From the NCBI RefSeq assembly GCF_002160145.1, contig NZ_NFKA01000014.1:1-64000 (forward strand): 64,000 nucleotides of DNA, read 5' to 3'. This stretch comes from Gemmiger sp. An194. GTDB taxonomy: Bacteria; Bacillota; Clostridia; Oscillospirales; Ruminococcaceae. Position numbers and translations under genes: made by a program. How positions within the stretch are numbered: the first letter of the stretch is position 1; every line of letters starts with the position of its first letter. The notes beneath the pieces were generated by a model that saw only the letters and a list, made by a program, of their open reading frames with translations, made no database searches and was not told the origin of the DNA. Positions 1-64,000 of the stretch are shown here, piece by piece.

Positions 1-25
1 TGGAGCAGATGATGGGAATCGAACC
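1..25. repeat. attL, left copy of the 25-bp att repeat
   Basis: These 25 bases are identical to 11857-11881 and correspond to the 3' end of tRNA-Gly, including the CCA. Only this tRNA fragment is present here, so the functional gene is on the right side. The repeat starts at the first base of the window, so its true left limit cannot be seen. Confidence 0.85.
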
Positions 26-138
26 AGAAAGCGGCCTTTTATCAGGGAAAATAGAGGTGTGGCAAGCCACGTCTTAGCCCACTTTTCACGAAGAATCAAG
101 GTCGCCGGGAGATTCTCTTCACAGAAGAAAAAGCGAGA

Positions 139-159
139 GTGTGTTACCGGGTGTGTTAC
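139..159. repeat. Putative left integrase arm sites (two GTGTGTTAC repeats)
   Basis: Two identical copies of GTGTGTTAC start at 139 and 151, exactly 12 bp apart, overlapping the end of the integrase gene. The right end has two similar repeats, also 12 bp apart and in the same orientation (11788 and 11800). Paired short repeats flanking the core site are typical of arm-type binding sites of tyrosine recombinases. The role is inferred. Confidence 0.5.
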
Positions 160-1235
160 GCCTGACGGCTCAGCAGCGAAGAAAAGACGCTACCCAGAGT
201 GTCGGCGGCCTGCTCATCCTGGCCATTCACGCTATGGCCGTAAATGCCGAAGGTGTCCATGCTTCGACTGTGGCCAACCAGGCGTTTTACCTGTCCCTCC
301 GGCAGAACCTGGGCGATGGAAACGAAGGTGTGGCGCAGCTCATACGGGGAAACCGGGGTGAGGCCGTTGGCCGCGCAGTACACGGCCCAGCGTTTGGCGT
401 AGTTCTGCTGGTTGCTGATCCCGAAGATCTGCTTGCTGTGGCCGGTCATGGCCCGCTGCGCCTGAATCTCGGCAAAGGCCAGGTCGGGCAGCTGCACACT
501 GCGCACGGCATTCTCATTTTTGCCTTTGGTCACCTCGCCCCGGCAGTTAATCGACCGCTGCACATGGAGGGTTTGACCCTTCAGGTCTGACCATTCCAGC
601 CCCAGCAGCTCCCCGGGACGAAGGCCGGTAAGGACCTGCACCCGGTATGCGTGGATATATTCCTCCGGCACACGCTTGCCCCAGCGGGTGGTGGTGTCGA
701 TGTTGAAAAGCTTCACCAGGTCGGCGGGCTGAAGGATCTCTTTGCCCTTGTTTCTGGCCCCGGCGGGGATGGTGAGATCTTCGGGACTGAAGGTGGTCAG
801 CTTGGATCTGCGGCAGAATTTGAAGAAGGCCCGCAGATCGCAACACATGGAAGTGAGCGTCTTCTTGGAAAGACCCGCGGCGAAGGCAGCGTCTACAATA
901 TCCTGCAGGTTTTGCTCCGTGATCCGATCCAGCTTTTTGCCCCCGATGGCCGGATCGATCCACTTCCGCCACCGGCTGTCGATGGGCCGCCAGTTGGATG
1001 CGCTGGTGGTGGTTTGCAGCCGCTTGATCCATTCCGGGTAGACGCTGGCCACCGTGGCGCCAGCAGCATTCACCCCGGATTCCAGCCATCGGTCTGCCTT
1101 GGCGTTGGCCTCCCTCTGACCGGTGCGCCCAGGCGTGGAGCTGTAGAAGCTGCGGCGCTGGCCGTCTCGCTGCACACTGATCCGCCAGCGGCGGTTCTTC
1201 TCGTCCCAAGACGCGGTGTTTGTGCGTTTTTCCAT
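156..1235 (-). CDS. Tyrosine recombinase (phage/island-type integrase)
   Basis: This 359-aa integrase should catalyse recombination between the tRNA-Gly att sites. An AP2-like N-terminal arm-binding region (about 1-60) is followed by a SAM-like core-binding domain (about 60-155) and a catalytic domain. The active-site set is complete: R206 in TGLRPGE, K near 239-241, R301 with H302 in ELRHTF, H322 in VGHS and nucleophile Y332 in IYGH. I chose the ATG at 1235 because it is preceded by AGGAGG at good spacing; an in-frame upstream ATG at 1316 has no such site. It is transcribed toward attL, and its last codons overlap the putative arm repeats, so Int binding could affect the 3' end of its own gene. 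No excisionase is recognisable. Confidence 0.95.
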   Translation of the reverse strand: MEKRTNTASWDEKNRRWRISVQRDGQRRSFYSSTPGRTGQREANAKADRWLESGVNAAGATVASVYPEWIKRLQTTTSASNWRPIDSRWRKWIDPAIGGKKLDRITEQNLQDIVDAAFAAGLSKKTLTSMCCDLRAFFKFCRRSKLTTFSPEDLTIPAGARNKGKEILQPADLVKLFNIDTTTRWGKRVPEEYIHAYRVQVLTGLRPGELLGLEWSDLKGQTLHVQRSINCRGEVTKGKNENAVRSVQLPDLAFAEIQAQRAMTGHSKQIFGISNQQNYAKRWAVYCAANGLTPVSPYELRHTFVSIAQVLPEGQVKRLVGHSRSMDTFGIYGHSVNGQDEQAADTLGSVFSSLLSRQA

Positions 1236-1298
1236 AAAAATAAACCTCCTTGTTTCTACCCGCACCCTCCCACAAAGAGGGTGACATTCAGGCACACT

Positions 1299-1328
1299 TT
1301 GACAAGCCCACCGCAAAGAGGTTATAAT
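1299..1328 (+). promoter_or_regulatory. Consensus sigma-70 promoter for short RNA A
   Basis: TTGACA at 1299-1304 and TATAAT at 1323-1328 are both perfect consensus hexamers, separated by 18 bp. The promoter reads rightward into a non-coding stretch that ends about 85 bp later in an intrinsic terminator, so it seems to serve a short RNA rather than a gene. Confidence 0.75.
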
Positions 1329-1334
1329 ACAGGT

Positions 1335-1413
1335 GTTCGGGCTGCATTATCCCTTTGGGGTAAGCTGTCTATCAAAAGGCCGTTCTCTGTTGGCGCAGAG
1401 GGCGGCTTTTTTT
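1335..1413 (+). ncRNA. Predicted small RNA A (about 80 nt, two hairpins)
   Basis: A consensus promoter is followed by a predicted hairpin (TTATCCC at 1347-1353 with GGGGTAA at 1357-1363), a 14-nt linker and a terminator hairpin (1379-1406) with loop TTGGCG and a T7 run. A second unit at 10688-10771 has the same layout. Its terminator stem differs at paired positions in a compensatory way (GCCG/CGGC versus GCGG/CCGC; CTCTG/CAGAG versus ATCTG/CAGAT), while TT before the inner stem and TTGG in the loop are kept. No open reading frame with a ribosome site lies inside. The end hairpin also works as terminator for the convergent Zeta gene. Function is unknown. Confidence 0.65.
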
Positions 1414-1425
1414 CGTTGTTGCGGG

Positions 1426-1983
1426 TTATTCCATTCCTGCCATCAGCCGCACCAGCCATTCCGGCCGGCGGCTGCCAATGGGCAGGATCTCGCCGTTCCG
1501 GTACTCGGCCACCAGCACAAAGCCGTTGTCATTGTCGAAGAAGCGGGCCTCGTCGCAGTAGGGCAGCACCTTCGCCACATCGGCAAAACGGCGGGCAAAA
1601 CGGCTTTCCACATCCTTCCGAGGAATATCATGCCCGCCCTTGCGAACGCGGTTCTCGATGCGCTGGAGGCTCTCCTGCACGGTGTCCAGCCCGATGTAAT
1701 ACAGGCGGATGTAGTATCCGGCCTCTTTAGCCCGGCGGGCCAGCTTGCGGGTGTAGCCGCCGGAGAGGGTGGTTTCCTGGGTGAAGCTGACCCCCTCGGC
1801 GAGAGCCTTCTCCAGCTTATCCACGGCCAGCTTGCCGCCCTCGTATTCATCCCCGCCCAGCTCAGCGGTGAGCTTGTCCGGGTCTACGATAATGCCAAGA
1901 TCGGTGCGCTCGGCCTTCAAAGAGCCGGTAAGGCTGGATTTTCCGCAGCCGTTCACGCCGCCGATTATGGTGAAGATCTTCAT
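1426..1983 (-). CDS. Zeta-toxin-like P-loop kinase, orphan
   Basis: The 185-aa protein has a Zeta/PezT-like fold signature: Walker A GGVNGCGKSS at 8-17, an acidic-TTLSGG segment near residues 70-75, and an arginine-rich lid (RVRKGGHDIP, then RRF) near 113-130. Zeta toxins phosphorylate UDP-N-acetylglucosamine and block peptidoglycan synthesis; many short relatives are annotated only as Zeta-family kinases. No Epsilon or PezA antitoxin gene is adjacent. The start has a good site (AAAGGAAAAAG). Directly upstream of it, at 2001-2033, a strong hairpin reads as an intrinsic terminator on the opposite strand and lies in this gene's 5' leader. Cargo or defence gene of the element; the toxin role is inferred. 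Confidence 0.75.
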   Translation of the reverse strand: MKIFTIIGGVNGCGKSSLTGSLKAERTDLGIIVDPDKLTAELGGDEYEGGKLAVDKLEKALAEGVSFTQETTLSGGYTRKLARRAKEAGYYIRLYYIGLDTVQESLQRIENRVRKGGHDIPRKDVESRFARRFADVAKVLPYCDEARFFDNDNGFVLVAEYRNGEILPIGSRRPEWLVRLMAGME

Positions 1984-2000
1984 AGCTTTTTCCTTTCCCG

Positions 2001-2033
2001 CCTCCGGCAGCCGCCGGGGGCTTTTCTTTTTTT
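2001..2033 (+). terminator. Rightward terminator-like hairpin in the Zeta leader
   Basis: CCTCCGGC and GCCGGGGG form an 8-bp stem around AGCC (2001-2020), followed by CTTTTC and a T7 run. No rightward gene ends here. It might end an RNA antisense to the start of the Zeta gene, or fold in the Zeta mRNA leader just before its ribosome site. Confidence 0.5.
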
Positions 2034-2176
2034 ACCTGGCCGGAAATCCAGCGAGTTGCAGTTCTGTGCGGCGAAAAGTAGAACTCAGCGGGAAAACCAC
2101 CGGCTTTCGCTACCTTTCCAGGAATGAGCCGTCCCCAGCTGCAAAGGCCGGGGCCCCGCCGGGCCTATCTGCCATA

Positions 2177-3000
2177 GCGTTTCGGAGAAACGCGCTGCCA
2201 TCACAATGTGATGATCCAAGGGTCTGGGAAGCTCCCAGCAAGCGCCGTTTTCGCAGGACTTGGCCAAGAAAACATTGCTTGCCGATCAGCTCCGGCCCGG
2301 CGGCTGGTATAAGCCTGGCTTATCTCTGCCTTGATCTGGCTGCATGGTTGCGACATCTTGTCGCAACTTCTTTGCTGCCATCGATGCGGCAAGGGGGGCG
2401 GCGATTTACCGCCCCCCTTCTGCCCTTCGCAATTTGCGATGCCCTAAAGGGGTTTCCGTTTCGTTACTCCATCATGCGTTCAAGGGGGTCGCTTTAAACT
2501 CCCCCCCCTTTGTGCTCTGGGATGGGGTCGCTTTAAGCTACCCCACCGATGCGACAATTTGTCGCACCGGTGCCGTGTTCGCAATTTGCGATAACGGTGC
2601 CACTGTCGCACCGTGCGACAACGGTGCAGCGGCCGATCGGCTGGCCGGAGTCCGAAATTCGGACTTCCGCGAAACCTTGACAAACCTTAGCAATTCTCAG
2701 CATTGGCCACCCCCAAAATCAGGCAATGCCCCGCTCGCATCTCTTGAAAACCTTAACAAATCTTAACATCCAGTTGTCCACATTTTGGACAACTTCCCGC
2801 GGGCGTTATCGTGTTACAAAATGCCGCGCCGCCGTTCTTGTCCCGTTCCATACGCGCACGGATGTACGGTTTCTTCATATTCCAGCATAGGCAGAGGCTC
2901 CGGGATTTAAGGTTTTTCAGGTTTTCGCACCGGTGCGACAGGCTCCGTATATTGCCGATAATTTCGGCAACATAGCCAGTTGCCCGGATTGTGGGCAACT
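2177..3000. repeat. Left hairpin array: about 16 short inverted repeats, no gene
   Basis: No supported gene lies in 1984-3042. Instead perfect inverted repeats follow one another, many with 3-nt loops: 2177-2193, 2199-2213, 2224-2238, 2309-2323, 2347-2367 (9-bp arms), 2427-2439, 2550-2566, 2579-2591, 2604-2620 and 2649-2665. Larger ones are at 2391-2419 (11-bp arms), 2523-2545, 2772-2794 (9-bp arms), 2925-2938, 2952-2970 and 2978-3000. Arm sequences mostly differ, but TGCGACA/TGTCGCA recurs in at least three. The segment GGGGTCGCTTTAA is duplicated (2485 and 2524), as is a GAAACCTTGACAAACCTTA-like stretch (2671 and 2746). The structure is seen; the function is unknown. Confidence 0.8.
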
Positions 3001-3042
3001 TCCCGCCCTCTCTACGGCCCCTGGCTGGGCCTGTGGCGGGTT

Positions 3043-3570
3043 TTACTCTTTGGGGGTGTTGTCTTCATTTTTTGCTGGTTTAAGCGGCTTCTGAGAGGCG
3101 TTTTTGACTGCCTCAGACAGAATTAGAAGTTGTTCAGTTAAATCAAGCACCTGCCCTGTGGAAATGCCCCCATTCTTGTACATTTTTTTTAAAAACAAGA
3201 AAACCTTCTTCAAATCATCCGCTGACAATCCAGTTTCATCGATGCTGTATGTCACCTTTATACTTCCATCATTTTGTTGCTCCACATCGGAAATTGTTAC
3301 CAACCCATCTGCAAAAGTGTCGCCGACATGAAACCCTACTTCGTTATTCGTGTTTGTTGCAGAGGATTCCGCTTTCCCAAGCAGGTAGTCTACAGATACG
3401 CCGAAGTAATCGGCAATTTTGGAAAGCGTATCAGCTGACAAGGACTGCTTTCGCCCCATCTTCAAGTCAGAAAGAGAACCACGACTTGCGCCGCTTTGTC
3501 TGCAGAGTTCCGTTATGGTAATCCCCTTATTAGCGCAAAGTTGCGCAATTGTTTCGTATAATCCAGACAT
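3043..3570 (-). CDS. XRE-family phage-type repressor
   Basis: The 175-aa protein has an N-terminal HTH_3 domain (about 5-65; IAQLCANKGITITELCRQSG, then SLSDLKMGR and FGVSVDYLLGKAES) and an acidic C-terminal region without an S24 peptidase motif. It is divergent from the gene at 3751 across a 180-bp region that holds repeated TTACGC-NA-ACGC sites. This is the usual layout of a lysogeny repressor with its operators. The start at 3570 has GAGG 8 nt upstream. Lack of the LexA-like protease suggests induction by an antirepressor (as for SaPI Stl) rather than by self-cleavage; that is inference. Confidence 0.85.
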   Translation of the reverse strand: MSGLYETIAQLCANKGITITELCRQSGASRGSLSDLKMGRKQSLSADTLSKIADYFGVSVDYLLGKAESSATNTNNEVGFHVGDTFADGLVTISDVEQQNDGSIKVTYSIDETGLSADDLKKVFLFLKKMYKNGGISTGQVLDLTEQLLILSEAVKNASQKPLKPAKNEDNTPKE

Positions 3571-3604
3571 AATTTCAGCCTCATTCTTGTAGGATGTGCC
3601 AAAA

Positions 3605-3725
3605 TTACGCTAACGCTTAAAATATGCTTGAATTTTACGCGAACGCATAATATACTAAGCACATGGCGTGAAAGCGTAATACGTCATCACTTGGCAATCT
3701 CAATATATTACACTTGCGCGTAAAA
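3605..3725. promoter_or_regulatory. Divergent control region with repeated operators and rightward promoter
   Basis: TTACGCTAACGC (3605), TTACGCGAACGC (3635) and, inverted, a related GCGTGAAAGCGTAA (3666) recur; a further TGCGCGTAAAA lies at 3714. TTGAAT (3628-3633) and TATACT (3651-3656), 17 bp apart, form a rightward promoter whose spacer contains the second operator. Binding there by the XRE repressor would block the 3751-rep transcript. Confidence 0.6.
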
Positions 3726-3750
3726 GTCAATAGAAGGGAGATGAAAGGCG

Positions 3751-3987
3751 TTGGCACGAAAAGAACTTTGTCCGTTCGGTAAAGAAATCGGTCATGCACT
3801 TGTTGATATTAACCAGCCCAAGGAATGGCTGATTGAGCAAGTGCAGATTGATACGGGCCGCTATTTCGACCGGTCCTACCTGCATAAAATCCAGACTGGC
3901 GAGCTGGCTACCCCCCGTATCGTGGCCAGCATCAGGAAGATTCTGGACTTGCCTCAGGACACCACCGAAACGGAGATGATGCAATGA
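3751..3987 (+). CDS. Small XRE/HTH-like regulator
   Basis: This 78-aa protein is the first gene rightward from the repressor operators, so it is probably the early regulator (Cro/Str position). The sequence PKEWLIEQVQIDTGRYFDRSYLHKIQ resembles a helix-turn-helix core. It starts with TTG after GGGAG; the nearby ATG at 3741 is out of frame. Its stop overlaps the next start in an ATGA (3984-3987), so it is translationally coupled downstream. The assignment as DNA-binding is moderate. Confidence 0.7.
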   Translation: MARKELCPFGKEIGHALVDINQPKEWLIEQVQIDTGRYFDRSYLHKIQTGELATPRIVASIRKILDLPQDTTETEMMQ

Positions 3988-4022
3988 ACAACAAGAAGAA
4001 CGCACTGGGGGTGATTCATTGA
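3984..4022 (+). CDS. 12-residue coupling ORF between HTH gene and rep
   Basis: An ATG at 3984 overlaps the stop of the preceding gene (ATGA), and the 12-codon frame ends with a TGA at 4020-4022 that overlaps the TTG start of rep (TTGA). It seems to keep ribosomes moving into rep, whose own start is a weak TTG. The peptide itself (MNNKKNALGVIH) may have no function. Confidence 0.45.
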   Translation: MNNKKNALGVIH

Positions 4023-5338
4023 CCGGACAGGAATATCAAACCATGCTGGATGCAATCGACACCCCGGCGGAGCTGCTGCGGCCCGAATCTTTTCTACCGG
4101 CCTTCCAGCAGCCCACCCCAATTTCACGGAAAAGCTACCTGGACATTATCTACCGGCGAGCTGTCGTGCTTGGGATCTCCGATGAAGATTTTGAGCAGGC
4201 CGCCCGAGCTGCCCGCATTTCCGCCGGGGGCGATGTGTTCGGCAGGGCGGAACATACCGGCAAAGGCGGCATCATCGTACCACAGCTTGCGCCCATCGGC
4301 CTGAGCCAGATTCAGACGGCCGCCGTTGAATGGCTTATCCCCGGGCTATTCCCGCGCGGTGAACTGTCTGTGCTGGGCGCAGACGGCGGCACCGGCAAGG
4401 GGCTCTGGCAAGCGCAGCTGATTGCCCACGCGACCACAGCCCGGGAAAGCGACTTTTTCCCCGGGAGTATTTCAAAGCCCTGCCGGGCGCTGATCTTCTC
4501 CGGAGAGGATGACCCCGCAAAGGTGCTGCGGCCCCGACTTCTGGCCGCCGGAGCAGATGTGGAAAAGGTGTTCGTGGAAACTTCGGACGGCTTCTTTCGC
4601 AAGAACGGCTGCTTGTTGTCGATCGACAGCGAGTTAATGGCCGAGATCATCCGCAACACCGCGCCCGATCTGGTTATAGTAGACCCGTATCAGGCATTTC
4701 TCCCCATGGATGTGAAAATGGCCGAGCGCAACCAGATGCGCGGTGTCACAACGCCACTCAGGGCCGTCCTGCGTGAAACCAATTCCGCCGGGCTGCTTGT
4801 GGCCCACTCCAACAAGAAAGGCTCCGTTGCAGGCCGTCAGCGTCTGGCCGATTCTGCAGACCTCTGGGACGCATCCCGGTGCGTTGTTATGATGGGTCGG
4901 GATCGGGTGACAAAACAAGTCTATGTCAGCAACGAGAAGAACAGCTACGCCCCCGAGTGCCGAACGACGCTTTTCACCATCGAAGGGGCAACCGTGGAAG
5001 GGGTCAAAACCGCTGTGGCCGTGTACCAGGGCGCCACCGATAAAAAGGACTATGACTTCATCATGGACAAACCCACACGCCCGGCGGGTTCCAAGGATGA
5101 AGCCAAAGAGGCTATTCTTTCCATCCTCAATGAAAGCCAGACGGGCAGCATGGAGAGCGACAAACTCCGACTTGCAGTCAGGGAAGATACCGGGTGCAGC
5201 GATACGACATTTAGGCGCGCAAGGGACGACCTTAAAGCCGATGGCAACATTGAGATAAAACAAATACGGCTAAAGGATGGGGTGAATAAATGGTATGTCG
5301 TATACCGTGGTGCTGTAAATGAGCATCTGGGTCAATAA
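4019..5338 (+). CDS. RepA-like hexameric helicase/ATPase with C-terminal winged helix
   Basis: This 439-aa AAA_25/RepA-type ATPase has a P-loop at 120-128 (GADGGTGKG; the last residue is Gly where Ser/Thr is usual), GEDD at 162-165 and a Walker B strand LVIVDPY at 218-224. A C-terminal winged-helix-like region (about 355-425) should bind DNA. Such proteins unwind replication origins of plasmids and satellites. Iteron-like repeats begin inside its last codons and continue downstream, which supports a Rep-ori module. The start is TTG at 4019, with GGGGGTGA upstream, coupled to a 12-codon ORF. No separate primase is evident. Confidence 0.85.
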   Translation: MTGQEYQTMLDAIDTPAELLRPESFLPAFQQPTPISRKSYLDIIYRRAVVLGISDEDFEQAARAARISAGGDVFGRAEHTGKGGIIVPQLAPIGLSQIQTAAVEWLIPGLFPRGELSVLGADGGTGKGLWQAQLIAHATTARESDFFPGSISKPCRALIFSGEDDPAKVLRPRLLAAGADVEKVFVETSDGFFRKNGCLLSIDSELMAEIIRNTAPDLVIVDPYQAFLPMDVKMAERNQMRGVTTPLRAVLRETNSAGLLVAHSNKKGSVAGRQRLADSADLWDASRCVVMMGRDRVTKQVYVSNEKNSYAPECRTTLFTIEGATVEGVKTAVAVYQGATDKKDYDFIMDKPTRPAGSKDEAKEAILSILNESQTGSMESDKLRLAVREDTGCSDTTFRRARDDLKADGNIEIKQIRLKDGVNKWYVVYRGAVNEHLGQ

Positions 5339-5497
5339 ATGGCCTTGTGAAGCCATTATTTGGCAGATGCTCAATGTGAGCATCTGACCCCATCTGAGCA
5401 TCTGACCCCCAGATGCTCACCCCACCCCCAGGTGCTCATCCTGAGCTTCTGCCGTTTTTCGGTGCTGTGAAGCCATTCTTAGACCCAGATGCTCATC
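5321..5497. repeat. Iteron-like repeats, candidate replication origin
   Basis: The 9-mer GAGCATCTG, or its complement CAGATGCTC, occurs at 5321, 5364 (inverted), 5378, 5396, 5410 (inverted) and 5486 (inverted), with variants at 5429 and 5443; several are followed by (A)CCCC. TGTGAAGCCATT is also repeated at 5346 and 5466, exactly 120 bp apart. Repeats directly after a rep gene are typical of Rep-bound origins. Confidence 0.65.
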
Positions 5498-5600
5498 ACC
5501 ATCACTCTATAGGGCCGTGAGTATCTGCCCCACGGACCGAAAGCCGGGCGAATCCCGCAACCGAGAAACAAAAATCCATATTGAAAGCGAGTGAACTACC

Positions 5601-5768
5601 ATGAACCCGACCGACAATTATTGTCCCCTGCTGCTTATCGTCGCCGCTCTGAGCGGCCCCCAGTGGGGACAGTGCCTCCGCCATTCGTGCGCCTGGTACG
5701 ACTACGATAACAAGAGCTGCGCCCTGCTCAGTATCGCGCGCAGCCTGAGAGAGGAGAATGGAAAGTGA
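5601..5768 (+). CDS. Small Cys-rich phage-type protein
   Basis: This 55-aa frame begins MNPTDNYCPLLL and has Cys at a CPL motif, then CLRHSCAWYD and CALLSIA. The C...C-C-x-WY...CA spacing resembles small putative metal-binding proteins common in Firmicute phages and islands. Its stop overlaps the GTG start of the next gene. Ribosome site is weak (GAAAGCGAGTGA). Function unknown. Confidence 0.65.
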   Translation: MNPTDNYCPLLLIVAALSGPQWGQCLRHSCAWYDYDNKSCALLSIARSLREENGK

Positions 5769-5953
5769 GCAAGGCTTACAACGATGTTATGGCCGGTATT
5801 CTGAATGGAATAGAGACGACGCGGCCTGCCGATGTGCAGCACGTTTGCGATCTTCTCTATATCATTCGGCGCAGCGATTCCGCCACGCTGAGAAAGCTTC
5901 TGGCCGTTGCAAGATCGCTGGACCGGATAAACGCAAGGAAGGTGAAAACATGA
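5765..5953 (+). CDS. Hypothetical small helical protein
   Basis: The 62-aa protein starts with GTG at 5765 after GAGGAG and overlaps both neighbours (GTGA and ATGA). It seems all-helical, with LLYIIRRSDSATLRKLLAVARSL. Its C-terminal half resembles that of the gene at 6899 (both end in an R-x-x-L-x-A-A/R-x-L helix). No family recognised. Confidence 0.6.
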   Translation: MSKAYNDVMAGILNGIETTRPADVQHVCDLLYIIRRSDSATLRKLLAVARSLDRINARKVKT

Positions 5954-6279
5954 AAGCACACAGTGAACTGGAACTTATCGCCCGGCGGTACCGCAAATAC
6001 GGCGTGAGCCTGGACAAGCTGCTGGATCTGTTGGCCAGCGCCGAAGCCCGGGGCCTGCCCCACAGCGGGGCGCTTGCCTGGCTGCGGCTCACCTTGGGCA
6101 ATGAGTTCGGAGAAGAGGAGTATTTCAACGCCGAGCAGATTTCAGCCATGACCGGCGACACCCCGGAGCAGGCCACGGCCCGCATGGTGGAATTTTGCAG
6201 AACGCACCCCGACCATGGGCCGGTGCTCTGCATCGACCGCCGGGCGCTGGACATGATCGAAGCCGGACAGGAGGAATGA
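5950..6279 (+). CDS. Hypothetical protein, 109 aa
   Basis: ATG at 5950 overlaps the preceding TGA. The protein is rich in charged helices (ELELIARRYRKYGVSLDKLLDLLASAEARG) and ends acidic. The middle (FNAEQISAMTGDTPEQATARMVE) could be a helix-turn-helix, but this is weak. It belongs to the early operon of the element. No family recognised. Confidence 0.65.
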   Translation: MKAHSELELIARRYRKYGVSLDKLLDLLASAEARGLPHSGALAWLRLTLGNEFGEEEYFNAEQISAMTGDTPEQATARMVEFCRTHPDHGPVLCIDRRALDMIEAGQEE

Positions 6280-6282
6280 ACG

Positions 6283-6510
6283 ATGTTATTCAAAGCACTG
6301 CGCGTGAGAATGGTGGAGAAGGAGATCCTTCAGGCAGAGGTGGCCCGGCGGGCCGGGATGGCAGAAAGCACCCTGAGCAGCCGGATGCAGGGCCGACAAC
6401 CTTTCACGGCCTGGCAGATCGAATCCATTGCCGATGTGCTGCAGATCCCGCCGGAGGAGTGGCACCACTACTTTTTCGATCGTGCCCCGGGCAACAAAAA
6501 AGCCGGCTGA
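6283..6510 (+). CDS. Small XRE/Cro-type HTH protein
   Basis: The 75-aa protein is a single helix-turn-helix domain: KEILQAEVARRAGMAESTLSSRMQG, then a third-helix region ending in LQIPPEEWHHYFF. It starts at ATG 6283 after GGAGGAATGA. It probably is a second regulator of the element. An inverted repeat begins at its last codons (6502-6533). Confidence 0.8.
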   Translation: MLFKALRVRMVEKEILQAEVARRAGMAESTLSSRMQGRQPFTAWQIESIADVLQIPPEEWHHYFFDRAPGNKKAG

Positions 6511-6571
6511 GAAGCGCCAACTTCTCAACCGGCAAAATGGGAAACAGATTGACAACCCCTGTTTCCCTCCC
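6499..6571 (-). ncRNA. Predicted small RNA C, leftward (about 75 nt)
   Basis: On the minus strand TTGCTC (6600-6595) and TAAACT (6577-6572, preceded by TG) are 17 bp apart. The predicted transcript folds as GGGAAACAG...CTGTTTCCC and then a terminator stem (6533-6502, GCCGG and TGAGAAG arms) with loop TTGGCG and a T6 run. The layout and loop match RNAs A and B, but the stem is longer and the linker is shorter. The -35 box overlaps the start region of the rightward gene at 6600. Confidence 0.4.
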
Positions 6572-6599
6572 AGTTTATCAGAAAACGGAGGAATGAGCA

Positions 6600-6902
6600 A
6601 TGAAATTTTTCAAGACCATCAATCTGACCGCCTACGAAGTGGAGTACATCGACCAGCGGGAGCCGAAGCCCCGCACCGTAAAGCGTGAGGCCGTGGTGCT
6701 GGACGGCGGCCGGATCAGCGCGCTCGGTCGCCTTGGAATCCGCCCGGCGGGCTGGATCTCCCAGCAGTTCGCCGCCCAGGGCTACACCGTTACCACCGTG
6801 CGCAAAGGCGAGAGCCTGGGCGTAGATGTGGACTTGTCCGAGCTGTGGCAGCGCACCGCCGCCCAGATCGCCGAGCAGCAGGAAGGGGGCACAGCGGAAT
6901 GA
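6600..6902 (+). CDS. Hypothetical protein, 100 aa
   Basis: ATG 6600 follows GGAGGAATGAGCA. The N-terminal half (FKTINLTAYEVEYIDQREPKPRTVKREAVVLDGG) looks like beta strands, followed by a mixed C-terminus. It overlaps the next gene in an ATGA. No family recognised; similar small proteins occur in Clostridia islands. Confidence 0.7.
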   Translation: MKFFKTINLTAYEVEYIDQREPKPRTVKREAVVLDGGRISALGRLGIRPAGWISQQFAAQGYTVTTVRKGESLGVDVDLSELWQRTAAQIAEQQEGGTAE

Positions 6903-7066
6903 AACAACCGCAAACGAGTGTACCCGAAAACGACAAGGTGATTGAGCAAGTGTGCCAGATCGGACGTACCCTTACACCCGAAAACAGAAAACGGGTGATT
7001 CTGGCAGCTCAATCCCTTCTGAAGCAGCAGGACGTGGAAGACGATCGCGGAGGTGAGATGAAGTGA
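6899..7066 (+). CDS. Hypothetical small protein, 55 aa
   Basis: It starts at ATG 6899, overlapping the previous stop, and ends overlapping the GTG of the next gene. The body (VIEQVCQIGRTLTPENRKRVILAAQSLLKQQ) is amphipathic helix, like C-terminal parts of some XRE regulators. A ribosome site AAGGGGG lies 5' of it. Function unknown. Confidence 0.65.
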   Translation: MKQPQTSVPENDKVIEQVCQIGRTLTPENRKRVILAAQSLLKQQDVEDDRGGEMK

Positions 7067-7290
7067 ACCGTACATACCGCAAGCAGCGGGCCGCCGGAAA
7101 GGCCCGCCAGACGGCTTTTCTCATCGCCACTGTGTTCTATGCCCTGCTGACCGTGGGCCAGCTGGGGGCCATTGTAGAGGGGCTGACGGGCATCGTGCCC
7201 GGCCTCGTGCTGTGCATCCTGTGGGGCTTCGGCGCCGCTGGCTGCTACCTGGCCGCCGGGCCGGTTCTGGAAGGAGGTGAGGCGCTGTGA
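7063..7290 (+). CDS. Small two-TM membrane protein
   Basis: The 75-aa protein starts with GTG at 7063 after GGAGGTGAGATG. A basic N-terminus (NRTYRKQRAAGKARQ) precedes two hydrophobic helices (about 17-37 and 42-68), giving an N-in topology. It overlaps both neighbours by 4 nt. It could be a holin-like or exclusion protein, but nothing proves it. Confidence 0.65.
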   Translation: MNRTYRKQRAAGKARQTAFLIATVFYALLTVGQLGAIVEGLTGIVPGLVLCILWGFGAAGCYLAAGPVLEGGEAL

Positions 7291-7793
7291 ATGCTCCTCA
7301 AGTCAAAGAGATTCCCGGAATGACCTTCACCGGCGAATTTAACCGCTTTCATGGCCAGTCTTTGCCGGTGTATGCACCGAAGGAACCCACAAACGGAAGG
7401 CCGAGTATCAACACGCTGGAAGGTTGGAATCTGCTTCGCCACGAACTGGCGGAACGCGACCTTTTGCGGGCACTTCACCGCCAGCCCACAGAAACCGAAA
7501 TCACTGCAGAGCTGGCCCGAAACGAGGCGCTTGCGGCTGCGACTGCGGAAAGGGCGAACAGTACCCGGACACCTAAACTCCTGCGAACTGTATACAATAT
7601 CCACGGTTTCATGGTGGAAGTTACGCGAGGGACTGGGCACGGGCTGTGCATGCCTTATGACACGGACCCCAGCGGCAGAACTATCGGCCTTGTGTTGGGG
7701 CGGAATATGAGTGAGCGGCAAGGGCTGGAGTTCGCAAAGTGGTGCATTGAGACCGGCAAATTCGGCTTCTTCCCTGACCAGAAAACAATATGA
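7287..7793 (+). CDS. Hypothetical protein, 168 aa
   Basis: GTG at 7287 follows AAGGAGGTGA at ideal spacing and overlaps the previous stop. The N-terminus is rich in Pro/Phe loops, a helical middle (LLRHELAERDLLRALHRQ, then TEITAELARNEALAAATAERA) follows, and a mixed C-terminal domain ends the protein. No catalytic motif or family is recognised. Confidence 0.7.
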   Translation: MNAPQVKEIPGMTFTGEFNRFHGQSLPVYAPKEPTNGRPSINTLEGWNLLRHELAERDLLRALHRQPTETEITAELARNEALAAATAERANSTRTPKLLRTVYNIHGFMVEVTRGTGHGLCMPYDTDPSGRTIGLVLGRNMSERQGLEFAKWCIETGKFGFFPDQKTI

Positions 7794-7807
7794 CAGGAGG
7801 AATCACA

Positions 7808-7960
7808 ATGGCGACTTTCGCACAAGTACAGGTGGTACTGACATTCCTGCAGCATCTTTTGGGCGGGGCCCTTTCGCCCGATCGGTCGGCTCTGGTTACC
7901 CAGGCGCTCACCATCCCCGAAGAAAAGGCCGCTCGGCTGCTGGCCGAGCTGAATATTTGA
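7808..7960 (+). CDS. Small hypothetical protein, 50 aa
   Basis: A 51-codon frame from ATG 7808, with AGGAGG 6 nt upstream, encodes a helical protein (FAQVQVVLTFLQHLLGG, then IPEEKAARLLAELNI). Its stop is followed at once by a hairpin with GCCCC/GGGGC arms and 3-nt loop (7963-7975). Function unknown; the strong ribosome site supports it as a real gene. Confidence 0.65.
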   Translation: MATFAQVQVVLTFLQHLLGGALSPDRSALVTQALTIPEEKAARLLAELNI

Positions 7961-8022
7961 TAGCCCCGCCGGGGCGGCTACGAGGCTTCCCCGGCGGTTG
8001 GTCGGAAAAGGTTGGTGAAAAC

Positions 8023-8457
8023 ATGACAAGAGACGAGGCCAAAACCCGGCTGGAGCGATACACCGGGCTTCGGCTGGAAGTGCGCATCCGGCTGGAGCGG
8101 TTGGCCACGCTTCAGCAGATGGACCGGGAGCGGCCTTCCCCATGCGGCAGCCGGTCGGAGGAGTACGCCCGGGCAATTGCTCCCATCGTGCAAGCGAACC
8201 GCCGGGAGATGGCAGAGATTGAGGCGGCCGTGGCTGCCCTTCCTGATCCGTTGGAACGAGAGGTACTGCGGCTGCGATACCTGGAATTCTCCAAAGACCC
8301 GCGGACCGGCAAGAAGAGCGTCCGGCATATCACCTGGAAAGAAATTGGCCGCATAGTGTATGGGGATGGCGGCAAATCTGGGCAGAAATCTGCCCAGCGC
8401 CACTTGGAAAGGGCTATTTCTTATCTGGCCACCATCTGGCCGGAATCAGGGCAATAA
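8023..8457 (+). CDS. RinA/ArpU-like transcription regulator (DUF1492-type)
   Basis: The 144-aa protein has an N-terminal coiled-coil (RDEAKTRLERYTGLRLEVRIRLERL) and a C-terminal sigma-region-4-like HTH (ALPDPLEREVLRLRYLEF, then TWKEIGRIVYG and SAQRHLERAISYLA). This matches the DUF1492/RinA/ArpU group, which activates late genes of phages and islands. A true sigma-like gene follows 70 bp later, so the two could form a late switch. Start at ATG 8023 is preceded by GGTGAAAAC, a weak site. Confidence 0.75.
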   Translation: MTRDEAKTRLERYTGLRLEVRIRLERLATLQQMDRERPSPCGSRSEEYARAIAPIVQANRREMAEIEAAVAALPDPLEREVLRLRYLEFSKDPRTGKKSVRHITWKEIGRIVYGDGGKSGQKSAQRHLERAISYLATIWPESGQ

Positions 8458-8527
8458 AAAAAGAGCCGCCCTCCCGGACGGCCCACAACCTTATCACCAG
8501 TATAGCATGAACGGGAGGGCAGCACAA
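8456..8527 (-). ncRNA. Predicted leftward mini-transcript D (promoter plus terminator)
   Basis: On the minus strand TTGTGC (8527-8522) and TATACT (8504-8499) are 17 bp apart. Only about 16 nt after the box comes a perfect terminator: GCCGTCC/GGGCGGC stem (8482-8465) and a T7 run (to 8456). The RNA would be about 40 nt. No leftward gene explains this terminator. The promoter overlaps the translation start of the sigma-like gene, so it may compete with that gene. Confidence 0.35.
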
Positions 8528-9468
8528 TGGAAGAAACCAGAACCCCCGGCGGAACGGGCGCACAGCAGGCCGCACCGCCGCTCGATCAGCGCCAGGAGCT
8601 GAACAGCATGCTCGCCCAGCTGGCCCGTCAGGGCAACAGTGCGGCCCTGACTCAGCTGTGGGAGATTAACCGACCTGTGATCCGTACAATGTTCTGGCGT
8701 TGGTACAGCCGGAATCAGGGCGTGGCCGAATCCGCCGGGGTTACCCTGGAGGACTTCGACCAGGAAGGCTATTTTGCCGTGAAAGAGGCGGCAGAGTACC
8801 ACAACCCGGAGAAAGGCGCTTTTCTGACGGCGCTGCAATATTTTGTGCAGCATCGAATCCAGAAGGCCATCTTGCAGGGCCGGGGGCGGTATGTGGTCAC
8901 AGAGGACGGCCGCCGAGTGAGAGTCTCGGCGGAACCGTTGGACAGCGCCCAGAGCCTGGACGAGCCTGTTCCATGGGACGATGACGGAGAAGTCACCCGG
9001 GCCGATGTAACCCCAGACCCGGCAGCTGCCCAAGCCTTTGAGGATGCAGAGCAGAACAGCTACCTGCAGGAGCTGCGGGCGGTGCTGGACAAGGCGCTGT
9101 CCCTGCTGCCCGATCGGCAGCGAAACGTAATCGCCTGGCGCTTCTACGAGGGGCTTACCCTTCAGCAGGCCGCCGCGCTTGACGGGGTAGCAAAGGAGCG
9201 GATCAGGGCCATTGAAGATGCTGCCTTGCGGGCGCTGCGCCAAAATCAGGAGCTGCGCCGGTTCTACGGCGAGGATCTTCTTTCCCGGGCCTATCAGGGA
9301 ACCGGCTTCGGAGCCTGGAAGAGCGGCGGCAGCGTGCAGGAGCGCCTTGTGGAACGCCAGGAAGAGAAGGAACGCCGCCTTGCTGCATCCAGCACAAAAC
9401 ACCTGGCCGAGCTGCTGGGCCTGGATGCAAAGGAGCTGTACGGCTTTTTCGATGATGTGCAGCAATAA
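8527..9468 (+). CDS. Sigma-70-family-like factor
   Basis: The 313-aa protein has a region-2-like part (about 75-120: LEDFDQEGYFAVKEAAEYHNPEKGAF with a helix VQHRIQKAI) and a region-4 HTH (about 195-240: LPDRQRNVIAWRFYEGLTLQQAAA, then KERIRAIEDAALRALRQ). Between them is an acidic linker, and a coiled-coil tail follows. Element-encoded sigma-like factors usually drive late genes or steer host RNA polymerase. The start at ATG 8527 has GGGAGGGC upstream. Promoters it recognises are not known; the short units on the element are candidates. Confidence 0.8.
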   Translation: MEETRTPGGTGAQQAAPPLDQRQELNSMLAQLARQGNSAALTQLWEINRPVIRTMFWRWYSRNQGVAESAGVTLEDFDQEGYFAVKEAAEYHNPEKGAFLTALQYFVQHRIQKAILQGRGRYVVTEDGRRVRVSAEPLDSAQSLDEPVPWDDDGEVTRADVTPDPAAAQAFEDAEQNSYLQELRAVLDKALSLLPDRQRNVIAWRFYEGLTLQQAAALDGVAKERIRAIEDAALRALRQNQELRRFYGEDLLSRAYQGTGFGAWKSGGSVQERLVERQEEKERRLAASSTKHLAELLGLDAKELYGFFDDVQQ

Positions 9469-9544
9469 CCGCCGGGCAACCACAACCACGAAACAGGGGG
9501 CACACGGCCCCTTGCGATATATTTTACTTATGGAGGATTGAATT

Positions 9545-10207
9545 ATGAACAGCAATCAGAAGGCCATCAAGGACAGCGCACAGAGCATTTTTTCGGAGCT
9601 TGCGCTCTTTTCCAACGCGGTGACGGACTTTCAGAAGAAGGCCCGGGAAATTTCGAAGGAAGAGTACTTGACCAATGAGGGCATCGAAGCCAAAACAAAC
9701 GAGGCCAAGGCGTACCTGGTCAAGCGGGCTGTCGAGCTTAGCTCCAGTATTTCGCTGAGCCTGGCGACGATCCGCAAGGCAGCCATGGCCATGGAAGAGA
9801 GTTTCGTTATCTCCCCGGAGCTTCAGGCGGCCATTACTCTGACCAGCGCAGCAGGGGAAAAGCTGGACACTTCCGCGCGTGATCGGATGTGGAAGCAGTT
9901 CATTGGCGACAACAACGCCCTGCGCTCCCTCAAGGCACTGTTTGAGAGCAAAGGGATGTACACCAAGGAGATGGAAAAGTACATCTTCAACGCCGAGGAC
10001 CAGTGCAATGACCTGGAGTCCTCGGCCCTCGACTTCAAGATCCAGCCCGGCACCAATTTGAACCAGACTGTCGCCTTCGGCCGGAAACTTGAAAAGTTCT
10101 GCGAGCTGGAGGGCGTGGAGCTGGACAACCCCTTTATCCAGTATTTGAACGCAGAGGATTACAGCCAGTTCTACACTGAGCAGCTGAGGACTGCCTTCGG
10201 TATCTAA
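9545..10207 (+). CDS. Hypothetical protein, 220 aa
   Basis: A strong site (GGAGG, 8 nt) precedes ATG 9545. The protein is predominantly helical (QSIFSELALFSNAVTDFQKKAREI, then SSSISLSLATIRKAAMAME) and acidic, without signal or TM. It ends close to a bidirectional hairpin terminator. It stands last in the rightward operon, where satellites often carry interference genes, but no family is recognised. Confidence 0.75.
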   Translation: MNSNQKAIKDSAQSIFSELALFSNAVTDFQKKAREISKEEYLTNEGIEAKTNEAKAYLVKRAVELSSSISLSLATIRKAAMAMEESFVISPELQAAITLTSAAGEKLDTSARDRMWKQFIGDNNALRSLKALFESKGMYTKEMEKYIFNAEDQCNDLESSALDFKIQPGTNLNQTVAFGRKLEKFCELEGVELDNPFIQYLNAEDYSQFYTEQLRTAFGI

Positions 10208-10217
10208 GATACACGCA

Positions 10218-10250
10218 CAAGGCCCGCCGGGTTTGTCCTAGCGGGCCTTC
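10218..10250. terminator. Terminator between convergent genes
   Basis: AAGGCCCGC and GCGGGCCTT form a stem (10219-10249) between the gene ending at 10207 and the leftward gene ending at 10259; T-richness on both sides is modest. Confidence 0.65.
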
Positions 10251-10258
10251 TGCTTGCA

Positions 10259-10534
10259 TTATGCGATTGTGAACCGGCGGACGGTCTGGGGTTTGCAGAA
10301 CATGGCATACAGGCGCTTGTGGGCGGCCGCAAATGCCTTGCTGTCAAAGCGGTTGCTGGTCACTTCCTTGTAGCGGGCCGTGGTATCGTCGATCTGCATT
10401 TCATCCACCCCGGCGGCATCCATGTGGGCCTTGATCCGGTCGGCCACGGCGGCCTTCTGCTTCTCCAGCTGGGCGATCTGGGCGGCGATTTGCTGATATT
10501 CGTTCATTGCTTTGCGCAGTTCGGTCTTTTTCAT
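10259..10534 (-). CDS. Phage-type coiled-coil protein (ends in TSNRFDS...RRFTI)
   Basis: The 91-aa protein has a coiled-coil (MNEYQQIAAQIAQLEKQKAAVADRIKAHM) followed by a conserved tail: YKEVTSNRFDSKAFAAAHKRLYAMF and a C-terminal RRFTI. This is a recurring small protein of Firmicute phages and islands, often near YqaJ-like recombination genes; its role is not established to my knowledge. The ATG at 10534 with GGAAG upstream is preferred over an upstream in-frame start. It is convergent with the 9545 gene. Confidence 0.75.
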   Translation of the reverse strand: MKKTELRKAMNEYQQIAAQIAQLEKQKAAVADRIKAHMDAAGVDEMQIDDTTARYKEVTSNRFDSKAFAAAHKRLYAMFCKPQTVRRFTIA

Positions 10535-10658
10535 GGGGAACTTCCTTTCATTGTGGAGCCGCCCGGCGGTCATCTTCCTGACTATTGCCCGTAGGTTCAC
10601 AGGGATATGGGCCGCCGCTTGCGGGCGCTTTCGGCTGCCCGGCGGCTGGGTGTTCATC

Positions 10659-10687
10659 TTGCATTTCGTGTGCGGTTCTGATACAAT
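10659..10687 (+). promoter_or_regulatory. Promoter for short RNA B
   Basis: TTGCAT (10659-10664) and TACAAT (10682-10687) are 17 bp apart, reading right into RNA B. Confidence 0.6.
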
Positions 10688-10693
10688 GAAAGC

Positions 10694-10771
10694 AGCAAGG
10701 GAGCCTGTTTAGTTGGTTGCTAAGTGGTTTCTGCTATGCGGTTATCTGTTGGAGCAGATAGCCGCTTTTTT
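10694..10771 (+). ncRNA. Predicted small RNA B (about 78 nt, two hairpins)
   Basis: This unit mirrors RNA A: -10 box to end of T-run is 84 nt here and 85 nt there. Hairpin 1 closes with TTAG/CTAA (10709-10723), a 13-nt linker follows, and the terminator stem (10738-10765) has loop TTGGAG and a T6 run. Hairpin 1 ends in TAAG in both copies. Differences in the terminator stem keep pairing. The RNA is antisense to the 3' half of the micro-ORF at 10742-10834. Confidence 0.65.
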
Positions 10772-10834
10772 GTATCTGTCGAACCGTTCAAGCTGTTGGC
10801 TTCTGGGAAGCTGTTCAAACTGCTTGCTCGTCAT
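10742..10834 (-). CDS. Putative 30-aa micro-protein antisense to RNA B
   Basis: A 31-codon frame starts at ATG 10834 with AAAGGAGG 5 nt upstream. It has its own leftward promoter: TTGTAA (10900-10895) and TATAAT (10877-10872), 17 bp apart, with an operator copy in the spacer. The peptide is charged and soluble (MTSKQFEQLPRSQQ...RYKKAAICSNR), so it is not a typical type I toxin. Its 3' half overlaps RNA B in antisense. Coding is supported only by promoter and ribosome site. Confidence 0.45.
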   Translation of the reverse strand: MTSKQFEQLPRSQQLERFDRYKKAAICSNR

Positions 10835-10875
10835 GCCGGCCTCCTTTCCGGCTCCCTTGCTGTGATTATATTATA

Positions 10876-10960
10876 CTACATGTACCCATACATTACAATT
10901 GGCATACCGCACAAACATGTCCCCATGTATTTATCCATTTTCTACATGTACACATACATT
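10876..10960. promoter_or_regulatory. Three-copy operator for the ribbon-helix-helix regulator
   Basis: CTACATGTACCCATACATT (10876-10894) and CTACATGTACACATACATT (10942-10960) differ at one base; a related ACATGTCCCCATGTAT lies midway (10915-10930). The first copy is in the spacer of the leftward micro-ORF promoter and the last lies just upstream of a TATAAT at 10970-10975 for the rightward gene at 11001. Short repeats of this kind suit ribbon-helix-helix autoregulation. Confidence 0.65.
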
Positions 10961-11000
10961 CAGTTATGGTATAATAAAGGGGGAAAGGCAGGTGTGGAAA

Positions 11001-11201
11001 ATGCCCATAAGTGATGCCAGAAAGCGCGCCAATCAAGCGTACATCGACAAACAGGACGAAATCAAAATCCGAGTTCCGAAAGGGCGCAAAGCCGAAATTC
11101 AGGCCTATGCGGAAGCGCACGGCGAAAGTGTCAATGCGTTCATCAATCGGGCCATAAACGAGGCTATGGAGCGGGACAGCTCCGACCCTGAAAAGCAATG
11201 A
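11001..11201 (+). CDS. Arc-type ribbon-helix-helix regulator
   Basis: The 66-aa protein has a ribbon (KQDEIKIRVPKGRK) and two helices (AEIQAYAEAHGESVNAFINRAINEAMERD), typical of Arc/MetJ-like repressors. ATG 11001 is chosen because the conserved family start is MP(I/V)S-ARKRAN; an in-frame start at 10899 would run through the operator region. It probably represses itself and the divergent micro-ORF. A terminator follows at 11209-11250. Confidence 0.85.
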   Translation: MPISDARKRANQAYIDKQDEIKIRVPKGRKAEIQAYAEAHGESVNAFINRAINEAMERDSSDPEKQ

Positions 11202-11208
11202 AATAGAG

Positions 11209-11250
11209 AAGCCCCCGCCGTTGCCTGTGTGGCTCCGGTGGGGGCTTTCT
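11209..11250 (+). terminator. Terminator of the ribbon-helix-helix gene
   Basis: AAGCCCCC pairs with GGGGGCTT (inner GCCG/CGGT) and TTTCT follows, just after the stop codon. Confidence 0.75.
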
Positions 11251-11378
11251 GTATATCTTAGATCATCCAGCCGCCGGGGCTGCCTTGTGCATTTTGTTGA
11301 ACCAGGAGCGCCGCAGCGGCCCCGATCGGAGCCGGTAGTGTGGGCGGGCTCTGGCATTTCGCACAAAGAATCAGCTCT

Positions 11379-11758
11379 TTGCAGTTGGCTGCAACGGTTT
11401 CCCAACGAGCCGGGGAAGAGCGTACCCACTTGTGGGCATAGTCCCGGCGGATACTCCGTAGCCACTTGTGGCGACGCTTCCCCAGAAGCGGGGGGAATGC
11501 TCAGGCTCTCCAGTCTCACCGCTTCCTCGCCGCTTTGCCACAAGCGGCAAAAGCCCGGCGGGTTAAATCGGCCAACGTGGACTATTTAAATCCGCAAGGC
11601 TTGCGGATTTAACGGCATGCTGCATCACGGCCCAGGAAAGCACCGCGGGCCGCCGGGTTTACTATCCGTAAAATTAGACTATACAGCAGGTTGTCAAACA
11701 GTTGGACAACTACCTGTCGGCACGTTGCCGAATTTTTCGGCAACCCTCTTGCCAGAGG
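11379..11758. repeat. Right hairpin array, no gene
   Basis: No supported gene lies in 11202-11856. Inverted repeats follow one another: 11379-11394, 11425-11436, 11461-11472, 11475-11490, 11530-11547, 11586-11612 (12-bp arms around GGC), 11690-11710 (GTTGTC/GACAAC, closed further by CAGG/CCTG), 11724-11744 (9-bp arms, loop TTT) and 11745-11758. The GTTGTC and GTTGCCGA hairpins have clear counterparts at the left end (2772-2794 and 2952-2970), in the same order. Function unknown. Confidence 0.75.
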
Positions 11759-11787
11759 TCCGGCCCGGCGGATCGTTCTGAACGGAA

Positions 11788-11807
11788 GTGTGTTCAAAAG
11801 TGTGTCA
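11788..11807. repeat. Putative right integrase arm sites
   Basis: GTGTGTTC at 11788 and GTGTGTCA at 11800 are 12 bp apart and match the left pair at 139 and 151 in spacing and orientation. They lie about 50-70 bp from attR. Confidence 0.45.
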
Positions 11808-11817
11808 TTGAGCAAAA

Positions 11818-11853
11818 CAAAAGCCCCACAAAGCCTTGTGCCTTGCGGGGTTT
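11818..11853 (-). terminator. Terminator downstream of tRNA-Gly, supplied by the element
   Basis: On the minus strand AAACCCCGCAAGG pairs with CTTTGTGGGGC and TTTTGTTTT follows. It lies inside the element, so integration gives the tRNA gene a new 3' end signal. Confidence 0.75.
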
Positions 11854-11856
11854 CTT

Positions 11857-11881
11857 TGGAGCAGATGATGGGAATCGAACC
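11857..11881. repeat. attR, right copy of the 25-bp att repeat
   Basis: Identical to 1-25. It forms the 3' end (T-arm half, acceptor strand and CCA) of the tRNA-Gly gene. Confidence 0.9.
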
Positions 11882-11930
11882 CACACAGCCAGCTTGGGAA
11901 GCTGGAGTTCTACCACTAAACTACATCTGC
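11857..11930 (-). tRNA. tRNA-Gly (anticodon CCC)
   Basis: The 74-nt gene folds as a cloverleaf: acceptor GCAGATG/CATCTGC, discriminator U, encoded CCA, anticodon stem CCAGC/GCTGG around TTCCCAA (anticodon CCC), and T-loop GTTCGATTC. The 3' end is the integration site of the element. Confidence 0.97.
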
Positions 11931-11959
11931 ACATGATTCTCTTTTATGGAACAAGATTC

Positions 11960-11988
11960 AGTATACAGCATGCCCTTGCAAAAGTCAA
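11960..11988 (-). promoter_or_regulatory. tRNA-Gly promoter
   Basis: On the minus strand TTGACT (11988-11983) and TATACT (11965-11960) are 17 bp apart, about 30 bp upstream of the tRNA. Confidence 0.75.
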
Positions 11989-12008
11989 TCGGTTTTTTCG
12001 GTCGAAGC

Positions 12009-12037
12009 TTGCCGGGCGGGCCGAAAACACGTATACT
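12009..12037 (+). promoter_or_regulatory. Promoter of the CapA-like gene
   Basis: TTGCCG (12009-12014) and TATACT (12032-12037) are 17 bp apart, about 40 bp before the ATG at 12078. Confidence 0.6.
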
Positions 12038-12077
12038 AAAAGCACCATTCATCATCCAGTCAAGGAGGGCTGAATCC

Positions 12078-13451
12078 ATGAAAACCCCTGCCCGCGTTCT
12101 GGCCGTGCTGCTGTGCGCCGCTGCGCTGCTTGTGATCAGCTGGGGCGTTCCCTATTACTTAATGAACACCGGTGTTCGGGTGGTGCAGCCGCCCCAGAGC
12201 GCCGTTTCCGCTTCCTCTGCTCCCGCCGCAACCCCCGACCCGCAGCAGAAGGCCGAAGACACCCTGACCGCTCTGCGTGCCGCCGATGCGCCGGAGGAGC
12301 TGACCGCCGATTTTCTGCAATTTTGTGAGGAGCAGTCCCCCGGCATCTGCGACGCTCTGACCGGCGCTGCCAAAGCCGAAGGCTACAGCACGGACCTGTT
12401 CTGGCAGGCAAGCGGCAAGAGCTATCTTTATTATCAGGCGCTCTACGCCCAGCCCATGGCGGAAAACGTGCACGACACCGGCGTGACGGACGGCCCGGCG
12501 GTGCTGGCCTTCACCGGTGATGTGAACTTTGCCGACGACTGGTACAACATGCTCCACTACGCAAAGACTTCGGGCATCGAGGACTCCTTCGGCGAAAGCC
12601 TGCTGGCCGAGATGCGTGCAGCAGGCATACTGTTATGCAACAATGAATTCGCCTTTTCCGACCGGGGCAGCCCCATGCCCGGCAAGCAGTTCACCTTCCG
12701 GGCCAAGACCGCCAACGTGAGCATGTGGCAGGAGCTGGGGGCAGACATTGTGGGCCTCGCCAACAACCACTGCTTTGACTACGGCGAGGAGGCTTTTCTG
12801 GACACTCTGTCCACCCTGCAAAGTGCAGGCATCCCCTATGTGGGCGCGGGCAAAAATCTGGAGGAGGCCATGCAGCCCCAGTTCTTCCTGGCGGGCGGCA
12901 TGAAAATCGGCTACATTGCCTGCACCCGGGCGGAAAAGTACATTCTCACCCCGGAGGCCGGGGAGGACAGTCCCGGCGTGCTGCGCTGCTACGACCCGGA
13001 GCTGGCGGTGCAGGCCATCCAGGCGGCCAGTGAGCAGTGCGACTACCTGGTGGTATACGTCCACTGGGGCACCGAGGGCTCCACCGTGCTGGAGCTGGCC
13101 CAAACCGATCTGGCCACCCGCTTCACCGATGCCGGAGCGGATCTGATCGTGGGGGCGCACCCTCACATCCTGCAGGGCGCAGGCTGGCGTCAGGATACCC
13201 CGGTGCTCTACAGCCTGGGCAACTTCTGGTTCAATATGGAGACTCTGGACTCAGCCCTGTTGAAGGTGACCGTGACCGAGCCGGGTGCGGCGGGGGCCAC
13301 GGTGCAGCTGCTGCCCTGCATCCAGACCGGCGGCCGGGTGAGCCTGCTGGAGGAGGGCGCAGACAGGCAGCGGGTGCTGGACAGCCTGAACGCCGTGATG
13401 GAAAGCGGCTATTTTGACGAAAACGGAATTCTTTGCAAGCAAACAGCGTAA
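12078..13451 (+). CDS. CapA-family cell-surface metallophosphatase-like protein
   Basis: This 457-aa protein has an N-terminal membrane anchor (about 5-27), a Ser/Ala/Pro-rich linker and a CapA/PgsA domain (about 135-415). Conserved metal-site motifs are visible: FTGDVNF, GLANNHCFDYG, VYVHWGTE, VGAHPHILQG and LYSLGNFWFN. CapA proteins support poly-gamma-glutamate synthesis, but most Clostridia copies without capB/capC have unknown substrates; no capB/C is nearby. AAGGAGGG precedes ATG 12078. It is followed 13 bp later by an acetyltransferase in the same operon. Confidence 0.9.
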   Translation: MKTPARVLAVLLCAAALLVISWGVPYYLMNTGVRVVQPPQSAVSASSAPAATPDPQQKAEDTLTALRAADAPEELTADFLQFCEEQSPGICDALTGAAKAEGYSTDLFWQASGKSYLYYQALYAQPMAENVHDTGVTDGPAVLAFTGDVNFADDWYNMLHYAKTSGIEDSFGESLLAEMRAAGILLCNNEFAFSDRGSPMPGKQFTFRAKTANVSMWQELGADIVGLANNHCFDYGEEAFLDTLSTLQSAGIPYVGAGKNLEEAMQPQFFLAGGMKIGYIACTRAEKYILTPEAGEDSPGVLRCYDPELAVQAIQAASEQCDYLVVYVHWGTEGSTVLELAQTDLATRFTDAGADLIVGAHPHILQGAGWRQDTPVLYSLGNFWFNMETLDSALLKVTVTEPGAAGATVQLLPCIQTGGRVSLLEEGADRQRVLDSLNAVMESGYFDENGILCKQTA

Positions 13452-13464
13452 GGAGGGACCAACC

Positions 13465-13989
13465 ATGAACGAAGCATACTGTGAGCGGCTTTGCATCGAG
13501 CAGGGCCGCCCGGAGGATGCAGAAGAGCTGCTGGCTTTGCTGCGGCAGGTGGGCTCGGAGACCGACAATCTTACCTTCGGGGCCGAGGGTCCCGCCTTCA
13601 CCATTGAGCAGGAGAGGGAATATCTGCGCGCCATGGCCGAAAACCCCACCAGTGCCTTTTTTGTAGCCCGGCTGGACGGGCGCATGGTGGGCTCGCTCAG
13701 CTTCCGGGCCATGACTCTGGCACGGGCCAGCCACCGGGCCGAGATGGGCATTTCGGTGCTGCAGGAATGCTGGGGCAAGGGCGTGGGAAGCCGTTTGATG
13801 GAGGCGGCCATCGACTTTGCAAAGAACAACGCAGGTGTGGAGATCATCTCGCTGGAGGTGCGGGCGGACAACACCCGCGCCCAGGCGCTCTACCGCAAAT
13901 ACGGCTTTGAAGAGATCGGCCGCTTCCCCGGCTTTTTCAAGCTCGACGGCAAGTGGGTGGATTTTCTGCTGATGAATCTCTATCTGTGA
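13465..13989 (+). CDS. GNAT-family N-acetyltransferase
   Basis: The 174-aa protein has the GNAT acetyl-CoA signature: EMGISVLQECWGKGVGSRLMEAAIDFA (R/Q-x-x-G-x-G/A near 108-116) and the C-terminal ALYRKYGFEEIGR. It resembles uncharacterised YhhY/PhnO-like acetyltransferases, so the substrate is open. ATG 13465 follows AAGGAGGG. Confidence 0.9.
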   Translation: MNEAYCERLCIEQGRPEDAEELLALLRQVGSETDNLTFGAEGPAFTIEQEREYLRAMAENPTSAFFVARLDGRMVGSLSFRAMTLARASHRAEMGISVLQECWGKGVGSRLMEAAIDFAKNNAGVEIISLEVRADNTRAQALYRKYGFEEIGRFPGFFKLDGKWVDFLLMNLYL

Positions 13990-14054
13990 GCCTGTGCCAC
14001 AGCACCGAGGACCAGTCTGACCGACAAAAAACGCAAAAAATCGAAAAAACAGTT

Positions 14055-14103
14055 CAAAGGACCCGGCAGGCAGTTGGCGCTGCCGGGTCCTTTGTGTTAT
14101 AAT
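14055..14103 (+). terminator. Terminator with overlapping promoter before the hydratase
   Basis: GGACCCGGCA and TGCCGGGTCC (14059-14090) form a 10-bp stem with a short TTT end. TATAAT at 14098-14103, with TTGGCG at 14074-14079 and an 18-bp spacer, could start the next transcript within the terminator. A leader of about 120 nt without recognised riboswitch follows. Confidence 0.55.
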
Positions 14104-14229
14104 CGATTTATACGGGCTTTGGCCCAGTGAAGTGTGCGCGTTACAGGCCAGCTCGAGATTAATCGGGTGGGAAACTGAGCACCGGCCACCGCGCAGACCC
14201 CGAAACCCTGTTTCAAGGAGGTTTATTCA

Positions 14230-16500
14230 ATGGTAACTTGCAGCAAAACCGGCATGTATTACGCCCGCGGCCAGTGGGTGCAGGCGGACGACGAAGCCCC
14301 CGCCAAGCTGGCAGCTCTGGGCTTTGACGAAAACGCGGTGAAGGGTGCCCACACCGGCACCATCGCCTACGGCATCTTGCAGGCCCACAATCACAGCGGC
14401 GACACCGAGGCTCTAAAGCTGAAATTCGACGCCATGGCCAGCCACGATATCACCTTCGTGGGCATCGTGCAGACCGCCCGGGCCTCCGGTCTGGAGAAGT
14501 TCCCCATGCCCTACGTGCTCACCAACTGCCACAACAGCCTGTGCGCAGTGGGCGGCACCATCAATGAGGACGACCACCTGTTCGGCCTGTCCGCCGCCAA
14601 GAAGTACGGCGGCATCTTCGTGCCCCCTCACCTGGCGGTCATTCACCAGTACATGCGCGAGATGTATGCAGGCTGCGGCAAGATGATTCTCGGATCGGAC
14701 AGCCACACCCGTTACGGTGCGCTGGGCACCATGGCCATCGGCGAGGGCGGCGGCGAGCTGGCAAAGCAGCTGCTGGGCCGTACTTACGATGTGGCCCGCC
14801 CCGGCGTGGTGGCAGTGTACCTGACCGGCAAGCCCGTGGTGGGTGTCGGCCCTCAGGACGTGGCTCTGGCCATCATCGGCGCCGTGTTCAAGAACGGCTA
14901 TGTGAAGAACAAGGTGATGGAGTTCGTGGGCCCCGGCATTGCTGAGCTGCCTCTGGAATACCGCAGCGGCATCGATGTGATGACCACCGAGACCACCTGT
15001 CTGTCCAGCATCTGGTGCACTGACGAGGTCACCTATGAGTACCTGACTCTGCACGGCCGCGGCGGCGATTACAAGCCCCTGGCCCCGGCGGATCTGGCCT
15101 ACTACGACGGTCTGGTGGAGGTGGATCTGTCCAAGGTGCGGCCCATGATCGCTCTGCCCATGCACCCCTCCAACGTATACAGCATCGAAGAGCTGAACGC
15201 CAACCCGGAAGACATCCTGCACAAGACCGAGGAGGACTGCGCGGCTCTGATGGGCGGCAAGGCCCGTCTGGATCTGATGAGCAAGATCGAGAACGGTAAG
15301 CTGCGTGTGGACCAGGGCGTGATCGCGGGCTGCGCGGGCGGCATGTACTCCAACATCTGCGAGGCGGCCACCATTCTGAAGGGCTACACCGGCGGCAACG
15401 GAGAATATGCCCTCAGCGTTTACCCCTCCAGCCAGCCCACCATGATGGCGCTGATGAAGAACGGCGCGCTGGGCGAGCTGATGGCCGGCGGCGCCACCAT
15501 CCGCACCGCCTTCTGCGGTCCCTGCTTCGGTGCGGGCGATGTGCCCGCCAACGGCTCGCTGAGCATCCGTCACACCACCCGCAACTTCCCCAGCCGGGAA
15601 GGCTCCAAGCCGGGCAACGGCCAGATCGCCGGTGTGGCCCTGATGGACGCCCGCTCCATTGCGGCCACCACCCGCAATGGCGGTATCCTGACCCCCGCCA
15701 CCGACATCGACTACGACCCCACCATTCCGGCCTACGAATTCGATGATTCCAGCTACCGCAGCCGCGTTTACTCGGGCTATGGCAAGGGCAACTACGACGA
15801 GCTGCTGCGCCTTGGCCCCAACATCAAGGACTGGCCCGCCATTCAGCCCCTGCCCGAAAACCTGCTGCTGAAGATCAGCAGCTACATCACCGACCCGGTG
15901 ACCACCACCGACGAGCTGATTCCCAGCGGCGAGACCAGCTCCTACCGCTCCAACCCCCTGGGCCTGGCCGAGTTCACCCTCAGCCGCAAGGACCCGGAGT
16001 ACGTGGGCCGCGCCAAGGCCATTCAGGCCGAGGAGGCCGAACGTGCCGCGGGCAAGGGCAGCGCCAGCCTGCTGGACCGCATCCATCTGGTTCCCGGCTG
16101 CGGCGAGCTGACCTGGGAGCAGCTGGGCATCGCCTCCAGCATCTACGCGGTGAAGCCCGGCGATGGCTCCGCCCGTGAGCAGGCCGCCAGCTGCCAGCGT
16201 GTGCTGGGTGCGGGCGCCAACATCGCTGTGGAATACGCCACCAAGCGCTACCGCTCCAACCTGATCAACTGGGGCATGCTGCCCTTCCAGCTGGCCGGGC
16301 CCACTCCCTTCGGTCTGGGCGACTACATCCTGGTGCCCAATGTGCGCGAGGCGCTGGCCGGCGACCTCTCCTGCGTAAAGGCCTACGTGCTGAGCCTGGA
16401 TGGCCCGCGGGAGTTCCACATGAGCCTGGCTCCCCTGACCGCAGACGAGCGCCAGATCCTGCTGGACGGCTGCCTGATCAACTACTACAAGCACAACTGA
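14230..16500 (+). CDS. Aconitase-family hydratase (YbhJ-like)
   Basis: The 756-aa protein aligns in style with YbhJ and the aconitase superfamily: [44 protein letters not shown] and the [10 protein letters not shown] pair. The cysteines (near 258, 432 and 435) could ligate a [4Fe-4S] cluster. Substrate and pathway are unknown; it is not next to other TCA-cycle genes. Start ATG 14230 has AAGGAGG 9 nt upstream. High use of GGC/CTG codons suggests good expression. A strong terminator follows. Confidence 0.85.
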
Positions 16501-16516
16501 TTCTTACCCGTATCAA

Positions 16517-16552
16517 ATGCACAGCCGGGGCTTCCCGGCTGTGCATTTTTTG
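16517..16552 (+). terminator. Terminator of the hydratase gene
   Basis: TGCACAGCCGGG and CCCGGCTGTGCA form a 12-bp stem followed by TTTTTTGTTTT. Confidence 0.9.
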
Positions 16553-16645
16553 TTTTGACTCCGCAGGCTGAAAAAGCCTCTTCCCATTTGCTGCGTTCTG
16601 TGATAGAATGTGGCGGAGTAACAAACGACAGGCGGAAGAAAAACC

Positions 16646-17911
16646 ATGAAACAGAATGCAAAATGGAAGCAGCACGCCCTGATCCGGGTGCTGGCAAACA
16701 ACCACGGCAACCCCCGAACCCTGATTTTGATCGAGCCGTTGTGGGGCATCCCCTACAACCTGATCACCCCCTTCGCTACCCTTTACATGTATACCCTGGG
16801 CGTGACCGATGTGCAGATCGGTCTGATCCTTTCGGTCACCATGGCGGTACAGGTGGTCATCGCCTTCTGGGGCGGCATCCTCACCGACAAGCTGGGCCGC
16901 AAGTTCACCACCATGCTGGGTGACTTTTTCGGCTGGGCCATCGCCTGCCTGGTGTGGGCGGTGTCGCAGAATTTCTGGATGTTCCTTATTGCGGCGGTGC
17001 TCAACTGCTTTGAACAAGTGAACCAGACGGCCTGGTTCTGCCTGCTGATCGAGGACGCCGACCCCGGCGATCTGGTGGAGATCTACACCTGGGTGACCAT
17101 CGGCGGGCTGGTGGCGGTATTCTTCGCCCCTCTTTCCGGCCTGTTCGTGAGCGCCTATTCCATGGTGCCGGTGGTGCGGGTGCTGTATTTCCTGTTCGCT
17201 CTCACCATGACCGCCAAGACCCTCATCACCTTCCGGTTCTGCCATGAGACCGGCCAGGGCCGTATCCGACGCCAGCAGACCAAGGGCGTTTCGCCGCTGC
17301 AGATGCTGGCGGAATATCGCCAGCTGATTCCCAGCCTGCTGCGCAGCCCCGGCCTTCTGAAGGCAGTAGCGGTGTCCGTTATCTTTTACATCACCAATAT
17401 GGTGAACAACACCTTTTTCAGCCTGTATGTGACCCAGCGGCTGGGCCTTTCGGAGAATTTTCTGGCTGTGTTCCCCATCCTGAATGCGGTGGTCATGCTG
17501 GTGTTCATGGTGGGCGTGCAGCACCGACTGCGCTTTTCCCAGTTCCGTCTGCCCTTGTGGCTGGGTCTGGCCCTCTACGGGGCGGGCACACTGGTGCTGA
17601 TCCTGGCGCCGTTGAATGGTATTGGCGCAGTGCTGGCCTACGTGCTGCTCTGCGCGGTGGGTGCCGCTCTGGTGAACCCCCGCAAGGACGCGCTGCTCCA
17701 GCTGAATCTGGACTCCCAGGAGCGGGCCCGGATGAACGCGCTGATCATCGCCTCCACGGTGGCGCTCTCCTGCCCCTTCGGCTACTTCGCGGGCTGGCTT
17801 TCCAGCCTGGACCGCCGCCTGCCCTTTGCGTTCAGTATGGTGCTGTTCGCTGTGGCTGCGCTGGTGGTGAGCCGGGTACGAGAGCCCGGCCCCGGCGGGC
17901 AGACCGAATAA
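16646..17911 (+). CDS. MFS transporter
   Basis: The 421-aa protein has about 12 hydrophobic helices and the MFS loop 2-3 motif (GGILTDKLGRKFTTMLGD, near 76-93). Its substrate cannot be told from sequence. It stands alone between two terminators. ATG 16646 is preceded by a weak site (GGCGGAAG). Confidence 0.85.
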   Translation: MKQNAKWKQHALIRVLANNHGNPRTLILIEPLWGIPYNLITPFATLYMYTLGVTDVQIGLILSVTMAVQVVIAFWGGILTDKLGRKFTTMLGDFFGWAIACLVWAVSQNFWMFLIAAVLNCFEQVNQTAWFCLLIEDADPGDLVEIYTWVTIGGLVAVFFAPLSGLFVSAYSMVPVVRVLYFLFALTMTAKTLITFRFCHETGQGRIRRQQTKGVSPLQMLAEYRQLIPSLLRSPGLLKAVAVSVIFYITNMVNNTFFSLYVTQRLGLSENFLAVFPILNAVVMLVFMVGVQHRLRFSQFRLPLWLGLALYGAGTLVLILAPLNGIGAVLAYVLLCAVGAALVNPRKDALLQLNLDSQERARMNALIIASTVALSCPFGYFAGWLSSLDRRLPFAFSMVLFAVAALVVSRVREPGPGGQTE

Positions 17912-17924
17912 GATTTTTAAAAGC

Positions 17925-17962
17925 AAAAAAGCTGTTCCCTTTTCATCCGGGAACAGCTTTTT
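17925..17962. terminator. Bidirectional terminator
   Basis: AAAAAAGCTGTTCCC pairs with GGGAACAGCTTTTT. It serves the MFS gene on the left and the leftward ugp-HAD operon on the right. Confidence 0.9.
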
Positions 17963-17979
17963 GTTTGCCCTTTCCGTTT

Positions 17980-18834
17980 TCAGACCGCTTTCACCTGTGC
18001 CGAAACGGCCTGCGGCGCGGCATGTGCCGCTGCTCGGGCCGGAGCAATGGCTGCGGCCAGCTCCTTCACCGAGGGGAACAGATACCGGGGCGAATGGGCA
18101 AAGGCCGCCGCATCCTGCAGGGTAGCCTCGCCGCTCAGCACCAGGGCGGTATCCACCCCCGCATGCACGCCGCACAGAATGTCGGTATACAGCCGGTCGC
18201 CCACCACAAGCGTCTGTTCCGGGCTGCAGCCGGTGAGCGCCAGGGCGTACTCCACCATGGCCGGCTCCGGCTTGCCGATGAAGCGGGGGCGCTTGCCGGT
18301 GGCGGTCTCGATCATGTTGCAGATGGCCCCACAGTCCGGCAGGTAACCAAACTCCACCGGGCAGACCAGATCCGGGTTGGTGGCGATGTATTCCGGCTCG
18401 CCCTCGGTGAGCAGACGGCATACATCCTTGATCTTGTCGTAGTTGAGCTGGTTGTCGTAGGACACCAGCACACAGTCAATGCCACTCTGCAGGCTGGTGG
18501 TGATGCGCAGGCCGTTTTCGCGGCATTCCTGCAAAAAAGAATCGGTGGCGAGACCGTAGATCAGCCTATCCGAGCAGTGTTTTTTCAGGTACTGAATGGT
18601 GGCATAAGCAGCGGTAATGTACTGGTCCGGGCCGGTCTCCACCCCCAGCCGCCGAAAAAAGCGGATGTAATCCCGGGTACCGCGGGTGGCGTTGTTGGTG
18701 ATGAAGATGAATTGCCCGCCACTTTGACGAATGGTCTCCAGAAAGGCTTTGGCACCGTCGATCAGGCCCTCACCCTTGCAGATGGTGCCGTCGATGTCCA
18801 GCAAAAAGAGTTTTTTCTGACGCAGCTGTTTCAC
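17980..18834 (-). CDS. HAD-IIA hydrolase (NagD/GPP-like phosphatase)
   Basis: The 284-aa protein has HAD motif I LLDIDGTI (about 10-17, DxD with G), motif II ITNNATRG, and motif IV VVGDRLYTD. The IIA cap fits NagD, PNPase and glycerol-3-phosphate phosphatase. It is last in the ugp/GDPD operon, 7 bp after the phosphodiesterase, so dephosphorylation of glycerol-3-phosphate is a plausible role (inference). The Ala-rich C-terminal tail is unusual. Confidence 0.88.
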   Translation of the reverse strand: MKQLRQKKLFLLDIDGTICKGEGLIDGAKAFLETIRQSGGQFIFITNNATRGTRDYIRFFRRLGVETGPDQYITAAYATIQYLKKHCSDRLIYGLATDSFLQECRENGLRITTSLQSGIDCVLVSYDNQLNYDKIKDVCRLLTEGEPEYIATNPDLVCPVEFGYLPDCGAICNMIETATGKRPRFIGKPEPAMVEYALALTGCSPEQTLVVGDRLYTDILCGVHAGVDTALVLSGEATLQDAAAFAHSPRYLFPSVKELAAAIAPARAAAHAAPQAVSAQVKAV

Positions 18835-18841
18835 CGTCGGC

Positions 18842-19585
18842 TTACTCCTTTTCTTCCAGTTCCGCCCGCACCTGCAGCGCCAGGGCGGGATCGTTGGTGA
18901 TCACCGCATCCACTCCGCGCTCCATCAGCAGGCGCATATCCTCCGGGCGGTTCACGGTCCACACCCGCACAGCCAGGCCGCTCTGCAGGTAATCGGTGAG
19001 GAAATCTGCCATCTTCACGTGCCACAGAGCCGGATGCAGGCCCTTCACACCCCGGCGGGCGGCGTATTTTTCCACCTCGAAGATCACATCACTGAAAAGA
19101 TACGCGGTCTCGGCGGTGGGGTCCAGGCGGCGGACCTCCTCGATGCTGTAATGGTTGAAGGAGGAGTAGACCACCCGGTCCTGCATGCCCAGCTCCTTCA
19201 CCAGCTCCAGAGTCTTTTTCTCGATGCCCTCGTACCACAAAATGCCGGTCTTCAGCTCGATGTTCACCTGCATATCGCCGGGGCGCACCAGCTCCAGCAC
19301 CTGGCGCAGGGTGGGGATACGGGCCGCCTCAAAGCCTTCCATGTGATTGTCTGCCCGCAGAGCCTGCAGCTGGGCCAGGGTATGCTCCTTCACCAGGCCT
19401 GTGCCGTTTGTGGTGCGCTCCAGAGTCTCGTCGTGGATGACCACCAGCTCACCGTCCGCGCTCAGGTGTACATCCAGCTCGATGCCCTCGGCCCCCTGCT
19501 CCATGGCCAGACAAAAGGCCTCCAGCGTATTTTCGGGGGCGTACTGGCTTGCGCCCCGGTGGGCGAATACTTTGCTCTGTTTCAT
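18842..19585 (-). CDS. ugpQ: Glycerophosphodiester phosphodiesterase (UgpQ-type)
   Basis: The 247-aa GDPD has FAHRGASQYAPENTLEAF, GIELDVHLSADGELVVIHDETLERTTNG and the late VWTVNRPED motif, so the catalytic His pair and Glu/Asp metal ligands are present. No signal peptide: it is cytosolic, as UgpQ, and would split imported glycerophosphodiesters into glycerol-3-phosphate and an alcohol. ATG 19585 has AAAGGAG. It is in the ugp operon. A hairpin (GACCGGGAAAAGA arms, 19621-19650) lies between it and ugpB. Confidence 0.92.
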   Translation of the reverse strand: MKQSKVFAHRGASQYAPENTLEAFCLAMEQGAEGIELDVHLSADGELVVIHDETLERTTNGTGLVKEHTLAQLQALRADNHMEGFEAARIPTLRQVLELVRPGDMQVNIELKTGILWYEGIEKKTLELVKELGMQDRVVYSSFNHYSIEEVRRLDPTAETAYLFSDVIFEVEKYAARRGVKGLHPALWHVKMADFLTDYLQSGLAVRVWTVNRPEDMRLLMERGVDAVITNDPALALQVRAELEEKE

Positions 19586-19618
19586 GGTTTTTTCTCCTTT
19601 GTTGTCTGCAATCAAGCC

Positions 19619-19653
19619 GAAAGACCGGGAAAAGATGAGTCTTTTCCCGGTCG
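19619..19653 (-). terminator. Intra-operon hairpin between ugpB and the phosphodiesterase
   Basis: GACCGGGAAAAGA and TCTTTTCCCGGTC form a long stem with loop CTCA, followed on the minus strand only by TTTCGG. It may reduce read-through or protect the ugpB mRNA 3' end, a common way to make more binding protein than downstream enzyme. Confidence 0.65.
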
Positions 19654-19673
19654 TGCTTCCGGCGATGGGAAGA

Positions 19674-21092
19674 TCAGCCGTTGATCAGGTTGTAGGTTTC
19701 GATGGTCTCGTTCATCTGGTCGGCAATGGACTGCACCGCCTCCTCGGGGGTCTGGCCACCGCTGAGCATCTCCTCGATCTCGGTCTCCACAATCTGGCGG
19801 GACTCGGGGAATACGCTCAACAGAGCGCCCGCGTACTGGGGAGCGGAGTCATGCAGCTGGTCGATGGCGGTCTGGAACTGGGGATACTGCTCCATGTTCT
19901 GCTTGTAGGTATCCTGCTCGGCGGCAGCGGTGGTCACCGGGAAGTAGCCGGTCTGAGCATTCCAGTAAGCCTGGGACTCGGGAGAGATCAAAAACTCGAT
20001 GAAGCGCCAGGTGGCAGCAGCCTTGGTTTCATCGTTGTTGTTCAGCGCCCACAGGGAGCCGCCGCCGATGGACACGCCGCCCTCGTCGCTGTCATTTACC
20101 TTGGGGAAGTAGGCGGTGCCCACCTCAAAGGAATCGCCGCTGTCCTGCAGGACCTGCTTCAGGGAAGCGGTGCTGCCGAACATCATGGCAGCCTTGCCGG
20201 AGGTGAAGTCGGTGGTGGCGGTGTCGCTGCCGGAACGGCCCACGTTGGGAGCAACGCCCGCATCGTACAGCTGCTTCCAGCCGTTCAGAATGTTCAGCGC
20301 GCCGCCGTTGGAATCGAACACCACACTGGTGGCAGCCGCGTCACGGCCGTTGCCGTTGTCCACCAGGTCCAGGCCCTGCTTGCTCATGAACTGCTCGAAC
20401 CACCAGCCGTACACACTGATGGCAATGGGCTCGGTGCAGCCGGCGGCCTTCAGCTTTTCGCCGGCCTCGGCGATCTCGGAGAAGCTGGTGGGAACCTGCT
20501 CAATGCCTGCAGCCTCGAACATGTCCTTGTTGTAGTACAGCAGAGGGGTGGAGGAGTTGAAGGGCATAGAGTACAGGCCGTCGCCGGTGGTGTAGTAGGC
20601 GGCGATGTTGGGCTCGATCTGGGAGATATCGTAGCCAGAGGCATCGATCATTTCCTGCATGGGAATGACCCAGCCGGAGTCGATCATGAATCGAGTGCCG
20701 ATGTCGTAGATCTGAACCAGATCCGCACCCATGTTGCCGATCTGGGCGCTCTTGAGCTTGTTGATGGCGTCGTCGTAGCTGCCCTGGTACACGGCCTCCA
20801 CGGTGATGCCGTACTCATTTTCGGAGTTGAACTTATCCACCAGATAGGTCATGGCCTCGCCGTTCACGCCGCCCATGGAATGCCAGAAGGTGATCTTGGT
20901 TCCATTGGTGTCCACATTGGCAAAGTTCTCGCTGATCAGGCCGGAGCTCTGAGCCTCGGTCTGCACGGCGGTGTTCTCAGCGGTGCCGCCCGCCGCGGCA
21001 GAGCTGCCGGACGCGCCCGCGCCACAGCCGGCCAGGGTGGTCATTGCCATTGCGGCGGCCAGAACGCCCGCCAGGATCTTCTTTTTCTGCAT
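19674..21092 (-). CDS. ugpB: ABC transporter substrate-binding lipoprotein (UgpB-like)
   Basis: The 472-aa protein has a lipoprotein signal (LAAAMAMTTLAGC; Cys about 23), then FWHSMGGVNGEAMTYLVDKFNSE and YQGSYDDAINKLKSA, characteristic of UgpB-like glycerol-3-phosphate/glycerophosphodiester binders. It is surface-anchored and delivers to the UgpAE channel. The adjacent GDPD supports the substrate. AGGAGAG precedes the ATG. Sugar transport is the main alternative. Confidence 0.88.
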   Translation of the reverse strand: MQKKKILAGVLAAAMAMTTLAGCGAGASGSSAAAGGTAENTAVQTEAQSSGLISENFANVDTNGTKITFWHSMGGVNGEAMTYLVDKFNSENEYGITVEAVYQGSYDDAINKLKSAQIGNMGADLVQIYDIGTRFMIDSGWVIPMQEMIDASGYDISQIEPNIAAYYTTGDGLYSMPFNSSTPLLYYNKDMFEAAGIEQVPTSFSEIAEAGEKLKAAGCTEPIAISVYGWWFEQFMSKQGLDLVDNGNGRDAAATSVVFDSNGGALNILNGWKQLYDAGVAPNVGRSGSDTATTDFTSGKAAMMFGSTASLKQVLQDSGDSFEVGTAYFPKVNDSDEGGVSIGGGSLWALNNNDETKAAATWRFIEFLISPESQAYWNAQTGYFPVTTAAAEQDTYKQNMEQYPQFQTAIDQLHDSAPQYAGALLSVFPESRQIVETEIEEMLSGGQTPEEAVQSIADQMNETIETYNLING

Positions 21093-21182
21093 TTCTTTTC
21101 TCTCCTCAAATACTTATTATACTTCGTTGTTTATCCTTTTTCTATTTACAAACGGCGTATTTTCGCCGGTTGCAGCGTTTAT

Positions 21183-22115
21183 TTAACCCTTCACCGCGCC
21201 GGAGAACATCCCCCGGATCAGCTGCTTCTGCCCCACCACGAAGATGATCATGCTGGGGATGATCACCGACACCACACCGGCCATCATCAGGGTAATGGAC
21301 TGGGCATCGGTGTTGTCCAGCATACTGATACCGATCTGCACGGTGCGCATCTCCTGGGAGCCGGTGACCAGCAGGGGCCACATGTACATGTTCCAGGCGT
21401 TGATGAAGGTGTAAACCGACATGGCGCCGATGGCAGACTTGGTGAGCGGCAGCAGAATGCGCACGATGAAGCGCAGGTTGCCGCAGCCGTCCAGCTTGGC
21501 GGACTCATACAGCGAGATGGGGAAGGTCATATAGAACTGACGGAACAGGAAAATCCCCATGGCGGAGGTGAGCGAGGGCAGAATCAGCACCAGGTAGGTG
21601 TCCAGAATCCCCAGCTGGCTCACGGTCAGGTAATTGGAGATGATGGTGGCCTCGCCGGGCACCATCATGGTGGCCATCACCAGCATGAACAGCACATTCT
21701 TGCCCTTGAAGTTCAAAAACGAGAAGGCAAAGGCCGCCAGCGAGCAGGTGAGAATCTGGCCCAGGGTGATGCACCCGGCCACCAGGAAGGAGTTCAGGAT
21801 AAAGCGCAGCAGGGGCACCTGCGCCCAGGCGCGCAGATAGTTTTCCAGCGTGGGAGCGCTGGGGATTAAATTCATATCCATGGTGAACAGCTCGCTGCCG
21901 GTCATCAGAGAAACACTGACCGCATACAGCAGCGGAAAGAGGATGAACAGGGCTACCACCACATTCAGCGCAACCAGCACGCTGGTCTTAATGCGGCGGC
22001 GGCGCAGGGCGGCAGCGCTCATGCGGCGGTGCAGGGCCGCCAGCTGCTCTTCGGTATACTGGCCCCGGCGCAGCACGCCGTTCAGAGGGGCCTTTTGATT
22101 CACAGGCATATCCAT
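21183..22115 (-). CDS. ugpE: ABC transporter permease UgpE-like
   Basis: The 310-aa permease has six TM helices and the EAA loop (YESAKLDGCGNLRFIVRILLPLTKSAIGA, about 205-235). It is the second permease of a CUT1-type importer. Its N-terminus has a longer cytosolic tail (about 40 aa) than usual. It directly abuts the upstream permease stop, with translational coupling likely. Confidence 0.9.
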   Translation of the reverse strand: MDMPVNQKAPLNGVLRRGQYTEEQLAALHRRMSAAALRRRRIKTSVLVALNVVVALFILFPLLYAVSVSLMTGSELFTMDMNLIPSAPTLENYLRAWAQVPLLRFILNSFLVAGCITLGQILTCSLAAFAFSFLNFKGKNVLFMLVMATMMVPGEATIISNYLTVSQLGILDTYLVLILPSLTSAMGIFLFRQFYMTFPISLYESAKLDGCGNLRFIVRILLPLTKSAIGAMSVYTFINAWNMYMWPLLVTGSQEMRTVQIGISMLDNTDAQSITLMMAGVVSVIIPSMIIFVVGQKQLIRGMFSGAVKG

Positions 22116-23000
22116 TTAATACTTGACTCCCTTCTTTTCCACCTTGAACATAACCAGGGTCAGCGCCATGATGATGAGGAACAAAATGACGGACTGGGCA
22201 GCCGCGCTGCCGAACTTGTAGTTGAAGAAGGCGTCGCGGTAGATGGAGTAAACAATCAGGTTGGTGGACTCGCCGGGGCCGCCCTGAGTCAGGATCTTCA
22301 CCTGGCCGAAGGACTGGAAGGCCTGGATGATGTTGACCACCAAGGTATAGAAGATGATGGGGCTCAGGCCCGGCAGGGTGAGCCGGAAGAACTTCTGAAC
22401 GCCGCTGGCGCCGTCCACCGAGGCGCGCTCATAGATGGATTCGTCGATGTTGCCCAGCCCCGCGGAGAAGTACAGGAAGTTGATGCCGCTGTTCAGCCAG
22501 GCAGTGAGCACCGCCACGCAGATGAGGGCGTAGCGGGGGTCGCTGATCCAGTTGATGTCCAGACCGGTGAGCTTGTTGAACACGCCGATGGTGGGGTTCA
22601 GAATCACCTTGAAAATCATGGCCGCGCCGCTGGAGGCAATGGCCATGGGCAGCGCATAGGCGGTGCTGAAGGCCCGAATGCCCGGGAAGGTCTTGCTGCA
22701 CAGCACAGCAGTGGCAAGGCCCAGCAGCATGCTGCCGAACACCACAATCACCACAAAGATCAGGGTAACCAGGATGCTGTTGTAAAAGCTTTCGGAGGTG
22801 AGCAGGTCGCTGTAGTTTTTCAGCCCCACAAAAATCTTTGCCTTGCCCAGCTTATCGGTGAGGAACAGGCTCAGATAAATGGTCTTGAAAAAGGGGTAAA
22901 ACAGGAACATGCCGAACACTGCAAAGCAGGGGATCAGGTAACAATAGGGGCTCACCTCGGCGAGCCGTTGACGTAACTGGTTCATTCGCAATCGCTCCAC
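22116..23000 (-). CDS. ugpA: ABC transporter permease UgpA-like
   Basis: The 294-aa permease has six TM helices and an EAA loop (YERASVDGASGVQKFFRLTLPGLSPI). Its start overlaps the end of ugpC by 19 nt. Together with UgpE it forms the membrane channel of the importer. Confidence 0.9.
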   Translation of the reverse strand: MERLRMNQLRQRLAEVSPYCYLIPCFAVFGMFLFYPFFKTIYLSLFLTDKLGKAKIFVGLKNYSDLLTSESFYNSILVTLIFVVIVVFGSMLLGLATAVLCSKTFPGIRAFSTAYALPMAIASSGAAMIFKVILNPTIGVFNKLTGLDINWISDPRYALICVAVLTAWLNSGINFLYFSAGLGNIDESIYERASVDGASGVQKFFRLTLPGLSPIIFYTLVVNIIQAFQSFGQVKILTQGGPGESTNLIVYSIYRDAFFNYKFGSAAAQSVILFLIIMALTLVMFKVEKKGVKY

Positions 23001-24106
23001 TGATAAAAAAGATTTTGTTCGGTCTCACCATCGAAAAAGTGAGCCTTTTCCATATCCACCCACAGGGAGGCCGCATCGCCTGCGCGTGCGCCGGTGCGTT
23101 CCTTTACCCGGGCGGCAAACTCACCGTCGGCGGTTTCCAGATGCAGGATGGTCTCGTGACCCAGGCCCTCACAGGCGGTGAGGCGGCCGTCCATCCGGCC
23201 CAGCACCCGATTTACTGCCTGCGTGGGCAGAATGTCCTCGGGGCGGATACCCAACACCACCTCGCGGCCCTTACAGCGGGGCCACAGGCCTGCCGCCTGG
23301 TCAAAGGTCAGGGGCAGGCACAGCCCGTTCCGGCTGCGGAACACAATGTTCTGCTCCCCTTCCTCCACGGTGCCGCGGACAAAGTTCATGGCCGGAGAGC
23401 CGATGAAGCCCGCCACAAACAGGTTGGTGGGGCGGCTGTACAACTCCGCCGGGCTTGCCACCTGCTGGATGCGTCCCTCCTTCATCACTACAATGCGGTC
23501 CGCCAGTGTCATGGCCTCGGTCTGGTCATGGGTTACATAAATCATGGTGGCGCCCAGCTTCTGATGCAGCGCCGCCAGCTCCACCCGCATGTGGGCCCGC
23601 AGCTTCGCATCCAGGTTGGACAGCGGCTCGTCCATCAAAAAAGCCCGGGGCTCACGCATGATGGCGCTGCCGATGGCCACACGCTGCTTCTGACCGCCGG
23701 ACAGCTGGCCCGGACGGCGGTTCAAAAGGTGCTTGATGTCCAGCATTTCGGCGGCCTTGTCCACCCGCCGGGCAATCTGGTCCTTGGGCACCTTGCGCAC
23801 CGACAGCGAAAAGGCCATGTTGTCGTACACGCTCATCTGCGGATACAGTGCGTAGTTCTGGAACACCATGGACAGATCCCGCTCACCGGGCTCGGCGTAA
23901 TTGCACAACTCGTCGCCTATCCACAGTTCGCCTTCGCTGATCTCCTCCAGCCCGGCAATCATGCGCAGGGTGGTGGACTTGCCGCAGCCGGAAGGGCCCA
24001 CAAATACGATGAACTCGCCATCGTGGATGTGCAGCGAGAAATCGCTCACCGCCCGCTGGCCCTTGTCGTATATTTTGCTGATATTCTTCAAAACGATTTC
24101 TGCCAT
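22982..24106 (-). CDS. ugpC: ABC transporter ATP-binding protein UgpC/MsmX-like
   Basis: The 374-aa ATPase has Walker A GPSGCGKST (37-45), signature LSGGQKQR, Walker B AFLMDEPLSNLD, H-loop and a C-terminal MOBE/TOBE region (about 240-374), as in CUT1 ATPases. ATG 24106 is chosen because MAEIVLKNISK is the family start. It is the first gene of the operon. The upstream region holds an inverted pair of TTTCCGGTAA sites. Confidence 0.93.
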   Translation of the reverse strand: MAEIVLKNISKIYDKGQRAVSDFSLHIHDGEFIVFVGPSGCGKSTTLRMIAGLEEISEGELWIGDELCNYAEPGERDLSMVFQNYALYPQMSVYDNMAFSLSVRKVPKDQIARRVDKAAEMLDIKHLLNRRPGQLSGGQKQRVAIGSAIMREPRAFLMDEPLSNLDAKLRAHMRVELAALHQKLGATMIYVTHDQTEAMTLADRIVVMKEGRIQQVASPAELYSRPTNLFVAGFIGSPAMNFVRGTVEEGEQNIVFRSRNGLCLPLTFDQAAGLWPRCKGREVVLGIRPEDILPTQAVNRVLGRMDGRLTACEGLGHETILHLETADGEFAARVKERTGARAGDAASLWVDMEKAHFFDGETEQNLFYQWSDCE

Positions 24107-24313
24107 AAAGCTTTTCTCTTCCCCCTTGTCTTTCACCGGGCGCCCGCACTTTCGGGGGCCACACTGCCCGGTACACTGGGTATGATAACGGATTTTTCCG
24201 TCCCCTTCCGCCGCTTTCCGGTAAATCGTTTGTAAAAAGCAAGAAAAGCAAATTCGCCCAAAATCTTCCAAAACTTACCGGAAATTCTGCCAGTCAAATG
24301 CCGCAAAAATAAG
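24107..24313. promoter_or_regulatory. ugp operon leader with inverted operator-like pair
   Basis: TTTCCGGTAAA at 24215-24225 and CTTACCGGAAA at 24274-24284 are inverted copies with 10 of 11 matching bases. They probably bind the operon's regulator, which is not encoded next to it. No gene is seen in this stretch. Confidence 0.5.
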
Positions 24314-24353
24314 GCCCCGGCAGCGCAGAGGGGGAAATCTGCGCCGCCGGGGC
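24305..24353 (-). terminator. Terminator of the hypB-DUF5692 operon
   Basis: GCCCCGGC..GCGCAGA and TCTGCGC..GCCGGGGC form a large stem (24314-24353); the minus strand continues with CTTATTTTT. Confidence 0.85.
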
Positions 24354-24419
24354 AAGGAAAGAGGAGAATGGATCGGTTTTGTTAAATTCTGTTAAGTGTT
24401 TGCAAGATTTTGCTCAGGT

Positions 24420-25466
24420 TTATCGGGTAACTTCCGCCCGGGCCATGGCCTGACGGTAATCCCGGTGATCGGTGAAGATCTCGTTCTTATAGGGATTCTT
24501 CTTCTGCTCCACCGACCGCTTGATAATAATGGCCAGCACGATCACGTTGGCCGCCAGCGCCAGAATGGCGATCACGCCCTGCATGGTGGGATTGGCAGTG
24601 GCGGGCCGCACGGAGGCATCCATCACACCGTCGGAATAGAGCACCGGCAGGGTGCTGAACACGCTGTAATCCTGGAAGGCGGGGAACACCTGGGCGAACA
24701 TGCACCACAAAGCCAGGGTGTTGGCGCGGTTCTGAATCCAGCCGCCCTTGTTCCACAGCGCGTTGGCAAAGGTGGGAGCCAGCAGCAGAGCCAGGCCGCA
24801 GTACCAGGCATGGGTGGGCAGGTTGTTGTAGGTGTACTCAAAGTTCCACAGGTCGTAGGCAATGATGAAGTAGATGGTCATATCCGGCCAGAGCATGTCG
24901 TCGTGCTTCTTGGAAGAGTAGATTCCCCACCAGCCGGTCATGCACAGGATGTTCAAAATGCCCGCGATGCCGTTGACCCAGTTCCACCAGCCGCCGTACA
25001 GCCACACGTTCTCGCTGGACAGCCACCACCGGTCGCCAGTGGCGGCCAGGGCCATGGCGCCCCGGATGCCGGACTCGAAATCGCTGCACACGGCGATCAG
25101 GATGTTGATGGCCACGATGGCGAAGGGGAACACCCGGAACCAGGGCTGCTTGCCGATGCCCCACTTATACTTGATCATCATGAAGCCGATGCATCCGGCG
25201 GTGGCGGCGTAGAGCTTGGCGTAATGGAACCAGCTGTTCATGTGGACATACGTGGGATTATTCAACGCCCACTCGGCTCCCATGGCCGCGCCCACATAGA
25301 TGGACACGAAATACACGGTGAGTGCCGCGGGCAGAATCAAAAAGAAAAACACCCCTCCCTGTTTGGTGCGACGGGAAAGCTCGTTCAGCACCACCAGGCC
25401 CGCAAAGACCAGCAGCCAGCCCAACAGCTGGAAGCCGGCGTTTTCTCCATAAATCTGGAACAACAT
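24420..25466 (-). CDS. DUF5692-type polytopic membrane protein
   Basis: The 348-aa protein has about nine TM helices and many Trp/Tyr-rich loops (WWLSSENVWLYGGWWNWVNG, then YDLWNFEYTYNNLPTHAWYCG), which I associate with DUF5692. Function is not known. ATG 25466 has AAAGGAGG upstream. It follows hypA by about 55 bp, so it is likely co-transcribed with hypB, the Fe-S oxidoreductase and hypA. A role in nickel or redox metabolism can only be guessed from context. Confidence 0.75.
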   Translation of the reverse strand: MLFQIYGENAGFQLLGWLLVFAGLVVLNELSRRTKQGGVFFFLILPAALTVYFVSIYVGAAMGAEWALNNPTYVHMNSWFHYAKLYAATAGCIGFMMIKYKWGIGKQPWFRVFPFAIVAINILIAVCSDFESGIRGAMALAATGDRWWLSSENVWLYGGWWNWVNGIAGILNILCMTGWWGIYSSKKHDDMLWPDMTIYFIIAYDLWNFEYTYNNLPTHAWYCGLALLLAPTFANALWNKGGWIQNRANTLALWCMFAQVFPAFQDYSVFSTLPVLYSDGVMDASVRPATANPTMQGVIAILALAANVIVLAIIIKRSVEQKKNPYKNEIFTDHRDYRQAMARAEVTR

Positions 25467-25523
25467 GATAAATTTCCTCCTTTGCCGGCACGTTTTTGTG
25501 CCGGCTTTTTCCAATTGGCTTGA

Positions 25524-25937
25524 TTAGGCCCGGCCGCAAACCGGGCCCGGTGTCTCCCCCGGTCCTTTGGGTTCGGGGGGGATGTCGGTTTCTTCGGGCA
25601 CCTCGATCTCCTTGATGAGCATCTCGCTGCCCTGCAAAAGGTGGGTATACGCAGAACCGCAGGCCGGGCAGGTCTTGCCATGGGCCACGGTGGGATAGAT
25701 CTCGCCGCAGCTCTCGCACAGGGTCTGGGCAGGAATGGTCTCCACCCGCAGCTGCGCGCCTTTCAGCAGCTGGGAACGGTCCGCCGCCCAGCACCAGCAG
25801 TCCTGCAGGTAGTGCTCCACCACGCCGGACACCTCGCCCAGCTGGAGCGTCACCGCGCTGACCCGTTTCACCCGGTTTTTGCGGCCCACCTCTTCCACGC
25901 CGCGGATGATGTGGAACACAATGCCCAGTTCATGCAT
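25524..25937 (-). CDS. hypA: HypA nickel metallochaperone
   Basis: The 137-aa protein has MHELGI (Ni site His2-Glu3) and a zinc site C74-x2-C77 with C90-x2-C93. HypA delivers Ni(II) to [NiFe]-hydrogenase or urease with HypB. The C-terminal tail past residue 112 (PEETDIPPEPKGPGETPGPVCGRA) is longer than usual. No hypCDEF or hydrogenase structural genes are in the window. It starts 3 bp from the oxidoreductase stop. Confidence 0.92.
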   Translation of the reverse strand: MHELGIVFHIIRGVEEVGRKNRVKRVSAVTLQLGEVSGVVEHYLQDCWCWAADRSQLLKGAQLRVETIPAQTLCESCGEIYPTVAHGKTCPACGSAYTHLLQGSEMLIKEIEVPEETDIPPEPKGPGETPGPVCGRA

Positions 25938-25940
25938 GGC

Positions 25941-28709
25941 TCATTTCTCCTTTTTGCCGAAGCGGATCTTCATCTCCCGCTTGAGCATATAGGGCAGGAT
26001 GGCCTTGAACTTGTCCTCGCTGCGCACCATGTTGCTGCAATCGGGCAGCTCGCGGGAAAGGTGGATGGCGTCGAACTCACATTTAGTGGTGCAGATACCG
26101 CAGCCGATACACTTGTTGGGGTCCACCACCGAAGCGCCGCAGCCAAGGCAGCGGGCGGTCTCGGTCTTCACCTGCTCTTCAGTCAGGGTGCCTTGGGCAT
26201 CCCGGAAGGAGCGGGCGTGGTCGATGCGGCCATCCATAGCGGGATACTGGCGGGCGGCGGTGTCGTAGCCGGTGAGGACCGCGTTGTCCTTGTCCAGCTC
26301 GATGAACTGGCGGCGGTCCCGGCCGATGGTCATGCTGGTGTTGGGCTGTACGAACCGGTGGATGGACACTGCGCCCTGCTTGCCCGCGGCAATGGCGTCA
26401 ATGGCGAAGCTGGGGCCGGTGTACACATCGCCGCCCACAAACACGTCCGGCTGGGCGGTCTGGTAGGTCAGCGGGTCCGCCTGGGCTCGACCGCCGCCAC
26501 CCAGCTGCACGGTGCTGCCGGTAAGCAGTCCGCCCCACTGGATGCTCTGGCCGATGCTCATAAACACCCGGTCACAGGGCACGGTCATGGTATCCTTCTC
26601 GTCGTAGATCGGAGCGAAACGGCCGTTTGCGTCGGTGACCGACACGCAGCGCTTGAACTCCACACCGGTGACCTTGCCGTTTTCCTCCAGGATGCGGCTG
26701 GGGCCCCATCCGCAGTGGATGACCGCGCCCTCCTGACGGGCCTCGGCGATCTCCTCGGGGGAGGCGGGCATCTGATTTTCCTGCTCCAGACAGTACATGG
26801 CCACTTCCTCCGCGCCGCAGCGCAGGCAGGAGCGGGCCACATCGATGGCCACGTTGCCGCCGCCGATCACCACCGCCCGGCCCTTGACCGGGGTGGTCTC
26901 GTCCTCGCTGACCCGACGGAGGAACTCCACCGCGGTGGTCACGCCCTCGGCGTTTTCGCCGGGAATACCCGCCAGCCGGCCGCCCTGGCAGCCGATGGCC
27001 AGATAGAAGGCCTTGTAGCCCTGAGCGCGCAGGTCATCCAGCGTCACATCCCGGCCAACCTCCACATTGCAGCGGATCTCCACACCCATCTGGCGCAGCA
27101 CCTCGATCTCCGCGTCCACAACATCCTTCTCCAGCTTGTAGGAGGGGATGCCATAGACCAGCATGCCGCCGGGGCGGGCGTTTTTCTCAAACACGGTGGG
27201 CTTGTAGCCCTTCTTCGCCAGGAAGAAGGCACAGGACAGGCCCGCCGGGCCCGCGCCCACAATGGCGATCTTGTCGTCGAAACCGCCCCGGTTGGAGGGG
27301 GGCTGGATGGGCGGCACATAACGGGTGGCCGCGTCCAGATCCTTCTGGGCGATGAACTTCTTCACCTCGTCGATGGCCACCGCCTGGTCGATCTTGCCGC
27401 GGGTGCAGGCGTCCTCACAGCGGCGGTTGCACACCCGGCCGCACACCGCCGGGAAGGGGTTCTCCTGCTTGATGAGGGCCAGCGCCTCGGTGTAACGGCC
27501 CTGGGCTGCCATCTTCAGGTAGCCCTGCACCGCGATGTGGGCCGGGCAGGCGGTCTTGCAGGGGGCGGTGCCGGTGTCGTGGCAGTTGGTGCGGTTGGTG
27601 TCCCGGTAGTTGATGTCCCACTTTTCCGGGCCCCATTTTACCCGGTCCGGCAGCTCCTGCCGGGGGTATTCCACCGGGCCGTCCTTGGTGCAGAGCTTCT
27701 GGCCCAGACGCACCGCGCCCGCCGGGCAGTATTCCACGCAGCGGCCGCAGGCCACACAATTTTCGGTGGTCACATTGGCCACGTAGGCCGAGCGGCTCAT
27801 GTTGGGGGTGTTGAACAGCTGGCTGGTACGCAGGGCATTACAGATGTTCACGTTACAATTGCAGATGGCGAAGATCTTGTTCTCGCCGTCGATGTTGGTG
27901 ATCTGGTGCACGAAGCCGTTGTCCTCGGCGCGCTTCAGGATGCGCAGCACCTCATCCCGGTCCACATAGTGGCCCTTGTTGGTCTCCACCAGGTAGTCCG
28001 CCATGTCGCCCACACCGATGCACCAGTCCTCCGGATCGTCGCCGCATCCCTCGCCCAGCTTGGCGCGGGACATCCGGCAGGAGCAGGGACTGGCGGCATA
28101 TTTGCCGTCGTACTTATCCAGCCAGTGGGAGATGTGCTCGATGCCCACCGAGCGGTTCTCGGTCTGGATGGCCTGTTCCACCGGGATCACATGCATGCCG
28201 ATGCCCGCACCGCCGGGGGGCACCATGGCGGTGATGTGCTCCAGCGGCAGGAAGGTCATACGCTCGAAAAAGGCGGTGACCTCCGGGTGCTCGTCGATCT
28301 GCTGCTGTTTCATGTTGAAGAACTCGGCGCTGCCGGGCACGAACATGGGCAGCACATACTGCTTCTCCCGCCGCTCGTTTTCCCAGTTGTATTCCAGCAA
28401 GCCCACGTTGCTCATTTCCTGCAGCAGGGGCTCCAGCTCCTGGGCGGGTTTACCGGTGACCTTGACCAGCTGGGGCAGGGTCATGGGCTTGCGCACCTTC
28501 ATTTTCAGGGCCACATCCGCCATCTCGTCGGTGACGATGCCCGCAAGGCCCCAGTATTCCGGGTCCTCGGCGGTGAGCGGGCGCAGCTTGGCGGGCACAC
28601 GGTCGGTGATCTTCTGGCCCAGCTTTAAAATCTTCTCCCGGGGCTTTTCGTCCTTCGGAATGGAAAAGGGCAGCTTTTCTTCATCCAGGGGAAAATGGGT
28701 CTGACTCAT
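25941..28709 (-). CDS. Multi-domain Fe-S / FAD oxidoreductase (GltD-like)
   Basis: The 922-aa protein is modular: an N-terminal winged-helix-like region, a CSCR...C...C cluster motif (about 205-230), a ferredoxin-like motif CVACGRCVEYCP (about 318), a GltD-type Fe-S domain (CKTACPAHIAVQGYL, CGRVCNRRCEDAC; about 384-430), FAD and NAD(P) Rossmann motifs (IVGAGPAGLS at about 486; VIGGGNVAIDVA at about 618), and a C-terminal ferredoxin pair (CIGCGICTTKCEF). It probably passes electrons between NAD(P)H and an Fe-S partner. It lies between hypB and hypA, unlike normal hyp operons. Confidence 0.88.
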   Translation of the reverse strand: MSQTHFPLDEEKLPFSIPKDEKPREKILKLGQKITDRVPAKLRPLTAEDPEYWGLAGIVTDEMADVALKMKVRKPMTLPQLVKVTGKPAQELEPLLQEMSNVGLLEYNWENERREKQYVLPMFVPGSAEFFNMKQQQIDEHPEVTAFFERMTFLPLEHITAMVPPGGAGIGMHVIPVEQAIQTENRSVGIEHISHWLDKYDGKYAASPCSCRMSRAKLGEGCGDDPEDWCIGVGDMADYLVETNKGHYVDRDEVLRILKRAEDNGFVHQITNIDGENKIFAICNCNVNICNALRTSQLFNTPNMSRSAYVANVTTENCVACGRCVEYCPAGAVRLGQKLCTKDGPVEYPRQELPDRVKWGPEKWDINYRDTNRTNCHDTGTAPCKTACPAHIAVQGYLKMAAQGRYTEALALIKQENPFPAVCGRVCNRRCEDACTRGKIDQAVAIDEVKKFIAQKDLDAATRYVPPIQPPSNRGGFDDKIAIVGAGPAGLSCAFFLAKKGYKPTVFEKNARPGGMLVYGIPSYKLEKDVVDAEIEVLRQMGVEIRCNVEVGRDVTLDDLRAQGYKAFYLAIGCQGGRLAGIPGENAEGVTTAVEFLRRVSEDETTPVKGRAVVIGGGNVAIDVARSCLRCGAEEVAMYCLEQENQMPASPEEIAEARQEGAVIHCGWGPSRILEENGKVTGVEFKRCVSVTDANGRFAPIYDEKDTMTVPCDRVFMSIGQSIQWGGLLTGSTVQLGGGGRAQADPLTYQTAQPDVFVGGDVYTGPSFAIDAIAAGKQGAVSIHRFVQPNTSMTIGRDRRQFIELDKDNAVLTGYDTAARQYPAMDGRIDHARSFRDAQGTLTEEQVKTETARCLGCGASVVDPNKCIGCGICTTKCEFDAIHLSRELPDCSNMVRSEDKFKAILPYMLKREMKIRFGKKEK

Positions 28710-28735
28710 ATCCTTATTGTCCTTTCCTTCGTCTC

Positions 28736-29416
28736 TCAGCTCTTCCAATCATTCACCTGGGTGCGCAGCCAATCGGCCCAGGCCTCGATGCCTTCGCCGG
28801 TTTTGGCACAGATGGGAATGACCTCCGCATTCGGATTGCGCATGCGGAGGTACTCTTTGCACTTTTCCAGGTCAAAGTCGAAATAGGGCATCACATCGGT
28901 CTTGTTGATGAGCACCACATCACACACCGAAAACATCAGCGGGTATTTCAGGGGCTTGTCGTGGCCTTCCGGCACCGACAGGATCATGGCGTTCTTCACC
29001 GCGCCGGTATCGAACTCCGCCGGGCAGACCAGATTGCCCACGTTTTCCAGGATGGCCAGGTCCACATCTTCGGTACCCAGCGCCTCCAGACCCTGACGAG
29101 TCATGTCCGCGTCCAGATGGCACATACCGCCGGTGTGCAGCTGGATGGCCTTCACGCCGGTGGCGGCCATCGCCTTGGCATCCACATCCGAATCAATGTC
29201 CGCCTCCATCACGCCGATGCGCAGCTGGCCCTCCAGAGCCTTCACCGTCTGCTTCAGGGTGGTGGTTTTGCCCGCGCCGGGCGAGGACATCAGGTTCAGA
29301 AGAAATACGCCCTTCTCCTTCAGCTCCCCGCGCAGATTGCGGGCCTGTTCGTCGTTGGATGCAAACACGCTCTGCTTGATCTCGATCACTTTTACCTTGC
29401 TGGTGGTATCCGCCAT
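28736..29416 (-). CDS. hypB: HypB nickel-insertion GTPase
   Basis: The 226-aa GTPase has a P-loop SSPGAGKTTT (44-53), metal ligands C99/H100 in GGMCHLDAD, C131, and NKTD. There is no His-rich N-terminal nickel store. ATG 29416 has AAGGAGGGGG upstream. As first gene of the operon it stands divergent from a GntR regulator; the inverted half-sites TTGTGG/CCACAA (29447-29469) in its leader suggest control by that regulator. Confidence 0.93.
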   Translation of the reverse strand: MADTTSKVKVIEIKQSVFASNDEQARNLRGELKEKGVFLLNLMSSPGAGKTTTLKQTVKALEGQLRIGVMEADIDSDVDAKAMAATGVKAIQLHTGGMCHLDADMTRQGLEALGTEDVDLAILENVGNLVCPAEFDTGAVKNAMILSVPEGHDKPLKYPLMFSVCDVVLINKTDVMPYFDFDLEKCKEYLRMRNPNAEVIPICAKTGEGIEAWADWLRTQVNDWKS

Positions 29417-29446
29417 GGGTCCCCCTCCTTGTTTTCCGGGCGGGTC

Positions 29447-29627
29447 TTGTGGCCCAACCAGAGCCACAATTCTCCTCTCTTCCCCGCCTTTTAGCTGTTA
29501 ATAGCTTAACATTCCCATTATAAACCGTCAATCAAATCCCGATTTTTCAGAGAACAGCCCAAATGAAGGGCTTTTCCTTAAGCGAATTGCATGGTAAAAT
29601 AAGTCTGTGGTATGTGGTATAGCCACA
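29447..29627. promoter_or_regulatory. Divergent hypB / GntR control region
   Basis: Two inverted sites share half-site TGTGG: TTGTGG-N11-CCACAA (29447-29469) and TGTGG-N5-CCACA (29613-29627). The second overlaps the promoter area of the GntR gene. A TATAAT-like box for hypB lies near 29520 on the minus strand. Confidence 0.5.
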
Positions 29628-29648
29628 ACTAAAGCCGAGGTGATTTGT

Positions 29649-30359
29649 ATGCCCTTTGAAAAACTGAATTCTCCCAGTCTGAAACAATTGTTCGTGCGCC
29701 AGCTGCAAGGCATGATCCTTTCCGGCGAATTGCCCATGGGCAGCCAACTTCCCCCGGAGCGGGAACTGGCCCGGCAGATGCAGGTAAGCCGGGCGGTGGT
29801 GAACGGCGGTCTGACCGAGCTGGCCCAGCAGGGTTTTCTCGAGGTGCGCCCCCGGCAGGGCACCTGTGTGGCGGACTACCGCCGCAAGGGCAATCTTTCC
29901 ACCCTGATCGCCATCATGGAATACCGGGACGGCGTGCTGGGCAAGGACGAGATCCGCTCGCTGCTGGAGGTACGTCAGGCGCTGGAGCATCTGGCGGTGA
30001 CCTCCGCCATCCGCTATGCGTCGGACCAGGCGCTGGACAGTCTGGGGGAGCATCTGGCCCGCATCGCCCAGGCAGAGGACATCGCCCAGGCCGCCGAGGC
30101 GGCGTTCCAGTTCCAGCACGAGCTGGCGCTGGTGGGCGGCAACAGTATCGTGCCGCTGATCTACTATTCCTTCAAGGCCCCGGTCATCACCCTCTGGATG
30201 CGCTTTTGCCGGCTGTACGGCATTGAGGCGCTGCTGCGCAACACCGAGCGTCTGTACGACTGCATCCGTGCCCGGGACGAGCAGGCCGCAGCGGAATGGA
30301 TCGACCGGTATCTGGGCCAGGCCATCCGGGGCAGCCAGCAGATCTACAGCGAGCGGTGA
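29649..30359 (+). CDS. GntR/FadR-family regulator with FCD domain
   Basis: The 236-aa protein has a winged HTH (about 5-75: LRQLQGMIL..., LPPERELARQMQVSRAVVNGGLTELAQQGFLEVR) and an FCD ligand domain (about 95-220). FCD members usually sense organic acids and often have a metal site. GAGGTGAT precedes ATG 29649. Divergent position and shared half-sites point to control of the hyp operon. Confidence 0.9.
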   Translation: MPFEKLNSPSLKQLFVRQLQGMILSGELPMGSQLPPERELARQMQVSRAVVNGGLTELAQQGFLEVRPRQGTCVADYRRKGNLSTLIAIMEYRDGVLGKDEIRSLLEVRQALEHLAVTSAIRYASDQALDSLGEHLARIAQAEDIAQAAEAAFQFQHELALVGGNSIVPLIYYSFKAPVITLWMRFCRLYGIEALLRNTERLYDCIRARDEQAAAEWIDRYLGQAIRGSQQIYSER

Positions 30360-30391
30360 GTCCCTTTTCCGTTCCGTACCGGACAGCATAC

Positions 30392-30437
30392 AAAAAGAGT
30401 GCGCCGCCCCCAAGCTGAGAGGCAGCGCACTCTTTTT
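30392..30437. terminator. Bidirectional terminator between GntR and coaBC
   Basis: AAAAAGAGTGCGC pairs with GCGCACTCTTTTT. Confidence 0.92.
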
Positions 30438-30467
30438 GTATACTCTTATAAAATGAAACCGGACGGC

Positions 30468-31667
30468 TCACTTTTCGGCCCGCATGGCCAGAATTTTGTC
30501 CATGATGCAGCCGGCCACCTGGGCCTTGTCCATCTGGGGCTGGGGCTCGGCGCCCTCTTTGGTGATGAAGGTGATCACATTGGTGCCCGCGCCGAAGCCC
30601 GCGCCCTCTACCTTCACGTTGTTGCCCACCACCAGATCCAGATTCTTTGCCTCCAGCTTTTTGCGGGCGTTCTCCTCCAGGTTCTGGGTCTCCATGGCAA
30701 AGCCGCACAAAAACTGCCCGGCGGGCTTTTCTTCGCCCAGGCTGCGCAGGATGTCCTGAGTCCGCTCCAGCGGGATCGCCCAGCCGCCCTCCGCCTTCTT
30801 GATTTTCTCGGTGGCCACGGTGGCGGGGCGGTAGTCGGCCACGGCGGCGGCCTTGATGATGATGTCCTGCCCGGCGGCGCGGCTGGTCACGGCCTCATAC
30901 ATCTCCTGAGCGCTCACCACCGGCACCACCTCCACGAAAGGCGGCGGAGTCAGGGCGGTACGGCCGGTGACCAGGGTGACCTGAGCGCCCCGCAGCATGC
31001 AGTTGCGGGCCAGTTGATAGCCCATGGTACCGGTGGAATGGTTGGTGATGTAGCGCACCGGGTCGATGGCCTCCTGCGTGGGCCCGGCGGTGACCAGCAC
31101 CTTCAATCCCTGCATATCCTTTTCCAGGGCCAAGTTCCGCAGGATGTACTGGAGCATCACCTCCGGCTCCACCATCTTGCCCATACCGCTGTCACCGCAG
31201 GCCAGATGGCCGCTCACCGGCTGGATCAGCTCCATGCCGTAATTCTCCAGCTTTTTCAGATTATCCTGCACGATGGGGTTTTCGTACATCTGGGTATTCA
31301 TGGCCGGGGCCACCAGCTTTTTGCACTTGCAGGCCAGCAGCGTGGTGGTGAGCATATCGTCTGCCAGACCGTTGGCCAGCTTGCCGATCACGTTGGCAGT
31401 GGCAGGAGCCACCAGGGCGATGTCCGCCTGCTTGGCCACCGACACATGCTCCACATTAAATTCAAAGTTCCGGTCAAAGGTATCCACCAGGCATTTGTGG
31501 CCGGTGAGGGTCTCGAAAGTGATGGGGTTGATAAAGTTGGTGGCGTTTTGGGTCATCAGCACCTGAACGTCCGCGTGCTGCTTGACCAGAAGGCTGGCCA
31601 TGGTGGCCATTTTATATGCCGCGATGCCGCCGGTGACCGCCAGCACCACATGTTTTCCCTTGAGCAT
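30468..31667 (-). CDS. coaBC: Bifunctional CoaBC (PPC synthetase/decarboxylase)
   Basis: The 399-aa protein joins the N-terminal flavoprotein decarboxylase (GGIAAYKMA, TGHKC, MNTQMYENPIVQDNL, CGDSGMGKM) and the C-terminal ligase (VTAGPTQEAIDPVRYITNHSTGTMG; KIKK, near 295). It converts 4'-phosphopantothenate and cysteine to 4'-phosphopantetheine. ATG 31667 follows AAGGAG. It is divergent from the ECF S component and coaX, so the CoA route is clustered. Confidence 0.95.
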   Translation of the reverse strand: MLKGKHVVLAVTGGIAAYKMATMASLLVKQHADVQVLMTQNATNFINPITFETLTGHKCLVDTFDRNFEFNVEHVSVAKQADIALVAPATANVIGKLANGLADDMLTTTLLACKCKKLVAPAMNTQMYENPIVQDNLKKLENYGMELIQPVSGHLACGDSGMGKMVEPEVMLQYILRNLALEKDMQGLKVLVTAGPTQEAIDPVRYITNHSTGTMGYQLARNCMLRGAQVTLVTGRTALTPPPFVEVVPVVSAQEMYEAVTSRAAGQDIIIKAAAVADYRPATVATEKIKKAEGGWAIPLERTQDILRSLGEEKPAGQFLCGFAMETQNLEENARKKLEAKNLDLVVGNNVKVEGAGFGAGTNVITFITKEGAEPQPQMDKAQVAGCIMDKILAMRAEK

Positions 31668-32011
31668 GTTGCCGTTTCTCCTTTTTGCCCGGCCACGGGA
31701 GGCCGGTTTTCTCTGCCTTTTATTATAACACAAAAACGCCCCGACGAAAGGCGTTCATCCAAAGCCGCTGCCGTGCAAAAAAATTCCATTCTTTTCTTGG
31801 TCAACACCGCACAATTCACGCCGTACGGCTCAGGCGGCGTATCACGCCAAAATTTTCTGTGCTTTTTGGTTCATATCACAAAAATTTTTCGGGCGCGCTT
31901 CACCACCTGGAATTATGCAGTATCGCCCTTGTTTTGCGCCGGGTTTGGTGCTATACTGAACAGCGTATTGTATCCCGGTTTCGGGAATAATAACAAGGAG
32001 GACAATTGAAT
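31668..32011. promoter_or_regulatory. Divergent intergenic region coaBC / ECF S component
   Basis: A minus-strand TATAAT lies at 31727-31722 for coaBC. TTGTTT (31929-31934) and TATACT (31952-31957), 17 bp apart, form the rightward promoter. The rest is AT-richer DNA without a gene or a recognised riboswitch. Confidence 0.5.
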
Positions 32012-32659
32012 ATGTACAAAAACGGAACTGCGAACAACTCCCGCGGGCTGGTTCAGCTTGCCCTTTTTTCGGCCATCATCATCGCAATGGCCATGGTGCC
32101 CTTTCTGGGCTACATCCCGCTTGGCTTCATGCGGGCGACCATTATCCACATCCCGGTAATTCTGGGCTCGGTGCTTTTAGGGCCCCGCAAGGGCGCGGTA
32201 CTGGGCGGCGTATTCGGTCTCACCAGCCTGGTGAACAACACCGTGGCCCCCAACGTGACCTCGTTTGTGTTCACCCCTTTCTACAGCCTGGGCGATGTGC
32301 ACGGCAGCTGGGCCAGTCTGGTAATCGTTCTGGTGCCCCGCATTCTGGTTGGCGTGCTTCCGTATTTTGTATTTAAAGGTCTGAAGCGGCTGCTGGGCTC
32401 TGCCCCCGGCAAGCTCACCGTGAGTTTGGGCGCTGCCGGGTTTGTGGGCTCCATGACCAATACCCTGCTGGTGATGAACCTGATCTTCGTGTTCTTCGGC
32501 GAAAGCTACGGCGCAGCCAAGGGCATTGCGGCGGACGCGGTTTATCCCTTCATCCTGTCCATCATCGGGCTTCAGGGCGTGCCGGAGGCCATTGTGGCCA
32601 CCATCATCGTAGCTCTGGTGGGCCGCCCCTTGCTGCGTTTTGCCAAAAGCAAGACCTAA
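32012..32659 (+). CDS. ECF transporter S component, probably pantothenate (PanT-like)
   Basis: The 215-aa protein has about six TM helices and the S-component pattern with FMRATIIHIPVILGSVLLGPRKGAVLGGVFGL. It needs a shared EcfAA'T energy module, encoded elsewhere. Location between coaBC and coaX suggests pantothenate. ATG 32012 fits AAGGAGG at 10 nt; a TTG at 32006 is too close. Confidence 0.88.
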   Translation: MYKNGTANNSRGLVQLALFSAIIIAMAMVPFLGYIPLGFMRATIIHIPVILGSVLLGPRKGAVLGGVFGLTSLVNNTVAPNVTSFVFTPFYSLGDVHGSWASLVIVLVPRILVGVLPYFVFKGLKRLLGSAPGKLTVSLGAAGFVGSMTNTLLVMNLIFVFFGESYGAAKGIAADAVYPFILSIIGLQGVPEAIVATIIVALVGRPLLRFAKSKT

Positions 32660-32691
32660 TCATCCATACATCAAACGAGGAGTTTTGACAT

Positions 32692-33465
32692 ATGATCCTT
32701 GCACTGGACATCGGCAACACCAACATCGTGATCGGCTACCTGGAATCCGAGGAGAACATCGTGTTTGTGGAACGGCTCTCCACCGATCCGGGCAAGACCT
32801 CGCTGGAATACGCCATCAGCATCAAAAATGTGCTGGAGCTTTATAACGTAGACATGAACACGCTGGAGGGTGTGATCATCTCGTCGGTGGTACCGCCCAT
32901 CACCAATCTGATCTGCCAGGCGGTGCGCACCGTTACCGGCCACGAGGCCATGGTGGTTGGCCCCGGCGTGAAGAACGGGCTGCACATCAAGATGGACAAC
33001 CCCGCCCAGCTGGGCAGTGACCGTGTGGTTTGCGCCGTGGCGGGCATCCGGGATTACCCGGTGCCTCTGGTGATTGTGGATCTGGGCACCGCCACCACCG
33101 TGGAGGTGCTGGATGCGGAGAAGAGCTACATCGGCGGCATGATTTTGCCGGGCGTGAACGCCTCGCTGGAGGCACTGGTGCGCCACACCTCCCAGCTGCC
33201 CAAAATCAGCCTGGATTCTCCCCGCCGCCTGATCGGCAAGAATACCATCGAGTGCATGAAGAGCGGCATCATCCACGGCAACGCCGCCTGTCTGGACGGT
33301 CTGATCGACCGCATCCAGGAGGAACTGGGCGAGCCGGTGACCGTGGTTGCCACCGGCGGTCTGGCCAGTGTGATCGTGCCCCACTGCCGCCACAAGATCA
33401 TCATCGATGATGCACTGCTTTTGAAGGGCCTGCTGCTCATTTACCAGAAAAATCAGCAGAAGTAA
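32692..33465 (+). CDS. coaX: Type III pantothenate kinase CoaX
   Basis: The 257-aa kinase has the ASKHA motifs LALDIGNTNIVIG (Asp5) and VDLGTATTVE, with GVKNGLHIKMDNPAQLGSDRVV. Type III enzymes phosphorylate pantothenate and escape CoA feedback. GAGGAG precedes ATG 32692. It follows the S component by about 30 bp in one operon, ending in a strong terminator. Confidence 0.95.
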   Translation: MILALDIGNTNIVIGYLESEENIVFVERLSTDPGKTSLEYAISIKNVLELYNVDMNTLEGVIISSVVPPITNLICQAVRTVTGHEAMVVGPGVKNGLHIKMDNPAQLGSDRVVCAVAGIRDYPVPLVIVDLGTATTVEVLDAEKSYIGGMILPGVNASLEALVRHTSQLPKISLDSPRRLIGKNTIECMKSGIIHGNAACLDGLIDRIQEELGEPVTVVATGGLASVIVPHCRHKIIIDDALLLKGLLLIYQKNQQK

Positions 33466-33477
33466 TTTTGCAAACGG

Positions 33478-33510
33478 AAAACGCCCGGGGCTCTGGCCTC
33501 GGGCGTTTTA
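33478..33510 (+). terminator. Terminator of coaX
   Basis: AAAACGCCCGGGG pairs with CTCGGGCGTTTT. Confidence 0.9.
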
Positions 33511-33776
33511 TCTATACAAACCGCCGCCCGTCGGCTCGACCGGACCGGCAGCGGATTGTTTTTTGTCTGCCCTTTTACTAGGTTGAGAGCAGTGAACCTT
33601 ACACGTTTTTATTGTACCGGCCAATTTTTAACTGCCGCTGAATAAACCGTGTGACGGCTGTGAAAGATCGGCTCGCTTTATGAAGATGCTGTGATATTGT
33701 GCTTTTATAGCGTACAAAAAGGCCCGCCTCGGGGAAATCTCCGAAGCGGGCCTTCCGTATTTTTCTTTCGGCCGGC
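33511..33776. other. Intergenic region; only a terminator for the YbjQ gene
   Basis: No gene is supported. AAGGCCCGC..CGGGG and its complement (33716-33753) form a strong stem with TTTTTGTAC on the minus strand, ending the leftward YbjQ gene. Confidence 0.7.
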
Positions 33777-34097
33777 TCAGTCCAGCACCACCGCAGTGCC
33801 GGACACATTCACCATCAGCATGCCGTTGTTGCTGCCCAGCACCTCGTAATCCACGCGCACGCCGACCACTGCGTCCGCGCCCAGATGGGCCGCACGGGTA
33901 CCCATCTCCTCCAGGGCCTGAATGCGGGCGTTTTTCAGTTCCTCTTCATACCCGGAGCTGCGCCCGCCGAAGATGTTTCGCAGCCCGGCACCGATATCCT
34001 GAAAGATATCCACACCGGAGATGATCTCGCCGAATACGATGCCCTTGTATTCCCGAATGGAACGCCCCTCCACCGAAGGGGTAGTGGTAATGATCAT
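33777..34097 (-). CDS. YbjQ/UPF0145-family protein
   Basis: The 106-aa protein is full length for YbjQ (DUF74): [28 protein letters not shown], then [32 protein letters not shown]. The pentameric fold has no agreed function. I chose ATG 34097 because AAGGAG sits 9 nt upstream; ATG 34106 would touch the site. Confidence 0.9.
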
Positions 34098-34289
34098 CAA
34101 CAACATCTCCTTTTCCGGCACGGGTCAATGCCCGTTTTTTCTCATTATAGCATCCACCTGTTCAAAAGACAATGGCAGCGAACAAAAAGCGCTTTGCATT
34201 GCAGGGCAGAATGTGCTACAATCGAATGCGGTTTCGCCCGGACCCGGTGTGGACCACATGATAACTTACCATCAAAGAAGGCGTTTTTC

Positions 34290-35300
34290 ATGGAAACTTC
34301 CCGACGGGATGCCCGGTTTGATAATTTGAAAGGCATTCTGATTTTTCTGGTGGTGTTCGGCCACCTGCTGGAACTGGTGGGCGGCCCTGCCGCCGCCTGG
34401 CTGTACCGGCTGATCTATTCCTTCCACATGCCCGTGTTCGTGTTCTGCTCCGGCTGGTTTGCCCGGTTCGACGCAGCCCGCTTTTTCCGGCGGCTGCTCT
34501 ACCCGTACCTGGTGTACCAAACGCTGTACCTTCTGTTTGACCGGCTGGTGCTGCACGGCGACGCTCCACTGCAATACACCACCCCCTACTGGCTGCTGTG
34601 GTACCTGTTTTCGATGATGCTCTGGACCCTGCTTTTGCCTCTGATCGACGGGGCAAAAAGCCCGAAGGCCGCCCTTCTGTCCTGCCTGGCCGCCGCGCTG
34701 GCCTCCGGATTTGATCCCTCCATCGGTTACAGCATGAGCCTTTCCCGCACGCTGGTGCTGCTGCCCTTCTTCGCCGCCGGGCATCTGGCCGCGGGCGGTG
34801 GGCTGCGCGGCCTGTTGCCCCAGCTTCCCCGGCGCGGGGTGATTGCCGCGCTCTCCGGCTGGATTGCCCTTGCAGGCACACTGCTCTGGCTGCGGCGCGG
34901 CGTGGTGCGCAGCGTGTGGTTTTATGCCAGCCGCTCCTATGAGGGCGCGCACTATGACCCGGAGCTGCGAGTTCTGCTGCTGGCCACCAGCGCCGCCTGG
35001 ATCGCCCTGCTTTTGCTCATCGTTCCAAAACAGCCGCTGCCTTTGGTTGCGGCCCTTGGGCAGTACACCCTTCCGGTGTTCCTTGTGCACGGCTTTTTCG
35101 TGCGCAGCCTGCGGCTGCTGCGCCCGTCCCTGCCGCCGCTGGCGGGCATTAGACTGGCCATTCTGGTGGCTCTGCTGCTCTGTGCGGTGCTGGGCAACCG
35201 GTTCACCGCTGCCCTGCTGCGGCCCACCTTCTGCGCGCCGCAGCTGAGCCGCCCTGTGCCGGGGCTGCAAAAAAATGTGGCAAAGCGCCCTGCCCGCTGA
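34290..35300 (+). CDS. Acyltransferase family 3 membrane protein
   Basis: The 336-aa protein begins with RDARFDNLKGILIFLVVFGHLLE (conserved R/H of AT3) and has about ten TM helices; YRLIYSFHMPVFVFCSGWFA is typical of OafA/WcaI-like O-acetyltransferases. It should acetylate a surface polysaccharide, but no glycan cluster is adjacent. Site GAAGG precedes ATG 34290. Confidence 0.88.
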   Translation: METSRRDARFDNLKGILIFLVVFGHLLELVGGPAAAWLYRLIYSFHMPVFVFCSGWFARFDAARFFRRLLYPYLVYQTLYLLFDRLVLHGDAPLQYTTPYWLLWYLFSMMLWTLLLPLIDGAKSPKAALLSCLAAALASGFDPSIGYSMSLSRTLVLLPFFAAGHLAAGGGLRGLLPQLPRRGVIAALSGWIALAGTLLWLRRGVVRSVWFYASRSYEGAHYDPELRVLLLATSAAWIALLLLIVPKQPLPLVAALGQYTLPVFLVHGFFVRSLRLLRPSLPPLAGIRLAILVALLLCAVLGNRFTAALLRPTFCAPQLSRPVPGLQKNVAKRPAR

Positions 35301-35305
35301 ATTTT

Positions 35306-35337
35306 CCCCCCGCATCCACCGGACGCGGGGCTTTTTT
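35306..35337 (+). terminator. Terminator of the acyltransferase gene
   Basis: CCCCCGC pairs with GCGGGG, followed by CTTTTTTG. Confidence 0.85.
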
Positions 35338-35443
35338 GCGCCCGAAAGCCGTTGTCTTTCTCCACCGTCGTGGTATAATATAACCAGTCATTTCCCGGGC
35401 AGTTTGCCCGGGAGCATTCCGCAAACAAAGGAGTTACAAGCCC

Positions 35444-36424
35444 ATGCGTTCCCTTCCCGCCGACTGCGATGCGCTGCTCACCTGCATTCAGGAGGAAAAC
35501 GGCATCGCCCTGCTGCGCTGCCAGACCAGCGCCCCCCAGCTGCTTTTGCCCGACGAGCTGGACGGCCTGCCCATCACCCGTCTGGGGGATTACGCCTTCA
35601 GCGCCCGGGAGCCCCGGCAGCTGCCTGAAGGGGCGTTTCAGCTTCTGCTGACCAGCGGCGGCGGGCAAATCCCCACCCACGACGCGGCGGCCCTGCGGCT
35701 GGTGCGCCTGCCCCAAAAGGCTCTTTCTCTGGGCAACTACGTCTTTTACGGCTGCACCGGGCTGGAGGCACTGGAAATTGGCGGCAGTTTGCAGAGCGTG
35801 GGAACCGACGCTTTTATGAACTGCTTTTCCCTGCGGCGGGTGACCCTGGCCTCCCCGGCGGAGGAATGCCGCTGCCTGCGCAGCCTGCTGCAGGAATATT
35901 CCGGCGAGCTGGAGCTGCGTTTTTCCCCTGCCGCCGGGCCGGAGTGCCGCCTCTTCTTCCCCGCTTACGACGAGGACTATGAGGAGATGGCAGCCCCCCA
36001 TATCTTTCATTATAACATCCGGGGCGTGGGTTACCTGTGCCGCCAAAGCTTTGACGGTCACCGGTTCCGCTACGACCAGTACGACGCCTCGCTGGACCTT
36101 TTGCTGCGCACCCACGAGTTTTCACTGGCAGTGCACATGGCACTGGACCGGCTGCGCTTTCCGGTACAGCTGAGCGAGGCCGCCCGCGCCGCGTATCTGA
36201 CCTGCCTTTCCCGGCACACAGCCCAGCTGCTGGAGCTGGTTCTGGCCGAAGCGGACACCGCTCCCCTGGCCTTTGTGCTGGGGCTGGACCTGCTGGACCG
36301 GCAGGCGCTGGGCGAGGGCTGCGAGCTGGCCCGAGCCGCCCGCCGCACCGAGGCTCTGGGCCTGTTGCTGGAATACCAGAATCGGCGCTTCGGCGCGCCC
36401 CGGGCCCGATCCTTTGACCTGTGA
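35444..36424 (+). CDS. LRR_5/BspA-like leucine-rich protein of a MoxR cassette
   Basis: The 326-aa cytosolic protein has a BspA-type leucine-rich segment (about 70-140: LPQKALSLGNYVFYGCTGLEALEIGG, then VGTDAFMNCFSLRRVTL) and a helical C-terminal part (about 205-320). No signal peptide. It is first of three genes with a VWA protein and a MoxR ATPase; the stop overlaps a GTG (GTGA) near the next start. Repeats in such cassettes may select targets for the ATPase; this is inference. Confidence 0.75.
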   Translation: MRSLPADCDALLTCIQEENGIALLRCQTSAPQLLLPDELDGLPITRLGDYAFSAREPRQLPEGAFQLLLTSGGGQIPTHDAAALRLVRLPQKALSLGNYVFYGCTGLEALEIGGSLQSVGTDAFMNCFSLRRVTLASPAEECRCLRSLLQEYSGELELRFSPAAGPECRLFFPAYDEDYEEMAAPHIFHYNIRGVGYLCRQSFDGHRFRYDQYDASLDLLLRTHEFSLAVHMALDRLRFPVQLSEAARAAYLTCLSRHTAQLLELVLAEADTAPLAFVLGLDLLDRQALGEGCELARAARRTEALGLLLEYQNRRFGAPRARSFDL

Positions 36425-36432
36425 GGCACCTT

Positions 36433-37767
36433 ATGATGCAACAAGAACAACGACACGACCCCTGGCCGGAGCTTGGCCAGAAGATTCTGATCGCGGCCCG
36501 CAGCGAGCTGTATCTGAACCTGCCCTTTCTGGATGCGGCGCTGTGCAGCCTGCCGCTGAGCACCCGCGAGCCCACCCAGAGCCTTGCCACCGACGGCACC
36601 GCGCTTTATTACAACGGGGCTTATTTAGCCCAGCGGTATGAGCGAGCCCGCAGTCTGGTCTGCCGAGCCTACCTGCACAGCCTGTTGCACTGCATGCTGC
36701 GTCACCCGCCCAAAAAGGCCGGGCGGGACGGCGAGCTGTGGGATCTGGCCTGCGACATCGCGGTGGAGTCCATTCTGGATGCCCTGCCCCAGCGCTGCCT
36801 GGTTCCTGCCGTGCCCCGGCCCCGCCGGGCGCACTGGTACGGTCTTTTGCAGGCCGAGATGAAGGTGATCACCGCCGAGGCCGTTTACCGGTACTTCCGC
36901 CGCCACCCGCTGGAGAAGATGGACAAGGCCACCCTGGCTCGGGAGTTTCTGGAGGACGATCACCGGCTGTGGGAGCGGGCACAGAACGACGAGCAGGAGC
37001 AGAACGCCTCCAGCCAGTGGCAGAACATCGCCGAGCGCATCCAGACCCAGCTGGAGACCATGTACACCGAGGCGGGCGCGGGCGGCGACGCAGTGCTGGA
37101 GCGGCTTCGGGTGGAAAACCGTCCCACCGCCAACTACAAGACCTTCCTGCACCGGTTCGCGGTGCTGGGCGAGGAAATGAGCGTGGATGTGGATTCCTTC
37201 GACTACGGCTACTACACCTACGGCCTGCGCCGCTACGGCAACATGCCGCTGATCGAGCCGCTGGAGACCCGGGAGGCCCGGCGCATCGAGGATCTGGTCA
37301 TCGCCATCGACACCTCCATGTCCACCTCCGGTGCACTGGTGCGCAGCTTCCTTTCCTATACTTACGCCATTTTAAAGAACACCGAGAGCTTTTTCCGCCG
37401 CTTTCAGCTGCGCATCCTGCAATGCGACGACCAGCTGCGGGCGGACAAAACCATCACCAGCGCCCAGGAGCTGGCGGATTACATGGAGCATTTTGAGCTG
37501 ATCGGCCAGAGTGCCACCGACTTCCGCCCGGTGTTCGAGCATGTGAACAAGCTGCGAGAGGAGGGAGCCTTCCGCCACCTGAAGGGAATTCTATATTTCA
37601 CCGACGGCCTGGGCGTCTACCCCGCCAGGCGCCCGCCCTACGACGCAGTGTTTGTGATGCTGGCAGGCCAGGGCAACCCGGAACGGGTGCCGCCCTGGGG
37701 CATCCGCCTGCTGATCGACGAGGACGAGCTGACTGAGTCCGCATCCCAGCCCATACAAGGAGCATAA
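36433..37767 (+). CDS. VWA-like/DUF2201 predicted metallopeptidase-domain protein
   Basis: The 444-aa protein has an N-terminal DUF2201-type region, where YLHSLLHCMLRHP (about 75-90) resembles an HxxxH-like metal site, and a C-terminal VWA-like domain with a MIDAS-like IAIDTSMSTSG (about 290) and YFTDGLG. ATG 36433 (GAGG 6 nt upstream) is preferred; a GTG at 36421 overlaps the previous stop. VWA proteins partner with MoxR ATPases, which follow at once. Confidence 0.85.
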   Translation: MMQQEQRHDPWPELGQKILIAARSELYLNLPFLDAALCSLPLSTREPTQSLATDGTALYYNGAYLAQRYERARSLVCRAYLHSLLHCMLRHPPKKAGRDGELWDLACDIAVESILDALPQRCLVPAVPRPRRAHWYGLLQAEMKVITAEAVYRYFRRHPLEKMDKATLAREFLEDDHRLWERAQNDEQEQNASSQWQNIAERIQTQLETMYTEAGAGGDAVLERLRVENRPTANYKTFLHRFAVLGEEMSVDVDSFDYGYYTYGLRRYGNMPLIEPLETREARRIEDLVIAIDTSMSTSGALVRSFLSYTYAILKNTESFFRRFQLRILQCDDQLRADKTITSAQELADYMEHFELIGQSATDFRPVFEHVNKLREEGAFRHLKGILYFTDGLGVYPARRPPYDAVFVMLAGQGNPERVPPWGIRLLIDEDELTESASQPIQGA

Positions 37768-37771
37768 CGCC

Positions 37772-39304
37772 ATGAACATCAAACGAGCCAAACAAGAAAT
37801 CATCAACACGGTGCGCGCCTACCTGGCCAAGGACGAATTCGGCGCCTACCGCATTCCGGCCGTGCGCCAGCGGCCCATTCTGCTGATGGGCCCTCCGGGC
37901 ATCGGCAAGACCCAGATCATGGAGCAGATCGCCAATGAACTGGACATCGACCTGGTGGCCTACACCATCACCCACCACACCCGCCAGAGCGCGCTGGGCC
38001 TGCCCTTCATCGAGCACCGCAGCTTCGGCGGCAGAGAATACGCCGTGACCGAGTACACCATGAGTGAGATTCTTGCGGCGGTCTGGCAGGCCATGGAGCG
38101 CAGCGGCCGCAAGGAGGGCATTCTGTTTCTGGACGAGGTGAACTGCATCTCGGAGACGCTGGCCCCCATGATGCTGCAATTTTTGCAGTGCAAGACCTTC
38201 GGCAACCAGCGGCTGCCGGAGGGCTGGATCATCGCCGCCGCGGGCAACCCGCCGGAGTACAACAAGTCGGTGCGGGAGTTCGATGTGGTGACGCTGGACC
38301 GGGTCAAGCGCATCGATGTGAAGGAGGACTACGCCGCCTGGAAGGAGTACGCCCTGCGCCGGGGCATCCATGGAGCCATCCTCTCCTATCTGGATATCCG
38401 CAAGGACCATTTCTACAAGGTGGAGGCCGGGCCGGAGGGCATGCAGTTCGTCACCGCTCGCGGCTGGGAGGACCTTTCCGAGATCCTGCACACCTACGAG
38501 GCCCTGGGCCTTACCGCCGACCGGGAGGTGGTGGGCCAGTATTTACAGATGCCCGCCATCGCCAAAGACTTCGCCAACTATCTGGAGCTGTATGCCAAGT
38601 ACCGCCGGGTCTACCGGGTGGAGGAAATTTTGAACGGCAGCTGGGAGGCCCTGCGGGCCCGGGAGCTGGCCGCCGCCCCCTTTGACGAAAAGCTCAGCGT
38701 ACTGGGTCTGGTGCTCTCCCGCCTGAACGAGAGCGCCCGCGCCGCCTGGCAGCTGGATCAGCTGGCGGGGCTTGTGCATGAGAGCCTGCTGCGGGTGAAG
38801 GCCGCGCTGGGCCAGACCCCCGCCGCCCAGATCCTGACCGCCGAGCTGGCGGGACTGGACCGGCAGATTGCCGCCAAAAAGGAAGCAGGCAGCGCCGACC
38901 GGCAGGGCATGCAGCTGCTGAACCAGGCCGCCCGCACCCTAGAGGGCTACCTGCACACGTTGGAGCTGGAGGCCCCCGCCGAGCCCTTCGACCGGCTCAA
39001 GGAGCTGTTCGCTGAAACCCTCGAGCAGCGGGCCGCTGCCGCCGATGAAACCGGCAGCTATCTGGCCAACGCCTTCGCTTTCCTGGACGAGAGCCTGCCC
39101 GGCAGCCAGGAGCTGGTGATCTTCGCCACCGAGCTGACCACCGGCTTCTATACCTCCTGGTACATCGAGACCTTCGGCTGCGAGGCCTACTTTGCCCACA
39201 ACAAGGACCTGCTTTTCGCGGACACCGAAAACGCCTTGCTGGGCGAAATTGCCGCCGCCCGGGCCGCCCAGAACGGAACGGCCGGCGAAGAATTAACGCT
39301 GTAA
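37772..39304 (+). CDS. MoxR-type AAA ATPase
   Basis: The 510-aa ATPase has Walker A LLMGPPGIGKTQ (about 36-47), Walker B GILFLDEVNCI, sensor 1 IAAAGNPPEYN and an arginine-finger region (VVTLDRVKRI), followed by a long helical C-terminal half. MoxR ATPases act as chaperones that remodel VWA proteins or metal enzymes. AAGGAGC precedes ATG 37772, 5 bp after the VWA gene. Confidence 0.92.
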   Translation: MNIKRAKQEIINTVRAYLAKDEFGAYRIPAVRQRPILLMGPPGIGKTQIMEQIANELDIDLVAYTITHHTRQSALGLPFIEHRSFGGREYAVTEYTMSEILAAVWQAMERSGRKEGILFLDEVNCISETLAPMMLQFLQCKTFGNQRLPEGWIIAAAGNPPEYNKSVREFDVVTLDRVKRIDVKEDYAAWKEYALRRGIHGAILSYLDIRKDHFYKVEAGPEGMQFVTARGWEDLSEILHTYEALGLTADREVVGQYLQMPAIAKDFANYLELYAKYRRVYRVEEILNGSWEALRARELAAAPFDEKLSVLGLVLSRLNESARAAWQLDQLAGLVHESLLRVKAALGQTPAAQILTAELAGLDRQIAAKKEAGSADRQGMQLLNQAARTLEGYLHTLELEAPAEPFDRLKELFAETLEQRAAAADETGSYLANAFAFLDESLPGSQELVIFATELTTGFYTSWYIETFGCEAYFAHNKDLLFADTENALLGEIAAARAAQNGTAGEELTL

Positions 39305-39311
39305 AATCGCA

Positions 39312-39367
39312 TAAAAAGGCCGCTGCCCTTTCTCCTTTTGCGGGAAGGGCAGCGGCCTTGATTTTTT
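39312..39367. terminator. Terminator between MoxR and MATE genes
   Basis: AAAAAGGCCGCTGCCCTT pairs with AAGGGCAGCGGCCTT; TTTTTT follows rightward and TTTTTAT leftward. Confidence 0.9.
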
Positions 39368-39382
39368 AAGAAGAAACGCCTG

Positions 39383-40768
39383 TTACGCCGCCTGCTGCTC
39401 CAGCCGACGGATGTGCTTCATCTCCCGGCGGATCAGCAGCACGGTAGTCACAAAGGCTACGGTGTCCGCAATGGGTCCGGCAAACAGAATGCCGTCGATT
39501 CCCATGAACAGGGGCAGGATCAGCAGCAGCGGCACCAGGAAGAACACCTGACGGGTCAGCGACAGAATCACACCCTTGATGGGTTTACCGATGGCCGCAA
39601 AGAAGTTGGAGGAGATCAGCTGCACACCGTTTACCAGTACCATGAACAGGAAGATGCGCATAAAGCGTACCGCAAACTCAAAGTACAGCACGTCACCGGT
39701 ACCGAAAATGGAGATGATCTGCCGCGGGAACACCTGGAACAGGATAAATCCGATGGCAGACACCACCAGGTTACAGCTGATGGCCAGCTTGTAAATACCC
39801 CGCACCCGGGCGTACTGCTTTGCGCCGTAGTTGAAGCCCACAATGGGCTGAGACCCCTGCGAAATGCCGATGATGATGGACAGCAGAATGGCGTTGGTCT
39901 TGATCACGATGCCGCAGGCCGCCAGCGGAATGGAGCTGCCGTATTCCGTCATGGCTCCATAATAGGTCAGCGAGTTGTTCAGCACGATCTGCACAAAGGT
40001 AATGGCCACCTGGTTCAGGCTGTTGCTCATCCCCAGGCTGGCGATCTGGGCCCACTCCCGCAGCCGGTAGCCGAAGTGATGGGGCTGCAGATGAATGTGG
40101 CGGAAGCACCGGGCATAGTTGATGGCCATCAGGAAGGAAAGCAGCTGGCCGATCACCGTAGCCCAGGCCGCGCCTGCCACGCCCATCTGGAACACGAAAA
40201 TAAAGATGGGGTCCAAAATGGTGTTGGTGATGGCGCCCACCAGCATACAGGTCATGGAATATTTGGGGCTGCCGTCCGCCCGGGCCAGATTGCTCATGGC
40301 GTTGGTCACAATCAGCAGCGGCATGCCCAGAGCGGTGATGCGGGTGTAGCTTTCCGCATAGGGCATAACCTCTGCGGTGGCGCCGAAGGCCCGCAGCAGC
40401 GGATGCAGGAACAGCTGGATGACCACCACATACACAATACCCAGGGTGAACATCATGGTAATGGCGGTACCCACCGCCTTTTCCGCGTTTTCCTTATGCC
40501 CGGCCCCCAGCTCCAGTGAAAAGCGGGAGGCGCTGCCGATGCCGATGAGCAGCGCGATCGCCATGCAGATGGTGGTGAGCGGATAGGCCACGTTGGTGGC
40601 CGCGTTTCCCAGATAGCCCACACCCTGGCCGATGAAGATCTGGTCCACGATGTTGTACAGCGAGCTCACCAGCATGGCAATCACACTGGGAATCGCATAA
40701 CCCCGCAGCAGCTTGGGCAGCGGTTCATAGCCCAGGGGATTGGCCCCCTGCTCCGTTTTCATTGCCAT
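39383..40768 (-). CDS. MATE-family multidrug efflux protein
   Basis: The 461-aa protein has 12 TM helices in two MatE halves; SSLYNIVDQIFIGQGVGYLGNAATNVAYP and the second-half GISQGSQPIVGFNYGAK are typical. It exports drugs or cations with Na+/H+. It follows a MarR gene by 6 bp in one operon. Confidence 0.92.
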   Translation of the reverse strand: MAMKTEQGANPLGYEPLPKLLRGYAIPSVIAMLVSSLYNIVDQIFIGQGVGYLGNAATNVAYPLTTICMAIALLIGIGSASRFSLELGAGHKENAEKAVGTAITMMFTLGIVYVVVIQLFLHPLLRAFGATAEVMPYAESYTRITALGMPLLIVTNAMSNLARADGSPKYSMTCMLVGAITNTILDPIFIFVFQMGVAGAAWATVIGQLLSFLMAINYARCFRHIHLQPHHFGYRLREWAQIASLGMSNSLNQVAITFVQIVLNNSLTYYGAMTEYGSSIPLAACGIVIKTNAILLSIIIGISQGSQPIVGFNYGAKQYARVRGIYKLAISCNLVVSAIGFILFQVFPRQIISIFGTGDVLYFEFAVRFMRIFLFMVLVNGVQLISSNFFAAIGKPIKGVILSLTRQVFFLVPLLLILPLFMGIDGILFAGPIADTVAFVTTVLLIRREMKHIRRLEQQAA

Positions 40769-40774
40769 ATAAAT

Positions 40775-41230
40775 TTACTCCTCCCGTTCCCGGTTCATTG
40801 CTTCCAGCTCCAGCCGGTTCTGTTCCACCGCGGCTTCGCCCACCTTCTCCAGCAGACGCATGAACTGGACTCGCTCCTCCTCGGTAAGACCACTGGTAAT
40901 GCGCTGGTTCCAGTCGTCACAGATGCTGCGAATCGGTTGGTAGGCCGCCTTCGCCTTTTCGGTGGGGTACAAACAGCAGGTACGCTTGTCCTTTTCGTTG
41001 GGCCGCCGCTCCAGATAGCCCATCTTCTCCAGTGCCGTCACCGAGCGGGTGATGTTGCTGGGGTTGATGTAGAACAGGGTGTTGAACTTGTCCTGGGTGA
41101 TGCCCGGCACCTCGCAGATGCGCAGAACATACATGTGCTGGCTGCTGTTCAGCCCGAAGGGGGCAAGCATCCGGTCCAGATGGATCTTGTTGTACCGGTC
41201 GGTGACCGAGATCCATTTGATAAGCTTCAT
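40775..41230 (-). CDS. MarR-family regulator
   Basis: The 151-aa protein has the MarR winged HTH (EVPGITQDKFNTLFYINPSNITRSVTALEKMGYLERRPNEKDKR). It precedes the MATE pump, the usual arrangement for a drug-responsive repressor. Its promoter carries a palindrome (41288-41299), probably its operator. Confidence 0.92.
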   Translation of the reverse strand: MKLIKWISVTDRYNKIHLDRMLAPFGLNSSQHMYVLRICEVPGITQDKFNTLFYINPSNITRSVTALEKMGYLERRPNEKDKRTCCLYPTEKAKAAYQPIRSICDDWNQRITSGLTEEERVQFMRLLEKVGEAAVEQNRLELEAMNREREE

Positions 41231-41270
41231 GGCGCTCTTTCGCTCCTTTTATCTGATTTTCTCAAACAAT

Positions 41271-41299
41271 ATTATACAAAAATTCATTTGCGCGCGCAA
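41271..41299 (-). promoter_or_regulatory. marR-MATE promoter with palindromic operator
   Basis: On the minus strand TTGCGC (41299-41294) and TATAAT (41276-41271) are 17 bp apart. The perfect palindrome TTGCGCGCGCAA (41288-41299) covers the -35 box. Confidence 0.7.
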
Positions 41300-41476
41300 T
41301 CTTTTTGCCCACCTGTATTTGAATTCCACCGCTTCGCACGGTTTTCCCCACCAGGTTTGGATATTTTTGTGCATATCGTTTTCACAAAAGCTGCTGCCAT
41401 GCTGGATTCCGGCGCGCCGATATGATACAATAAAGCCCAGTATCCCCGGCCCTTCGGCCGGAAAGTGAGGTCAATC

Positions 41477-42811
41477 ATGCGTCAAAACAACTCCCCCCGC
41501 CACAAGAACGGGGGCTTCAGTTCTTCCATTGGTTTCGTGATCGCCTGCGTGGGCTCCGCGGTGGGCCTGGGCAACATCTGGATGTTCCCCTATCGGGTGG
41601 GCCAGTACGGCGGCGCCGCCTTTCTGATTCCCTATCTGCTGTTCACCTTCCTGTTCGGCTGGGTGGGTCTTTCCGCTGAGTTCGGCGTGGGCCGTCTGGC
41701 CCGCACCGGCACCATCGGCGCCTATGAATACTGCTTCGGTTCCCGGGGCAAAAAGATGGTCGGCTCTGTCCTCAGCTGGATTCCCCTGCTGGGTTCGCTG
41801 GGCATCGCCATCGGCTATGCGGTCATTCTGGGCTGGGTGCTGCGCAGTCTGGCAGGCTCGGTCACCGGCACACTGCTGGGCTCTGATCCGGAGACCTTCT
41901 TCCACCAGGCCACCGGCAGCTTCGGCAGTGTGGGCTGGCATGCGGCCATCGTGCTTCTGGTCTCTGTGGTGATGCTGCTGGGCGTGGCCCGGGGCATTGA
42001 AAAGGTGAGCAAGGTGCTCATGCCCCTGTTCTTCGTGCTCTTTCTGGCACTGGCTGCCTGGGTGGCCTTCCTGCCCGGCGCGGCCGAGGGCTACCGTTTT
42101 CTGTTCGTGCCCAAATGGGAGGCCCTTCTGAATGTGGACACCTGGGTCATGGCCATGGGCCAGGCCTTCTTCTCGCTGTCCATCACCGGGTCCGGCATGA
42201 TCGTATACGGTGCGTATCTGGGCAAAGATGCGGATATTCCCCAGGCTTCGCTGCGCACCGCCTTCTTCGACACCCTGGCCGCCCTGCTCAGCGGCCTCGC
42301 CATCATGCCCGCCGTGTTTGCTTTCGGGGTGGATGTGACCCGCGGCCCCTCGCTCATGTTCATCGCCCTGCCCACCGTGTTCCAGCGCATGCCGCTGGGC
42401 CGGGTGTTCGCGGTGTTCTTCTTCGTGTCGGTGGCTTTTGCGGGCATCACCTCGCTGATCAATATGTTTGAGGCCGTGATCGAAAGCTGGCAGAACCGCT
42501 TCAAGCTGGACCGCCGCATCGCGGTGGCCCTGTGCGGCGGCCTCACCTTCGGTGTGGGCGTTTTCCTGGAGGCTGAGCCGGTGGTGGGCAGCTGGCTGGA
42601 CTTTGTGACCATCGTGATCGTGCCCATCGGTGCGGTGCTGGGTGCCATCTCCATCTATTACGTGCTGGGCTGGCCCCGCATCCGTCAGGAGCTGGAGACC
42701 GGCCGTGACAAGCCGCTGCCCGAGCTCTTCGGCCGGGTGGCAAAATACGTGTATGTTCCGCTCACCGTGCTGGTGCTGCTGCTGGGCTTTGTGTACGGCG
42801 GCATCGGCTGA
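41477..42811 (+). CDS. Sodium-dependent NSS-family transporter
   Basis: The 444-aa protein has about 11-12 TM helices and the LeuT-like first helix (ACVGSAVGLGNIWMFPYRVGQYGGAAF). NSS carriers bring in amino acids or amines with Na+. ATG 41477 follows GTGAGG; upstream in-frame ATG 41465 has no site. Confidence 0.92.
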   Translation: MRQNNSPRHKNGGFSSSIGFVIACVGSAVGLGNIWMFPYRVGQYGGAAFLIPYLLFTFLFGWVGLSAEFGVGRLARTGTIGAYEYCFGSRGKKMVGSVLSWIPLLGSLGIAIGYAVILGWVLRSLAGSVTGTLLGSDPETFFHQATGSFGSVGWHAAIVLLVSVVMLLGVARGIEKVSKVLMPLFFVLFLALAAWVAFLPGAAEGYRFLFVPKWEALLNVDTWVMAMGQAFFSLSITGSGMIVYGAYLGKDADIPQASLRTAFFDTLAALLSGLAIMPAVFAFGVDVTRGPSLMFIALPTVFQRMPLGRVFAVFFFVSVAFAGITSLINMFEAVIESWQNRFKLDRRIAVALCGGLTFGVGVFLEAEPVVGSWLDFVTIVIVPIGAVLGAISIYYVLGWPRIRQELETGRDKPLPELFGRVAKYVYVPLTVLVLLLGFVYGGIG

Positions 42812-42841
42812 TGCAAACCAAACGAAAGGGGATCGCCAACC

Positions 42842-43315
42842 ATGAAACTGCTTTTCAAACAGCGTCTGTTCTCCTGGCTGGACAGCTACGATATTTACAA
42901 CGAACACGGCGAGACCGCCTTCACCGTGGAGGGCAAGCTGGCCTGGGGCCATAAGCTGGAAATTCTGGACCCGGCCGGCCGTCATCTGGGCACCGTAAAA
43001 GAGGAGGTACTCACCTTCCTGCCCCGGTTTGCGCTGTATCTGGGTGAGGAGTACATCGGCCAGATCAAAAAGGAGTTCACCTTTTTCAAGCCCAGCTTCA
43101 CGCTGGACTTCCGGGACTGGCAGGTGAGCGGCGACTGGCTGGAATGGGACTATCAGGTGACCGACAGCCAGGGCCGTACCGTGATGACCGCCAGCAAGGA
43201 GCTGTTCAACTGGACCGACACCTATGTGATGGACATTGCGCGGGATGAGGATGCCCTGCTCTGTCTGATGATCGTGCTGGCCATCGACGCAGCCAAGTGC
43301 TCCGGGGGGAATTGA
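42842..43315 (+). CDS. LURP-one-related (YxjI-like) protein
   Basis: The 157-aa protein has the LURP/scramblase-like fold pattern: LLFKQRLFSWLDSYDIYNEHGETAFTVEGK and later WDYQVTDSQGRTVMTASKELFNWTDTYVMDI. Function in bacteria is unknown. It stands 30 bp after the NSS gene and 4 bp before rlmD. Confidence 0.85.
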   Translation: MKLLFKQRLFSWLDSYDIYNEHGETAFTVEGKLAWGHKLEILDPAGRHLGTVKEEVLTFLPRFALYLGEEYIGQIKKEFTFFKPSFTLDFRDWQVSGDWLEWDYQVTDSQGRTVMTASKELFNWTDTYVMDIARDEDALLCLMIVLAIDAAKCSGGN

Positions 43316-43319
43316 TGCC

Positions 43320-44462
43320 ATGAAAAACACCTGTTCCTGCCGCAAAAAGGGCTGCGGCGGCTGCCCGCTGCTTGCTTTGCCCTACCCGGAGCAGCTGGCC
43401 CAGAAGCAGAAGGCTGTGGAAAAGCTGCTGGGCAAGTTCGGCCCGGTACAGCCCATTCTGGGCATGGAGGACCCCTGGCACTACCGGAACAAGGCGGTGT
43501 CCACCTTCTGCGCCGGACCGGGACGCAGCCTGCAAAGCGGTATCTACGCCCAGGGTACCCACCGGGTGATCCCGGTGGAGGAATGCCTGCTGCACAACCC
43601 CGCTCTGGATGAGGCCATCGCAGCGGTACGCACTGCCGCGGCCGCCTGCCGTTATGAACCCTTCAACGAGGACCGGCGCACCGGTCTGATCCGCCACGTG
43701 CTGGTACGCCACAGCCGGGCCACCGGTCAGGTGCTGGTCTGCCTGGTCACCGCCCAGGCGGCTCTGCCCGGCTCCAAGGCTTTTGTAACAAAGCTGCGCC
43801 AGCTGTGCCCGGCGGTGAGCACTGTAGTCCAAAACATCAACCCCCGCCATTCCAGCGCGGTGCTGGGCAGCGCCGAAAAGCTGCTGTACGGCAGGGGGTA
43901 CATTGAGGATACCCTGTGCGGAGTAAAATTCCGGCTTTCTGCCGCAAGCTTTTATCAGGTAAACCCGGTGCAGACCGAGCGGCTGTATCAGGCAGCCATC
44001 GAAGCCGCCGGGCTGGACGGCAGTCAGACCGTACTGGACGCCTACTGCGGCGTGGGCACCATCGGCCTGGCCAGTGCCGCCAGGGCAAAATCGGTGCTGG
44101 GCGTGGAGCTGAACCGCAGCGCGGTGAACTGCGCCATCCAGAACGCCAGGTCCAACGGCATTGCCAACGCCCGCTTCCTCTGCGCGGACGCCACCAGCGC
44201 CATCCAGCGCATGGCCCAGCAGGGCGAGCGTGTGGATGTGGTCTTCCTGGACCCGCCCCGAGCAGGCAGCACCCCGGAATTTCTGCAGGCGGTCTGCCAG
44301 CTGAATCCGAAGCGGGTGGTGTACATCTCCTGCAATCCCGAGACCCAGCGCCGGGACCTGGACTATCTGACCGCCCGGGGCTGGAAGGCAAGCTTCATCC
44401 AGCCGGTAGACCTGTTCCCCCACACCGAGCATGTGGAAACGGTCGTTCTTTTGTCCAAATAA
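43320..44462 (+). CDS. rlmD: 23S rRNA (uracil-C5)-methyltransferase RlmD-like
   Basis: The 380-aa enzyme has an N-terminal Cys cluster (CSCRKKGCGGC), SAM motif VLDAYCGVGTIGLASA (about 238), FLDPPRAG and the catalytic YISCNPET (Cys about 337). It lacks a TRAM domain. It could be RlmCD (U747/U1939) or a TrmFO-independent TrmA-like enzyme; the exact site is not decidable. The Cys cluster may hold [4Fe-4S]. Confidence 0.88.
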   Translation: MKNTCSCRKKGCGGCPLLALPYPEQLAQKQKAVEKLLGKFGPVQPILGMEDPWHYRNKAVSTFCAGPGRSLQSGIYAQGTHRVIPVEECLLHNPALDEAIAAVRTAAAACRYEPFNEDRRTGLIRHVLVRHSRATGQVLVCLVTAQAALPGSKAFVTKLRQLCPAVSTVVQNINPRHSSAVLGSAEKLLYGRGYIEDTLCGVKFRLSAASFYQVNPVQTERLYQAAIEAAGLDGSQTVLDAYCGVGTIGLASAARAKSVLGVELNRSAVNCAIQNARSNGIANARFLCADATSAIQRMAQQGERVDVVFLDPPRAGSTPEFLQAVCQLNPKRVVYISCNPETQRRDLDYLTARGWKASFIQPVDLFPHTEHVETVVLLSK

Positions 44463-44481
44463 CAGTCACCATAGACCACAC

Positions 44482-44534
44482 AAAAAGCCCGAATCCGTCT
44501 GCGCCATGCGCAGCCAAACGGATTCGGGCTTTTC
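44482..44534. terminator. Bidirectional terminator after rlmD
   Basis: AAAAAGCCCGAATCCGT pairs with ACGGATTCGGGCTTTT. Confidence 0.9.
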
Positions 44535-44550
44535 ATTTCGGATATTCTTT

Positions 44551-44919
44551 TCAGGTGATGGACAATCCCATTCCCAGCTGCACGCCCCAGCGAAATGCAA
44601 ACAGCGTGCTGGTGAAAAACAGGGACAGCAATCCGCAGCCAAACAGCAGACCGGTAACGAACCGGCGGCCATTCGTGCTTTCATAGCTGCTCAGCGCCTG
44701 AATGCCGCCATCCAGAACCATAGGGATCATGGAAGCAGCCGCCCAGGCCACACTCAAATGAAAAAACGGATAACATAGAGCCGCAGCCAGGATTCCCACC
44801 AGTTCGCCGGTACAGCGGGCGCAAACCGGGAAGCGCCGTCCGCGATAGTGGAACGACCGGTCATCCCTGCAATGGCAGCCGCAGAAACGGGGCAGCCAGA
44901 CATACAGCCAGGAGATCAT
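44551..44919 (-). CDS. DUF2085-type small membrane protein
   Basis: The 122-aa protein has a Cys-rich loop CGCHCRDDRSFHYRGRRFPVCARCTGE, then three TM helices with MVLDGGIQALSSYESTNGRRFVTG. This matches DUF2085, of unknown role; Cys/His may bind metal. Start ATG 44919 overlaps the preceding stop (ATGA). Confidence 0.85.
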   Translation of the reverse strand: MISWLYVWLPRFCGCHCRDDRSFHYRGRRFPVCARCTGELVGILAAALCYPFFHLSVAWAAASMIPMVLDGGIQALSSYESTNGRRFVTGLLFGCGLLSLFFTSTLFAFRWGVQLGMGLSIT

Positions 44920-45209
44920 CCCATCATGGCCATGCCTACACCGGCAGCGACCACAACCACATAGTAAATCACAATGCAGATCACACCAACCAGCGCACCG
45001 ATACCAGCCTTCTTCGCCGTATTGGGCTTCTGGTCCTTCCAGACCAGGAACAGAATCAGACCAACCAGAGGAATACAGCAACCCAGAATGGCCCAACCGA
45101 TGCTTCCGCTGTCTACCACAGTCGGCTTATCCTGCTGGGGCACACCGCATGCCGGGCATACCACAGCCTTATCATCGATTTGTGTTCCGCAGTTTTTACA
45201 ATATGCCAT
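44916..45209 (-). CDS. Zinc-ribbon membrane protein
   Basis: The 97-aa protein starts with a zinc ribbon (MAYCKNCGTQIDDKAVVCPACG) and has two TM segments (about 38-55 and 70-92). It overlaps the DUF2085 gene and has AAGGAGG before its ATG. Such proteins are common in Clostridia and lack a known role. Confidence 0.9.
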   Translation of the reverse strand: MAYCKNCGTQIDDKAVVCPACGVPQQDKPTVVDSGSIGWAILGCCIPLVGLILFLVWKDQKPNTAKKAGIGALVGVICIVIYYVVVVAAGVGMAMMG

Positions 45210-45498
45210 AGCTTAATTCCTCCTTCATGTCCACCAGCCTGAGCCCATGGACTTTGTTTGAGTAAAGTATACCATAATTCGTCAAAATGTGCAATAATTT
45301 TTTTCACATTCCAAGTTATATCTTTGTCATTTTGCATTTTAAATTCGGTCCTTTTACGTTTTGCCAAATAGCCATTTTCCGCACTTCCCGCGGAAAGCTC
45401 TGGCTCCATCCGGCTTCTTTGTGATATAATAAGGCAGTAAAGTCCCGGGCCATACTCCCGGTTTTCTTTGAAATATTCAACGCCCGAAAGGACCTTTT

Positions 45499-46212
45499 AT
45501 GAGTGATACCATTCCCATGCGGGTGATTGCCCGCATTCACAGTGATTTTACCAGCAAATTCGGTATTCCCCGCCAGAGCGGCCTGGTGGAAAGCCTGCAG
45601 GCCGTGATCGTGTTCGAGCCGGAATACCGGGACCCCAATGCCCTGCGCGGCCTGGAGGATTTTTCTCACTTGTGGCTCATCTGGCAGTTCTCCCAGGCGG
45701 TGCGCCAGACCTGGTCGCCCACGGTGCGCCCGCCCCGGCTGGGCGGCAACACCCGGATGGGCGTATTCGCCACCCGCTCCCCCTTCCGGCCCAATGCCAT
45801 CGGCCTTTCCTGCGTGAAGCTGGACCGGGTGGAGCTTCACCCGGAGCTGGGGCCGGTGATCCATGTGCTGGGTGCGGACCTGCTGGACGGCACCCCCATC
45901 TTTGACATCAAGCCCTATCTGCCCGCGGCGGACTGCCATCCTGAGGCACTGAGCGGCTTCGCGGGTCCGGTGCGGGATTATCATCTGGAGGTGGTCTTCC
46001 CCCAGCAATGGCTGGACCGGGTGCCTGAGGCCAAGCGCAGCGCCCTGCAGGGCGTGCTGGCGCAGGACCCCCGCCCCTCCTATCAGGATGACCCGGACCG
46101 GGTCTACGGCCTGACCTTCGCCGGGCTGGAAGTCAAATTCACCGTAAGCGATGGTGTGCTCACCGTCTGCCGGGTCGCCCCGGCCAGAGACGGGCAGCCC
46201 GCCAGCCGCTGA
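45499..46212 (+). CDS. trmO: tRNA (N6-threonylcarbamoyladenosine37-N6)-methyltransferase TrmO
   Basis: The 237-aa protein has the TsaA/VirR fold signature: FSHLWLIWQFS, RPPRLGGNTRMGVFATRSPFRPNAIGLS and VLGADLLDGTPIFDIKPYL. TrmO adds a methyl to t6A37 of tRNA-Thr with SAM. A C-terminal extension (about 160-237) is present as in the E. coli type. Site AAAGGACC precedes ATG 45499. Confidence 0.93.
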   Translation: MSDTIPMRVIARIHSDFTSKFGIPRQSGLVESLQAVIVFEPEYRDPNALRGLEDFSHLWLIWQFSQAVRQTWSPTVRPPRLGGNTRMGVFATRSPFRPNAIGLSCVKLDRVELHPELGPVIHVLGADLLDGTPIFDIKPYLPAADCHPEALSGFAGPVRDYHLEVVFPQQWLDRVPEAKRSALQGVLAQDPRPSYQDDPDRVYGLTFAGLEVKFTVSDGVLTVCRVAPARDGQPASR

Positions 46213-46267
46213 CCATACAAAAAGCATCAGGCCCGGATTCCGGGCCCGGGAAAGTGAGGTTTTTGCA

Positions 46268-46825
46268 ATGAAACGTGCCTGTGTATTTATGGCAAATGGA
46301 ACCGAGGAATGTGAGGCCCTGCTCACGGTGGACATTCTGCGCCGTGCCGGGGTAGAGGTAGTCACCGCATCGGTGAACCAGAAGCCGGAGATTCTTTCCA
46401 GCCACAATGTGCGCATGGACACCGACGCGATTGCGGCGGACATCCAGGCGGACAGCTTTGATCTGATCGTGCTGCCCGGCGGCATGCCCGGTACCATTAA
46501 TCTGAAGGAAAATGAATTTGTGAAGGCCGTCTGCCAGCAGGCAGTCGCTGCCGGCAAGCTGGTGGCCGCCATCTGCGCCGCTCCCAGCGCGCTGGCTGCC
46601 TTCGGCCTGCTGCAGGGCAAGAAGGCCACCGCCTATCCCTCCTTCACCGATCAGCTGGCCGGGGCCACCGTGGTCAAGGAGCCTGTGGTGGAGGACGGCG
46701 ACATCATCACCGGCTGGGGCCTGGGCGCGGCTATCCCCTTCTCTCTGGCGCTGGTGCGGCGGCTCTGCGGCGCGGATGCCGCCGAAGCGGTGCGTCAGGC
46801 CATCGGCTACCCCTATGGCTTCTGA
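46268..46825 (+). CDS. DJ-1/PfpI-family protein
   Basis: The 185-aa protein has VLPGGMPGTINL and AAICAAPSALA, where Cys (about 105) is the family nucleophile, with Glu near 15. DJ-1 proteins are deglycases/chaperones or thiamine-route (YajL/ThiJ) relatives. ATG 46268 follows GTGAGG. Confidence 0.92.
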   Translation: MKRACVFMANGTEECEALLTVDILRRAGVEVVTASVNQKPEILSSHNVRMDTDAIAADIQADSFDLIVLPGGMPGTINLKENEFVKAVCQQAVAAGKLVAAICAAPSALAAFGLLQGKKATAYPSFTDQLAGATVVKEPVVEDGDIITGWGLGAAIPFSLALVRRLCGADAAEAVRQAIGYPYGF

Positions 46826-46973
46826 TTACAGCATACGGCTTTTGCGCGGGCCAGCCACACGACCCGCGCTTTTTCTTCACTTGGCCTGTTTTCGCGGCTC
46901 TTTCCGCCCGCCTGTGCATAAATTATTTCATGGCGCCGGCTTTGTTTCCTGCATCTGAAAAGGAGGTATGCCC

Positions 46974-48566
46974 TTGAACGGAATTCTTCTGCTGACCGGG
47001 GTGGTAATCCTGGCCTGCATCCTGGCTCATCGCTTTACTGAAAAGCTGCCCATCCCCACTCTATTGGTATTCATCGGCCTGGGTATGCTGTTCGGAGAGA
47101 ACGGGTTGTTTCGCATCCGATTCAACGACTATTCCCTGGCTGAAACCGTCTGCTCGGTGTGTCTGATCTTCATCATGTATTACGGCGGCTTCGGCACCAA
47201 CTGGAGGGCCGCCCGGCCGGTGGCGGTGCAGTCGGTGCTGCTGTCCACCCTGGGGGTGCTGCTCACCGCCGGGCTTACCGGCTCGTTCATCCATCTGGTG
47301 CTGCGGCTTTCCTGGCTGGAGAGCCTGCTCATCGGCTCGGTGATCGCCTCCACCGACGCGGCCTCGGTGTTCAATATTCTGCGTTCCCGCAGCCTGAACC
47401 TGAAATTCAACACGGCCAGCCTGCTGGAGCTGGAATCCGGCTCCAACGACCCCATGTCCTACATGCTCACGGTGGTGCTGGTGACCCTGATGACCGGCGG
47501 CGACATCTCAGTGCCGCTGGTGCTGGCAAAGCAGCTGGTGTTCGGCATCCTGTTCGGCGTGTGCATCGGCTTTGCGGCCGCTTTTCTGCTGCGGCGTACC
47601 CATGCCACCATGGCCCAGGGCGACACCATATTCGTGTTTGCCGCCGCCCTCATCGCCTATGCACTGCCCTCCATGCTGGGCGGCAACGGTTACCTGAGCG
47701 TGTATCTGTGCGGCATTTTGATGGGCAACGCGCCCATTGCCCAGAAGCGGGATCTGGTGCGTTTTTTTGACGCGGTCACCGGCATCACCCAGATGATGAT
47801 CTTCTTTCTGCTGGGCCTTCTGGTCACACCGGCCCAGCTGCCCCGGGTCTTTGTGCCTGCGCTGTGCATCCTGGCCTTTCTCACCCTGGTGGGGCGGCCG
47901 GTGGCGGTGGCGGCCCTGCTGGCCCCGTTCCGGCCCAAGGCCGGGCAGATCGCGCTGGTCTCCTGGGCAGGCCTGCGCGGCGCAGCCTCCATCGTGTTCG
48001 CCATCTACGCGGTGCTGCACAACGCGCCGCTCACCTACGACCTGTTTGATCTGGTATTCTGCATCGTGCTGCTCTCCATGGGCATTCAGGGCACCCTGCT
48101 GCCCCACATGGCCCACCACGTTTCCATGATCGACGACAACGCGGACGTGCGCCGCACCTTCAACGACTACCAGGAGGAAAACGACATCTGCTTCATCAAG
48201 CTTCATCTGGACGAAGGCCACCCCTGGGCGGGTAAGCTTCTGCGGGAGATCGTGACCCCGCCGGACTTTTTGGTCAGCCTGATCATCCGCCGGGGCGAGG
48301 GCGTTCTGGTGCCCAGCGGCTCCACCCGGATGCTGGCGGGCGATCTTCTGGTCATTGCCGCCCGGGAATTTGAGAACCGGGCAAACCTGACCCTGCAGGA
48401 GGTAAGCATCGACGCCTCTCACAAGCTGTGCGGCAAGCAATTGCGGGACGCACCTCCTGCCCCCGGCACGCTTGTGGTAATGGTGCAGCGGGATGGCCAG
48501 ACCATCATCCCCACCGGTGACACCGGCGTACAGGCGGGCGACACCCTGGTGGTAGCCCGTTATTGA
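46974..48566 (+). CDS. Cation/proton antiporter with RCK_C domains (CvrA/NhaP2-like)
   Basis: The 530-aa protein has 12-13 TM helices (CPA1 motif ASTDAASVFNILRSRSLNLKF and ELESGSNDPMSYML) and two C-terminal TrkA_C-like regions (about 400-530). These exchange K+ or Na+ for H+ and respond to nucleotides. The ATG at 46968 lies only 1 nt from AGGAGG, so the in-frame TTG at 46974 (7 nt) is the likelier start. Confidence 0.88.
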   Translation: MNGILLLTGVVILACILAHRFTEKLPIPTLLVFIGLGMLFGENGLFRIRFNDYSLAETVCSVCLIFIMYYGGFGTNWRAARPVAVQSVLLSTLGVLLTAGLTGSFIHLVLRLSWLESLLIGSVIASTDAASVFNILRSRSLNLKFNTASLLELESGSNDPMSYMLTVVLVTLMTGGDISVPLVLAKQLVFGILFGVCIGFAAAFLLRRTHATMAQGDTIFVFAAALIAYALPSMLGGNGYLSVYLCGILMGNAPIAQKRDLVRFFDAVTGITQMMIFFLLGLLVTPAQLPRVFVPALCILAFLTLVGRPVAVAALLAPFRPKAGQIALVSWAGLRGAASIVFAIYAVLHNAPLTYDLFDLVFCIVLLSMGIQGTLLPHMAHHVSMIDDNADVRRTFNDYQEENDICFIKLHLDEGHPWAGKLLREIVTPPDFLVSLIIRRGEGVLVPSGSTRMLAGDLLVIAAREFENRANLTLQEVSIDASHKLCGKQLRDAPPAPGTLVVMVQRDGQTIIPTGDTGVQAGDTLVVARY

Positions 48567-48588
48567 GCCACATTTTCTCTCGGAACAT

Positions 48589-48631
48589 AAAAAAGCTTCG
48601 GGGTGCATGAGCACTCCGAAGCTTTTTGTTT
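48589..48631. terminator. Bidirectional terminator
   Basis: AAAAAAGCTTCGGGGTGC pairs with GCACTCCGAAGCTTTTT. Confidence 0.92.
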
Positions 48632-48654
48632 TGTATTCTGCGCTTTTGGGAAAA

Positions 48655-50127
48655 TCACTCGTGCCGGATGGCCTCCAGCGCGCTGATCTTGGTGGCGCGG
48701 ATGGCGGGCCACAGGCCGCTGAGCACACCCACCAGAGTGGAGAAGCCCAGACCCAGCAGCACCAGCCAGGGCGGGATCATGGAGATGGCAGCACTGCCGC
48801 CGTCCATACCATAATAATAACCGCCGCCAAAGCTGCCCATCAGGCCGCTCAGATCGATCGAGCCGCCGAACAGCGCCGCGATCATGGTCAGGTTGTTCAG
48901 AATCGCGCTGGCCGCATAGCTGAGTGCCACACCGATCACGCCGCCCAGCAGGCCGATGGCACCGGCCTCCACCAGGAACATGTTGCGGATCTTGCGCACC
49001 TCGCAGCCCAGCACCTTCATCACGCCGATCTCCTTGGTCCGCTCGTAGATGGACATCATCATGGTATTGGCGATGTTCAGCGCTGCAACCAGAAGGGCCA
49101 CAGCGGCGGTGCCGCCCAGAATCATCTGGCTCTTGGCCACATTGGCCTGCATCTCCTCACGGATCTGAGTCATGGAATAGGTCTCGTAGCCCAGGTCCTT
49201 GATCTGCTGCTCCACATCGCTTACATTGTCCACATCGTCCACCTTCACGTAGACGTTCTCGTAGCCGTTGTCTTTCTGCTTGAGCTGCTGGCCGTTGCTG
49301 GTGATCATATAGCTGCCGCCGCTGCTCTGCTTATTGCCGGAAAGCTTCTGATATGCCTTGCTCAGCATCTGCATATCCGAAACGCGCATGGCGATGCCGG
49401 AATTGGTGAAATACTGCTTGGCGTCGTCCTGCTGGAACACGCCCATCACCACCAGCTGGTAATCCTCGGTCTTTTCTTTGCCGTTGCTGTCATAAGCGGT
49501 CAGACGCAGGGTAAGCTTCTCCTTCTGAATGTCAAAGAAGGGCTCCACCGGATTGCCCAGGGCATCGGTCTCGCCCCAGTAACGCTGACGCTTACCGCTG
49601 TTTGGGCTCTTACGGGTATCCTGGAATTCGTAAGCAAAATGTTCGCCGACCAGCACCGGGATCTTCTTTTTGCCCAGATTGGTATCACTTGCCACAAAGC
49701 TGCCGCTGATCAGCTGATAATCCATGGCCTGCAGGGCATCCATATCCACGCCGTACATATTCCAGGCATAGGCTTCATAGCGGTCGTTTTTGCCCGCGTA
49801 GATCTGGGCGTTCAGGCTGTTGTCCTGATACATGGGGGTCACTGCCACCACATGCTCATAGCTGCGCAGCTGATCCAGCATTTTATCGTCCAGCACCGGC
49901 ACATCACCGCTGGCCGCGCCCCACTGGTAGTTGTTGATGGTGATCTGGGTCAGATCACCCCAGCTTTGCAGCATGGCTTCGTTCTGGGCATTGCTGGCAA
50001 TGCCCAGGCTGATCATTACGATGATGGAAAAGGTGCCCACCACCACGCCGATCACCGTCAGTGCGGTGCGGCCTTTGCGGCGGCGAAGATTATCCGTGCT
50101 GAGACGCAGCAGATCAGATATCTTCAT
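48655..50127 (-). CDS. MacB-like ABC transporter permease
   Basis: The 490-aa permease has an N-terminal TM helix, a large MacB periplasmic-core-like extracellular domain (about 45-340) and FtsX-like helices at the C-terminus. NLRRRKGRTALTVIGVVVGTFSIIVMISLG is characteristic. ATG 50127 is 6 nt after GGAGG and overlaps the end region of the preceding gene closely. It acts with the ATPase at 51633 and the secreted protein between them. Confidence 0.9.
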   Translation of the reverse strand: MKISDLLRLSTDNLRRRKGRTALTVIGVVVGTFSIIVMISLGIASNAQNEAMLQSWGDLTQITINNYQWGAASGDVPVLDDKMLDQLRSYEHVVAVTPMYQDNSLNAQIYAGKNDRYEAYAWNMYGVDMDALQAMDYQLISGSFVASDTNLGKKKIPVLVGEHFAYEFQDTRKSPNSGKRQRYWGETDALGNPVEPFFDIQKEKLTLRLTAYDSNGKEKTEDYQLVVMGVFQQDDAKQYFTNSGIAMRVSDMQMLSKAYQKLSGNKQSSGGSYMITSNGQQLKQKDNGYENVYVKVDDVDNVSDVEQQIKDLGYETYSMTQIREEMQANVAKSQMILGGTAAVALLVAALNIANTMMMSIYERTKEIGVMKVLGCEVRKIRNMFLVEAGAIGLLGGVIGVALSYAASAILNNLTMIAALFGGSIDLSGLMGSFGGGYYYGMDGGSAAISMIPPWLVLLGLGFSTLVGVLSGLWPAIRATKISALEAIRHE

Positions 50128-51619
50128 CTTCATCCTCCAACTGAGCCAGTTTCTTTGCTTTCTGCTTCTTCTTGACCACAACCACGACCACAACGACCAC
50201 AGCCACAACGCCCACAACGATGAGCGCCCAGCCCCAGATGGGCATGCCGGGAGCGGTATCCGTCATGGTGGGGTCCATCATGCCCGGGTCCATGGGATCA
50301 AAGTCCATTTCCGGCATGGGCTCCACGGTGCAGGAGAACTCCTTCTCCAGGGTCTTCACTTCGCCCTTGGCATCCTCATAGCTCAGGATGACCTTGCCGT
50401 TGATAGTGCCCTCGGCCGCAGCCATAACGCTGAAGTCCACCGAGTTCTCGGTGCCGGCGGCAATGTTGCCCAGGAACTGGCTCTGGCCGGGGTTGGCCAG
50501 ATTGTCGCCCTGGATCTCGGCGGAAAGGTTGTTGATGGCGCTCTTGCCCTTGTTCACGAAGGTGACGGACAGGTAGCCCTCCTCGCCCATCATGATGGTC
50601 TCGGGGGCCTCCATGTTGGTGATGTCGAACCGCTCGGGCTGGGTCACCGGAATGGAGATGGGAGAGGTGGCAGCCTCGCCGTTCTTGCTGCTCAGGTTCA
50701 CATTGATGCTGATGGCGCCCGGCTCAATGGTGGCATCGGTGATGATCTTGTAGCTGATGGTCTTGGTGGTGTTGGGGGCCATCTCGCCCACATAAGTATT
50801 CATGCTGCCGCTGGCCAGAGAAACGCCCTTCAGCTCGCCGAAGTTCAGGCCCACCATCACATCCTGCAGGTTGGCATTGCCGCTGGTGGTGAAGAGGGTC
50901 AGCTGCAGGGTGAACTCCTTGCCGGCCTCCACGCTGTTGCCGCCGAAGGAGAAGTCCTTGACCAGGATCTTCGGGTAGTCATATTCCGGCTTCTCGGTGG
51001 GAGCGGGGGCCGGGGTGGGGGTGGCCTCCGGCGGATTGGGGTTCACATCCAGGCACTGTGCAATGAGCTGTGTGCCCGTCAGCACACCACGCAGATTGGT
51101 GGTGATCTCAAACGAGAGCTCGTTGCCGCCGCCATTGTAGGTCACATGGGGGAAGGTAACGGTGTTGCCGTTTACACTGCCGTTGATGTTCATGCTGTCC
51201 GCAGTGAACGCACCGGAATTGATAAAGCGGGAACTCAGAACGCTTTCGCCTTCCAGCAGGTTCAGAGAGATCGACACATCGGCCTTTTCGCCCCACTCCC
51301 ACATGCTGTCCCGGCTTCCATAGTCCTTAAAATCCACATTGTAGCTTCCGATTTCCAACTGCGAAGGCAGCGGAGTGGGTTCCGCCTCACTGCTACCACT
51401 GTTTCCCTCCGACTCTTCGTTAGAAGAGCCATCGCCATTTCCCTGAGAGACACTTTCTGTCTGTTGCTCTACATTTGCAATTTGCGAAGTGCTGGTGCTC
51501 TGGGGGGCGCTGGCCGGGGCGGTGCTCTCGCCCTCGGCGAATACGCCGAAGGCGCTGAATGCGCTCAGTGCCATGGCCATGGCCAGAACGGCGCTGATCC
51601 GTTTGATGCTCTGTTTCAT
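50114..51619 (-). CDS. Secreted, membrane-anchored CARDB-like protein
   Basis: The 501-aa protein has a signal peptide (about 1-29), a Ser/Glu-rich linker, beta-rich CARDB/COG1361-like repeats (about 160-440), and a C-terminal TM helix (WALIVVGVVAVVVVVVVVV) with a basic then acidic tail. Between the ATPase and permease genes it likely forms the extracellular part of the transporter. Stop overlaps the permease start. Confidence 0.85.
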   Translation of the reverse strand: MKQSIKRISAVLAMAMALSAFSAFGVFAEGESTAPASAPQSTSTSQIANVEQQTESVSQGNGDGSSNEESEGNSGSSEAEPTPLPSQLEIGSYNVDFKDYGSRDSMWEWGEKADVSISLNLLEGESVLSSRFINSGAFTADSMNINGSVNGNTVTFPHVTYNGGGNELSFEITTNLRGVLTGTQLIAQCLDVNPNPPEATPTPAPAPTEKPEYDYPKILVKDFSFGGNSVEAGKEFTLQLTLFTTSGNANLQDVMVGLNFGELKGVSLASGSMNTYVGEMAPNTTKTISYKIITDATIEPGAISINVNLSSKNGEAATSPISIPVTQPERFDITNMEAPETIMMGEEGYLSVTFVNKGKSAINNLSAEIQGDNLANPGQSQFLGNIAAGTENSVDFSVMAAAEGTINGKVILSYEDAKGEVKTLEKEFSCTVEPMPEMDFDPMDPGMMDPTMTDTAPGMPIWGWALIVVGVVAVVVVVVVVVKKKQKAKKLAQLEDEDEDI

Positions 51620-51632
51620 GGTTTTCTTCTCC

Positions 51633-52427
51633 TCACTGTTTTTCGCTATTCAGAGGCACCGTGGTATTGGGTTCCGCCGGAGCCTCCTGTTCCATAATAT
51701 CGCTGAACATCTCGGCCATGGCTGCCGCCTTGGCCTCGGCATCCATCACCACGTCGCTCTCCACCTTGCCGTCCTTGATGGTGACCACCCGGTCCGCCAC
51801 TGCCGCCAGGTCCCGCTCGTGAGTAACCATGACAAAGGTGATGTTGTTCTCCTTCGCCATGTTCAGCATCCGGTACAGCACCTGCTTGGTGGTCTGACTG
51901 TCCAGGTTGCCGGTGGGTTCGTCCGCAAAAATAACCTTGGGCTTGGCCACAAAGGCGCGGGCAATGCCCACCCGCTGCTGCTGGCCGCCGCTCATCTCGG
52001 TGGGTTTGTGGCCTGCCCGCTTGCCCAGGCCCATCTTTTTCAGCTCCTGGGTGGCAAGCTTGAGCCGCTCCTTGCGCCCCACACCCTTGAACATCAGCGG
52101 CAGGGCCACATTTTCCGCCGCCGTCAGATTTGGCAGCAGATTGTAGCTCTGGAAGATAAAGCCCAGATGCTCCTGGCGGAATTTTGCCAGCTCGTTTTCG
52201 GTCATCTCGCTGATGTCGTGCTTGCCGATGAACACATGCCCCTTGGTGGGCTTTTCCAGCCCTGCCAGCTGATTGAGCAGGGTGGATTTGCCGCTGCCGG
52301 AGGGGCCCACGATGCAGCAGACCTCTCCCGGCTCTATGGCCAGGTTCACATCGTTCAGCGCAATGACCTTTTCGTGGCCCACCCGGTAAACCTTACGCAG
52401 ATGCTCCACACGGATAATTGGCGCCAT
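51633..52427 (-). CDS. ABC transporter ATP-binding protein (MacB/LolD-like)
   Basis: The 264-aa ATPase has Walker A GPSGSGKST, signature MSGGQQQR and Walker B VIFADEPTGNLDS. It belongs to the MacB/LolD mechanotransmission group. A C-terminal acidic tail (about 235-264) is extra. First gene of the three-gene cassette. Confidence 0.93.
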   Translation of the reverse strand: MAPIIRVEHLRKVYRVGHEKVIALNDVNLAIEPGEVCCIVGPSGSGKSTLLNQLAGLEKPTKGHVFIGKHDISEMTENELAKFRQEHLGFIFQSYNLLPNLTAAENVALPLMFKGVGRKERLKLATQELKKMGLGKRAGHKPTEMSGGQQQRVGIARAFVAKPKVIFADEPTGNLDSQTTKQVLYRMLNMAKENNITFVMVTHERDLAAVADRVVTIKDGKVESDVVMDAEAKAAAMAEMFSDIMEQEAPAEPNTTVPLNSEKQ

Positions 52428-52465
52428 GATTTCACCTCTTCATTTTATCTGATTGCAGCTTACCG

Positions 52466-53284
52466 TCAGAAGATGCCCACAAACTGCAGCATCCAGCCGG
52501 TGCGGCTGCTTTTGAAGACCCAATAATACAGCACCGCGAATACCTCGCGGAAATAGCAGGGCATAATGGAGTTGAGCCCGATGGACGCGGGCAGCGCATC
52601 CACATCGGTGAAGCCCACCATACGGGCGTATTCTCCGCCCCGGTAACAATGGAAGGCATTGGTCACCACCACGATGGGCTCACTGGCCGCAATGCCCCGC
52701 TCCTCCAGAAGACGGCGGGCAAACAGCAGATTCTCCTCGGTGGAGGTGCTTTTGTCCTCCACGATAATCTGCTCTTCCGGCACACCCCGCTCGGCCAGCC
52801 ATCTGGCCATGGCCACCCCTTCCGGGATGGTCTCGCCCGGTCCCTGGCCGCCGGTGACCACGATCACCGCGTCCGGATTTTCCTCGTGATACTCCAGCGC
52901 CTTTTCCAGCCGCCGGACCAGCAGCTTGCTGGGCACATCCTTGCGCAGGCCGGCGCCCAGCACCACCACCGCCTTCTCATCCCCCTGGGGCTGGTCGCTA
53001 TAGCCGCTGAGGGCCACGAAGGCCAGCAGCGCACAGAACACGCCCACCCCGCAGAAAAAGCCGATGCGCAGCACCCGGCCCACACCGGCGGCGCAAAATG
53101 CATCGATCTGCCGGTGAAACAGCCCATAGATCCACAGCCCGGCCGTGATGGCATACATTATAAGCATGCCGAAATTGAAATTGGAGCGCAGCGAGCGGAC
53201 AATACTGTCTGCAAGAAAATATACCGCCAGCACCCACACAACGATCAGCTTGATATTCACAATGCCCTTTCCATACTGCTTCAT
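52466..53284 (-). CDS. YdcF/SanA-like (DUF218) membrane protein
   Basis: The 272-aa protein has three N-terminal TM helices (to about 100) and a DUF218 domain: KAVVVLGAGLRKDVPSKLL, VIVVTGGQGPGETIPEGVAM, EDKSTSTEENLLFAR and VVTNAFHCYR. SanA/YdcF proteins have been linked to envelope integrity; the reaction is unknown. ATG 53284 follows AGGGAAAG. Confidence 0.9.
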   Translation of the reverse strand: MKQYGKGIVNIKLIVVWVLAVYFLADSIVRSLRSNFNFGMLIMYAITAGLWIYGLFHRQIDAFCAAGVGRVLRIGFFCGVGVFCALLAFVALSGYSDQPQGDEKAVVVLGAGLRKDVPSKLLVRRLEKALEYHEENPDAVIVVTGGQGPGETIPEGVAMARWLAERGVPEEQIIVEDKSTSTEENLLFARRLLEERGIAASEPIVVVTNAFHCYRGGEYARMVGFTDVDALPASIGLNSIMPCYFREVFAVLYYWVFKSSRTGWMLQFVGIF

Positions 53285-53433
53285 ACTTTCCCTGTTAACA
53301 AACAGGCCGCGGAGCAACGCTCCGCGGCCGCCATAATATAAACGATATCACGCGGTTTTTTATTGCAATTTTTTCAAAAAAATTTAGAAAATTTAAAAAG
53401 ACTTGAAAAATTCTGCTTTACCGCAATTTTTGA

Positions 53434-54609
53434 TCAGACAAACATCCGCTCGCTCAGGTCCTGACCTGCCAGCTCGGCATCCACACCCAGATAGGCGCAG
53501 ATGGTCTTGCCGATGGCACCGAAGCCCAGCACGGTGCCCAGGTTGTTGTTCTCCTTCACGCTGCTGCCCGCCGCCAGCATGGGAACATATTCCCGGGTGT
53601 GGTCGGTGGTCTTGGTGAAGCCGGGGTCACAGCCGTGGTCGGCGGTGATGATGAGCAGATCGTCCGGACGCAGCTTTTTGAGCATCTCGCCCAGGCCCTG
53701 GTCAAACTCGGTGGCCGCGGCGGCATAGCCGTCGATGTTGCGGCGGTGGCCGTAGACCATATCAAAGTCCACCAGGTTGATGAAGGCCAGGCCCTCGAAG
53801 TCCCGGTCGGCCAGGTCCAGCATCACCCGGATGCCCTCGGTGTTGCCGGAGGTTCGGATGGTCTCGGTGACGCCTTCGCCGTCAAAGATATCGTAGATCT
53901 TGCCCACGCCGATCACAGCCTTGCCGGCAGCGCTGAGCGCGTCCAGCATGGTCTTCTTGGGGGGCTTGAGAGAGTAGTCGTGGCGGCGGGGAGTGCGCTG
54001 GAAGTCCGCCGCGCAGGTGCCCACGAAGGGCCGGGCGATCACGCGGCCCACGCCGTGCTCGCCCTTGAGCATATCCCGGGCGATCTGGCAGTATTCATAC
54101 AGCTGCGCCACCGGCACGATCTCCTCGTGAGCGGCCACCTGGAACACGCTGTCCGCCGAGGTGTACACGATCAGTGCGCCGGTGCGCATGTGCTCCTCGC
54201 CGTAATCCTTCAGCACCTCGGTGCCGGAATAGGTGGCGTTGCAGATCACCTTGCGGCCGGTGCGCTTTTCAAACTCCTCGATGACCTCCGGCGGGAAGCC
54301 GTTGGGGTAGGTGGGCAGAGCGCGTTCGCTCTCCACGCCCGCGATCTCCCAGTGACCGATGGTGGTATCCTTGCCGTTGCTTGCCTCCTGCAGGCGGGCG
54401 CAGGTGCCCAGTACCTGGGCCACGGGCTCGCCGCAGCTTACGCCGTCCAGATTGAACAGGCCCATCTTCTTCATATTAGGGGTATCGAACGCCTTGCTGG
54501 CGGCGATGGACGCCAGGGTATTGGCGCCCACATCACCAAATTTATCCGCATCCGGCTCGGCGCCTACGCCGAAGCTGTCCAGTACTACTAAAAACACTCG
54601 TTTTGCCAT
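53434..54609 (-). CDS. deoB: Phosphopentomutase
   Basis: The 391-aa enzyme belongs to the alkaline phosphatase superfamily: VVLDSFGVGAEPDADKFGD, GKDTTIGHWEIAG (Thr catalytic) and LLIITADHGCDPGFTKTTDHTREYVPML metal ligands. It converts ribose-1-P to ribose-5-P in nucleoside salvage. AAAGGAGG precedes the ATG at 54609. Confidence 0.96.
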   Translation of the reverse strand: MAKRVFLVVLDSFGVGAEPDADKFGDVGANTLASIAASKAFDTPNMKKMGLFNLDGVSCGEPVAQVLGTCARLQEASNGKDTTIGHWEIAGVESERALPTYPNGFPPEVIEEFEKRTGRKVICNATYSGTEVLKDYGEEHMRTGALIVYTSADSVFQVAAHEEIVPVAQLYEYCQIARDMLKGEHGVGRVIARPFVGTCAADFQRTPRRHDYSLKPPKKTMLDALSAAGKAVIGVGKIYDIFDGEGVTETIRTSGNTEGIRVMLDLADRDFEGLAFINLVDFDMVYGHRRNIDGYAAAATEFDQGLGEMLKKLRPDDLLIITADHGCDPGFTKTTDHTREYVPMLAAGSSVKENNNLGTVLGFGAIGKTICAYLGVDAELAGQDLSERMFV

Positions 54610-54904
54610 ATTGTTCGTGCCTCCTTTTCGTTGGCTGTAGGGTGTTGTTTCATTATAGCGTATTTGCCCCAAAAAGTTAAGTATATCCCACCAGCTTTGT
54701 TGAAAAATGCATTAAAATATTCTGTTAAATTTTTATTTAATTGGTACGATTGCATATACTTTTCCGAAAGCTTGCCGGGACCCCTTTCACGAAATGTTTT
54801 TTTATTATATAATAGGGGCGGCGAGCAAAAAAGCGACCCCGTCTCCGCTTCGGAGACGTTGTGGATAGATATTTGAGAAGAGAGTATTTAGGAGGATTTT
54901 ACGA
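54610..54904. promoter_or_regulatory. Divergent deoB / pyk region
   Basis: The AT-rich stretch contains TTTCAC (54785-54790) and TATAAT (54808-54813), 17 bp apart, for pyk. A leader hairpin with 8-bp arms CGTCTCCG/CGGAGACG and loop CTT (54840-54858) follows. No gene is seen. Confidence 0.55.
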
Positions 54905-56647
54905 ATGCGTAAGACGAAAATCATCTGCACCTTAGGCCCCTCTACCGATAAAGAGGGCGTAATGCGCGAATTGATCCTGGCCGGCATGAACATTGCCCGT
55001 TTCAACTTTTCCCACGGCGACTACGAAGAGCACAAGGGCCGTCTGGACAAGCTGAAGGCTCTGCGTGAGGAGCTGGGCCGCCCCGTGGCTGCTCTGCTGG
55101 ACACCAAGGGTCCCGAGATCCGTCTGAAGCAGTTCGCCGGCGGCAAGACCAAGCTGGAAGCCGGCCAGAAGTTCACCCTGACCACCCGTGACGTGGAAGG
55201 CAACAAGGACATCTGCTCCATCACCTATCAGGACCTGCCCAGCGATGTTTCCGTGGGCAGCACCGTGCTGCTGGCCGACGGCCTGATCAGCATGACCGTT
55301 ACCGCTGTGACCAACACCGACATCGAGTGCCTGGTAAACAACAGCGGCCCCATCAGCAACAACAAGGGCGTTAACGTGCCCGGCGTTTCCCTGTCCATGC
55401 CCTACCTGAGCCAGAAGGACAAGGAGGACATCCTGTTCGGCATCCAGAACGGCTACGACTTCATCGCCGCCAGCTTCACCCGCAGCGCCCAGGACATCCA
55501 GGATATCCGCCGCCTGCTGAACGAGCACAAGTCCAACATCCGCATCATCGCCAAGATCGAGAACCGTGAGGGTATCGACAACATCGACGAGATCCTGGCT
55601 GCTGCCGACGGCGTCATGGTTGCCCGCGGCGACATGGGCGTTGAGATCGACTTCACCGAGATCCCCATGATCCAGAAGGACATCATCTACCACAGCTTCT
55701 CCGCCGGCAAGCCCGTTATCACTGCTACCCAGATGCTGGAGAGCATGCAGGAGAACCCCCGTCCCACCCGTGCCGAGATCACCGACGTTGCCAACGCCAT
55801 CTACGACGGCACCAGCGCCATCATGCTGAGCGGTGAGACCGCTGCCGGTAAGTACCCCGTGGAGGCTGTTCGCACCATGGCCGCCATCGCCGAGCGTACC
55901 GAGAGCGACTCCAGCTACATCGAGCATATGCGCAAGAGCCCCCTGGATACCCGCCTGAGCATCGCTGCTGCTACCGCTCATGCCGCCTGCACCACCGCAG
56001 CCGACATCAAGGCTACCGCCATCATCACCGTTTCCAAGAGCGGTGAGACCGCCCGCCTGCTGAGCAAGGGCCGTCCCGAGACTCCCATCATCGCCTGCGT
56101 GCTGGACGAGCAGACCCAGCGTCACCTGGCTCTGAGCTGGGGCGTGCATCCCATCCTGATGCCCTACGCCAACAGCACCGACGAGCTGGTTGATTTGTCT
56201 GTTAAGACCTCTGTGGATCACGGCCTGCTGCAGAGCGGCGACCTGGTGGTTGTGACCGCCGGTGTTCCCGTGGGTGTTTCCGGTACCACCAACATGATCA
56301 AGGTCCACATGGTCGGCGAGTTCCTGGCCAGCGGCGTGGGCATCGGCAACCAGAACGCCAAGGGCGCCCTGTGCATCTGCCGCAACACCGAAGAGGTTGC
56401 CAGCAAGTGCAAGCCCGGCTGCGTGCTGGTGGTTCCCTACACCAACAACGAGATGCTGCCCTACATGCGTGAGGCCAATGCGGTGATCGTTGAGGAGGCT
56501 GGCATGAACAGCCACGCTGCCATCGCCGGTCTGGCTCTGGGCAAGGCTGTGATTGTTGGTGTTGCCAACGCTACCCGCCTGCTGAAGGACGAGACCATGG
56601 TTTCCGTGGACTGCGTACGCGGCACCGTTCAGACCATGCCTGTCTGA
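54905..56647 (+). CDS. pyk: Pyruvate kinase with C-terminal PEP-utiliser domain
   Basis: The 580-aa enzyme has the pyruvate kinase barrel (NFSHGDYEEH, MVARGDMGVEI, MLESM) and a C-terminal PEPut domain (about 500-580; EEAGMNSHAAIAG), as in Bacillus. It makes ATP and pyruvate from PEP. Codon use is more biased than in neighbours (CGT, GCT, GTT), as expected for high expression. AGGAGG precedes ATG. Confidence 0.97.
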   Translation: MRKTKIICTLGPSTDKEGVMRELILAGMNIARFNFSHGDYEEHKGRLDKLKALREELGRPVAALLDTKGPEIRLKQFAGGKTKLEAGQKFTLTTRDVEGNKDICSITYQDLPSDVSVGSTVLLADGLISMTVTAVTNTDIECLVNNSGPISNNKGVNVPGVSLSMPYLSQKDKEDILFGIQNGYDFIAASFTRSAQDIQDIRRLLNEHKSNIRIIAKIENREGIDNIDEILAAADGVMVARGDMGVEIDFTEIPMIQKDIIYHSFSAGKPVITATQMLESMQENPRPTRAEITDVANAIYDGTSAIMLSGETAAGKYPVEAVRTMAAIAERTESDSSYIEHMRKSPLDTRLSIAAATAHAACTTAADIKATAIITVSKSGETARLLSKGRPETPIIACVLDEQTQRHLALSWGVHPILMPYANSTDELVDLSVKTSVDHGLLQSGDLVVVTAGVPVGVSGTTNMIKVHMVGEFLASGVGIGNQNAKGALCICRNTEEVASKCKPGCVLVVPYTNNEMLPYMREANAVIVEEAGMNSHAAIAGLALGKAVIVGVANATRLLKDETMVSVDCVRGTVQTMPV

Positions 56648-56668
56648 TTTTTCTGAATTGCTTCTTCT

Positions 56669-56700
56669 CTCCCCTGTGCATCCGCACAGGGGAGTTTTTT
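56669..56700 (+). terminator. Terminator of pyk
   Basis: CTCCCCTGTGC pairs with GCACAGGGGAG, followed by TTTTTT. Confidence 0.93.
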
Positions 56701-56712
56701 ATTGCCCGCACA

Positions 56713-56767
56713 CAAAAAGCGGCGGCGCACACGGAAACATCTTCCGCGTGCGCCGCCGCCTTCTTTT
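56713..56767 (-). terminator. Terminator of the DUF3006 operon
   Basis: GCGGCGGCGCAC(A)CGGAA pairs with TTCCG(CG)TGCGCCGCCGC; the minus strand continues CTTTTTGTG. Confidence 0.88.
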
Positions 56768-56775
56768 TATTGCGT

Positions 56776-57018
56776 TCAGGGATTCCCCCGGTTTTTCAGC
56801 CGGGCCAGCCGCCGGGCCAGCTTTTCCCGCCGGGAGGCGGTGGCCTCCCGGTCCACCTGCCAGATCTGCCCGCTCAGGAGGAGCACATCGCCCTCCCTGG
56901 CATCCGTGGGCAGCTCGCTTCGATTTGCCTGCTGCCAGTGGGTGCAATCCATCTCGTCGGTGACCTCGATCACCGCCGTGTCCCCTTCCCACCGGTCCAG
57001 GATATAAAGCTCGCTCAT
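56776..57018 (-). CDS. DUF3006-type small protein
   Basis: The 80-aa protein has YILDRWEGDTAVIEVTD and EGDVLLLSGQIWQVDREATASRREKLARRLARL, matching DUF3006, which usually stands next to ComEC-like hydrolases, as here. Function unknown. Confidence 0.9.
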   Translation of the reverse strand: MSELYILDRWEGDTAVIEVTDEMDCTHWQQANRSELPTDAREGDVLLLSGQIWQVDREATASRREKLARRLARLKNRGNP

Positions 57019-57036
57019 TACCGCATTCTTCCTTTC

Positions 57037-58047
57037 TCAGGCCGCGCTGTCCGCCTGCTGGCCGCCGGATGCCATGTAGCACTGCAGACCGCTTTCGGTG
57101 GCCGCAATGACCACACTGCCGTCCTGATCGGTGCGCAGCACCTGCGCGCCCACCATGGTGTAATTCTGCATTGCCTCCTCATGGGGATGGCCGTAGCTGT
57201 TGTCCTTTCCGCAGCTGACCACCACATATTGGGGCCGGATCGCCTGCAGAAACGCCAGCGTGTTGGAGGTGCTGGAGCCGTGATGGGCCGCCTTGAACAC
57301 ATCTGTCTGAGGCAGCTCACAGTGGGCCAGAGCATCCTGTTCCACCTCGGTCTCACCGTCGCCGGTGAGCATCACCCGCAGGCCCGGAGCGCTGAAAAAC
57401 AGCACCTGGGACAGATTGTTGTAATTGTCGGTCTCCACGCCGTTTGCCAGCACCGACAGGGTGGCCGCGCCAATCGTGAACTCCTGCCCCGGCTCGGCGG
57501 TCACGGTGGGGATGTTCTGTTCCTCAATGGTATCCATCACCCGCTCGAAGGTGCGGGTAGTGGGATAGGGTGCCTTGTCAAAGTCCGGCAGAAGCACCTG
57601 CTCCACCTGCACATGCTCCAGCACTGCCTTCATGCTGCCGATGTGGTCCGCGTGGGGATGGGTCATCACCAGAAGCTTTAAACGGGTGATGCCCATTCCG
57701 TCCAGATAAGCCAGTAGCGCCTCCTCGCTGGAGGCCTCGCCCGCATCCACCAAGCAGTATTCCTGCCCGCTCTGTAAGAGGGTGGCATCCGCCTGGCCCA
57801 CGTCGATGAAGTGCACCGCCTGGCCCTCCGCCGGGACCTGTTCCAGCCCCTGGGGCAGGGTGTTCACCTGCAGTCTGTCGTAAAAATCCTGCCAGGTGAA
57901 TCCGCCCTCTCCGCTCTGGCCGCCCAGCCCCAGCCGGAGGCCGATGACCAGGCAGAAGGCGGTGAGCAGAAAGACCAGCCCCTGGGAGGGTGTGATGCGA
58001 ATGGGATATTTTTTGCGCCGCGTGCGCCGTTTCCGTCGTTTTGCCAT
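57037..58047 (-). CDS. ComEC/Rec2-like MBL-fold hydrolase, membrane-anchored
   Basis: The 336-aa protein has a basic N-terminus, one TM helix (about 21-42) and an MBL domain: FIDVGQADATLLQSG, MTHPHADHIGS (HxHxDH), and AAHHGSSTS. It would be outside the membrane. ComEC relatives of this type may degrade extracellular DNA strands during uptake. The comEC channel is not in the window. Confidence 0.92.
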   Translation of the reverse strand: MAKRRKRRTRRKKYPIRITPSQGLVFLLTAFCLVIGLRLGLGGQSGEGGFTWQDFYDRLQVNTLPQGLEQVPAEGQAVHFIDVGQADATLLQSGQEYCLVDAGEASSEEALLAYLDGMGITRLKLLVMTHPHADHIGSMKAVLEHVQVEQVLLPDFDKAPYPTTRTFERVMDTIEEQNIPTVTAEPGQEFTIGAATLSVLANGVETDNYNNLSQVLFFSAPGLRVMLTGDGETEVEQDALAHCELPQTDVFKAAHHGSSTSNTLAFLQAIRPQYVVVSCGKDNSYGHPHEEAMQNYTMVGAQVLRTDQDGSVVIAATESGLQCYMASGGQQADSAA

Positions 58048-58050
58048 GGC

Positions 58051-60006
58051 TTACTTCCGCTTGGTCTTGGGGGCGAAGGTGGGCCGGCCGGAGTTTTTGC
58101 CGCCGCCCTTGCCGTGGTTGGGAACGAACCGGCCCTGTACCGGACGGCCCGCCGCCTTGGCGTTCTGGGCGGATTTGCGGCCGGTGACCGGACGTGCCTG
58201 GGTGCTGGCCTTGGGCTTGTAGCCGGGCACCAGCAGGGGGATCAGGTCCTCCCGGTGGGTCTTATGCAGCGCCTTGACCACCTTTTCCGCGTTGCGGGGT
58301 TCGTAATACTGCAGCAGAGCCCGCTGCAGCGCCTTGTCCTCAGGGGATTTTTCCACGAACACCGGCTTGAGGGTGTAGGGGTCCAGACCGGTGTAGAACA
58401 TGCAGGTGGACACGGTGCCCGGTGTGGGGTAGAAGTCCTGCACCTGCTCGGGGCGGATGTTATGCTTGTACAGATACTCGGCCAGATAGACCGCGTCCTC
58501 CAACGTACTGCCCGGGTGGCTGCTCATCAGGTAGGGCACCAGATACTGCTTCTTGCCCACCTTCTTGGTCAGCTCATAGAACCGCTTGGAGAATTTGTTG
58601 AACACCTCCACCGGCGGCTTGCCCATGTATTTGAGAGTGTTGGGGGCGCAGTGCTCGGGGGCCACCTTCAGCTGACCGGAAACGTGATGCTCCACCAGCT
58701 CCTTGAAGAAGGTCTCGTCCTTGTCCCAGGTCAGGTAATCGTAGCGGATGCCGCTGCGGATGAACACCTTTTTCACCCCGGGCAGGGCCCGCAGGCGGCG
58801 CAGCATGTTCAGGTATTCGGTATGGTCGATGATCAGGTGCGGGCAGGGGCCGGGAGCCAGGCACTTTTTGCCGCCCTGACACATGCCTTCGGTCATCTGC
58901 TTGGCACAGCTGGGCAGCCGGAAGTTGGCGGTGGGGCCGCCAACATCGTGGATGTAGCCCTTGAAGCCGGGCTGTTTGGTGAGCAGCTCACCCTCCTCCA
59001 CCACGCTGTCCACACTGCGGCTGGTAACCCGCCGCCCCTGATGCAGGGTGATGGCACAGAAGTTGCAGCCCCCGTAGCAGCCACGGTTGTGGATGATGGA
59101 GAATTCCACCTCCTCGATGGCAGGCACACCGCCCACCACATCGTAGCTGGGGTGCCAGGTGCGGGTGTAGGGCAGCGCCGCCACCCGGTCCAGCTCCCGG
59201 CGGGTAAGGGGCTTTGCAGGCGGATTCTGCACCAGATAGCCGCTCTCCTGCTTCTGCACGATGATCTGGCCGGTGACGGAATCCTGATTGTCCATCTGGA
59301 TGCGGCAGGCCTTGGCGTAGGCCACCTTGTCGGTGCTCACCTTGTTGAAGCCCGCACATTCCAGATACTTGGCGGGCAGATGGGAGAAGTCGGTCATGTA
59401 GCAGGTGCCCGCCACATCCCGGATCTCGCTGGCCTTCTCCCCTGCCGCCAGCCGCCGGGCGATCTCCACCGTCTGGTGCTCGCCCATACCGAAGCTGATG
59501 ATATCCGCACCGGAGGTCTCCGCAATGCTGGGCAGCACGGTATCCATCCAGTAGTCGTAATGGGCGAAGCGGCGCAGGCTGGCCTCCAGGCCGCCCAGAA
59601 TCACCGGCAGGTCCGGATAAGCCTGCTTGGCCAGCTGGGTGTAAACGGTGGCACTGCGGTCCGGGCGCTTGCCCGCCACGCCGCCGGGGGTGTACTCGTC
59701 CACCTTGCGGCGCACCTTGGCCACCGAGTAATGGGCCACCATGCTGTCCACGTTGCCGCCGCCGATGAAAAAGCCGTAGCGGGGCTTGCCCAACACTTTG
59801 AAGCTTTCGCAGCTGGTGTAGTCTGGCTGGCTGATCACGCCCACCCGGTAGCCCTCGGCCTCCAGAATGCGGCCGATGATGGCCGGGCCGAAGCTGGGAT
59901 GGTCCACATAAGCGTCGCCCATGACCAGAACGAAGTCCAGCTCGTCCCAGCCGCGCTGGCGCATATCCTCTTTGCTGATGGGCAAAAACTGTGTGCCCTG
60001 CTGCAT
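58051..60006 (-). CDS. YgiQ-family radical SAM protein
   Basis: The 651-aa protein has a UPF0313/YgiQ N-terminal domain, the radical SAM motif CYGGCNFCAI (about 308-317), and a C-terminal basic tail (about 590-651). The reaction is unknown. ATG 60006 follows AAAGGAG. It lies 3 bp from the MBL-hydrolase start, so the run YgiQ-MBL-DUF3006 is one operon. Confidence 0.93.
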   Translation of the reverse strand: MQQGTQFLPISKEDMRQRGWDELDFVLVMGDAYVDHPSFGPAIIGRILEAEGYRVGVISQPDYTSCESFKVLGKPRYGFFIGGGNVDSMVAHYSVAKVRRKVDEYTPGGVAGKRPDRSATVYTQLAKQAYPDLPVILGGLEASLRRFAHYDYWMDTVLPSIAETSGADIISFGMGEHQTVEIARRLAAGEKASEIRDVAGTCYMTDFSHLPAKYLECAGFNKVSTDKVAYAKACRIQMDNQDSVTGQIIVQKQESGYLVQNPPAKPLTRRELDRVAALPYTRTWHPSYDVVGGVPAIEEVEFSIIHNRGCYGGCNFCAITLHQGRRVTSRSVDSVVEEGELLTKQPGFKGYIHDVGGPTANFRLPSCAKQMTEGMCQGGKKCLAPGPCPHLIIDHTEYLNMLRRLRALPGVKKVFIRSGIRYDYLTWDKDETFFKELVEHHVSGQLKVAPEHCAPNTLKYMGKPPVEVFNKFSKRFYELTKKVGKKQYLVPYLMSSHPGSTLEDAVYLAEYLYKHNIRPEQVQDFYPTPGTVSTCMFYTGLDPYTLKPVFVEKSPEDKALQRALLQYYEPRNAEKVVKALHKTHREDLIPLLVPGYKPKASTQARPVTGRKSAQNAKAAGRPVQGRFVPNHGKGGGKNSGRPTFAPKTKRK

Positions 60007-60168
60007 AAAGGGTCTCCTTTCTTTGCTGCGCGTGTCCTTGCGGCCGCGCCTGTCCATGCAATATCACACGCGCCCCCGGCAGGCCGCTGGTCTGCCGGGG
60101 GCACGAGCATCTACCTTGATTCCATTGTAACAAATCCTGCCCGCCGCGCACAAGGGCACGGCACAGGT

Positions 60169-62856
60169 TCAGGGGATCTCGTCCGGCAAAGGGGTGTTGT
60201 CCGCCCGCATGGACCGCTCGATCCACTGCTGCCGGGTGATGAGCACCTCCCGGGGCTTGGCGCCCTGGTAGGGACCGATCACGCCCAGCTGCTCCATATC
60301 GTCCATGATACGGGCCGCGCGGGCATAGCCCAGCTTGCACTTGCGCTGCAGCAGGCTGGTGGAGGCCTGACCGGCGTCGATGACCACCTCCACTGCCTGT
60401 TCCAGCATGGGGTCGTGGCCGTCGTCCTCGTCGTCGCCGTCGCCGCCGGAGGCCTTCTCCGGCACCGCGTGCTTCTCCATCTCCTCGATCATCTTCTCAT
60501 CGTACTGGGAGGTATTGTCCTTCTTGATGAAGTCCAGCACGGCGCTGATCTCCTCGTCCTTCACATAAGTGCCCTGGATGCGCAGAGGCTTGGAGGCGCC
60601 CACCGGCATGAACAGCATGTCGCCCATGCCCAGCAGCTTCTCCGCGCCGCCCGCGTCCAGAATGGTGCGGCTGTCCACCTGACTGGACACCGCAAAGGCA
60701 ATCCGGCTGGGGATATTGGCCTTGATCAGGCCGGTGATGACATCCACACTGGGGCGCTGGGTGGCCACGATCAGGTGCATGCCCGCGGCACGGGCCTTCT
60801 GGGCAATGCGGCAGATGTAGTCCTCCACCTCTTTGCCGGCCACCATCATCAGGTCGGCCAGCTCGTCGATGATAATGGCAATGTAGGGCAGCTTTTCCAG
60901 ACCCTCGGTCTCAGCCGCCAGCCGGTTAAAGCTCTTGATGTCACGCACGTTGTTCTCTGCGAACAGATGGTAGCGGCGCTCCATCTCGGCCACGGCGCTG
61001 CCCAGCGCGCCCGCCGCCTTGCGCGGCTCGGTGACCACCGGCATCAGCAGGTGGGGAATGCCGTTGTACTCTGCCAGCTCCACCACCTTGGGGTCGATGA
61101 GGATGAGCTTCACATCCTCGGGGCTGGAGCGATACAAAAAGCTGATGATAATGCTGTTCACGCACACCGACTTACCGCTGCCGGTGGAACCGGCGATCAG
61201 CAGGTGGGGCATCTTGCACAGGTCCGCCACCTGGGCGTTGCCCGCAATGTCCTTGCCCAGGGCAAGGGTCAGGGGCGAGGCGCTGCGGGTGTAGGCCTGG
61301 GATTCAAAGATGCCACGGATGCCCACCGGGCTGGATTTCCGGTTAGGTACCTCCACGCCCACGGCAGGCTTGCCGGGGATGGGGGCCTCGATGCGCACGC
61401 CGGCCGCCGCCAGGTTCAGAGCGATATCATCGGCCAGACCGGTGATTCGGCTGATCTTCACGCCCGCCAGGGGCTGCAGCTCATACCGGGTGACCGAGGG
61501 GCCGCGGCAGATGTCCAGCACGCGGGTCTTTACGCCGAAGCTTTCCAGCGTGCTCACCAGCAGCTCGGCGTTCTTTTTCAGCTCCGCCTCCACGCCCGGG
61601 TCCTCCGCCGACTCCATCACCTGGAACAGGTCCAGCGGCGGATAGCAATAGGCAGCCGGCTGTTCCACAGGCTGTGCAAGGGCGGTTTCCGCCGGGGCGG
61701 CCGCCGGGTTCAGCGGACGCAGCGGCTCGCCGTAGGAATTGCCCATGGTCTGGCTGGGCTCCATGGCCTTGTGGATGAGACTGTCCAGCTCGGTGACACC
61801 GACATTGGGCTGCTCCGGCTCCAGCGGGATCGGCTGGTCCAGCTGGAAGGGCGGCTCGTCCGCGTCGGAGGGCTCCGGCGCCTGATCGAACCGCATCTCC
61901 CAGGCATAGTCCGGGCTGCTGCTGGGATAGGGCTCGAAGCCCACATCCGGGTCCTGCTGAGGCTCGTCCATGGGAATCTCGGTCTCGAATTCGCTGTGCT
62001 CCTCCGGCTCGGACCGGTCCATGGGAGGATACATGCCAAAGGTACCGCCGGGGCCCACCAGCGGCTCCTCCGGCTGGGGATCGGTTTCGGTGGTGACCAC
62101 CGGGTCCGGCCCCAGATCAATATCCACCTGGGGCTTGCGCCGGAACCGCTGGGCAAAGGCCTCCTGCTTTTGCTGGCGGGCAGCGGCCCGCTCCTGGGCG
62201 GCGGCGCGGCGCTCGGGTTCCCGGCGCAGCTGCTCCTCCTCCCAGGCCTCGCGCTGCTGACGGGCAGCATCCCGGTCAGCCTTCCAGTCGCCCAGATAGT
62301 CCTCCGCGATCTGCCACAGATCACCCGGAGTTACGCCCAGGTACCACATGACCATGGCGATGAGCATGATGACCAGCAGGATATTCGCCGCCGGATGCCC
62401 GCACAAGGCCAGCAGGGTGCCGCCGATGATGCCGCCCAACAGGCCACCGCCCAGCATACCCTGACCGTTGGCGTATAACGCCGCGGTGGCCTTGCCGAAG
62501 CTCAGGCCCACCAGGTCGATTTTGGAGAACACCACTGCCGTGCCGCAGATCAGCATCATCAGCAGCAGGGACTTGGCGCAGCGGGACCAGATGGGCCGCC
62601 CCAGCGCCACCAGCACCGCAATGTAGAGCAGCACCGGCCCCAGCAGATAGGTACACACCCCGAACACGCCGAACAGCACGCCGCGCAGCATGGCCCAGAC
62701 CGACTGCCCGGCCACCAGAGACATGGCAATGATCACAACGCCCAGGCAGAACAGCAGAATGCTCCAGCTCTGGGCCACATCCGGCTGGCTGCGCCGTGAG
62801 CGGGAGCGGGTGGTTTTCGCGCCGCTTTTTGCGGCGGGTTTCTTCTTTTGTGCCAT
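60169..62856 (-). CDS. ftsK: FtsK/SpoIIIE-type DNA translocase
   Basis: The 895-aa protein has four N-terminal TM helices (about 27-165), a Glu/Pro/Asp-rich linker, the RecA-like motor with Walker A IAGSTGSGKSV (about 553-563) and Walker B IIIDELADLMM, and a C-terminal gamma winged helix (about 825-885). It pumps DNA through the septum in division or sporulation. AGGGAAAG precedes the ATG. Linked to tepA as in Bacillus. Confidence 0.95.
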   Translation of the reverse strand: MAQKKKPAAKSGAKTTRSRSRRSQPDVAQSWSILLFCLGVVIIAMSLVAGQSVWAMLRGVLFGVFGVCTYLLGPVLLYIAVLVALGRPIWSRCAKSLLLMMLICGTAVVFSKIDLVGLSFGKATAALYANGQGMLGGGLLGGIIGGTLLALCGHPAANILLVIMLIAMVMWYLGVTPGDLWQIAEDYLGDWKADRDAARQQREAWEEEQLRREPERRAAAQERAAARQQKQEAFAQRFRRKPQVDIDLGPDPVVTTETDPQPEEPLVGPGGTFGMYPPMDRSEPEEHSEFETEIPMDEPQQDPDVGFEPYPSSSPDYAWEMRFDQAPEPSDADEPPFQLDQPIPLEPEQPNVGVTELDSLIHKAMEPSQTMGNSYGEPLRPLNPAAAPAETALAQPVEQPAAYCYPPLDLFQVMESAEDPGVEAELKKNAELLVSTLESFGVKTRVLDICRGPSVTRYELQPLAGVKISRITGLADDIALNLAAAGVRIEAPIPGKPAVGVEVPNRKSSPVGIRGIFESQAYTRSASPLTLALGKDIAGNAQVADLCKMPHLLIAGSTGSGKSVCVNSIIISFLYRSSPEDVKLILIDPKVVELAEYNGIPHLLMPVVTEPRKAAGALGSAVAEMERRYHLFAENNVRDIKSFNRLAAETEGLEKLPYIAIIIDELADLMMVAGKEVEDYICRIAQKARAAGMHLIVATQRPSVDVITGLIKANIPSRIAFAVSSQVDSRTILDAGGAEKLLGMGDMLFMPVGASKPLRIQGTYVKDEEISAVLDFIKKDNTSQYDEKMIEEMEKHAVPEKASGGDGDDEDDGHDPMLEQAVEVVIDAGQASTSLLQRKCKLGYARAARIMDDMEQLGVIGPYQGAKPREVLITRQQWIERSMRADNTPLPDEIP

Positions 62857-62888
62857 ACGCTTTCTTTCCCTCGTTTATGTATTTCCAG

Positions 62889-62990
62889 CCCCCGGACCAT
62901 TTGGTTTTCCGGGGGCGCCGCGCACCCGGCGCGGGAATTTTTTCGGAACTTATCTATTGTATCATAAAACCATAGGTTTTAAAACCCAAT
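62889..62990 (-). promoter_or_regulatory. ftsK 5' region with leader hairpins
   Basis: A TACAAT box lies on the minus strand near 62966. CCCCCGG/CCGGGGG (62889-62915) and GCGCCG/CGGCGC (62914-62931) give two leader hairpins before the ftsK ribosome site. Confidence 0.4.
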
Positions 62991-63740
62991 TTATCGGACA
63001 GTTTCCTCTCTGCTCCGGCTTTCCTCATTCTTTGTGCCGGTTCGATTCCGTTCGATCTGGCGGTACAGGTAGGCAAGCGCGTCGCCCAGACCGCCCAGCT
63101 CGTCGATCAGGCCCTCGGCCACCGCCTGCTCACCGCCCAGCACGGTCCCCACATCCATCACCAGTTCGCCGGTGTGCATCATCAGCTCCAGAAAACGCTC
63201 TTCGCTGATGTGGGAATGGCTTTGCACAAAGCCGGTGATGCGCTCCTGCATCTGCTCGAAATAGCGCATGGTCTGGGGCACCCCCAATACCAGCCCGGAA
63301 TGGCGCACCGGGTGAATGGTCATGGTGGCAGTGGGCACAATAAAGCTGTGCTTGGCGCTGACCGCCAGCGGGATGCCGATGGAATGCCCGCCGCCCAGCA
63401 CCAGGGTGGCGCTGGGCTTGGTCACCCCGCTGATCAGCTCAGCCAGGGCAAGGCCTGCCTCCACGTCGCCGCCTACGGTATTCAAAATCACCAGCAGACC
63501 CTCGATCTCCGGGTCCTCCTCAATGGCCACCAGCTGTGGGATCACATGCTCGTAGCGGGTCACCTTCTGCTCCTGTCCGGCACTCACGTGGCCCTCGATC
63601 AGACCGATCACCGTGAGGCAATGGATGGCATGACGGCCCTTGGTGCGGATCACCGAGCCGGTGTCCATCATAAAATCCTGTTCCAGCTTTTCCTGCTCCA
63701 CCTGGGCATCGGTGGGCCGCGGAGTATCATTGTTCGGCAT
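62991..63740 (-). CDS. tepA: ClpP-like peptidase TepA
   Basis: The 249-aa protein has a ClpP/crotonase fold: [26 protein letters not shown], the serine motif [24 protein letters not shown] (His) and [15 protein letters not shown]. It is longer than ClpP and fits TepA of Bacillus, next to spoIIIE there too. ATG 63740 is chosen; a TTG at 63764 is the alternative. Confidence 0.88.
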
Positions 63741-63880
63741 TGGTCTCTTCGCTCCTTTTGGCAACGCCGCCCGCGGTGTTTCCCGTAAATCGGGCGGCGT
63801 TGCCTTTTGTTTTTTCTATCAGTTTGCACGAATTTTTTGTCTTTATGCCCACACAGACGGCCTTCCGCCCTGCAATTGGT

Positions 63881-63909
63881 TTGACAAGCCTTTGTGAATC
63901 CAGTATTAT
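63881..63909 (+). promoter_or_regulatory. Rightward promoter at the window edge
   Basis: TTGACA (63881-63886) and TATTAT (63904-63909) are 17 bp apart. The gene it serves lies beyond 64000; no start is visible within the window. Positions 63741-64000 hold no supported gene. Confidence 0.7.
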
Positions 63910-64000
63910 AAAGTATGGATATTCCTGCAAAAGGCCTGTTTTCGCCTTTTGCTCGCTTCTGCACAGGGCAGGCCACGTACCCGCCCGTTGCTTTAAATCA

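Follow-up and report, generated by a model that had tools for sequence, protein, structure and literature searches.

Comparative sequence evidence places the predicted small RNA (sRNA) at positions 1329–1413, called copy 1, in an sRNA family that accompanies the site-specific recombinase genes carried by mobile elements of this bacterial family. Copy 1 lies in an 11.9-kb element integrated at a tRNA-Gly gene at the start of the window, the whole 64,000-nucleotide stretch analyzed here. With modest confidence, we favor a joint reading in which copy 1 would be an antisense off-switch of integrase translation and a second unit, copy 2, a separate antisense RNA.

Structure and family of the integrase-linked sRNA

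An earlier note had described two units, at 1329–1413 and 10688–10771, each with a promoter, a hairpin and a terminator, and both are present there. The features around copy 1 are:

156–1235, minus strand: tyrosine integrase gene (int), divergent from the copy 1 sRNA; Pfam PF00589 3e-9, PHROG integrase 2e-44
1299–1328, plus strand: promoter of the integrase-linked sRNA, a perfect TTGACA-18-TATAAT
1329–1413, plus strand: copy 1, integrase-linked two-hairpin sRNA; probable start site about 1335
1339–1370, plus strand: hairpin 1 of copy 1, from fold and covariation; the family arm and loop are complementary to integrase Shine-Dalgarno regions
1379–1413, plus strand: intrinsic terminator of copy 1, loop TTGGCG, T tract 1407–1413
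1426–1983, minus strand: zeta-toxin-like P-loop gene (Pfam Zeta_toxin 1e-8), which reads across the copy 1 sRNA towards int

The whole-unit fold has a z of -6.0 in copy 1 and of -3.5 in copy 2. Taken alone, hairpin 1 of copy 1 reaches a z of -2.8, with 2 of 200 shuffles equally good. The 13–14-nt linker described earlier belongs largely to the 3′ arm of a hairpin 1 that is longer than described, and the true linkers are 8 nt in copy 1 and 2 nt in copy 2. The TTGG loop of the terminator, also described earlier, is real. GTTGGCGC followed by five T within 4–16 nt (this orientation of the loop was searched) has three distinct occurrences in the 3.07-Mb genome, of which two lie within this element, at 1389 (+) and 6521 (-), which rules out the TTGG loop as a general terminator habit of the host. 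Among the 32 family matches of at least 44 bits, the terminator loop is GTTGCCGC in 16, GTTGGCGC in 10, inverted GCGCCAAC in 2, GTTCCAGC in 2, GTTGCAGC in 1 and unclassified in 1. A U-turn makes a kissing-loop role possible for a terminator loop, and a literature search on such a role returned background material only. This role is weakened here because the U-turn letters vary among the 32 matches.

Covariance models R2 and R3 were built here, R3 from 39 sequences. Copy 1 scores 95.5 bits with R2 and 86.8 bits with R3, values that are high by construction since it is identical to a training sequence. Matches are found in 87 of 396 family genomes at E ≤ 1e-3, false matches included, and in 25 of the 396 at 46 bits or more. 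At 46 bits or more, the divergent neighbor with an open frame is a site-specific recombinase in all 29 of 29 cases (25 tyrosine, 4 serine); for copy 1 it is int. A promoter stands at the matching place in 24 of 30 matches at this threshold, with 0.2 expected from shuffles. Linkage is to both recombinase classes, and a near-identical sRNA (75/82) precedes a serine recombinase at locus L113 and a tyrosine recombinase at locus L126, in different genomes. The sequenced phage FP_Lugh carries the family RNA upstream of int, at 57 bits. The unit is absent at 6 of the 17 integrase loci inspected. A class-wide search gives matches at E ≤ 1e-4 in 7 of 321 genomes outside the family, at 8 places, of which six adjoin a recombinase by Pfam (3 serine and 3 tyrosine, one being a 139-aa fragment) and two do not. 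Several of these outside-family RNAs have a different first hairpin.

Hairpin 1 of the family holds a conserved GGGTAAGCTGTTCTAT sequence, with the core motif TTATCC..GGGTAAGCTGTTCTAT. Hairpin 1 covaries: in an alignment fitted to the structure, 94.0% of cells are paired versus 73.9% when shuffled, and double changes occur in 21 of 25 pairs. Hairpin 1 energies are better on the sRNA strand than on the reverse strand in 35 of 35 cases. MAFFT alignments A2, A3 and A12 misplace hairpin 1 and were left out of the covariation claims. A candidate alternative hairpin at the 5′ end (P0) also covaries, with 70% of cells paired versus 56% shuffled, and its single-sequence tests are mostly not significant. 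The conserved structured RNA proposed by the earlier note thus holds for copy 1, which has the many covarying homologues set beforehand as its test, with no match in Rfam. Against Rfam 15, copy 1 hits no family and its matches at E ≤ 10 lie far under gathering scores; in the Rfam 15 scan of the window, tRNA alone reaches its gathering score.

Recombinase leader and proposed control by the sRNA

Covariation establishes, at the level of sequence, a predicted Shine-Dalgarno hairpin in the recombinase leader. In the window its two arms are:

1243–1252, minus strand: integrase Shine-Dalgarno arm, CAAGGAGGTT on the int strand; pairs with 1314–1323; read from sequence
1314–1323, minus strand: arm complementary to the integrase Shine-Dalgarno, within the sRNA promoter spacer; read from sequence

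The hairpin was tested on relatives, and L016 was used instead of the window's own leader, which has a 38-nt insert. In the predicted leader fold, the recombinase Shine-Dalgarno (d) is base-paired to segment c, which is part of the sRNA-promoter sequence. The c:d pairing has -24.1 kcal with its own partner versus -19.2 kcal when swapped (0 of 5000 permutations, kinship of loci ignored). In 25 of 35 leaders its energies are better on the int strand (p 5e-4), and its wobbles are strand-specific (86 GU vs 26). Hairpin 1 of the sRNA is complementary to the Shine-Dalgarno as well, with 4 of 5000 permutations and a modest z of -3.2 (kinship ignored); it beats the reverse-strand control in 31 of 37 cases, and that control also covaries (25 of 5000).

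These strand data bear on the possibility that the repeats act as DNA, serving as operators or integrase arm sites, and not as RNA structures. The inverted repeats do span the promoter, and the b:c repeat is without int-strand bias. However, the wobbles of c:d and the uniformly better sRNA strand of hairpin 1 are RNA signatures, and the RNA accompanies serine recombinases too, which are not known to use arm sites, so that we regard DNA sites as highly improbable. The b:c pairing covaries (0 of 5000, kinship ignored), with energies that favor the sRNA strand and not the int strand (p 0.03), and on the int strand the native a:b pairing does not outperform swapped partners (833 of 5000). A full antisense-controlled leader switch is not established, because the b:c pairing that it requires favors the sRNA strand.

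In the mechanism that we propose for copy 1, a constitutive-looking promoter would transcribe about 80 nt away from the recombinase gene, and this sRNA would be antisense to recombinase mRNA reading in from upstream genes. In the leader of that mRNA, segment c, lying in the sRNA-promoter sequence, would sequester the Shine-Dalgarno d, to which a segment of sRNA hairpin 1 would be complementary. The sRNA would pair with the leader and turn translation off in the integrated state, and this off-state would last until upstream transcription is high enough to outrun the sRNA. As an antisense RNA to the read-in mRNA whose hairpin 1 carries a segment complementary to the Shine-Dalgarno, it most likely blocks recombinase translation. 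Its transcription, its pairing in the cell and its repressive sign are what we infer.

The same unit could be a mere divergent promoter and terminator whose transcriptional interference shields int from read-through, with an RNA that is inert. Close members have both promoter and terminator, and in the window and in FP_Lugh the transcript opposes upstream genes reading towards int. A plain terminator, however, needs neither a covarying hairpin 1 with conserved GGGTAAGCTGTTCTAT nor complementarity to a Shine-Dalgarno, and we hold an inert insulator to be unlikely.

The sign of control could also be the opposite, with the sRNA activating recombinase translation by opening the Shine-Dalgarno hairpin. 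Asr9 of ISPpu9 in Pseudomonas is reported as an antisense RNA on the transposase leader that activates rather than represses (PMC8450116). The copy 1 sRNA would share this layout, being antisense to a mobile-element recombinase mRNA in whose 5′ leader the ribosome-binding site is hidden. The two are likened by description, and Asr9 differs in that it serves the transposase of one insertion sequence, is an activator and has a partner sRNA, Ssr9 (PMC8450116). Against activation, blocking the sRNA-covered segments, and those alone, lowers the predicted accessibility of the Shine-Dalgarno from 0.28 to 0.09; it is lower in 30 of 35 leaders, and hairpin 1 is complementary to the Shine-Dalgarno itself. 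Against repression, the recombinase leader is predicted to be mostly closed even without the sRNA. Activation appears improbable, and we retain repression as the preferred reading.

Copy 2 and its 30-aa module

Copy 2 is probably a separate antisense RNA against a phage-type early transcript with a 30-aa frame and a structured leader, and both RNAs share their 5′ sequence. Its features are:

10659–10687, plus strand: promoter of copy 2, TTGCAT-17-TACAAT; read from sequence, absent from the 16 sites of the promoter scan
10694–10771, plus strand: copy 2, antisense sRNA of a different module; hairpin 10694–10735, terminator 10738–10771
10694–10705, plus strand: left arm of inverted repeat, AGCAAGGGAGCC, at the 5′ end of the copy 2 RNA
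10742–10834, minus strand: conserved 30-aa open frame MTSKQFEQLPRSQQLERFDRYKKAAICSNR; its 3′ end overlaps the copy 2 terminator
10835–10853, minus strand: hairpin that presents the Shine-Dalgarno of the 30-aa frame; 0 of 10000 in the test of own against swapped pairing, over 10 loci that include several close relatives
10850–10861, minus strand: right arm of this inverted repeat; the 30-aa mRNA begins with the same sequence
10870–10898, minus strand: promoter of the 30-aa mRNA, TTGTAA-17-TATAAT
11002–11201, plus strand: Arc-like repressor gene (Pfam Arc 1.8e-4, slightly above its cut-off), divergent from the 30-aa mRNA

The earlier note had taken copy 2 as a second copy of the copy 1 RNA, both units belonging to one sRNA family. 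With R3, copy 2 (41.1 bits) and its sister on contig C23 (39.5 bits) rank second and third after copy 1 genome-wide, all 25 model pairs are canonical when copy 2 is aligned to R2, and the TTGG terminator loop is common to both copies. However, loci whose neighbor is no recognized recombinase reach 43–46 bits with R3 (L151 46.1, L157 43.4, L134 43.3), so the score of copy 2 is within their range. The TTATCC..GGGTAAGCTGTTCTAT core is absent from copy 2, and its neighbor at 10259–10534 is not a recombinase by Pfam and PHROG. In some copy 2 relatives the TTGG loop gives way to TTACAG, TTGCAG or other sequences. On energy alone, the first hairpin of copy 2 is no more stable than expected by chance (z -0.9; 31 of 200 shuffles as good). 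The stem differences between the copies, described earlier as compensatory, are no sign of common descent because any two terminators differ so. One common family is thus quite improbable, although copy 2 may be a very distant relative of copy 1.

Copy 2 has relatives of its own in a different gene context, and the phage FP_Taranis also carries the module. The 30-aa frame has no match in Pfam and PHROG. A profile search of 394 genomes of the order gives 11 genomes at E ≤ 0.05, of which its own genome and one other (G570) were accepted. In viral contigs the AGCAAGGAA..TTCCTTGCT pattern gives 16 stretches, none of which fits the small-frame pattern, and the AGCAAGGGA..TCCCTTGCT pattern gives 3 stretches, two with the small frame.

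The par locus of pAD1, a type I toxin-antitoxin system of the Fst type, has convergent overlapping RNAs, a small open frame and repeats in both 5′ regions. The copy 2 module likewise has predicted convergent overlapping RNAs, a small frame and 5′ repeats in both. Its predicted antisense RNA overlaps the small-frame mRNA in sequence, as a type I antisense RNA would. In contrast to par, its repeats are inverted, both RNAs begin alike, and the 30-aa product is hydrophilic: as read from the sequence, it is charged and without the hydrophobic run of a membrane-type toxin.

Known systems and implications

RNA-OUT of IS10 is a short stable antisense RNA from a strong promoter that opposes the recombinase gene and overlaps the transposase start. 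Copy 1 too would be a short antisense RNA from a strong promoter opposing a recombinase gene, whereas its start is about 55 nt upstream of the start codon, and its sole match to the Shine-Dalgarno is through a repeated Shine-Dalgarno-like segment. Its predicted complementarity to a leader hiding the ribosome-binding site is of the Asr9 and RNA-OUT type. RNAII of pMV158 and the antisense RNAs of pT181 and pIP501 are small, have a terminator hairpin and act on plasmid replication leaders that can form alternative structures. The copy 1 sRNA would resemble them as a small antisense RNA with a terminator hairpin on a leader that can adopt alternative structures; its proposed target, in contrast, is a site-specific recombinase and the controlled element a Shine-Dalgarno hairpin. 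A microbiome structured-RNA catalogue, with candidates near integrase or phage domains, may already contain the copy 1 motif, unnamed: among these candidates, HMP2_7457 is a 67 bp motif of Firmicutes, commonly near integrases and reported expressed (PMC8040213). Both it and the copy 1 family are near integrases, compared by description only (PMC8040213). A literature search that covered few subscription journals turned up no account of an antisense sRNA divergent from an integrase gene.

Mobile elements pass between gut bacteria by means of integrases, and to our knowledge the silencing of these enzymes in Clostridia is little studied. If the proposed reading is true, the copy 1 family, present at 46 bits or more in 25 of 396 genomes and with both recombinase classes, would be a general layer of RNA control. 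We put forward tentatively, at slightly less than even confidence, that an RNA off-switch has been shuffled between unrelated tyrosine and serine recombinases across gut Clostridia elements. The sRNA, its promoter, the Shine-Dalgarno-hiding arm and the Shine-Dalgarno would form a co-evolving cassette, in which one sequence may serve as promoter, as arm of the mRNA hairpin and as counterpart of the sRNA anti-Shine-Dalgarno, and integration and excision would be under RNA control. The FP_Lugh copy offers a simple reporter test in a sequenced phage, and the family may serve as a marker for locating integrase starts and elements in metagenomes.

The element and its two RNA units

The integrated element at the contig start is bounded by a 25-bp direct repeat, which may extend further, since the contig itself begins at position 1. 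The features are as follows.

1-25 and 11857-11881: 25-bp direct repeat TGGAGCAGATGATGGGAATCGAACC, bounding the element
156-1235, minus strand: tyrosine integrase gene (int), left end of the element
1314-1323 with 1243-1252, int strand: complementary pair c:d of the int leader
1329-1413, plus strand: copy 1, a two-hairpin sRNA (hairpin 1 at 1339-1370)
1426-1983, minus strand: zeta-toxin-like gene, reading towards the integrase
10694-10771, plus strand: copy 2
11857-11930: tRNA-Gly gene, containing the second copy of the direct repeat

Both units of the earlier note have promoter, hairpin and intrinsic terminator; what it had called a linker is mostly base-paired. The folding z-scores of copy 1 and copy 2 are -6.0 and -3.5 for the whole unit, and -2.8 and -0.9 for hairpin 1 alone. 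The layout predicts transcription of copy 1 away from the integrase. By eye, genes that resemble the zeta-toxin-like gene adjoin such modules in several elements (L016, L019, L020 and L055). A further unit at 6492-6577 (minus strand) combines the hairpin GGGAAACAG..CTGTTTCCC with a downstream terminator whose loop is TTGGCG, and scores 23 bits with the covariance model R2. It is antisense to the end of an XRE-like gene (6283-6510) and is possibly a third antisense RNA of the element.

Recombinase linkage and structure of the copy 1 family

Rfam 15 gave no match reaching the gathering score; at E<=10 there were solely matches far below it. In the literature searched, no description of an integrase-linked sRNA of copy 1 type was found, and the family is not described in the parts available of PMC2864571, PMC11109978 and PMC2869324. 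PMC8040213 presents 28 candidate RNAs from human microbiomes that neighbour integrase, sortase or phage domains, and the copy 1 family may be among them.

In a DNA search of 100 relatives, 4 genomes matched, the own genome included, and an integrase scan gave 23 loci. The 17 with a usable integrase start were checked by eye. Promoter, hairpin and terminator lie upstream of int in 11 of them (L016-L024, L032, L033), four of which (L021, L023, L032, L033) stay at 32-41 bits with the final model; six (L025-L028, L030, L034) have no upstream unit. Covariance-model R1 was built on copy 1 with the homologue identical to it, R2 on 8 loci and the later R3 on 39 sequences. In the search of the family, made with R1 and then R2, matches at E<=1e-3 occur in 87 of 396 genomes and 51 of 126 genera. 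Because E-values were calibrated on random sequence, the neighbouring genes were checked at 110 of the 117 listed places, leaving out a sister of copy 2 on contig C23 and 6 weak places. A neighbour was counted as a divergent frame of at least 100 aa, and recombinases were called by Pfam. The search model contains no protein, and no promoter except in the row of L022.

Neighbours and promoters of the matches: score band; matches; divergent frames; recombinases (tyrosine, serine); correctly placed sigma-70-like promoters, found and expected
>=46 bits; 30 in 25 genomes; 29; 29 (25, 4); 24 and 0.2
38-46 bits; 26; 24; 22 (16, 6); 12 and 0.3
32-38 bits; 54; 46; 22 (19, 3); 10 and 0.5

At 38-46 bits, the two frames that are not recombinases encode gyrase-B in one case and a Uma2 protein in the other. 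With 22 recombinases among 46 frames, about half of the lowest band is unproven. Over their first 80 nt, 7 of the top 30 matches are identical to a training sequence; without them, 23 independent matches remain, 22 with a frame, and all 22 frames are recombinases. At L099 the sRNA -10 box is apparently lost, and the inverted repeats flanking it are retained (GGAGTCACC/GGTGCTCC).

Among 8 places in 7 class genomes beyond the family, 6 adjoin recombinases. The sequenced phage FP_Lugh carries a copy 1-type RNA upstream of int (57.4 bits), and two genes on the strand of int precede it there, one for a LexA-like repressor and one for a hypothetical protein. Within one genus, the sRNAs of L113 (serine recombinase, genome G014) and L126 (tyrosine recombinase, genome G245) are identical at 75 of 82 positions, and the 60 nt upstream at 49 of 66. 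Judged from these alignments, the copy 1-type module crosses recombinase classes.

Covariation was assessed in A11, an alignment of 39 distinct sequences from loci with R2 matches that we selected and fitted to the model, and hence biased towards it. In A11, 94.0% of cells are paired versus 73.9% when shuffled and <=53% when slid. Double changes occur in 21 of 25 pairs, including all 7 upper-stem pairs of hairpin 1. RNAalifold on A11 recovered the terminator and 6 upper-stem pairs of hairpin 1, and did not recover its lower stem. Comparison shows both the recombinase linkage and the structures of the family. Three loci (L024 2858-2946, L033 2873-2963, L051 833-921) carry an exact inversion of the terminator loop, TGCGCCAACA rather than TGTTGGCGCA, together with differing stems, as though the loop could flip and either orientation were retained. 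Another two-hairpin RNA type, ACAATGGGGGTGC..GCACCCC and then a terminator (L208, L209, L151), has two copies in the own genome (contigs C49, C33) and one in L151.

Copy 2 and its module

Of the two units proposed as copies of one structured RNA, copy 1 is a conserved one with a covarying family. Copy 2 scores 41.1 bits with R3, the second-best place in the whole genome. Recombinase-linked loci outside the training set score 32-60 bits; loci lacking a recognised recombinase score as high as 46.1 (L151), 43.4 (L157) and 43.3 bits (L134, whose element has a second such RNA). Copy 2 is therefore not filed in the copy 1 family.

Relatives of copy 2 occur on contigs C23 and C15, in genomes G001, G005, G313 and G570, on viral contigs L050, L051, L053 and L054 and in phage FP_Taranis; phage Pioen and MT839305 were matched by tblastn only. 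We compared 10 loci, several of them close relatives. All have a convergent frame of 30-34 aa, whose lysine codons (KK; RK in L009) supply the T tract of the antisense terminator. In these 10 partly related loci, a hairpin presenting the Shine-Dalgarno sequence (own versus swapped, 0/10000) and covarying terminal inverted repeats (0/10000) were found; L009 is weak in both. Since the terminal repeats are inverted, both RNAs of the module start alike. The downstream gene varies among most loci (by eye). The 9.3-kb viral contig L051 has, like the window, a copy 1-type RNA (833-921) together with a copy 2 module (~4406-4574). In L050 and L051, upstream of the small frame, the 30-aa mRNA promoter is surrounded by palindromic operator-like repeats CACGATATCGTG; in the window, ACATGTAC-type repeats adjoin an Arc-like gene.

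The integrase leader and the predicted role of copy 1

The int Shine-Dalgarno sequence (d) has its complement, read along the int strand, in segment c, which comprises the promoter spacer and -10 of the sRNA. In 35 leaders, own c:d pairs are stronger, at -24.1 versus -19.2 kcal for species-swapped pairs (0/5000 permutations, kinship ignored). Wobbles (86 GU versus 26) and energies (25 of 35 leaders, p 5e-4) favor the int strand, so c:d is an mRNA structure. Segment b, complementary to an arm of sRNA hairpin 1, is also complementary to c (0/5000, kinship ignored); these energies slightly favor the sRNA strand (p 0.03), so a b:c helix in the mRNA is not claimed. On the int strand, own pairs of the hairpin 1 complement a:b do not outdo swapped ones (833/5000, kinship ignored); all 35 leaders favor the sRNA strand for a:b, as an sRNA hairpin should. 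Four more distant recombinase-linked loci (L197, L200, L203, L141) show a different leader design, with a large inverted repeat that covers the -10 box of the sRNA and the RNA's later part.

Because b resembles d, hairpin 1 of the sRNA is itself complementary to the Shine-Dalgarno sequence. In 37 leaders the own pairs give -14.7 versus -13.5 (4/5000, kinship ignored) and in 31 of them beat the reverse-strand control, which gives 25/5000 when tested by itself. When the sRNA-covered part is blocked, predicted Shine-Dalgarno accessibility falls from 0.28 to 0.09 and is lower in 30 of 35 leaders. The sRNA would pair directly with the int Shine-Dalgarno sequence and would also pair with read-through int mRNA. 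As a rival, the promoter-terminator unit may simply insulate int, the RNA having no function. Alternatively, the sRNA may activate the recombinase, by analogy with Asr9 of ISPpu9, for which activation is reported (PMC8450116). We infer transcription of copy 1, its pairing in cells and a repressive sign; copy 1 would most likely be an antisense repressor of Int synthesis.
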